Source: Anaerolineales bacterium (GTDB lineage: Bacteria; Chloroflexota; Anaerolineae; 4572-78; J111). From it: DNA of 30,249 bases. The stretch spans positions 1 through 30,249 of the forward strand of contig JAAUSP010000018.1 of assembly GCA_012032575.1 (NCBI GenBank). The letters are read 5' to 3'. Below, piece by piece: positions 1 to 30,249 of the stretch (within the stretch, counting starts at the first letter, position 1; every line of letters starts with the position of its first letter). The notes below the pieces were generated by a model. That model was not told the DNA's origin. It ran no database searches and saw only the letters and a program-made list of their open reading frames with translations. Position numbers and translations under genes: made by a program.

Positions 1-94
1 ATTAGTCGTGTTTAAGGACGGTAATTCGGTCCTAATGGACACGCTTGGACGACATCTTTATTAATGTACTTGTTCTGTCGACTTCTATCACCCT

Positions 95-655
95 CTACTG
101 CCCTTCTCTCCGACAGACTGCTAGCAATTTACGCTCTAGCTGAGCCGGATAAGCTGGTTTGCTTTGGTAGTGGGTATCCTCAATGTCATCAATATGAATA
201 ACTCGCGGCTGGGCCTGACTGGTTCCGTGACGACAGGCTAAACTGGCCTCGGCGTAGGATAACGGAATGGACTCCAGGTCGGGATAATGATGGCCCAGCC
301 CGATTGTTACCGACAGGCCCAGCTTGCTAGAGAGGGTATGGTAGATAATATCACCTAGCTGCCGCATCTGGGCTACCACCGACCGCTCTGGATCGGTAGA
401 AACAATGGCTATTACCCGTTTAGGAGCACGAAAGCCAACCAAAAAAGTTTTGGTCTTACCGAACATATTGGGAGCAATCTCGGTAAACATTTCGGCCTCC
501 GGCCCCAGCGTTTCAAAACTGTCCACATCAGCCACCAGAACCGCAGGGCAGGATATGGTTTTGCCCAGGTGAGTTAGCGAAGTTTCAAGCGCTGCTTTAT
601 CCATATCTAAACCGTACACCAGCCGGTCAACCAGGCTGGTTTCAACTACAGGCAA
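95..655 (-). CDS. C-terminal part of a frameshifted YesN/AraC-type response regulator
   Basis: This reading frame continues the receiver domain encoded at 642-1085. Removing one base from the T7 run at 658-664 (A7 on the coding strand) joins the two parts as ...YLEKTLPVVETS. The 186 residues resemble the degenerate GGDEF-like middle domain of YesN-type regulators, e.g. the stretch SVTIGLGHHYPDLESIPLSY followed by ASLACR. The AraC-type helix-turn-helix that normally ends such proteins is missing. The frame stops at 95-97 and the remaining 94 bases to the window edge show no convincing HTH in any frame. The gene is therefore either truncated or the contig end is unreliable. It lies directly downstream of the PocR-domain kinase and should be its output partner. 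The family is fairly sure; integrity is doubtful. Confidence 0.6.
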   Translation of the reverse strand: MPVVETSLVDRLVYGLDMDKAALETSLTHLGKTISCPAVLVADVDSFETLGPEAEMFTEIAPNMFGKTKTFLVGFRAPKRVIAIVSTDPERSVVAQMRQLGDIIYHTLSSKLGLSVTIGLGHHYPDLESIPLSYAEASLACRHGTSQAQPRVIHIDDIEDTHYQSKPAYPAQLERKLLAVCRREGQ

Positions 656-1085
656 CGTTTTTTTCCAGATAACTTTTGGTTTCCACCACTTCCTGTAATT
701 GCTGCCGCTCTGCTTGAATTTGCTGATAAAGCTGGGTTAGAAGTTCGGTCAGTTTGGCCGGGCGAACGGGTTTGAGTAAATAATCAACGACGCCCAGTTT
801 TATTGCCCGCTGCACGTAAGGAAAATCATCATATGCGGTTAAAATGATAATTCGGGTGGCGGGGAGTTCGGCCCGGATCATGGTTGCGGCCTGTAACCCA
901 TCCAGGCCGGGCATTTTTATATCCATCAGCACCACGTCGGGAGTAGCCCGGCGCGCCAATTCAACCGCCTCCAGGCCACTGCTAGCCTCAATTATCGGGT
1001 AAAATTCCGAGTCGCTCTGGGCCACCACCCGCGCAATCGTTGAACGAATGAGGGGGGTATCATCAACAACTAATAAACCAGGCAT
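642..1085 (-). CDS. Response regulator receiver domain (partner of PocR-domain kinase), frameshifted
   Basis: CheY-like receiver of a LytS/YesN-type two-component system. The acidic pair is in VVDD near residues 7-9. The phospho-acceptor is D55 in VVLMDIKMPG, the switch Thr lies in ILTAYDD, and the conserved Lys is in YLLKPVRP near 105. I start it at the ATG at 1085, preceded by AGAGGA about 12 bases upstream on the coding strand. The longer frame back to a GTG at 1211 adds a low-complexity tail unlike any receiver. The frame runs off after YLEK because of an A7 tract (T7 at 658-664); one base fewer continues into the 95-655 part, about 329 residues in total. It follows the kinase by 125 bases and is probably co-transcribed with it under the cobalamin riboswitch. 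Confidence 0.85.
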   Translation of the reverse strand: MPGLLVVDDTPLIRSTIARVVAQSDSEFYPIIEASSGLEAVELARRATPDVVLMDIKMPGLDGLQAATMIRAELPATRIIILTAYDDFPYVQRAIKLGVVDYLLKPVRPAKLTELLTQLYQQIQAERQQLQEVVETKSYLEKNVACS

Positions 1086-1210
1086 GTTTGTGCGTTTCCT
1101 CTTGCTAAAAAAGCGAAAAAAGTCACTCGCCTGCCTGGAAGCTAACCTGGGGGGCGTTAAGGTTCTGGTTTCAAAACCAGTTTCCAGGAAGGTTGTTTGC
1201 CCAGGATTCA

Positions 1211-2458
1211 CTATCCGAGCGATCTCCCATTGTCAAGTGCTAAAAACAGCATGATCCGGCAGCCTCGCTCAGGTGCGCTTTCCACCCGGAAGTCAAAATT
1301 GTGGTTGTATTCCCCTTCCAACCGTCGAACCACACTCTGCAAACCCAGGGCGGGTCTTTTGCGATACGCCGGGGTGATGAACAGCCGGCTGTTCAGTGTG
1401 GTTACCTGAGTTTCATCCATACCCACCCCATCATCCGACACTTCCAGCAAGATATGGTTATCTTCGCGTACTACCCTTACTTTTACCGTCACTGACCGCA
1501 GTGAAGGTTCAACCGCATGAACAATAGCATTTTCCACCAAAGGCTGGAGCAGCATACAGGGCACTTGCAGATGTTGCAGTGCAGGGTCTAGCTCAATATG
1601 TTTATTAAGGCGATTACCAAAACGGATTTGCTGAATGGTCAGATAACGGTCAATCATTTCTACTTCTTCGCTCAAAGGCACCATCAACGCGGTGTTACGC
1701 AAACTGTAACGCAGCAAATCACTCAAGGTGTAGGCTATTTCTTCCGTGCGGGGAGCATTCTCTTCCAGGGCGGTATAACCCACCAGGGTCAACGAATTAA
1801 ATAAAAAGTGCGGATTAATTTGGGATTGCAAGGCACGCAGTTGGGCATGTTGCAGGGCAGCCTGCATGGCCGCTTTTTCTTGTGCCTCTTTAAGTAGCCG
1901 GGCCTGGGTTAAATTGGCCATACCGATTTCAACAATATGATTGGCCGTTAGCATGAGCATCTCTACGGCGGCGTCAAGGCGCTCGCGGGGAATGGCCGGA
2001 ATTTGATGGGCGGCGTGTAATAACTGATCGCGCGGCAAATCCAGTGATATATTGCGAGTTACAATGTCTTTGACAAATTCATCACGATCTTCGGTTAAGA
2101 TTACCTGTCCGCATAACAGGCAGCCAATATATTCATTTTCAATGGTAATAGGGGCGGCCACATCCATCAATCCGCCCAAACAAACATAAGCCTCCGGTTT
2201 ATCGGAGTAATGCGCTGCCAATCCGCCCCGGGCGTCACATTCTTTGCAGCGGGCCAAACCAGTGGGGGTCGAGCGGATCATCTGGCAGATGGGTTGAAAA
2301 TTACTACTGCGGGTGATCGGTGTCCCGATTTTATTCACGGTAACCGCAGCCACGCCCATCGCTTTTGAAAACGTATCCTGAATGCGTTGTAATACCTTGA
2401 GGTCAACAATATCCTCAATGCCTGGATTGTGGGCAGTTACTGCCTCAATAGTTTCCAT
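1211..2458 (-). CDS. PocR-domain sensor histidine kinase (LytS/YesM type)
   Basis: 415-residue soluble histidine kinase with no membrane segment. Residues about 20-175 match the PocR ligand-binding domain and carry cysteines at C58, C71, C74 (RCKEC), C93, C113 and C116 (CLLC). These could bind metal or respond to redox. A short helical linker leads to a His_kinase domain with phospho-acceptor H217 in QINPHFLFNSL. A HATPase domain follows, with the N box LVENAIVHA (about 307-315) and G box DDGVGMD (about 342-348). The PocR domain is named after the Salmonella regulator of propanediol and cobalamin genes; in Chloroflexi and Firmicutes it is often fused to kinases. The start ATG at 2458 follows a strong GGGGAGG site. 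The leader carries a cobalamin riboswitch and a terminator, so expression is expected to fall when B12 is plentiful. The ligand of this kinase is unknown. Confidence 0.9.
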   Translation of the reverse strand: METIEAVTAHNPGIEDIVDLKVLQRIQDTFSKAMGVAAVTVNKIGTPITRSSNFQPICQMIRSTPTGLARCKECDARGGLAAHYSDKPEAYVCLGGLMDVAAPITIENEYIGCLLCGQVILTEDRDEFVKDIVTRNISLDLPRDQLLHAAHQIPAIPRERLDAAVEMLMLTANHIVEIGMANLTQARLLKEAQEKAAMQAALQHAQLRALQSQINPHFLFNSLTLVGYTALEENAPRTEEIAYTLSDLLRYSLRNTALMVPLSEEVEMIDRYLTIQQIRFGNRLNKHIELDPALQHLQVPCMLLQPLVENAIVHAVEPSLRSVTVKVRVVREDNHILLEVSDDGVGMDETQVTTLNSRLFITPAYRKRPALGLQSVVRRLEGEYNHNFDFRVESAPERGCRIMLFLALDNGRSLG

Positions 2459-2483
2459 ACCTTAGCCTCCCCTGGTAAAAATA

Positions 2484-2521
2484 AAAAAAGGAATGACCAA
2501 ATTAAGTGGTCATTCCCTTTT
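2484..2521 (-). terminator. Intrinsic terminator of the riboswitch expression platform, just before the kinase gene
   Basis: On the minus strand GGAATGACCA pairs perfectly with TGGTCATTCC (+ strand arms 2490-2499 and 2507-2516) across a 7-nt loop. T7, A and T5 follow. The hairpin ends about 25 bases before the kinase start codon and lies in its leader. It is therefore best read as the regulated terminator of the upstream cobalamin riboswitch, not the end of another gene. An upstream TTTCCC on the transcript could pair with the GGGAAT of the stem as part of an antiterminator; that is inference. Confidence 0.85.
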
Positions 2522-2546
2522 CACACGAGGGAAATATCCCATTATC

Positions 2547-2740
2547 TCAGCAAAAACGGGGGGTCTGGCTTAGTTTAACACCAAACTATACAAATAGGAT
2601 TGCGGATAGGGGAGTGGGTTTAGTGAAAACTTTACAGTTGCGGGACAGCGCTGGAATTCTGACCTCACGGTCAGTCACCTGACTTCACCCTTTACCTCTC
2701 GTCTTCCACAAGAACTGACAAGACGTGCGCCTTTGCCTGA
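2547..2740 (-). promoter_or_regulatory. Cobalamin (B12) riboswitch aptamer
   Basis: Read on the minus strand, the leader contains the conserved cobalamin-riboswitch core: an AAAGGGTGAAGTCAGGTG segment, then GAATTCC, then GCGCTGTCCCGCAACTGTAA (+ strand about 2632-2651). The 3' B12-box-like AAGCCAGACCCCCC follows (+ strand about 2557-2571). A closing P1 stem can be drawn between TCAG(G)CAAA (+ strand 2732-2740) and TTTGCTGA (+ strand 2547-2554). Internal hairpins CGTCTT...AAGACG and CTGACC-GTGA-GGTCAG fit the peripheral stems. A terminator lies just downstream and a good sigma70-type promoter upstream. The usual genes behind this RNA are B12 uptake or synthesis genes or B12-independent isozymes; here it precedes a PocR-domain kinase. 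Confidence 0.9.
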
Positions 2741-2769
2741 TTCAATTTGTTATTTTCTTTTAGACAGAA

Positions 2770-2821
2770 TTAACAGGATTTTACATGATGGTATACCAAT
2801 TTAGCCTGTAAATCCTGTTAA
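2770..2821. repeat. Imperfect 15-16 bp inverted repeat in the riboswitch leader
   Basis: TTAACAGGATTTTACA (2770-2785) and TGTAAATCCTGTTAA (2807-2821) form a stem with a single bulged T around a 21-nt loop. It sits between the promoter and the cobalamin aptamer, so it would be transcribed in the 5' leader. The TTAACAGGATTTACAGG-like arm resembles dispersed intergenic repeats. No function can be read from the sequence. Confidence 0.6.
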
Positions 2822-2879
2822 ATACTTTAGGTAAAACTCATAAGTTAGTTCTGAAAAAGACATTATTACCAATGGTCAA

Positions 2880-2908
2880 ACTATATTATAGTCGGAATTT
2901 TTTGTCAA
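2880..2908 (-). promoter_or_regulatory. Sigma70-type promoter for the riboswitch-PocR kinase operon
   Basis: On the minus strand TTGACA (+ 2903-2908), a 17-bp spacer and TATAGT (+ 2880-2885) make a near-consensus promoter. An overlapping TATAAT five bases closer to the -35 is an alternative -10 with a short spacer. Transcription starting near 2873 would give an approximately 415-nt leader holding the inverted repeat, the B12 aptamer and the terminator. Confidence 0.6.
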
Positions 2909-3215
2909 AATCTGGTCCAGTACCAGCAGTAATTCTCCGTATGGCTAAAAAACAGTAGGCTGATGATGCAGACCGTTAGCGATTAGCCCAGATAAGTTGA
3001 AGATTTGTCCGGTTGGCAACAGGCTTGAGCTTTGACCCACCTAACCATTGTGTGCGTTTTGATTTAGAGAATGTGGTGCAATCTATACAAATGAGGGAGG
3101 AAATTCTTAAAAAACTGTATGCCAGATGGGTAATGGTAAAAGAGTAAAAAATAGTTCCTTTGCTTTGACACAGGTTTAGTTCGAATCCCGTCGAGGGCAT
3201 GATGTCTCAAATAGA
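2909..3215. other. Non-coding stretch with a tRNA 3'-end fragment at 3180-3200
   Basis: No convincing gene is seen here. At 3180-3200 (+ strand) the sequence GTTCGAATCCCGTCGAGGGCA has the form of the T-loop, 3' T-stem strand and acceptor 3' strand of a tRNA. The expected 5' T-stem strand (CGGG) and a matching GCCCTCG 5' acceptor strand are absent upstream. Only the last ~20 bases of a tRNA gene are present, as at an integration or recombination junction. A short ATG frame at about 3090-3147 (MREEILKKLY...) is not recognisable. Confidence 0.45.
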
Positions 3216-3246
3216 CTCGATCCTAACCGGGATCGAGTTTTTGTTT
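3216..3246 (+). terminator. Intrinsic terminator behind the tRNA fragment
   Basis: ACTCGATCC (3216-3224) pairs with GGATCGAGT (3231-3239), followed by TTTTTGTTTT. It is correctly placed to end a tRNA transcript whose 3' end lies at about 3200, or transcription coming from upstream before the substrate-binding-protein gene. Confidence 0.8.
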
Positions 3247-3360
3247 TCCCACCTCGCAGGAATCCAAATTTTGGTTTGGCTCAAAAACCATAAATGGTTA
3301 CAATTGAGGAGGATGACCCGGAATTAATCACAAGCCCAAAGTCAACCCCGGAGGAGTTCC

Positions 3361-4890
3361 ATGAAAAATTTAATCCAAGTGTTGCTATTATCAGTCTTAT
3401 TAATGTTGACCTCCTCAGCGGCTCTGGCTCAAGAAGAAGTGACCTGCCAATCCGATGCGATTGTGCAAAGGGATGATTGGCTTTCGAAATTGGCCGACAA
3501 ATTTTGGGATGATCCAACCGCCTATCCCATTATTGCCGAGGCCACCAATGCCAAAAATGCGCTCGATCCCAGTTATGCCAGGATTGATGATGTGAATTTT
3601 ATTGATGTCGGCTGGAAATTGTGCATCCCCGGTTCACCCACACAGATCGGTTCGACCGAAGATACTCCAGCGCCGATTGTTCTCAAAGTATGGGACATCT
3701 GGAGCGCCGCTGGGGAGAGTCAGGTTATTGAAACCCTCAACCGTGAATTTGAAGCAGATCACCCCGGCGTCGAAATCCGGCGCACTGCCAAAACTATCGT
3801 CAATATGCAGGCTACCGCTCGCCCCGCGCTTGGCAACCCCGATGGCCCGGATATTGTGCAGGTTAATCCCGGCCGGTCGGACATGGCCGCGCTGGTGGCC
3901 GCCGGTCTGCTGGCCGATTTGACCCCCTATTGGCGTGAGTATGGCTGGGCCGATCGCTTCCCTGCGCCGCTGGCAGCCCGCAACCGCGTTCTGGCTGATG
4001 GCTCGGCTTATGGCCGGGGCAATCTCTATGGTCTGGCCCCCACCGCCGAATTGGTAGGTGTGTTTTATAACAAAAATAAATTCGCTGCGGCTGACATCGC
4101 TGTGCCAACCAGCCTGGCCGAATTTGAAGACGTGATGGCAGCCCTCAAAGCCACCGGGGAAACCCCACTCATGCTTGGCAACCTGGACGGGTGGCCGGCC
4201 CTCCATCTTTACGGCGAAATCCAAAATGCCTATATCAATGATCCCACCTATCTGGCAGATTTAATTTATGGCCGGGGTCAGGTTAGCTTTGATGAGACGA
4301 CGGCTGAGCAGGCTGCCGCCAAATACAAAGAATGGATTGACCAGGGCTATTTTCTGCCCGACTTTAACGGTCTGACTTTTGACGAAGTGTGGCAGCAGTT
4401 TAATGACGATCAGGGAGCTATGTTAATCAGTGGAAGCTGGTTGAGCAGTGATTTGCAGGCCGGACCCAACGGGTCTGATTTTGGCTTTTTCTTGCTGCCG
4501 CCCCTGGCTCAAGGGGGCGAAAAATTGACCCTCGCCGGCGCTTCGGCTACTTATGCCATTCGACAAGGGTCGGCCAACACCGAGGTGGCGGCTGAGTATA
4601 TTGACTGGATGATGTCGGACAGAGCAATGGAATTGTGGCAGCAGACCGGCCTGATACCGGTCGTGCCAATTGACTCCGGCCCAGCCGAGCCGGGTCTTCA
4701 GGCGGATATAAACGCGGCCTGGGCGCAGTTGGTCCAGGAGAAGCGCATCGGAAATTATCTCGATTGGGCCACGCCCACTCTCTACAACACTCTGGCTGTC
4801 TCGTTGCAAGAACTGGGCGATGGCCGGATTTCCCCCGAAGAATTCGCCCGGAAACTCCAAGACGACTACGCCGCTTTTCAGGCTCAATAA
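3361..4890 (+). CDS. Extracellular ABC-transporter substrate-binding protein (family 1, sugar type) with N-terminal LysM-like domain
   Basis: 509 residues. A signal peptide of about 23 residues ends in AALA before QEE, with no lipobox. Residues about 33-90 (VQRDDWLSKLADKFWDDPTA... to LCIP) look like a divergent LysM, which could hold the protein to cell-wall glycan. From about 104 to the end it has the family-1 solute-binding fold (WDIWSAAGESQVIETLNREF, later FYNKNKF and GAMLISGSW), typical of oligosaccharide importers. The start has a strong GGAGG site 6 bases upstream. No permease or ATPase for import is nearby; the ABC genes downstream are an ABC-2 exporter on the other strand. The protein must therefore use transport partners encoded elsewhere. 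A small palindrome, AACCAT-AA-ATGGTT at 3287-3300, lies upstream and could be an operator. Confidence 0.9.
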   Translation: MKNLIQVLLLSVLLMLTSSAALAQEEVTCQSDAIVQRDDWLSKLADKFWDDPTAYPIIAEATNAKNALDPSYARIDDVNFIDVGWKLCIPGSPTQIGSTEDTPAPIVLKVWDIWSAAGESQVIETLNREFEADHPGVEIRRTAKTIVNMQATARPALGNPDGPDIVQVNPGRSDMAALVAAGLLADLTPYWREYGWADRFPAPLAARNRVLADGSAYGRGNLYGLAPTAELVGVFYNKNKFAAADIAVPTSLAEFEDVMAALKATGETPLMLGNLDGWPALHLYGEIQNAYINDPTYLADLIYGRGQVSFDETTAEQAAAKYKEWIDQGYFLPDFNGLTFDEVWQQFNDDQGAMLISGSWLSSDLQAGPNGSDFGFFLLPPLAQGGEKLTLAGASATYAIRQGSANTEVAAEYIDWMMSDRAMELWQQTGLIPVVPIDSGPAEPGLQADINAAWAQLVQEKRIGNYLDWATPTLYNTLAVSLQELGDGRISPEEFARKLQDDYAAFQAQ

Positions 4891-4924
4891 TAGGGTTTCT
4901 CGGATTTTGACCAAATGAGGCCAA

Positions 4925-4976
4925 AAAACGTGTTGCGTGTTGCGTAAAATAAACGAAACACGCAACACGCAACACG
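4925..4976 (-). terminator. GTTGCGT-repeat hairpin, likely terminator of the ABC exporter operon
   Basis: CGTGTTGCGTGTTGCGT (4929-4945) and its exact reverse complement (4960-4976) form a 17-bp stem with a 14-nt loop. On the minus strand the stem is followed by T6, so it can end the exporter transcript whose repaired stop is at 5018. The gene on the plus strand ends at 4890. Each arm is two copies of the heptamer GTTGCGT. A sister element with the same GCCAAAA lead-in occurs at 22679-22739. Confidence 0.7.
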
Positions 4977-5017
4977 AGGTGAAGCACAATTTGTTGGAGG
5001 CTTTCAAACTCCCCACC

Positions 5018-5796
5018 CTACCGATTCCGCTCGCCGCGGACGAAAAGAAACGTACCGATGACGAGGAATACAAAAACATGACCGCCATTATGACGAGGTT
5101 AAAGACCGGGTTTTGCAGCACAACTTTGTCATACTCCGGCTGACCGGCGTAAAAGATGCCGCGGGCAAAATCAACGGCGTAGCGCATGGGTGAAATCCGG
5201 GAAAGGATGTCCAGATACCAGGGCAGGGTTTTGATCGGCGAGAAGACGCCGGCCAGGAAAAATTGGGGCAGCAAGATAAATGGAAAAATCTGCTCGGCGG
5301 CCCGGCGGCTGCTCAGGCTGGCCATAATGATGATCCCAAACGCGCCCCCAAACAAGCAGATCACCACCGCCACCGGAATAAGCCCGACCAGTTGTGGTCC
5401 GCTGATTGGAATGCCCAGCAGCAGCCCGAAGATGATAATCGCCACCCCCTGACACACGGCCACCATAGATTCGCCCAGAATTTTGCCAAAGATAATCGAG
5501 TAGCGCGAAATTGGCGAGACAAAAATTTCTTGGCTGAAATCATTCTCGCGGTCCTCGATCAGCGAGATGAGGCCGAGCGCCGCCGATTGAAACAGGGTTT
5601 GGGCCAGGACGCCGGTAAAGGTGAAGACCAGAAAATTATAGCCCACGTCCTCACCCAGGTTGGCCTGCAAACTGCCCCCCAGAGCAATGATAAAAACCAG
5701 CGGAAAAACCAGCGTCGAAATCAGGCGGGGTATGTCGCGCAGGAATTTCAGCAGGTCTCGGTAGGCCAGCGTTGAAATGGCGTTAACTTCGGTCAT
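5018..5796 (-). CDS. ABC-2 type exporter permease (one frameshift near the C-terminus)
   Basis: Integral-membrane subunit of a DrrB/ABC-2 exporter with about six membrane helices. It includes the family loop SLIEDRENDFSQEIFVSPISR and the segment ISPMRYAVDFARGIFY. As written the frame leaves the family after AVMFL and would run antisense through the neighbouring gene to 4423. Adding one T to the coding-strand T5 (A5 at 5072-5076) restores a normal ending (VFLVIGTFLFVRGERNR) with a stop at 5018-5020, 259 residues in all. I use the ATG at 5796, with GGAGG directly upstream. It overlaps the end of the ATPase gene by 14 bases, so the two are translationally coupled. The substrate cannot be told from sequence. 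Confidence 0.85.
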
Positions 5797-6724
5797 GGGC
5801 CTCCACAATAGCCAGATAGGCGTCTTCGAGGGTGGGGGTGTGAGTTTGCAGCACCGTCAGCGGGGTGTTGATAGCTTTAATCACCTGCTGGGCGCTGTGC
5901 CCGTTTAGCGTGATCTTGAAGCGCGGCGTTTCGATGAAGGACAGCCCCAGCCCGGTCAGTTCGGCTCGCAAATAATCCCGGTCGGCGGCGTCGAGCAGCA
6001 GATAGGCTTCGACCAGTTCGGCTTTGACCTGGGTGGGCGAGCCATAAGAAACAACTTTGCCCTGGTTGATAATGCAGATGGTGTCGGCTTCTTCGGCCTC
6101 TTCCAGGTAGTGGGTGGTCAGAAAAATGGTCGTGTCGCCCTCGGCGCGCACCTGGCGCAGATATTCCCACAGATTGCGCCGGCTGATCGGGTCGAGGCCG
6201 GTGGTCGGCTCGTCCAGAAAAAGCACTTTGGGCCGGTGGATCAGGCTGCGGATGATTTCCAGCTTGCGCTTCATCCCACCGGAATAGGTGCGGATGGGCT
6301 TAAAGATTTCCTTTTCAATCCCCAAAACATTTGCCAGGTGCTGAATTTGCTGTTTGTAGGCACGGGGCATCAGGGCAAACGAGGGCCGAAACGGATACAG
6401 ACCATACAGAATGGCGTGAAACCGGACGTTCTCCTCCGCCGTCAGGTTGACATCGAGGCTGGGTTTCTGGAAAATAATGCCGACCTGCCGCCGGACAGCA
6501 CTGGCGGCGGTGACAATATCGTGCCCGGCAATACAGGCCTCGCCTGAAGTCGGCGACAGGGTGGTGGTCAGGATAGAGATGGTTGTCGTTTTGCCCGCCC
6601 CGTTAGGACCGAGCAGGGTAAAAAACTCACCCGGATTAACCGCAAAGGAGATGCCGTCAACCGCATTGGTGTCGGCGTTTTTATAACGTTTGGTCAGGTT
6701 GTTAACTTCTATAATTGGCAGCAT
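5783..6724 (-). CDS. ABC-2 exporter ATP-binding protein (DrrA/CcmA type)
   Basis: 313-residue nucleotide-binding subunit that powers the adjacent permease. It has Walker A GPNGAGKTT (39-47), Q-loop IFQKPS, the signature YSGGMKRKLEI (about 148-157), Walker B VLFLDEPTTGLDP (167-179) and the switch His in TTHYLEEAEEAD (H205). A C-terminal tail of about 80 residues is typical of drug or polysaccharide exporters of this class. The start at 6724 has no Shine-Dalgarno site. A strong extended -10 (TGGTATAAT) ends only 9 bases upstream, so the message is probably leaderless. The pair is likely a drug, lipid or glycan exporter; the cargo is unknown. Confidence 0.93.
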   Translation of the reverse strand: MLPIIEVNNLTKRYKNADTNAVDGISFAVNPGEFFTLLGPNGAGKTTTISILTTTLSPTSGEACIAGHDIVTAASAVRRQVGIIFQKPSLDVNLTAEENVRFHAILYGLYPFRPSFALMPRAYKQQIQHLANVLGIEKEIFKPIRTYSGGMKRKLEIIRSLIHRPKVLFLDEPTTGLDPISRRNLWEYLRQVRAEGDTTIFLTTHYLEEAEEADTICIINQGKVVSYGSPTQVKAELVEAYLLLDAADRDYLRAELTGLGLSFIETPRFKITLNGHSAQQVIKAINTPLTVLQTHTPTLEDAYLAIVEAHDRS

Positions 6725-6732
6725 AGAGCCGG

Positions 6733-6741
6733 ATTATACCA
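6733..6741 (-). promoter_or_regulatory. Extended -10 promoter of the ABC exporter, likely leaderless
   Basis: On the minus strand TGG-TATAAT (+ 6733-6741) is a perfect extended -10; no good -35 is seen. The -10 lies 8 bases before the ATG, so the RNA would begin at or within about three bases of the start codon. The same string TGTGGTATAATCC occurs upstream of metG at 22772-22784. Confidence 0.6.
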
Positions 6742-6877
6742 CAAGTTACGCCAGGTTGCCTACCGACAAAAGTTGTATTTCACGGTGTTCAACCCATCCT
6801 ACTAAGTGTGGGAAGACAAACTTAAGAAAAAAAATGAGTGACTATAAACAAGCCTGGTCAGGGTTGTTATCTGGCGA

Positions 6878-7842
6878 CTAGCCAATAATAATCTTTTCTT
6901 CAGGATAGCGAATTAAGGTTTGCCGGTCTCGTTGAGCCAGAGCCACGACCAGGGTTAACGGCCCCAGCCGCCCCCAAAACATGGTAAAAATGAGCAAAAT
7001 TTTACCCCAAGCATCAAGCCTCTCGGTTAGACCCAGAGAATAGCCGGTATTTGAAAAAGCGCTAACCACCTCAAAAACCACCGAAAATAGATTACCCTCA
7101 CTTAAAAGCACCAGCACAAGCGTTATGCTGACTACCAGGGTGGTTGACACAGTAAGAACGGCTACCGCTTTAGAGATAGTTTCAGTGGATAGGGTACGTT
7201 CAAAAATACGGGCCTCATTATGACCGTGCACATTAGAAACTAATGTAACCAGGACTACAGCCACTGTTGTGAGGCCCACGCCGCCGCCCATCGAGGCTGG
7301 CGCACCGCCGATAAACATCCAGATGAGGATAATCAGTTGACTGGCCTGGCCCAAATCGGCCATAGGGATTAAGGTAATCCCGGCAGTTCGGCTGGAGACA
7401 ATCGAGAAGGCTGCCAGTAGCCAACGCTGGTCCACAGGGAATTGCGACAGCGTGTCCCTCTACCAGGGTTTCATCCAAGATCACCACTATTACACCAACC
7501 GCCAATAGGGAGAAGGTCAGCGGGAGTATAAGCCGAGTATGGAGCGATAGACGCCGGTTCCGGGGCCAGGCCATTAAATCGTAAACAGCGGTAATACCCA
7601 GGCTGCCGATGGTAACCAACAGCCTCAGGGTTATTAATGGAGCTATTTCTGGTAGCCTGTAAAAGGGCATTGAGCCAGCTTAACCCCTGTCCATTTTCAG
7701 TGGCTATAGGTAGGGTTAACAGCGCCGTTCCGACAACGATGATCAAGGCAAAGCCCAAAATTAATACTTTGGGGCCTCGGGCGGGCGACGATTTTTTGCC
7801 TTGTTCAGGATGATGTTGCCGAACCTGGTGATAGTTAAGCAT
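6878..7842 (-). pseudogene. Remnant of a TrkH/KtrB-type K+ transporter
   Basis: Three frames each match parts of TrkH/KtrB proteins in the right order. The N-terminus (start about 7842, MLNYHQVRQHHPEQG to LSWLNALLQAT) covers only the first membrane helix. The sequence then jumps near 7650, in another frame, to a late segment (LPEIAPLITLRLLVTIGSLG...NRRLSLHTRL). A second shift at GGG 7437-7439 leads to the C-terminal part: SSRTAGITLIPMADLG, MFIGGAPASMGGGVG, FSNTGYSLG and the final RYPEEKIIIG. Against the family, roughly 200 residues with the first two selectivity-filter repeats are missing. The internal deletion cannot be a base-calling slip, so the gene is probably dead. It follows the RCK-domain antiporter with only a short gap. 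Confidence 0.8.
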
Positions 7843-7864
7843 GTGGCTGTTGTTTCTCAATTCC

Positions 7865-9703
7865 TCAAAAATGTTCTTCGGTTGTAGAGGGCAGCATAAT
7901 GGTTTGTTGGGGTGAGTGAGACAGCAATAAACTGACCAGGGTCCAACCAGGCTGTGGGTCAAAGGATGTATCCGAGGTAGCGATCAGGGTTTCCCGGCCT
8001 CTAAAAACTAAGAGGGGAATAAAATTATCATGATGCCGGTCACAAAAATCAGCATAAGTGAACTGTTCGGTCAAACCGGTCTTTTTAATCTCAGCCCCCT
8101 GATGAATCATAGCTTCCAGCTTTTCATAGGTGATGTGCGCCTTGGGAAACAGGCGGCCCAGCCGCGCGCGACTGACCGACTTGCTTTTGGCCCGGTTCAA
8201 GGATTTCGGCGGCAGTTGATATACTTCGGATGAGCCAAATTCGTCCTGCAAATGCAAACAGGCTAGAGCATTGGCCTCGTCATTACTGGTCAGGGCTAAC
8301 AAACGACCTACTCCTGATAAGTCCAAATTATTTTCGGTTAACTCAGAGAGGATATTGCCATAGTAGATATCCAAGCCTTGTAACCGCGCCTGTTGCACAT
8401 TCTCCCAATTGGTGTCTACCAGCCGCACGGTAAAACCTTCTGCTTGCAGCGTCTGCCCTAACGATCGGGAGAATTGATGGGCCCCCATCAACAAGAAACC
8501 TTGTGGTTCGGCCTCGGCCACGCCCAGCCAACGGGCTACTCGTTTGGCTGTGATCCCTTGCAAAAATACCGTCCCAACGATGACTAGAAAAGTTAAAGAG
8601 ACCAGTTGGCGAGCCTCAGAATAGCCCAAGTCTTGCAAACGGAAGGCAAATAGCGAAGATACCGCCGCTGCCACAATGCCACGGGGAGCAATCCAGGATA
8701 AAAAAAGCCGCTCCCGGCGATTCAAGGTGCTCCCTAATGCGCTCACCTGTACGCTGAGGGGTCGCAATACCAGGATCACCACAGCCAGTAGAATCAGGCT
8801 GCGCCAATCGAGAACGACCAGATCAACCAGCGAGATATTAGCGGCCAAGACAATAAACAGGCTTGAGATCAATAAGATACTGAGCTTTTCTTTGAAATGC
8901 CAGATCTGTCGGAGTTGAACCAAATCGAGGTTAGCCAGCAGAATCCCCATTACCGTAACCGCTAATAAACCTGACTCGCTTTCCAGAAAGTCAGACACGG
9001 CAAAGACTCCCACCACTATCGCCAAAATGACTACATCACGCAAATAATCAGGTAGGAGATACTGTTTAATCAAGAAAGCAACCAGATAACCGCCGAGCAG
9101 CCCAGCTCCCGAGCCAACCAACGTCATCCGCAGCAACTCGACGATAGCCCGGCTGCTCACCTGATCTAACGATCCCTCGGCTACGATGAAATCAAAGATC
9201 AAAACGGCCAGTAAGGCTCCAATCGGGTCAATCAAAATGCCTTCCCATCTTAAGATAGACGCCAGACTTGGGATAGGCCGGACGTTACGTAGTAATGGAG
9301 CAATCACTGTCGGCCCGGTAACCATAATTAATGCGCCAAAAAGGATAGCCAAAGCCCAGGGCAACTCCATAATCAAGCGAGCGGCTAAGGCACCCCCCAA
9401 CCAGGTGATGATAGCCCCAATTGTAATAAGATTCCGGACTATACTGGCGATGTGGCGTACCTCTTGCCAGCGTAAAGTCAAAGCACCTTCAAAAAGGATA
9501 ACTGCTACAGCCAGGGAAATCACCGGAAAGAACAGATTGCCCAGGAGAGCTTCAGGTTGAAGTAGACCAGTCACCGGGCCTAACATAAAACCTGTTAACA
9601 AAAGGGGTAAGATGGCCGGTGTCTTTATGCGCCAAGCCAGCCACTGGCAACATATTCCTAAACCTAAGATACTGACCAGTAGCAATCCTTCTTGGTGTTC
9701 CAT
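7865..9703 (-). CDS. CPA1-family Na+(K+)/H+ antiporter fused to a C-terminal RCK (TrkA-N) domain
   Basis: 612-residue inner-membrane antiporter. The first ~400 residues hold about 12 helices of the Na_H_Exchanger family, with the ion-site motif in EGILIDPIGALLAV, a GPTVIAPLL turn and WIAPRGIVAAAV. A Rossmann-type RCK_N/TrkA-N domain follows (FLLMGAHQFSRSLGQTLQAEG, then LVDTNWEN and ALTSNDEANALACLHL). A C-terminal region like RCK_C ends in PGWTLVSLLL. Nucleotide or ion binding by this tail would gate exchange. The start ATG at 9703 follows a clear GGGAGG; the in-frame extension back to 9862 is soluble, low-quality sequence. It lies downstream of the YfhO-like gene and upstream of the decayed TrkH-like gene, suggesting a former ion-homeostasis pair. 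Confidence 0.9.
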   Translation of the reverse strand: MEHQEGLLLVSILGLGICCQWLAWRIKTPAILPLLLTGFMLGPVTGLLQPEALLGNLFFPVISLAVAVILFEGALTLRWQEVRHIASIVRNLITIGAIITWLGGALAARLIMELPWALAILFGALIMVTGPTVIAPLLRNVRPIPSLASILRWEGILIDPIGALLAVLIFDFIVAEGSLDQVSSRAIVELLRMTLVGSGAGLLGGYLVAFLIKQYLLPDYLRDVVILAIVVGVFAVSDFLESESGLLAVTVMGILLANLDLVQLRQIWHFKEKLSILLISSLFIVLAANISLVDLVVLDWRSLILLAVVILVLRPLSVQVSALGSTLNRRERLFLSWIAPRGIVAAAVSSLFAFRLQDLGYSEARQLVSLTFLVIVGTVFLQGITAKRVARWLGVAEAEPQGFLLMGAHQFSRSLGQTLQAEGFTVRLVDTNWENVQQARLQGLDIYYGNILSELTENNLDLSGVGRLLALTSNDEANALACLHLQDEFGSSEVYQLPPKSLNRAKSKSVSRARLGRLFPKAHITYEKLEAMIHQGAEIKKTGLTEQFTYADFCDRHHDNFIPLLVFRGRETLIATSDTSFDPQPGWTLVSLLLSHSPQQTIMLPSTTEEHF

Positions 9704-9877
9704 GTACCTCCCATTAATCTTTACTCGCTCATACAGCCAGCAAACCACCCACTGGCCTTCAAAATCAAATTGCAGTGGGCGCTCATGGTCGCACGGCAGC
9801 CATTTTTTGGCAAAACGGATGATGTAAAAAGGACAAACCGGCGGTGGGTCAAACCGCAGCATGCGAAAGGGGTTAAT
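9704..9877. other. Short intergenic gap
   Basis: Between the YfhO-like gene and the antiporter. It holds the antiporter Shine-Dalgarno site (GGGAGG on the minus strand); I see no terminator or further gene. Confidence 0.5.
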
Positions 9878-12229
9878 TTAGGGTTTGACTCGTCGGGTGA
9901 GGAAGATAGCGATTGAAATGATTACAACCGTCAAGAGGCTGATACCCGCTCCCAGCGTGAAACTGAGCGGGCGGAAGGTTAATTCGACGGTGTGTTCGCC
10001 GGCAGGGACAGGCACGGCTCGGAGCGTGTAATAAGCGCGGAGAATAGGCGCGGGTTGGCTGTCTACCGTGGCCTGCCAGCCGGGGTAGTGGATTTCGCTG
10101 AGGATGAGCAGGGCGGAAGTGTCGGTAGTGACGGAATACGTGAGGCGTGAGGCGTGAGGCGTGAGACGTGAGACGTGGTGCGTGGTGCGTGGTGCGTCTT
10201 GCGTAATCTCCAATCTCCAATCTCCAATCTCCTCCAGCAGAGCAACATTCCAGCGGTCAAAATTCGGATCGGCGATTTTTTGGAGGATGGTGGCGTCGGC
10301 GGTGGTTTCGGCTTGGGTAACCAGCCAGGCACGCGGGCCGACACTGTTGAGTCGGTGGACGTAGGTAGTGTCTTTCTCGGCGGGTTCCTCATAGATAATG
10401 GTGGAGGGAACATAAAGTTCCTTGCGCCAGGTGATGACATATTTGACATTGAGCAGTTCCCAGGTGCGCTCGATGGGCATGGGCGGGGCCAGGAATTGAT
10501 CGTAGCGCCGGGGCCGCAGAGGGCTGGCGCCCCACAAATCTTCGATTTCAAAAGGTACGCCATAGTTGTCGTACACCCGGAATTCGTTGTAAACGCGGTA
10601 GGGTTCATCGGGCGAGGCGGCGGCGTCTTTTTTGATGGCAGCAACGGCGGCGGGCATCCGGGTGTGCCATTCGGGTGGCTGGGGGTAGAGATTGGTCTGC
10701 CAGTTGACGCTGAACAGATCGAAACAAATCAGAGCAGCGGTGAGGATGGCGAAAATGGCCGGCGACCGCTCCGCCGCAAATTTCCACAGCAGCCAGGCCA
10801 GCGCCAGCAGAATCGCCAGCAGTGAGGCTGCCCCTAACAGGCCGTAGAAGGGACTGGCGGGTGTCCAGCCGGTTTGGTTGAGGCCGAAGAAAAAGAGGAA
10901 GAGGAGAAGGAGGGAGAAGAGGAAGAGGGAGGCGGTGAGGCGGGAAGGCGTGATGCGTGATGCGTGATGCGTTTCGGAGTGAGGCCCGGTCTCCGGTCCC
11001 CGGTCCTCGGTCAGGGCTTTGAAGCCGTATCCGGCCAGGACGGACAGGCTAAAGGCGACGGCGAAGGCCCAGCGTTCCTGGCCGCGAAAAATGGAGAATC
11101 CGGGGGCGGCCAGATATAGCGGGGTATAGAGAAAGGTGTTGCCGCCGAAGGAAATCAGGAAAGCGACAAAGGCGACGACCGCCCAGAAGGTGGTATGGCG
11201 GTTGGGGGCGGCAAAGACAACCCACAGGGCCAGAATCAAGCCGACAACCCCCACATACAGCGGCGAGTAATGGCTGACCTGACCAGGCAGCAAAAACTGA
11301 ATCACATCCACCAGCGGAAACCCACCCGCCATTTTGTCATACGTCCCCTCGGCCCGGACGGATAATAAGGTGTACTCGACGGCAGGGATGAATTGAATGG
11401 CGGCGAGTCCCAGGCCGGTGAAGAGGAAAAGGAGGGTGGGGAGGATGATGCGTGATGCGTGGTGCGTGGTGCGTGGTGCGTGGTGCGTGGTGCGTAAATA
11501 CAAGAAGTAGGCCAGGCTGATACACCCCACAATAAAGGCGCTTTGGGGGTGGCCGGCGAGGAGAGTCATCGCCCAGGCGAGACCGGCAGCGAGAAGCAGG
11601 GGAGCAGAGGAGCGGAGGAGCAGGGGGGAGAATAAACGTTGAAGGTTGAACATTAATTTGCTGTCGGCTGCGCCATTCGCCATTCGCCATTCGCCCATTC
11701 GCTGATTCGCTTGGTGGAGGAAAAACAGGATCAACGGCAGCCAGACAGCGGCTTCGAGGACGGCGAGCTGCTGGCTGGGGTAGCCGGTCAGGTAGCCGCT
11801 GAAGGTGAAGGTGAGGGCGGCGATGACGGCGGCGGCGCGGCTGGCAGTAATCTGACGGATGAAGAGATACATAAAGGTGGCCGCCAGCCAGAAATGGGCC
11901 AGGGCTTCGATTTCCAGGGCAAAGGCAGAAAAGCCCCAGGGCGCGGACAGGAGCAGCGTCAACAGGCTGGGCGGATAGAAAACGGCGGCCTGCACGTCGG
12001 CCCAGAAGGGCGAGCCGGCAAAACTGTAGGGATTCCACAGGGGCAGGCGTCCGGCGCTCAATTCACGCACATCGAAGGTGGTGAAGGCCCAGAATTGGAG
12101 GTAAAAGTCACCGGGCGGGAAGGACTGGCGGTCGGCGGGGTTGGGGGTCAGGATGCGCCAGTAGAAAAGAGCGACCAGGGCAGCAAAGATGAGCAGGATC
12201 AGCCAGTCGAGACGTGACCAGGATTTCAA
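9878..12229 (-). CDS. YfhO-family multi-pass membrane protein with internal heptamer-repeat insertions
   Basis: 783 residues with about 13 membrane helices. The N-terminal block is characteristic of YfhO/GT-C-like proteins (PGDFYLQFWAF, RLPLWNPYSFAGSPF, then SGYLTGYPSQQLAVLEAAVW). A periplasmic C-terminal domain ends with SEIHYPGWQATVDSQP and a final helix before TRRVKP. YfhO proteins are linked to glycosylation of cell-surface polymers; the exact role here is unknown. Odd features are repeat-encoded peptides in loops: GEWRMANG near 177, TTHHAPRTTHHASR near 250, THHASR near 415, and GDWRLEI then THHVSRLTPHASRLT near 680. All come from tandem 7-nt DNA repeats and keep the frame open. The start overlaps the stop of the upstream GNAT gene by 4 bases. 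Confidence 0.85.
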   Translation of the reverse strand: MKSWSRLDWLILLIFAALVALFYWRILTPNPADRQSFPPGDFYLQFWAFTTFDVRELSAGRLPLWNPYSFAGSPFWADVQAAVFYPPSLLTLLLSAPWGFSAFALEIEALAHFWLAATFMYLFIRQITASRAAAVIAALTFTFSGYLTGYPSQQLAVLEAAVWLPLILFFLHQANQRMGEWRMANGAADSKLMFNLQRLFSPLLLRSSAPLLLAAGLAWAMTLLAGHPQSAFIVGCISLAYFLYLRTTHHAPRTTHHASRIILPTLLFLFTGLGLAAIQFIPAVEYTLLSVRAEGTYDKMAGGFPLVDVIQFLLPGQVSHYSPLYVGVVGLILALWVVFAAPNRHTTFWAVVAFVAFLISFGGNTFLYTPLYLAAPGFSIFRGQERWAFAVAFSLSVLAGYGFKALTEDRGPETGPHSETHHASRITPSRLTASLFLFSLLLLFLFFFGLNQTGWTPASPFYGLLGAASLLAILLALAWLLWKFAAERSPAIFAILTAALICFDLFSVNWQTNLYPQPPEWHTRMPAAVAAIKKDAAASPDEPYRVYNEFRVYDNYGVPFEIEDLWGASPLRPRRYDQFLAPPMPIERTWELLNVKYVITWRKELYVPSTIIYEEPAEKDTTYVHRLNSVGPRAWLVTQAETTADATILQKIADPNFDRWNVALLEEIGDWRLEITQDAPRTTHHVSRLTPHASRLTYSVTTDTSALLILSEIHYPGWQATVDSQPAPILRAYYTLRAVPVPAGEHTVELTFRPLSFTLGAGISLLTVVIISIAIFLTRRVKP
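10139..10232. repeat. Heptamer tandem repeats inside the YfhO-like gene (two families)
   Basis: On the plus strand about nine degenerate units of GGCGTGA/GACGTGA/TGCGTGG are followed at once by four perfect copies of AATCTCC (10205-10232). On the coding strand they translate to GDWRLEI and a THH(A/V)SRLTPHASR-like peptide. Three units equal seven codons and no frame of these heptamers contains a stop on the coding strand. Confidence 0.9.
10870..11013. repeat. Purine-rich tract and heptamer repeats inside the YfhO-like gene
   Basis: A G/A-rich plus-strand stretch (about 10876-10945) encodes a Leu/Phe-rich membrane segment on the minus strand. It is followed by three copies of TGATGCG (about 10948-10972), then four CCGGTCT/CCGGTCC/TCGGTCA heptamers (10986-11013). 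The last two blocks form a loop between helices (DRGPETGPHSETHHASR). Confidence 0.8.
11446..11497. repeat. TGGTGCG/TGATGCG heptamer array inside the YfhO-like gene
   Basis: About seven 7-nt units (TGATGCG then TGGTGCG) on the plus strand encode TTHHAPRTTHHASR on the minus strand, between two membrane helices. The same heptamer family recurs at 10139-10206, 10948-10972 and 18990-19033. Confidence 0.9.
11580..11711. repeat. Octamer and GCCATTC heptamer repeats inside the YfhO-like gene
   Basis: GAGCAGGG/GAGCAGAG/GAGCGGAG 8-nt units (about 11597-11629) are followed by AACGTTG-like units (about 11635-11651). Then come three exact GCCATTC copies and related GCCCATTC/GCTGATTC (11672-11711). The GCCATTC block reads GEWRMANG on the coding strand. 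Confidence 0.8.
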
Positions 12230-13086
12230 GGATGAAGTTCCGTGTTAAAAACGTATTCGGTAAAATCGGCAATGGGCCTATAACCGATGGTTTGATAAAT
12301 GTGATTCGAGGTCGGATTGGCCAAATCGGTAAACAGGACGCAAAATTGGCACCCAAAGTCGAGCAGCAATTGGCTTAATCCGGCCACGCAGGCCGTGGCA
12401 TAACCGCGCCCGCGCTGTTCCGGCGGCGTGTAGACCAGGCTAAGGCAGATGCCGTTACGGGTCGGGCGGGATTGGCTGGCCGTCGAAACCGGCTGACCGT
12501 CTTCCCACAGGTAAAGGTCCTGATCTTTGATTTTGTAGCGGGTCACTTCAAGTGCTTCAACACTATCGCCGCGATGCAGAGCTTCCGTTTGAAAGGCAAA
12601 GGTCCAATCGGCAACTAATTCCAGATCAGCCAGGGTAGCCAGGCGCAGGCGACCTGGAGTGGGTGGAGTCGGCTCAACCCGGCGCAATTCGTAGAGGCGG
12701 TTACGGATTTGCACCCGATAACTTGTTCGGGTGAGCCTGGCCCAGGCTGCCGCAAAGGCTTCGGACAGCGGCGGATACCCGGTGACGCCGGCGATGGGCC
12801 ACTGTCGCAGCGCGGCCTGTCGAATAAACAGATTGAGCGGGGCCTGCCAATCCGATTGCCCGGCGTACAAAACCAGCGGGCGCGGGGGAGTCATCACCGC
12901 CGCCAGAAGCAGGGTGTCGTTGGCGGTGATAGCGGCAAAATAGGGCGGATGCTGCTCCGGCGGCAGATAGTGGTTGACGCGCAGCGACAGACCCAAAATC
13001 AAATTATTGGCCGCTTCGTTTGTTTCCAAAGCGGCCTGGGTTTGGGTCAGGAAGTCGCGGGCGTTTGAGAAAAACGTCGCCATCAT
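12226..13086 (-). CDS. GNAT-family N-acetyltransferase
   Basis: 286 residues. The C-terminal half is a GNAT domain: a beta strand ICLSLVYTPPEQ leads into the acetyl-CoA pyrophosphate loop RGRGYATACVAGL. The sequence CQFCVLFTDLANPTSNHIYQTIGYRPI then forms the usual end of the fold. The N-terminal half (about 1-135) is a second, weaker GNAT-like or substrate-binding region. The substrate is unknown; a small amine or metabolite is typical. The start is ATG at 13086 or 13083 with a weak upstream GGGG. The gene overlaps the YfhO-like gene by ATGA, and 48 bases separate it from the histidine phosphatase upstream, so the three look like one operon. Confidence 0.88.
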   Translation of the reverse strand: MMATFFSNARDFLTQTQAALETNEAANNLILGLSLRVNHYLPPEQHPPYFAAITANDTLLLAAVMTPPRPLVLYAGQSDWQAPLNLFIRQAALRQWPIAGVTGYPPLSEAFAAAWARLTRTSYRVQIRNRLYELRRVEPTPPTPGRLRLATLADLELVADWTFAFQTEALHRGDSVEALEVTRYKIKDQDLYLWEDGQPVSTASQSRPTRNGICLSLVYTPPEQRGRGYATACVAGLSQLLLDFGCQFCVLFTDLANPTSNHIYQTIGYRPIADFTEYVFNTELHP

Positions 13087-13134
13087 GTGCCGGTTACCCC
13101 AGAATAGCGTTGACCTCGGCCGGTACAGAATTTT

Positions 13135-13769
13135 TCATCCCAGGTCGCGCAACGATTCAGGCAGGTGGTGACAGTCGGCCAATGTCCGCAGGAACGGCCC
13201 TTGTGGGCGCATCTGGACGATGCTGACCGAGGTGACCGGACAATCGAAACGGTGGCGGTACAGACCCACGTCGAGGCCCAATAAACTGCACAGCATCACT
13301 CGAATGGTGGATTTGTGGGACACAACCAACACATTGCCGCTGCTGAAGCGTTCCGCAATCTCCTCGATAACGCGCATAGCTCGCTGGGCGACCTGACGGG
13401 CCGTTTCGCCGCCGGGGGCGGATACCACCCCGGCTCGATGGACCAGCGTAGATAGGCTTCCGGTTGCGTCCGCTGGAGGAGTCCCTGATCAAAGCCCTCC
13501 CACTGGCCGAAATTCATCTCTTTTAGGCCGTCACGCAGTTCCATTTCAACGCCCAGAGCGGTACACAGGGGGCGGGCTGTGGCAATGGCCCGCTGCATCG
13601 GGCTAACGTAAACGGCCTGCCAGGGAACTGCGCGATAAGCGTCGGCAAAAGCCCGGGCCATTTCTAAACCGGCGGGGGTTAAGTCCACGTCAAGCCCCGA
13701 ACCGGACAGGACATTGTCACGGCTATAGGCGGTCTGACCGTGTCGTACAAAATAAAGGGTTAAGCTCAT
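13135..13769 (-). CDS. Histidine phosphatase (phosphoglycerate-mutase-like), one frameshift
   Basis: Branch of the histidine phosphatase superfamily. The catalytic motif YFVRHGQT (residues 6-13) supplies the phosphorylated His. The acid Glu region is LKEMNFGQWEG and the second catalytic His is in VLVVSHKSTIRVML. The frame breaks after WSIEPG. Adding one base at CCCC 13428-13431 joins 13296-13769 to 13135-13428 and gives a normal 211-residue protein. The run-on peptide in the unrepaired frame does not resemble the family. Such enzymes dephosphorylate sugar phosphates, alpha-ribazole phosphate or phosphoglycerate, and sequence alone does not decide which. It sits 19 bases after the MFS gene. 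Confidence 0.85.
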
Positions 13770-13788
13770 TAGAGGACACTCTCGCTAC

Positions 13789-15042
13789 CTAAAAATAAGG
13801 ATCATCTCCACCACGCCAGCGGACTTCCTCACGCCGCAGCACGCCCAGACGCGAAACCGCGTACAAGCCCACCAGCGTGTAAACAACTCCCGAAAGGTTC
13901 AAAACGGTGACCGGCCCCCACCAATCAACCAGAGGGGCCAGCATCCCGGCGACCAGTACCTGCCCGGCGCTGCGCTGGGTGTGAATCAGGCCAAAAATAC
14001 GCCCCCGGACTTCATCGGCCACCCACTGCTGGAGCATGGTATCCACCAGAATGTAGCCCAGCACCCAGGGGATGGTGTGCAGCCCGGCAACGATAATGAC
14101 AAACCACAATATCTGGACGTTAGCATACGGAAAAAACATCAACCCGGTCAGCAGAACCGTGACCACGTACAGGCCGGTTACGGTGAAACGCTGCGCCAAA
14201 CGGGTCGCGTTGGTTGAGCTTAAGATAGCGCCAAAACCGGCCACAGAGTACAACAGCCCATAGCCGATATCGCCACCGTTCAGCACATCTTTCACATAGA
14301 CCACTTCGACAGTAATCAGGGCGGCTCCGGCAAAAGCGGCCACAAAAGTAGTTACCAACAGAACACGCAGAGCGTGATGACTTGTAGCGTACCGCAAACC
14401 AAACTTCAAATCATCAGACCAGCCCGGTTTGGCTTCGCCTTCAGGCCGGGTGCGCGGCAGTTCACCGCTGATGCGGGTGATCAACAGTACAGCCACCACA
14501 AAGCTAGCGGCATCGGCCCAGAAGGCGACGGCAGCGCTGGAAGCGGCCACCAGAAAACCGGCAATGGCCGGCCCGACGATTAACGCCAGATGGTTGACCA
14601 CACTGAGGGCCGAGTTGGCGGGCAGGACTTTATCTTTGCCGACCAGATCGGGCACCAAAGAGCGCTCGGCCGGATCAAAAAAGCTGAAGGCCACGCGAGA
14701 CAACAAAGCCAGCGTATAAACTTGCCAGAGCATGGTTGCCAGCGGCAGCAGGGCAAAGGTAAAGGCGGCCGCCAGGTTGGCGATAATCATCAGTTTGCGG
14801 CGGCTGAAACGATCTATGACCACGCCGGCCACAGGACCAATCAGCAGGGCCGGGATAGATTCGACGGCCAGCAGGCCGGCCAGGGCTGTGGCTGAGCCGG
14901 TCAGATCAAAGACGTACAGATTTAAGGCAATAAAGCCCATCCAGTCCCCCAATTTGGAAACCAGATTGGCCAGCCACAACCAGCGAAAGCCGGGCGAGTC
15001 TAAAATCAGGGGAAAATAAGCACGCAGCAGCCTAATCAACAT
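13789..15042 (-). CDS. MFS transporter (EntS/MFS_3-like exporter)
   Basis: 417 residues with about 11-12 membrane helices. The N-terminal signature is FRWLWLANLVSKLGDWMGFIALNLYVFDLTGS. The conserved MFS loop between helices 2 and 3 reads GVVIDRFSRRKLMI. A second half begins near HHALRVLLVTTFVAAFAG. This pattern fits the MFS_3 group of drug, macrolide and siderophore exporters; the substrate cannot be predicted. The start ATG at 15042 is preceded by a weak GGTAG. It is the first gene of a minus-strand run continuing with the phosphatase, GNAT and YfhO-like genes. Confidence 0.9.
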   Translation of the reverse strand: MLIRLLRAYFPLILDSPGFRWLWLANLVSKLGDWMGFIALNLYVFDLTGSATALAGLLAVESIPALLIGPVAGVVIDRFSRRKLMIIANLAAAFTFALLPLATMLWQVYTLALLSRVAFSFFDPAERSLVPDLVGKDKVLPANSALSVVNHLALIVGPAIAGFLVAASSAAVAFWADAASFVVAVLLITRISGELPRTRPEGEAKPGWSDDLKFGLRYATSHHALRVLLVTTFVAAFAGAALITVEVVYVKDVLNGGDIGYGLLYSVAGFGAILSSTNATRLAQRFTVTGLYVVTVLLTGLMFFPYANVQILWFVIIVAGLHTIPWVLGYILVDTMLQQWVADEVRGRIFGLIHTQRSAGQVLVAGMLAPLVDWWGPVTVLNLSGVVYTLVGLYAVSRLGVLRREEVRWRGGDDPYF

Positions 15043-15084
15043 CTACCGTCTTGGGTAATATAAATGACTTTTTAGATGAAATTC

Positions 15085-15120
15085 AATCAGGAGTGTGGAA
15101 TACAGGCCACACTCCTGATT
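15085..15120 (-). terminator. Hairpin downstream of the phosphofructokinase gene
   Basis: AATCAGGAGTGTGG (15085-15098) and its exact complement (15107-15120) form a 14-bp stem with an 8-nt loop, 45 bases past the stop of the pfk gene. The T-tract that should follow on the minus strand is weak, so this is a probable terminator or RNA-stabilising hairpin. Confidence 0.6.
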
Positions 15121-15164
15121 ATAAAACAGGATAAATTTTTGGAACAAATATATTAAGTTGAATG

Positions 15165-16367
15165 TTACTCGCTGGTCATAATCAACAGCGGTTTCATCTC
15201 GAAGCTCTTGTAGCTGGGGCGGAGGCGGTCGGTGTTGTAATATTTGGCTACGTCAACCAATTTTTTGGAGCTGGTGACGGCGTCAATGGGCATGTTGTCG
15301 TAGCGGCCATTGCGCAGCACAACCAGTCGGCCATGTACGCCGTGCAGAATTAAATCCAGGGCCAGGTTGCCGTAGGCCATCGGCACAATCGAGTCGAGTG
15401 CGTCGGGGTCGCCGCCGCGAACCATGTAACCAAGTTTCTGGCTGATGACATTCAGTTTTTTGCCGTTGTTAAATTTGGCCGAGCGATCTTTCAACTCCGC
15501 CGAGACCAGATCGCCAATGCCACCCAGCTTGGCATGGCCATAGGCGTCCTTGCTGGCGTCCTGGAAGACCATTTCGCCACCCTCATACATCGCCCCTTCG
15601 GAGACCAACACCACTGAGTATTTGCTGGGGTTCTTGTTGCGGTCATACACCATCAATTCGGCCAGTTGATCCATATTAAATTTGTATTCGGGAATGACGC
15701 AGCGATCCGCCGCGCCGGCCATGGTCGGGAGCATGGCGGTATAACCGGCGTAGCGACCAAAGACTTCCAGCACCAGCAGCCGTTCGTGCGAACCAGCCGA
15801 GGTGCGCAGGCTGTGGGTCAACTGGATGGTCCGGGTGACGCAGGTGCTAAAGCCAATGCAGTATTCCGTGCCGGGAACGTCGTTATCCATCGTTTTGGGA
15901 ATCGCCACAACTTTGACCCCCTCCTGATAGAGCCGTACCCCATAGCTCAGGGTATCATCGCCGCCGATTGGGATGAGATAATCAATGCCCAAAAAGTCCA
16001 AATTTTTGATGATCTCAGGGGTTATATCATTCTTCTCCTCCGCGTAAGTTTCGCGCAGGTGCAACGGAACGTCATTTTTGGCTATGGAACTGGGCCGGGT
16101 TCGCGAGGTATGTAAAAACGTGCCGCCGGTGCGGCCGGCTTTATTGACCACTTCTTCGGTTAATACCTGATACCAATCGCTGTTATCGGCCTCTTTGTCG
16201 CGAATGATGCTAGAGATGCCCAGCCAGCCCCGTCGCAGGCCGATCACCTGATAACCCTCGCGCAAGGCTCTAATGGTAACCGCCCGGATCGCCGGGTTGA
16301 GACCCGGCACGTCGCCCCCGCCGGTTAAAATACCAATAACACCTTTTGTCTTTTTGATGTTTGCCAT
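15165..16367 (-). CDS. 6-phosphofructokinase, pyrophosphate-dependent type
   Basis: 400 residues from the ATG at 16367, which has GGAGG about 8 bases upstream; an in-frame extension to 16442 is not protein-like. The enzyme phosphorylates fructose 6-phosphate to the 1,6-bisphosphate in glycolysis. The phosphate-donor loop is TGGGDVPGLNP (15-25). The donor site reads GGDDT (135-139) instead of GGDGS, and the next motif is PKTMDND (157-163) with Lys where ATP enzymes have Gly. Together these two changes are the known mark of PPi-dependent enzymes, which also run in reverse. D161 is the expected catalytic base. No other glycolytic gene is adjacent. I am confident of the family and fairly confident of donor choice. 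Confidence 0.93.
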   Translation of the reverse strand: MANIKKTKGVIGILTGGGDVPGLNPAIRAVTIRALREGYQVIGLRRGWLGISSIIRDKEADNSDWYQVLTEEVVNKAGRTGGTFLHTSRTRPSSIAKNDVPLHLRETYAEEKNDITPEIIKNLDFLGIDYLIPIGGDDTLSYGVRLYQEGVKVVAIPKTMDNDVPGTEYCIGFSTCVTRTIQLTHSLRTSAGSHERLLVLEVFGRYAGYTAMLPTMAGAADRCVIPEYKFNMDQLAELMVYDRNKNPSKYSVVLVSEGAMYEGGEMVFQDASKDAYGHAKLGGIGDLVSAELKDRSAKFNNGKKLNVISQKLGYMVRGGDPDALDSIVPMAYGNLALDLILHGVHGRLVVLRNGRYDNMPIDAVTSSKKLVDVAKYYNTDRLRPSYKSFEMKPLLIMTSE

Positions 16368-16445
16368 ACATGTGCCTCCATTCTGCTTGATAAAAGCTAA
16401 AAAAATATAAGATTGTTGTTTGGTCCCCCATGGATGCAGCACGCT

Positions 16446-17773
16446 CTATTTTACTGTAAGAGTGGACAACTCCACAAAATCGCTCCCTGCTGCTACAAAC
16501 AGACGCTCACCGCTGGCAGCGTTGTACAATCCCGTAATCAGGCGATAATTCCCAGGCGGGAATCTGCCGGGAGGGTCAGGGTGTAAGGGTCGGTCAGGAT
16601 TTCGCCGGGGAGCCAGGTGGTGGGAGCGGCCCCGGCCAAAGGCTGGGCATCCACCTGAGCGACCACCTGTCCCGCGCCGTTCAAAAGCTGCACAAAGACG
16701 GTGTAAGCGGTCTTCATCTCAGTCACACTCTGCCAGTAAAGGGTCAGGGGTTGGCCCAGATTCTCGCCGGGGGTGGGATTGTAGACGAGCAGTTGGAGGG
16801 CATAATCGCTGGGGGGGAGATCGGCGGGCAGCCAGAGGCCGCGCCGGTCGGTGATGGGCTGGTTGGGCGGCCAGGTTGAGGTACTCAGCGGCGGCCAGTC
16901 GCTTTGGGTAAAGATGTCGCCGCACGAATTCAAAAGCCGCAGTGAGGGTTGGTAATCGGCTGGCAGAGGTGCAACCGTTTGCCAGGTGAGCTCCAGCGGC
17001 GGGTCGAGGTCAACTCCGTAGGGCGTGTACCAGATACGGCGATGTTTGGCGGCAATCCCGGCCAAAATCTGGATAGCTCTATCGGGCGAAGGGGTAGCCG
17101 GTAATAAAAAATCCCGGTAGACAGGCAGTTCAAACGCCTCGATTTTGCGGATAACCGCCCGCCAATCGTCTTTGGCATAGGCCGGGTTAAAGTAGTGCTG
17201 CCAAAGGGCGTAGCCGTTGATGGTGAGCAGAGCGGCCAGGATTAGGGTAGCAGGCAGCAAAGTGGCAAGCAGCAGGGGAGCAGGGGAGCGGGGGGCCACG
17301 GTGAAAGCCAGCAAAAACACCAGCATTTCCGGCCCGCGCCACACGCCCCAGCGGCGTCGGGCGGCATAGATCAGCCCCAGCAGATACACGGCGACAAAGA
17401 CCAGCACCAGCGGCAGTGCTTCAGCCGGCGGCATATACTCCCCAACCGTGTACGCCTGCGCCCCGCGCGTAAAAGTTTCCCACAAGGTCGGCTGGCTGAG
17501 CCAGTGCAGAAAGCGTTGCAGCAAGGCCGAGCTAAAGCTCGGCCAGGGAGTGTAAAGCAGAATAATCAGGCTGAGGGTAGCCGCTCAGGGCAGATAAGTG
17601 CGCCGGTGCCGTCGCCAGGTGAGCAAAGAGCGCCACAGGTCGTTGAGGGGCAGCCGGGCAAAGTAGAGCGTCCAGGATTCTTCGATTCATTAGCTCTGGT
17701 TTTCCAGCCGATAGGCTCGCAACAGAAAAGTCAGCAGCGTGAGGGCCAAAATAATGAACTTCTGGAATCTCAT
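16446..17773 (-). pseudogene. Decayed GT39/ArnT-like membrane glycosyltransferase
   Basis: A single frame from the ATG at 17773 begins like a GT39 protein (MRFQKFIILALTLLTFLLRA, then YRLENQS). It is cut by TAA and TGA at 17687-17692, where relatives read S-L-W, and by another TGA at 17585-17587. The segment between ESWTLYFARLPLNDLW and TLSLIILLYTPW lacks most catalytic helices. A second deletion is likely near FTVAPRSPAP. From 17524 the frame is open to 16538 and covers the last helix and a beta-rich C-terminal domain (YALQLLVYNPTPGE). One base added near 16558 restores its usual ending (GLYNAASGERLFV...) with a stop at 16446. It is a paralogue of the gene immediately upstream and overlaps it by ATGA. 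Confidence 0.8.
17525..17544. repeat. Perfect 20-bp palindrome in the GT39 pseudogene
   Basis: GGCCGAGCT-AA-AGCTCGGCC is a 9-bp inverted repeat with a 2-nt centre. It lies at the junction between the damaged front part of the pseudogene and its open C-terminal part. It could mark a deletion breakpoint or be chance. Confidence 0.5.
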
Positions 17774-20214
17774 TGATGTGAACGTTCCACGTTTAACGTT
17801 TGAACGTTTAACGTTATTTGGCCCAATTCGACAAAATCACTCGGTCCAACGGTCAAGCGTTGGCCGGTGCGGGGTTGTACAACCCCGCAATTAATCGGTA
17901 TGTGCCGGCGGGCAAATCGAGTGGCAAGGCCAGGGCGTGCCGGGTGATGATGGACTGGCCCGGTTGCCAGGTCGAAGTGGGGGTATAACCGCCGTTGGGT
18001 GGGCTGTCGTGTTGGGCTGCCAACCTGCCATCGGGGGTGAGCAGTTGCAGAAAGAGATTGTAATTGGCTTGAGGTTGTCGCAGCGGCTGCCAGGTAAATT
18101 CGACCGGCAAGAGTTGGCCCGGTTCCAGTGACTCGGTCAGCTTGACCTCGACCAATTGCACTTCACCACCCAGGTCAGCCTTGACAGTCCGGGTGACGTC
18201 TGGTGGCTGCGCGCCAAAACGAACCAGGCGCACGTCGTCAAACCACTCATTGCCGGCGGCGAAGGCGTGGTCGGTGAGCCATCGCTCCGCCGCGTTGTCG
18301 GGTGCGGCGGGCGGTATCCCTACCGTGACCAGCCAGGCGTTTTGACCGGTCAGGGCGTTTTGCAAAAGGGGCAACGCTGTGTCCGGCGGCGGCCAGTTCT
18401 GCCGGGCCAGTCCGGTGATGGGCAGCCGGGTTTTGAATCGATTCATCGGCACATGGTAATGATACTGGGCCACTGTGACAAGCTGATCGGTGGGGGCCGC
18501 CTGAGCCACCGCCGTGTTGAGCGCCTGGCTGTAGGCATCATCCGGTGGGCCGAACTGCCGGTCGGTGGTGAAGTAGCGGGTGAGGAGGAAATAGGTGACA
18601 AAGAGAGTCAGACAAAACGGCAGGCCGGGGCTAAGAATTAAACGTTGAACGTTGAACGTTGAACGTTTAACATTTGTTGGCGGTTGGCGGTCGGCGGTCG
18701 TTTCTCGCCAGAGCAGCCAGCCGGAGAGCAAAACCAGGCCGAGGCTCAAGCCAAAGGCCAACCCATCAAACCCCCACGGCTGCCACCAGGCCAGATCGGA
18801 ATTTTGGAGCGACCAGGTTTGAAGCTGGCCGGCAATCTGGCTGTAGCCAAAATCGTAGAAAGCTGCCGTATTTTCCAGAAAAAACTCGCCGCCAAACTCC
18901 GTTTGGATCCGGCTTAGAAAAACCCAGGGGTTGATCACCACGCCGAGGAGTTGGATGAGGAGGGAGAGGGGGAATAAAACGTAAAACGTAAAACGTGGTG
19001 CGTGATGCGTGGTGCGTGGTGCGTGGTGCGTTTTAGCCGTTTCTCCTTCCCCTGACCCCTGACCCCTGACCCCTGACCCCTGTATTATCGGGGCAAGACA
19101 AATAGCAAAGAAGGGTGCAACGGGAACGAGAAAACGACTGCCCCAGGACAGCCCTTCGCCGGAGGACCAGGCAGAGAAAAGGGCGACAGTGAGGCCAACC
19201 AGACCGGCGAAAAGCCAGGCTTCGGCGGGATGGGTTTTTCGCAGGGACCACCAGCCGGGCAGGCTCAGGATGAGGATGGGCGAGTAGATAAAGAAGCCGC
19301 GCAGCGGGCTGAACAGGAGTTTGTACAGGCCCAGCAGAATATTGGGCGAGAACAGGGTCAAATCGTAGCCGGTTTGGAACGGATTGCCGGAACGCACGGC
19401 ATTGTAAGTGAGGAGAATAGCCCCGGTGAAGGCGACGGTCAGGGTGAAGACGGCGATGGAGGTGAGGAGTGAGGCGATGAGGCGATGAGGCGATGAGGTG
19501 GCAGAATTCGCGTCTTCGCGTCCTCGCCTCTTCGCGTCCTCATAGAGGATCCACAACAAATAGAGGCCAAAAATCGGGAGTAAAAAAAGGTTGTTGGCTC
19601 GCGTCAGCACGGCGAAGCCGGCAGACAGACCGGCGATGGCTACGTGGCGCAGGCCGCCTTCCTGCCGGTAGACAAAGAGCATATAGGCGGCCAGCAAAAG
19701 TAAAAAACCGGCCAGAGGCTCGCTGAAGAGGTACTTGGCGTAAACAAAGGCAATCGTCGCCAGGCCAAAGGTGAGTGAAACAAGGAGAGCGGTGAGGTTG
19801 GAAAAGCCGAGACGTTGGACGGCCATGCAGGTCAAAAGACTGGTCGCAGCGGTGAGGAAGGCATTGAGCAGTGAAACGGTTTGCAACATTCCAATATTCG
19901 GCAAGTAGAGGGCCAGCCAATAGAGCGGGGCCTGGGCCAGCGACAGCGCCAGTCCCTTTTGGAGTAAACATGGCCATCCTGACCAAAAAGCCCTGGGCTT
20001 CGGCCTGACTGGTGGTCCACTGGGTCCAGGCGATTTGATCGGTGTTGACCCGGCCAAATTTGACCAGGCTCTCGGTCACGGCAAAGATAGAAACTTCGTC
20101 AACCGAGTGAAAACCGCCCCGGTAGGCCAGCAGATAGATGGCTAACAGAAACAGGCCGAGGTGAAGGGCCAGGGTCCGGCGATTATTTTTTTCAGGAACA
20201 CGGTCGGGCTTCAT
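17770..20214 (-). CDS. GT39/ArnT-like membrane glycosyltransferase with repeat insertions (three frameshifts)
   Basis: Large polyisoprenyl-dependent glycosyltransferase-like protein, about 815 residues after repair. The N-terminus (20214) has helix 1, then the periplasmic SVDEVSIFAVTESLVKFGRV with the acidic residues typical of GT-C active sites, and IAWTQWTTSQAEAQG. Adding one base at each of A5 19985-19989 and T4 19957-19960 gives FFGQDGHVYSKKGLALSL and joins the main frame (17853-20057). About ten further helices follow, then a beta-rich C-terminal domain (LPAGTYRLIAGLYNPA). One base near 17866 replaces the premature stop with ...TGQRLTVGPSDFVELGQ; the final residues (ITLNVQTLNVERSHQ) are encoded by heptamer repeats. 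Loops carry repeat-encoded peptides: REDANSATSS, GSGVRGQGSGEG, THHAPRTTHHAPR and DRQPPTNVKRSTFNVQR. Confidence 0.82.
17785..17816. repeat. ACGTTTA/ACGTTTG heptamer repeats at the GT39 gene 3' end
   Basis: About four degenerate 7-nt units (plus-strand CGTTTAA/CGTTTGA) encode the terminal peptide ITLNVQTLNVERSHQ of the frame-repaired upstream GT39 gene. They run up to the ATGA overlap with the next gene. Confidence 0.75.
18642..18706. repeat. AACGTTG and GTTGGCG heptamer arrays inside the GT39 gene
   Basis: About four AACGTTG/AACGTTT units (about 18642-18669) are followed by GTTGGCG-GTTGGCG-GTCGGCG-GTCG (about 18677-18704). On the coding strand they read DRQPPTNVKRSTFNVQR between membrane segments. 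Confidence 0.85.
18977..19083. repeat. TGGTGCG and CTGACCC heptamer arrays inside the GT39 gene
   Basis: ACGTAAA units pass into TGCGTGG/TGCGTGA units (18977-19033); a short unique gap follows, then about five CTGACCC copies (about 19049-19083). The coding strand reads GSGVRGQGSGEG and THHAPRTTHHAPR in one extramembrane loop. Confidence 0.9.
19466..19540. repeat. 8-nt repeats (GAGGCGAT, TTCGCGTC) inside the GT39 gene
   Basis: Three to four GAGGCGAT octamers, then TTCGCGTC/CTCGCCTC/TTCGCGTC octamers on the plus strand, encode a hydrophilic loop (YEDAKRRGREDANSATSSPH). Period 8 also keeps the frame open because three units equal eight codons. Confidence 0.8.
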
Positions 20215-20270
20215 ACCATGGGCCGTAGGGAGAGATTGCTCCAGCCAGATGATCGGGCTTAAGCCTCGCT

Positions 20271-20279
20271 ATTATAACA
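20271..20279 (-). promoter_or_regulatory. Extended -10 promoter for the GT39 gene
   Basis: On the minus strand TGT-TATAAT (+ 20271-20279) is a perfect extended -10, 57 bases before the start at 20214. A TTGACA upstream is only 6 bases away and cannot serve as its -35. Confidence 0.5.
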
Positions 20280-20311
20280 AATTGTCAAGGGAAGGGAAGT
20301 TTTGCCTGATT

Positions 20312-20340
20312 TTGCCAAAAGTAAAAGGGACGTGTATCAT
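20312..20340 (+). promoter_or_regulatory. Promoter for the GT2 gene
   Basis: TTGCCA (20312-20317), 17-bp spacer, TATCAT (20335-20340), 29 bases before the GT2 start. It is divergent from the GT39 promoter in the same gap. Confidence 0.5.
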
Positions 20341-20369
20341 GGGGCACTGCGCCGGGGTGCGCTATTTTT

Positions 20370-21136
20370 ATGTTTGTTTCAAGTGGAGCTTCAGTCATTA
20401 ACGGCCAAAAACCCCCTCTTTTTTTATCAATTGTAATCCCCGCTTATAATGAAGAATCTCGTCTGCCTCATACGCTGCCTAAAGTAGCCCAGTTTATCGA
20501 GAGTCAATCTTATAAGGCGGAGGTGCTGGTGGTTGACGATGGCAGCACCGATCGAACGGCTGAAATTGTTGAAGAGATCGCCGCTCAGTATCCCTGTGTG
20601 CGTTTGGTGCGGGCGGTTCACGGCGGCAAAGGCCATGCGGTCAAAACGGGCATGTTACAGGCTCAGGGCGAATACGCCTTTTGTGCGACGCCGATCTGGC
20701 TATGCCCATTACCGAACTGCCCAAATTTTTACCGCCTTGCCAGAACGGCTATCAGGTGGCGATTGGTTCCCGCGAAGGCAAAGGCGCGGTCCGTTACAAT
20801 GAGCCGGCCTATCGCCACTTGATGGGACGGGTCTTCAACCTATTAGTCAAGGTAATGGCCGTGCCCGGTTTTGAAGATACCCAGTGCGGTTTCAAATGTT
20901 TTCACTATTCCGTCACCGAGGATCTCTTTTCCCGTCAAACCATTGACGGCTTCGGTTTTGATGTCGAGGTGCTTTACATTGCTCAGAAACGGGGCTATAA
21001 AATTGTCGAAGTCCCGATCCATTGGTATTACCAGACCGAAAGCAAAGTTCACCCCATCAAAGACACCATCCGCATGGTCAAAGATATGCTGGCCGTCCGC
21101 CGTAATGACCGGCTGGACCTTTACCAAAAAAATTAA
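20370..21136 (+). CDS. Family 2 glycosyltransferase (dolichyl/polyprenyl-phosphate hexose transferase-like), one frameshift
   Basis: 255 residues after repair. The GT-A fold is clear: FLSIVIPAYNEESRLPHTL at the start and VLVVDDGSTDRTAEIVEE for the nucleotide-sugar site. The metal-binding DAD sits in the repaired CDADLAMPITELPKF. GSREGKGAVRYNEPAYRHLM and the acceptor-site GFEDTQCGFKCF follow. One base added in the T run at 20679-20682 joins 20370 onward to the 20681-21136 frame. The ALG5/DPM-like pattern suggests transfer of a hexose from a nucleotide sugar to polyprenyl phosphate at the membrane. That would supply donors for GT39-type enzymes such as the divergently transcribed neighbour; the link is inferred. 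The start site is weakly supported, with no clear Shine-Dalgarno near 20370. Confidence 0.88.
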
Positions 21137-21154
21137 AACCGCCCCCTCTCATAA

Positions 21155-21183
21155 TTGCCTTTCCACCCTATCCCTGATATAAC
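21155..21183 (+). promoter_or_regulatory. Promoter for the SH3/Ig lipoprotein gene
   Basis: TTGCCT (21155-21160), 17-bp spacer, TATAAC (21178-21183), 36 bases before the lipoprotein ATG. Confidence 0.5.
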
Positions 21184-21219
21184 GAAGAACACCAGTTAAC
21201 GGCAGTGAGGAGTTTGTAT

Positions 21220-22656
21220 ATGAAAAGTAGACCTTTATCCGGGCTTTTGGTCTGGCTGGTTGGGTTGAGTTTACTGCTAAGCCTGTCCGCCTGCACCGAG
21301 TCCCCCACCCCGGTGGTGAGCCAACCAACCCGGCCTATTGCGATTATTGCCGCCCCCAAAAGTGATACACCGGTAGAGGTGGGACAGGAAGTGCTCATCA
21401 CCTTTACCGCCGCCGATGTCAATGGCGTTTCGCAGGTTGAATTATCGGTAGACGGGCAGCCGATCCACGTCGAGAAGGTCAATCCCCCGGTTAACTCATT
21501 TGCCGGAAATAAAGCCTGGACGCCCACCCAACCCGGCAGCCATGTGATTGAATTACGTGCCTTTAATATTACCAACGAACCAAGCGACCCGGCCCAGGTG
21601 TTTGTGACTGTCACCGGCAGTGGCAGCGATGCACCCGTTGCGACCAGCGCCGTACCCAATCCGGCTGTTACCCCCGACGCCACTACCATCACCCTCATTT
21701 CGCCCAGCCCGACCGTCGCCGCTGCCGGCGACACCAGCCAGCCCCCGGCCCCAAACCAACCGAGTGTGACCACTCGCACCGGCCTGAACGTGCGGGGCGG
21801 GCCGGGGACCGATTATCCGGTGATTGGCCGGCTGACCGAGAATCAAACCCTGCTCGTTTCGGGCCGCAATGCCGAAACATCCTGGTGGCAGGTGATTTAT
21901 CCGCCCGGCAGCAACGAGCGCGGCTGGGTTTCCGGCGACGCCCAATTTACCTCGGCCAGCAACGTCGAGGGAGTGCCGATTGTGCCTGCGCCGCCCAAAC
22001 CGACCCCGGCTGCGCCGACGGCGACGCCGACCCTGGCCCTGCCGGTCATCCAGTTCTTCCGCGCCGACCGGGATACGCTCAACCCCGGCGAAAAAGTCAC
22101 CTTGAGTTGGGACCTGTCCGGGGCCAAAGAAGCCTTTTTGCGTTATGATGACGTGACCGAAGGCGTGACAGCCCCCGGCAGCAAAACGCTCTCGCCGAGC
22201 AAAACTACCGTCTACACCTTGCTGGCGCGTGGCTCGGCCGGCGATACCACCGCCGAAGTGACGGTCAAGCTGAATGTGGCCACCGCCACCCCGGTGACAA
22301 TCATCAGCGACGGCAAAAGCAAAATTCTGGACAGCCAGACCATTGATTTTGATCGTGGGGTTATTCAGGGGTCCGATGGCGCGGGAGCCGACTTCCTCTG
22401 GGACGGCCAGCAGCGGCGTTTTGTGCCGCGCAATGGAGCCGCCGGCGCGTTTGTGGGCGATGTCTTTGAGGACATCAGCCTGGACGACTGCCGCTCCGTT
22501 ACCTATGGTCAGCCTTTCCCCGATGTCACCAGCGTCAGCCGGGTGACTGGCTGCTACCGCACCAGCGAAGGCCGCTACGGTAAATTTTTTGTTTCCGAGT
22601 GGAGCCTCAGCGACGCCAGTTTGACCATGCAGTGGCTCACCTGGGATTTTCGGTAG
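21220..22656 (+). CDS. Lipoprotein with Ig-like and bacterial SH3 domains
   Basis: 478 residues from the ATG at 21220, with GTGAGGAG 7 bases upstream; the longer GTG-started frame at 21205 spoils the signal peptide. The signal ends in the lipobox LSAC (C25), so it should be lipid-anchored outside the membrane. Order: Ig-like domain about 33-130 (VLITFTAADVNGVSQVELSV...VIELRAFN); Ser/Thr/Pro linker; SH3_3 domain about 185-250 (GLNVRGGPGTDYPVIGRL to GWVSGDAQF); Pro/Thr linker (PTPAAPTATPT); second Ig-like domain about 275-350 (LNPGEKVTLSWDLSGA); and an unrecognised C-terminal domain of about 120 residues with a Cys pair. It probably binds the cell wall or surface polymers. This architecture is common in Chloroflexi. 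Not in an evident operon. Confidence 0.88.
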   Translation: MKSRPLSGLLVWLVGLSLLLSLSACTESPTPVVSQPTRPIAIIAAPKSDTPVEVGQEVLITFTAADVNGVSQVELSVDGQPIHVEKVNPPVNSFAGNKAWTPTQPGSHVIELRAFNITNEPSDPAQVFVTVTGSGSDAPVATSAVPNPAVTPDATTITLISPSPTVAAAGDTSQPPAPNQPSVTTRTGLNVRGGPGTDYPVIGRLTENQTLLVSGRNAETSWWQVIYPPGSNERGWVSGDAQFTSASNVEGVPIVPAPPKPTPAAPTATPTLALPVIQFFRADRDTLNPGEKVTLSWDLSGAKEAFLRYDDVTEGVTAPGSKTLSPSKTTVYTLLARGSAGDTTAEVTVKLNVATATPVTIISDGKSKILDSQTIDFDRGVIQGSDGAGADFLWDGQQRRFVPRNGAAGAFVGDVFEDISLDDCRSVTYGQPFPDVTSVSRVTGCYRTSEGRYGKFFVSEWSLSDASLTMQWLTWDFR

Positions 22657-22678
22657 GGAGTTTCAGGATTTAAATCAG

Positions 22679-22739
22679 CCAAAACGTGTTGCGTCTTGCG
22701 TGTTCCGTTCGTTTCATTTCACGCAAGACGCAACACGTT
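22679..22739. repeat. 20-bp perfect hairpin built of GTTGCGT-type heptamers
   Basis: AACGTGTTGCGTCTTGCGTG (22683-22702) and its exact complement (22720-22739) flank a 17-nt loop. It lies between the lipoprotein stop and metG. The lead-in GCCAAAACGTGTTGCGT matches that of the hairpin at 4925-4976. It may act as a terminator or RNA-end stabiliser; on the plus strand it lacks a T-run. Confidence 0.8.
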
Positions 22740-22773
22740 CAATTACTGTAATCCGTACCATCGAGAAATTCTG

Positions 22774-22782
22774 TGGTATAAT
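22774..22782 (+). promoter_or_regulatory. Extended -10 promoter for metG
   Basis: TGG-TATAAT, 42 bases before the metG start; no convincing -35. The surrounding TGTGGTATAATCC is identical to the promoter of the ABC exporter at 6729-6741. Confidence 0.55.
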
Positions 22783-22824
22783 CCTCGTTCACCTATAAAT
22801 TTAGGGATTGAGAAGAGAGAACTT

Positions 22825-24599
22825 ATGACTGAAAATATTCTTGTCTGCACCGCCTGGCCCTATGCCAACGGCGATTTACATATCGGCCACCTGGCTGGGG
22901 CCTACCTGCCACCCGATATTTTTGCCCGCTACCACCGCCTGAAAGGCAACAATGTCCTCATGGTCTCCGGCTCCGACTCGCATGGGACACCCATCACCAT
23001 CCGGGCCGATGCCGAGGGTGTCAGCGCCCGTGAGGTGTTTGAGCGTTTTCACCTGAGTTTTTGGAGACCTTTCAACAAATCGGCTGTACCTATGATTTGT
23101 TTACCCACACTGATACCGAAAATCATCACCGCGTATCGCAGGATATTTTTACGGCCTGTCTCGATAATGGCTATCTCTACAAGCAAACCGAGCAGCAGTT
23201 CTACTCGGAAATCGAAGGGCGTTTTTTGCCCGACCGCTACATCGAGGGGACCTGCCCCAACTGCGGTTATGATGGTGCGCGCGGCGATCAGTGCGACAAC
23301 TGCAAAAAGCTGCTCGAACCGACCGATTTGATCAATCCGCGCAGCAAAATTGACGGCTCAACCCCGATACTGCGCGAGACTGAGCATTTTTATCTTGACC
23401 TGCCCCGCCTGCGAGAGTTTTTACTGGGTTATCTGAACGACAACAAAACCCACTGGCGGCCCAGCGTTATCAATTTTAGCCGGCAGTATGTGACTGACGG
23501 GCTGAAAGGCCGGCCCATTACCCGCGACCTCGATTGGGGCATCCCCATCCCGCTGCCCGGCTATGACGGCAAGCGAATTTACGTCTGGTTTGAGGCGGTG
23601 ATTGGCTACTTTAGCGCCAGCATCGAGTGGGCCAAAAATATCGGTCAGCCGGAAGCCTGGAAAACGTGGTGGTATCAGCCGGAATCCAAAACTTATTACT
23701 TTGTCGGCAAGGATAATATTCCTTTCCACACCATCATCTGGCCGGCTGAACTCATTGGGACCGGTCTGCACCTGTACGAAGAAGATAAAAGCAAATTCCT
23801 CAATCTGCCCTACGACGTTCCTGCCAACGAATACCTGAGCATGGAAGGGAAAAAACTCAGCACCAGCCGCAACTGGGCCATCTGGGCCCCCGATTTGCTG
23901 GAACGGTTTGACCCCGACCCCATCCGTTTCTACCTGACCGCCATCGCCCCGGAGACCCGCGACACCGATTTTACCTTTGAAGACCTCGTCCGGCGTAATA
24001 ACGACGAATTGGTGGCAGCCTGGGGTAATCTGGTCAACCGGGTGCTGGGGTTTGCCTACAAACGCTATGACGGCAAGGTTCCCGTGCCCCAGACTCTCGA
24101 CGAGGCCGACCGCCAGATTTTAGCCGAGGTTGAAGCCGGGTTCGGCACGGTGGGCGACCTGCTGGCGGGGGTCAAATTAAAAGCGGCCCTGGAAGAAGCT
24201 TTGCGACTGACGCGGGCGACCAACGTTTATCTCGACGGCAAAGCCCCCTGGAAAGCCATCAAAGAGAATCCCGCCGCCGCCGGAACTTCGATTTACGTGG
24301 CTCTGCGGGTGATTGACAACCTTAAAATTCTGTTCGCGCCTTTTCTGCCCCACACCTGCCAGCGCTTACACGAATACCTGGGTTATGACGGTCAGCTTTT
24401 TGGCCGCCAGTTCACCCAAGCCTTCACCGAGTCGCAGCGGGAACACATCGCCCTGTGTTACGACGCCAGCGAAGCCATTGGTCGCTGGGAAGCCAGCCAG
24501 CTCGCCCCCGGCCAACCTCTGCGTGAACCCGCCGCATTGTTCAAAAAGCTGGAGCCGGAAGTGGCCGAGCAGGAGATTGCGCGGCTGTTGGGGAACTGA
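22825..24599 (+). CDS. metG: Methionyl-tRNA synthetase, one frameshift
   Basis: Class I synthetase that charges tRNA-Met. The nucleotide-binding motif is [16 protein letters not shown] (HIGH at 19-22), followed by [13 protein letters not shown] zinc knuckle ([17 protein letters not shown]) and [15 protein letters not shown] follow, and the KMSKS equivalent is [12 protein letters not shown]. The frame slips in the T5 run at 23058-23062: one added T turns FWRPFN into [15 protein letters not shown] and yields 591 residues. The protein ends after the anticodon-binding helices without the EMAP/Trbp111-like tail. The ATG at 22825 follows AGAGAGA. An essential enzyme with a frameshift strongly suggests a sequence error. 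DUF5674 follows after 2 bases. Confidence 0.93.
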
Positions 24600-24601
24600 A
24601 A

Positions 24602-24937
24602 ATGATCCACCTGTTGCGTTCTCGTGCTACCAAACAACAAGTGGATGAGATGCTTGAAATACTCGGTGTTTACATTAAGTTAGCCGTTGACATTCACCGA
24701 GGTATCTTGGCTGGCGGTGGGGGACTTCACGCCGATTGTGAGGCAGTTTTACTTGCAGATGGCAGTAACCAAGTGGATATTTGGGGAGCCGATTGGATCC
24801 CATCCTCGCGGCAAGTACGTTTTGAAGCACTTATCAATATTAGACCCCATCAGAACAACCTTGCTATGGAGATTCTGGACTCAGCTATTTGCGAGCGTGT
24901 TGCCGAAGTCGTTAGAAATATCTTGGAGGATACATGA
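24602..24937 (+). CDS. DUF5674-family protein
   Basis: 111 residues. The core matches DUF5674 as I recall it: YIKLAVDIHRGILAGGG, then GLHADCEAVLL, DIWGADWIP, FEALINIRPHQNN and a C-terminal helix ending VAEVVRNILEDT. The conserved His, Asp, Cys and Glu in HADCEAVL and the Trp/Asp motif suggest a small catalytic or binding fold, but no function is known to me. It starts 2 bases after the metG stop and overlaps the next gene by ATGA, so the pair is translationally coupled. Base composition is more A+T-rich than metG or folC, which fits a transferred cassette. Confidence 0.8.
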   Translation: MIHLLRSRATKQQVDEMLEILGVYIKLAVDIHRGILAGGGGLHADCEAVLLADGSNQVDIWGADWIPSSRQVRFEALINIRPHQNNLAMEILDSAICERVAEVVRNILEDT

Positions 24938-25281
24938 AAGATTGGACGCCTATCCGTGAGCGATACTTGCGTGATGCCTTACCTATCCGTTTGGGTGGGT
25001 TAGCCGCTAATTTGGCTCGCATCAAATCCTTTTCCGATCACCCCGATCATTGTGCAGTGGTCGAAAGTCTGTTAGATGAGAGCAAGTTTTTTATTGAGTG
25101 GACTGCTCCTGAGACCGTATTGGAAACGCAGGTAAAATTGGTTGAACTTCAACTCCAGTTAGCTCGCTGGCAGTATGTGTGGAAAGATATTTGGGCCAAT
25201 CCCGTCGAGCGAGCAGCCGTTGCTGAACAAGCCGGAGACTGGTCAAAAGAGGTATTGGGGATGTCAGGTTTGTTGCAATAA
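24934..25281 (+). CDS. Small protein coupled to DUF5674, function unknown
   Basis: 115 residues, mostly helical, with no signal peptide, membrane segment or cysteine cluster. Distinctive strings are DWTPIRERYLRDALPIRLGG and LAANLARIKSFSDHP near the start and LVELQLQLARWQYVWKDIW near the middle. It overlaps DUF5674 by four bases, and its start follows GGAGG at a short distance. The tight pairing of two ~110-residue proteins resembles toxin-antitoxin layout, but nothing in either sequence proves that. I do not recognise the family. Confidence 0.75.
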   Translation: MKDWTPIRERYLRDALPIRLGGLAANLARIKSFSDHPDHCAVVESLLDESKFFIEWTAPETVLETQVKLVELQLQLARWQYVWKDIWANPVERAAVAEQAGDWSKEVLGMSGLLQ

Positions 25282-25307
25282 AGATTTTAGCATGTCTGGA
25301 GGTTTGG

Positions 25308-25760
25308 GTGACAGTAACCGCAAAGGCAGGGGATAGCAGCGAACAACGTGAAGCAGAAGCTTGGCTCATAAATGCTCTTGCTGAGGAACTTGGCATCAAC
25401 CTCATCAAAAGAAAATGGCCGTTGGAAAATGGGAGCTGGATTGAACTGGATGGGTTTTGTGAAACCCCCCTTATTCTATGTGAGGTTTGGGCGCATTTTG
25501 GTCCTCCAAAAAGCGCTCAAAAGCATAAAGTGATGATGGATGCCTTTAAGCTCCTGTTTGCAAATGACACGTTATTTAGTAGTCAGGGTAAGTGTATTCT
25601 CCTCTTTGCGGACAAAGACGCAACTCTACATTTCCAGGGTACAAGTTGGATGGCTCAATGTTTAAAGAAATATAATATAACAATCAAAGTAAAGGAGTTA
25701 CCCTCAGAACTTAAAGAAAAAGTTCTCATGGCTCAAGAAAGGCAAGGCAGGCAGAGATAA
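25308..25760 (+). CDS. Hypothetical protein, possible PD-(D/E)XK nuclease-like fold
   Basis: 150 residues starting at GTG 25308, five bases after GGAGG. After an acidic helical start (SSEQREAEAWLINALAEELG) comes KWPLENGSWIELDGFCE, then ILCEVWAHFGPPKSAQKHKV, MMDAFKLLFA and a strand CILLFADKD. The order ELDG - strand - (C)EVWAH - helix with QKHKV resembles the D...E-x-K core of PD-(D/E)XK enzymes, with E in CEVW and K/Q in the following helix. The catalytic Lys is not in the strict position, so this is only a structural suggestion. It lies between the DUF5674 pair and folC and is A+T-richer than its surroundings. Confidence 0.65.
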   Translation: MTVTAKAGDSSEQREAEAWLINALAEELGINLIKRKWPLENGSWIELDGFCETPLILCEVWAHFGPPKSAQKHKVMMDAFKLLFANDTLFSSQGKCILLFADKDATLHFQGTSWMAQCLKKYNITIKVKELPSELKEKVLMAQERQGRQR

Positions 25761-25762
25761 TT

Positions 25763-27090
25763 GTGTCCATCAATTCCTATGTTGACGCCCTAACTTACTT
25801 TTACAGCTACGCCAACTACAACCCCGCCGACACCTCTAACTGGAGTCTGGACCGGCTGAAAGGGCTGCTGGCCCGTTTGGGCGACCCGCACAAACAGTTT
25901 CCCGCGCTGCTGATTGCCGGGACCAAGGGCAAAGGCTCGACGGCGGCGATGGCCGAGAGTATCTTACGGCAGGCCGGTTACAAAACCGGCCTGTATACTT
26001 CGCCGCACCTGCACTCCTTTCGGGAGCGGATTCGGCTGGGCGGCGAGGCGATGAGCGAAGCCCAGGTGATCGGTCTGGCCCGCAATCTGAAGCCTTATTT
26101 TGAAGAGACACCCAACCTGACCGCCTTCGAGTTGATTACCGCCGTCGCCTTTGTCGCCTTTGCCGAGGCCAAAATTGATGCGGCGGTGCTGGAAGTCGGC
26201 CTGGGCGGGCGATTGGACGCGACCAATGCGGTTGATCCGGCGGTGGCGGTGATTACCTCCATCAGCTACGATCATATGCAAATTTTGGGCGACACGCTGA
26301 CCCTGATTGCCCGTGAAAAAGCAGGCATTATTCGACGCGGGGCATTGGTCATCAGTGCGCCGCAGTACGATGAAGCCATGCGCATGATTGAACAAATCTG
26401 CGAAGATCACCGGGCGCGGTTGGTGCTGGTGGGGCAGGATTGGCAGTGGCAGCCCGGCGACTTTAACTTTGCTGGCCAGTCGTTTCGGGTCTGCGAGCAG
26501 GATTACTGGCTGCCGCTGATGGGCGAGCATCAACTGGTCAATGCAGTGACGGCCATGGCCGCTGTGACCGGCTTTGTCGAGCGAACCGGGCTGGCCGTCG
26601 CCCCGGAAGCAGTGCAAACCGGATTGGCTCGGGTCAACTGGCCGGGGCGGCTGGAACTGCTCCAACGCCAGCCTTTTCTGGTGGTGGACAGCGCCATGAA
26701 CGGCGACTCGGCTGAAAAACTGATCCAGGCGCTGCGGCATCATTTCCCGGAGCGGCCATCACCTTTATTTTTGGCGCGTCCAGCGATCACCCAATCCGTG
26801 ACATGCTGAACGTTTTACTACCTCACACCGCGCGGATGTTTACCGTCGCTTCACGCCATCCCCGCGCCGCAAAAGCGGAATCGTTGGCGGCTCTGGCGGC
26901 AGAACTGGGCTACCCGGCGGTCCCGCTGCCCGATGTGCCGGCGGCGCTGGAACGGGCTTTGGTCGAGAGCAACCCGGATGACCTGATTTGTGTCACCGGC
27001 TCTCTCTTTTTGGTGGCCGATGCCCGCGAAGCCTGGTTACACCGCCAGGGATTACCTCTGCCCCCCCTTGATCCGGTAGTGATTTCATAA
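25763..27090 (+). CDS. folC: Folylpolyglutamate synthase / dihydrofolate synthase, one frameshift
   Basis: Mur-ligase-type enzyme adding glutamate to dihydropteroate/folates. The P-loop is IAGTKGKGSTAAM (about 51-63). YTSPHLHSFRERIRLGG, VLEVGLGGRLDATNAV, ISYDHMQILGDTL and the hinge NWPGRLELLQRQPFLVVDSAMNG are all family landmarks. The frame breaks in PERP; one base added at CC 26756-26757 gives RPITFIFGASSDHPIRDML and joins the 26803-27090 end (VTGSLFLVADAREAWL), 442 residues in total. The start is GTG at 25763, two bases after the previous stop. As with metG, the break in an essential gene is best read as a sequence error. Confidence 0.93.
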
Positions 27091-27130
27091 AGTAATCTTC
27101 GCAGGCATCGTATTTCCTTTGACAATTTAG

Positions 27131-27232
27131 GGCATCACCCTCGGTCCGGTCACAGGCAAACTGGTCGCCCAACTGGTCTGCGGTGAAAAGCCCGATGTTG
27201 ATCTCCACCCTTTGCGTTTGGAGAGGTTTTAG
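27131..27232 (+). pseudogene. 3' fragment of a D-amino-acid/glycine oxidase (DAO) gene
   Basis: The 33 codons up to a TAG at 27230-27232 read GITLGPVTGKLVAQLVCGEK followed by PDVDLHPLRLERF. This is the characteristic FAD-proximal C-terminus of ThiO/DadA-like flavoproteins (normally preceded by GHGG). The frame is closed by a stop just upstream and no start or FAD-binding N-terminus exists here, so only the gene tail remains. Confidence 0.65.
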
Positions 27233-27315
27233 GAGAATTGGTTTAGACTCGGTGGCCGGAGTTTTTTGAGAAAGCGAAGGATGAAGGGGTGGTTTTTGTG
27301 ATTGGCGGCTGGTTA

Positions 27316-27344
27316 TTGAATTTGTACCCCATTTGTGGTACATT
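27316..27344 (+). promoter_or_regulatory. relB promoter with palindromic operator
   Basis: TTGAAT (27316-27321), 17-bp spacer and TACATT (27339-27344) form a weak promoter. The inverted repeat TGTACC-N8-GGTACA (27323-27342) lies in the spacer and overlaps the -10. This is the usual position for autorepression by a RelB/DinJ antitoxin, whose gene starts 20 bases downstream. Confidence 0.6.
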
Positions 27345-27362
27345 TATGGGTAGGAGGTAATT

Positions 27363-27623
27363 ATGGCAAAATCAGCAATTATTCGAGCACGCATAGAGCC
27401 AGAACTTAAAGCAGAGGCGGAAACTATTTTTAGTGAATTGGGGCTTTCTATCACTGAAGCAATTACCTTATTCTATCGTCAGGTTAAATTGTCGAAAGGA
27501 CTACCTTTTGAAGTTCGCCTGCCCAATCAAACAACGCTGCAAACCTTTCAGGATACGGATGAAGGTAAAAACCTGGTTCAGTCTGAAAATGCTCAGGAAA
27601 TGTTTGATAAGCTGGGCTTATAA
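27363..27623 (+). CDS. RelB/DinJ-family antitoxin
   Basis: 86 residues. The N-terminus AKSAIIRARIEPELKAEAET is the ribbon-helix-helix DNA-binding start of RelB/DinJ. ELGLSITEAITLFYRQVKLS is the dimer helix, and the Gly/Pro turn GLPFEVRLPNQTT is typical of the family. The remaining tail would wrap a YafQ-type toxin. The start has AGGAGG five bases upstream. A palindrome in the promoter suggests autoregulation. The stop overlaps the next start as TAATG, the usual coupling to a toxin gene, but that toxin is reduced to a 20-codon remnant, so this antitoxin is an orphan. Confidence 0.88.
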   Translation: MAKSAIIRARIEPELKAEAETIFSELGLSITEAITLFYRQVKLSKGLPFEVRLPNQTTLQTFQDTDEGKNLVQSENAQEMFDKLGL

Positions 27624-27685
27624 TGCTGGAAGAGGGCAGCATCATTTTTGAGCGAACGGGAACCCACTCGGACTTGTTTGAGTAA
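27623..27685 (+). pseudogene. Truncated YafQ/RelE-type toxin remnant
   Basis: A 20-codon frame coupled to relB by TAATG reads MLEEGSIIFERTGTHSDLFE and stops. The string IIFERTGTHSDLF is the conserved C-terminal strand and tail of YafQ-like mRNA interferases (usually ...LxRTGTHSELF). Everything between the start and this tail, some 70 residues with the catalytic His residues, is missing. The intact start, the coupling and the authentic end indicate an internal deletion. Confidence 0.75.
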
Positions 27686-27720
27686 GAAAATAGGGAGCGT
27701 AGTCGGCGTTTGCGGGATTA

Positions 27721-27843
27721 ATGGGGGTTAGTTTACGGACGGTGCAGGATTGGGAACAAGGCCGGCGGCAGCCAAGCGGGCCGGCGAAATCGTTATTAAG
27801 GATAGCGGAACAACATCCAGAGGTATTCCGAGAGTTGGCATAG
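27721..27843 (+). pseudogene. C-terminal remnant of an XRE/HigA-type HTH antitoxin
   Basis: A 40-codon frame reads MGVSLRTVQDWEQGRRQPSG then PAKSLLRIAEQHPEVFRELA. This is the recognition helix and C-terminal tail of the small XRE regulators paired with RelE/HigB-like toxins. The in-frame sequence just before it (AFAGL) extends the match, but a TAG cuts it off and the N-terminal helices are absent. No toxin gene is seen beside it. Confidence 0.7.
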
Positions 27844-28004
27844 GGGCAATTGGGCTGTGGCGATGCGTTGAAACGGGGGGCGGAGTTGTTTGAGAGAGGG
27901 AAGGGCGGAACTGTCATTTGTCGGTTTTGTAATTGCTGGTTGGTTATTCGGTTGTAGAAAGAAGTGTTATAGAATCCTTATAAGCTTACTGAATTACTAT
28001 ATTC
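27844..28004. other. Junction between gene graveyard and A+T-rich island
   Basis: No gene is supported. The stretch GGAGTTGTTTGAGAGAGGGA at about 27884-27903, and what follows to 27957, resembles the sequence at about 27257-27325 before relB. This gives an imperfect direct repeat around the antitoxin remnants. Beyond about 27960 the base composition turns strongly A+T-rich. Confidence 0.4.
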
Positions 28005-28018
28005 CGAACGAATGTTCG
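28005..28018 (+). promoter_or_regulatory. LexA/SOS-box-like palindrome upstream of the methyltransferase
   Basis: CGAAC-GAAT-GTTCG agrees with the Gram-positive (DinR-type) LexA box CGAACRNRYGTTYC except for the last base. It overlaps the -35 zone of the TATAAT at 28039-28044, so a bound repressor could block transcription of the methyltransferase gene. Whether this organism's LexA uses this motif is unknown. Confidence 0.45.
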
Positions 28019-28022
28019 CACC

Positions 28023-28048
28023 TTGACAATTATTATAGTATAATTGTC
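28023..28048 (+). promoter_or_regulatory. Promoter region with 24-nt palindrome
   Basis: GACAATTAT-TATAGT-ATAATTGTC (28025-28048) is a perfect 9-bp inverted repeat containing a TATAAT (28039-28044). It follows a TTGACA whose spacing of 10 is too short for a normal promoter. It may be an operator overlapping the -10 of the methyltransferase gene. Confidence 0.5.
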
Positions 28049-28103
28049 CTCAAAGATACTTCCATCTTTAATACCCATATTGAGTAATACATTTATATTA
28101 ACA

Positions 28104-28145
28104 CAATATATAGTAGGGTTAATGAAAACTCCCTACTATATATTG
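28104..28145 (+). repeat. 15-bp hairpin in the methyltransferase leader
   Basis: CAATATATAGTAGGG (28104-28118) and its exact complement (28131-28145) flank a 12-nt loop, ending about 48 bases before the ATG. There is no T-run after the stem on the plus strand. It could be a regulatory hairpin or a small inverted-repeat insertion. Confidence 0.6.
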
Positions 28146-28192
28146 CGTAAAAATTGCCTTTATCTAAAATCAAACCTAGAATAACTGAAGCT

Positions 28193-30231
28193 ATGTCTCA
28201 TAACCTCCCGAAACAGAAAAGGTTATCAATTCCATCCACTGGTCAGACATTATTAGGAAATGCAAGGATTTGGGGTAGCCCAATTTTAATAGCACACCAA
28301 AGACTTATAGACCTTCTTAAGCAAAAAGTAGGTCTGAAAGACTGTTTTACAGTTTATCATTTGGATTATGATTTTTTAATTTATGCTTACCACAAGACAA
28401 ATTATCAATCTCTTACTTTTAAACTATGTGCTGCAGCTCTAATACTCAACTGGATTATGGGACGAACATTAGGGGCCTTATCAAAAGATGCCTCACTAAT
28501 GGACGCAGAACTTTGGTACAGAGGGGATAATGAATCTTCTCAACCACCTATCTCGAAGGTTTTGGATTTACTTGAGCAAGATTTTGTATTAGAGCCACTT
28601 CGTAGTTTAGAGTACGGGTCTGAACTTGTTGATATATTACCTTATGCTGTTGAAGTCTTTGAAACTTCTGAGGAATTACTTGAGGCATTCGGGTACGAAC
28701 GCAAGTCAAAGAAAAATTCAGGAATATACTATACCCCTTCGGATTTATCAGATTATATCGTCCAACAAGTTTATAATTTGTTTCATACCTCACAACCTAA
28801 CAGATTTCCTACTTGGCTTGACCCTGCTTGTGGCACAGGAATTTTTTTGCGATCAGCATTCTATTGTGTAATTGACAATAATTTACAGGAAGATGCTTCA
28901 GAATATTTATTTAATAATTTATTTGGCATTGATATTAGTCCAATTGCATTGCAATCAGCGGCTTACTGCCTCATCTTGGCTTATGCGCATAACGGTTCTA
29001 CTGAGTTACAAACCCCAAAACTAGCCTTAGAAAGTATAGGAAGCCATTTAGTAGTATGCGACTCGACAACTATCCAAGATTGTAGGAAACTATCTTCTTT
29101 GTTGCCATCTCTTTCAAATGGGGCTGATTGTGTTGTTTCTAATCCACCCTATATTAGAAAATCCATTGTTCAGACCGGACAACTTTCTTTATTTGACATT
29201 TCAAATTCACCCAGTCAAACCACCTCACAGGCTATTTACACTGATTTTGTTCGGATGTTAGACCTTCTATCTGACCAGAGTGATGGCTTGGGAGGAATAG
29301 TAATTCCTTTATCTATTGCATATAGCTCCAGGCGAGAATTTCAACAACTTAGACAGTTTTTATCTATTGGCGGTAGGATTTGGCGATTTGCACATTTTGA
29401 CCGAACACCTGATTCATTATTTGGTGACGATGTAAAAACTCGCTGTACAATAGTTTTACTTGAACGCAGCCAGCAAAAATTCTATTATACTACTCATTTG
29501 ATGCGTTGGAGCAGTCGATCAAGATATAAGTTGTTTGATGGAATTAGATTTGCCAAAGTATGTACCAGTGTTCCTATATGTGGAATTCCCAAAATCGGCA
29601 GTGATTTTGAAGTAACCCTTCTAGAATTAATTGCTGAGAATTGCATGGGTAGCCTTGGCGATACTATTAGGCGAACCAAGTCATTATCTTTAGATATTAT
29701 GAGATATTTGAGAAGTTCTCGCACGGCTTATAACTGGTTACCATTGAATTGTTATCGGAATACTCTTTTGATAATGGGTATAGTTATTGGATAGCCAAGA
29801 ACGAGGATGAGATTTTTACAGCTTTTGCTTTGGTAGAATCCAGGTTGTCTTATTGGCTGTGGCGTGTCTGGGGTGACGGTTTTCATTTAACAGATCAGTT
29901 TATAAATTCTTTGCCTTTTGCAGTAAACAACATTTCAGGCAAGGGGCGTAATCGTCTTTGTTTATTAGGTAAAAATTTATGGGAAGAAATGAGGAAAAAC
30001 AAGTTGGTTACTGTAAATTCAGGAGTAAAAAGTACTTCATTTGACCCATATAGTGCAGAATACGTTCTTGATGAGATTGATGCCTTAATAATCAACGAAT
30101 ACCAATTACCTGATGATACTTTATTTTATCTCAAAAACTTTATACGAGATACAATTTTGGCAGGTAGAGATGAGGAGATAGATTCAAATATTGCTTTACA
30201 AAGATGGGTGAAGAGGAGGAACAAATGTTAA
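28193..30231 (+). CDS. DNA adenine N6-methyltransferase (type II Eco57I-like), one frameshift
   Basis: About 679 residues after repair. The SAM-binding motif I is WLDPACGTGIFLRSAF and catalytic motif IV is VVSNPPYIRKS. The approach KNSGIYYTPSDLSDYIVQQ is typical of N6-adenine enzymes of restriction systems. The C-terminal half should recognise the DNA target (DGFHLTDQFINSLPFAV). One T added at 29749-29750 turns the stop-bound frame into NLLSEYSFDNGYSYWIAKNE and joins it to the 30231 end. I prefer the ATG at 28193; a TTG at 28154 in frame is possible, and neither has a strong Shine-Dalgarno site. No nuclease motif is evident inside, so cutting is probably done by the following gene, which overlaps the end. 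The A+T-rich composition marks transfer. Confidence 0.88.
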
Positions 30232-30249
30232 AAGTTCCAAATGAAGTTA
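30225..30249 (+). CDS. Start of next gene in the restriction-modification operon (partial)
   Basis: An ATG at 30225, preceded by GAGGAGG seven bases upstream, overlaps the methyltransferase stop by 7 bases and opens MLKVPNEV before the window ends. Its position makes it a candidate for the cognate restriction endonuclease or another partner; eight residues are too few to identify it. Confidence 0.55.

Follow-up and report, generated by a model that had tools for sequence, protein, structure and literature searches.

The minus strand of the window (the whole 30,249-nucleotide stretch of DNA analysed here) carries a gene for a sensor kinase, preceded by a leader in which a promoter-like site, a stretch resembling a cobalamin riboswitch aptamer and an intrinsic terminator follow one another up to the ATG (Table 1). 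The kinase consists of PocR (PF10114, 165.7 bits), His_kinase (PF06580, 92.1 bits) and HATPase_c (PF02518, 43.3 bits) domains, all above their cut-offs. Its closest named relative (P0003, 85% identity) is a "PocR ligand-binding domain-containing protein [Anaerolineae bacterium]"; the kinase P0002 is 86% identical.

The kinase gene is followed by a partner gene encoding a receiver domain, and the two-component system described in the first-pass annotation is borne out by Pfam, with a partner that is frameshifted and incomplete in this contig. The receiver frame ends just past an A7 run (within 666-651), and another frame, with a GGDEF_2 domain, carries on to a stop 94 nt short of the contig end; the AraC part is missing. 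Two regulators of relatives (L122 and L136) have receiver, GGDEF_2 and AraC parts in one frame, while those of other relatives are receiver-AraC proteins. A programmed -1 frameshift was rejected: the slippery sequence A AAA AAC is present, but the continuing frame is +1. Frame breaks also divide other genes of the contig: Pfam identifies MetG and a histidine phosphatase among them, NCBIfam and Pfam identify FolC, and TrkH and a glycosyltransferase are recognized by position. Assembly indels are likely in this contig and may also touch the leader. No diol dehydratase or microcompartment genes were found among the window ORFs scanned (batches of 4, 10 and 10 proteins, two scanned twice; 76 ORFs are listed, many of them overlapping), and the contig ends 1.2 kb past the kinase.

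Divergent from the kinase operon lies a gene for a sugar-type ABC solute-binding protein (3361-4890, plus strand), which the two-component system may control. At 3170-3240 on the plus strand, TTCGAATCCCGTCGAGGGCA followed by a 12-pair terminator resembles the 3' end of a tRNA or tmRNA. ARAGORN found no tRNA near 3180, and the matching TGCCCTC is absent from the plus strand; the element is perhaps the remnant of an insertion site.

The leader parts named in the first-pass annotation are real, with their coordinates and strand. The promoter-like site is one of four in 1 kb, against 1.8 (sd 1.6) expected in shuffles, and the other three match the consensus at 9 of 12 positions each, compared with 11 at 2908-2880. 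Both the aptamer core word GCGCTGTCCCGCAACTGTAA and the B12 box word AAGCCAGACC are present, and the terminator ends 25 nt before the kinase ATG at 2458. The perfect inverted repeat between promoter and aptamer could be an operator.

Table 1. Coordinates of the kinase operon and the elements of its leader
Feature	Position	Strand	Evidence
Promoter-like site, TTGACA-17-TATAGT	2880..2908	-	11/12 consensus matches
Perfect 12-nt inverted repeat	2770..2821	-	hairpin -15.7 kcal/mol; 0/200 shuffles equal
Cobalamin-riboswitch-like aptamer	2541..2746	-	RF00174 21.8 bits; R1 36.3 bits; helices checked pair by pair
P1	2737-2728 x 2558-2549	-	10/10 pairs
P2	2725-2720 x 2705-2700	-	6/6 pairs
Extra hairpin in P3 loop	2674-2669 x 2664-2659	-	6 pairs, GUGA cap
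Core GCGCTGTCCCGCAACTGTAA	2651-2632	-	occurs once in minus strand
P5	2631-2627 x 2576-2572 and 2625-2618 x 2586-2579	-	5 + 8 pairs
B12 box	2571-2560	-	AAGCCAGACC at 2571-2562, once in minus strand
Candidate antiterminator, UUCCCU 2533-2528 x AGGGAA 2518-2513 plus UGG 2541-2539 x CCA 2509-2507	2507..2541	-	inferred from helix list and nascent-RNA pairing probabilities
Hairpin GGGA-UAUU-UCCC, competitor of the antiterminator	2540-2529	-	helix list, nascent-RNA pairing
Intrinsic terminator, 16-pair stem, 7-nt loop, U tract	2484..2522	-	-20.4 kcal/mol, z -6.3; 0/200 shuffles equal
Shine-Dalgarno-like AGGGGAG of kinase gene	2467..2473	-	complementary to CUCCCCU 2614-2608 in L5
PocR-His_kinase-HATPase_c sensor kinase, 415 aa	1211..2458	-	Pfam
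Receiver domain of partner gene	642..1211	-	PF00072, 101 bits
Partner continuation in another frame, GGDEF_2	95..655	-	PF17853, 30.2 bits

Homology of the leader to cobalamin riboswitches

Rfam at curated thresholds gave no matches in the full window. The first-pass annotation had held that the lack of an RF00174 hit above threshold would refute a cobalamin riboswitch, and the covariance scan of the leader does fall under the gathering score of 31.5, at 21.8 bits. At relaxed thresholds, with E-values calculated over all 4227 families, RF00174 is the top-ranked match of the leader (E 0.0029 in 961 nt, 0.092 in the full window).

Related genomes were picked by their identity to the MetG fragment of the window and are presumably Chloroflexota. 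Among 386 genomes, the highest identities were 54% (G314), 53% (G454) and then 50% (G583), and within the class 84 of 111 members had matches at E<=1e-150, the best being G1403 at 59%. A search of 29 related genomes with RF00174, in which 60 candidates were scored per genome, gave matches in 28, or 63 in total at E<=0.1: 52 above the curated cut-off and 11 below. Two of these 11 (18-19 bits) may be chance, and at least four (L269, L270, L271 and L273) have the core, the box and a downstream motif characteristic of the lineage. The curated threshold thus overlooks real elements in the lineage of the window.

A lineage model, R1, was made from 24 of the 30 riboswitch loci returned from related genomes (alignment A3, 24 rows). 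It has 148 positions and 14 pairs and therefore consists mostly of sequence, and the E-values of such models are rough. R1 matches the leader at 2734-2538 on the minus strand with 36.3 bits (E 4.7e-9), the sole match up to E 10 in the window. In a control set of 100 loci (1,256,133 bases), R1 had four matches at E-values of 10 or less: a true riboswitch, L168, at 59.3 bits, followed by matches of 15.5, 9.3 and 8.5 bits.

It is very improbable that the leader contains no riboswitch and resembles one in its core words by chance. The RF00174 score under the gathering score fits such a reading, as does the outcome of searching viral contigs for the bare core words and gap: 72 stretches were found, only L168 being a riboswitch by eye, and the words were given up as a search tool. 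However, the R1 score of the leader lies far above every non-riboswitch control match, and the best of the 19 control loci that are chance core-word stretches (L139-L157) reached 15.5 bits. Homology is secure despite the missed curated threshold, and the leader is best described as a divergent homologue of cobalamin riboswitches, outside curated RF00174 membership. The earlier assignment to this class, with a terminator as its platform, is upheld in that form.

The likeness to RF00174 (clan CL00101) extends to the core, P1, P2, P5, the position of the B12 box and the downstream terminator; the leader differs in its score below the cut-off, an insert in P3, an altered B12 box and its place before a sensor kinase. 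The conserved core CCCGCAACTGTAA is present together with P1 and P5, and the P5 fold has an energy of -10.4 kcal/mol (z -3.2; 1 of 200 shuffles equal). The stretch UCCAGCGCUGUCCCGCAACUGUAA (2655-2632) is one letter off the UCCAGCGCUGUGCCGCAACUGUAA of related riboswitches, and over UCCAGCGCUGU-CCGCAACUGUAA one of 24 letters is changed relative to elements such as L253 and L254.

There are two departures. The first is a 16-nt hairpin inserted in P3, the base of which is weak and has a mismatch. The second is the B12 box. All 24 rows of A3 have AG[CT]C, 5-6 nt and purine-CC, a pattern absent from the window, and the spacing is 5 nt in all 12 legible boxes (18 were parsed of 38 loci). The window has AGCC-AG-ACC-CCC, which the RF00174 alignment treats as a deletion, with 2 nt after AGCC; R1 aligns this box gaplessly but with C at conserved purines. 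Because of the P3 insert with its weak base and the altered box, cobalamin binding is not assured.

These same departures would be expected if the aptamer is homologous but decayed and no longer binds cobalamin. The terminator would then attenuate the decaying two-component operon constitutively, or else the defects would be assembly errors. The sub-threshold RF00174 score, the frameshifted and incomplete partner gene and the other split genes of the contig point the same way. However, the kinase frame is intact and keeps the residues that are invariant among 31 homologues; P1, P2, P5, the core and the terminator are likewise intact, and the frame breaks are spread all over the contig, as expected of assembly errors. 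Decay of the riboswitch is considered unlikely, but it deserves serious weight.

Expression platform and direction of switching

The terminator provides the leader with an expression platform. P1 does not overlap it. Upstream of the terminator lie a candidate antiterminator and a small hairpin that competes with it (Table 1). According to the nascent-RNA pairing calculations, the antiterminator has a probability of 0.41-0.73 at 3' ends 2512-2496. From 2487 onwards the terminator prevails in both computed states, and any switching would need to be kinetic.

The leader is probably a divergent cobalamin riboswitch that works as a transcription attenuator, an OFF switch, of the PocR-kinase/response-regulator operon. 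The firm parts of this reading are the aptamer homology, the terminator, the order of promoter, aptamer, terminator and gene, and the domains of the gene products; the switching steps we infer. When cobalamin is scarce, the nascent RNA would make the UUCCCU/AGGGAA antiterminator, extended by UGG/CCA, and RNA polymerase would go on into the kinase. Cobalamin binding would favour the GGGA-UAUU-UCCC hairpin; the terminator would form and the sensor would not be made. The PocR domain would report a small organic molecule, and in this way the amount of sensor would be set by B12 and its activity by the substrate. The two-layer circuit proposed in the first-pass annotation, in which B12 sets the level of a sensor and PocR senses a second signal, would take this form.

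The published description of cobalamin riboswitches is that of OFF switches (PMC11477304). An OFF sign is sensible if the system turns on genes for making or importing B12 or for a route that spares it, and it counts in favour of this reading that PocR of Listeria turns on cob genes in addition to pdu genes (PMC8079631). The sign is surprising if the sensed pathway depends on B12, as B12 is permissive for the regulator in both Listeria and Enterococcus (PMC9943018, PMC7602753, PMC8079631).

That permissive logic would be matched by an ON switch. Here, once cobalamin is bound, L5 (2600-2593, AUCCUAUU) would pair with 2543-2536 (AAUGGGAU) and block the GGGA/UCCC hairpin. UUCCCU would then be free to form the antiterminator, and the kinase would be made only with B12. 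The two segments are a candidate pairing, an 8-bp complement of -6.8 kcal/mol, and holding 2543-2536 raises the antiterminator probability to 0.86-0.91 over the same 3' ends. However, the terminator still wins once the 3' end reaches 2487, and an ON sign departs from the published description of the class. An ON switch is improbable. If it were real, B12, as the cofactor of the sensed pathway, would control a two-component system directly and permissively in cis.

A kissing loop between L5 and the Shine-Dalgarno-like sequence of the kinase gene was also considered and rejected; it has 7 bp, a length equalled in 233 of 2000 dinucleotide-shuffled versions of L5, and is not significant. A possible 10-codon ORF (2542-2510, minus strand) starts with an ATG at 2542 and ends in the 5' arm of the terminator with a TGA at 2512-2510. 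Its AAGGGAATGACC resembles the AAGGAGG..ATGACC of leader ORFs in relatives, but as it is without a good Shine-Dalgarno sequence, it is perhaps due to chance.

The leader ORFs of relatives belong to a shared platform. DNA downstream of the riboswitch was surveyed at 29 loci (L246-L275 without L272) from Chloroflexota-like genomes. A motif, CTCG[A/C]G..AAGGAGG, was found by pattern match at 21 of them; the platform also has a hairpin, CCUU-CUCGAGCC-AAGG, the 3' arm of which is a Shine-Dalgarno sequence. Next comes, at 19 of the 29 loci, an ORF no longer than 40 codons, such as MTRAP or VTRCASSQ, and a scan placed an intrinsic terminator within 300 nt at 18. Six elements of a long type (L246-L251) have none of these features. 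The pattern suggests B12-gated leader-peptide attenuation, for which the interplay of a uORF and a B12 riboswitch in M. tuberculosis offers a comparison (PMC11260477).

PocR kinases and cobalamin control elsewhere

Kinase matches at E<=0.001 occur in 169 of 199 genomes near a Frackibacter genome, many in the kinase half only. Loci of up to 18 kb were collected around 20 of the 21 best kinases (35-39% identity). B12-dependent diol dehydratase is represented by its large subunit, PduC, in 15 of these 20 loci, with examples identified by Pfam, and shell proteins are encoded in 14. PocR-domain kinases have also been described in PDU1D loci (PMC4207490) and, in one case, beside corrinoid methyltransferase genes (PMC9768040). 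Judging by these gene neighbourhoods, PocR-kinases are linked to B12 metabolism. The first-pass annotation had suggested a diol, a corrinoid or a B12-dependent substrate as the signal of the PocR domain; for a diol or a B12-dependent substrate, the diol dehydratase loci strengthen the case, which stays a suggestion for this kinase.

The arrangement seen in the window was found nowhere else among the loci examined. No cobalamin riboswitch reached gathering thresholds in the kinase flanks (mostly 1.5 kb) of the 20 loci or of 12 further ones, two of which are repeats and one of which (L118) matches in the kinase half only. Within 1.5 kb of 30 distinct PocR/His_kinase loci there was none by curated thresholds or by R1. 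RF00174 matches were present elsewhere in all 20 of the relatives' genomes searched. Over 50 loci, representing 30 distinct places, R1 found a riboswitch only in L120 (85.9 bits by RF00174). It heads a B12-uptake operon with genes for Peripla_BP_2, FecCD, an ABC ATPase, a TonB receptor and two tetrapyrrole methylases, with the PocR-kinase, regulator and pdu genes 7.4 kb downstream of the riboswitch, all on the same strand. As a separate observation, a c-di-GMP-II riboswitch (58.8 bits; L107 1058-1142, minus strand, which equals L001 7552-7636) lies upstream of a PocR-kinase in a Frackibacter genome, on the strand opposite to that of the kinase gene.

Kinases closer to that of the window were sought in several collections. 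A kinase profile scan of genome contigs, swamped by a generic kinase motif, had no Chloroflexota title among 80 loci, and that of viral contigs gave none. Plasmid matches had 29-37% identity among the best 20 of 345 matched records. No kinase was found in 400 genomes of the phylum of G314 (E<=1e-90, at most four candidates scored per genome in the 20 rows shown), in 61 of the order of G1403 (E<=1e-30) or in 398 of the Shewanella phylum (E<=1e-60); each of these searches is without a positive genome and by itself shows nothing.

Cobalamin riboswitch regulons are generally grouped under B12 synthesis, transport of B12 or its precursors, cobalt transport and isozymes (PMC3766115). Several known systems share parts of the arrangement. 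In Listeria, control of a PocR-domain regulator by a cobalamin riboswitch runs through AspocR (PMC9943018, PMC8079631). AspocR is an antisense RNA with which B12 permits PocR, whereas the element in the window is on the sense strand, at the 5' end before a kinase, and has the opposite expected sign. EutX and Rli55 also connect a B12 riboswitch with a two-component system (PMC7602753, PMC8079631), but there a trans-acting RNA sequesters the EutV response regulator, while the leader described here would act in cis on the kinase mRNA.

A cis-acting, sense-strand case is Streptomyces nrdABS, an operon under a cobalamin riboswitch that includes the AraC-like regulator NrdS; its lead genes encode ribonucleotide reductase, and it is without a sensor kinase (PMC4991794). 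The CmrRST operon of C. difficile is a two-component operon under a riboswitch of another class, with c-di-GMP as the ligand (PMC11477304, PMC7602753). In gene order, a PocR-kinase followed by a receiver-type partner is found in PDU1D loci and in the 1,3-propanediol operon of C. butyricum (PMC4207490), as in the Bacillota-type loci collected here. The window differs from PDU1D-type loci in that no diol dehydratase was seen among its scanned ORFs, and the collected loci are without a cobalamin riboswitch directly before the kinase.

The literature searched offered no sense-strand cobalamin riboswitch placed immediately upstream of a sensor kinase; this is weak evidence, as subscription papers mostly fell outside the search. 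If a sensor kinase is controlled in cis, B12 status would stand upstream of signalling, a logic unlike that of AspocR and of EutX and Rli55.
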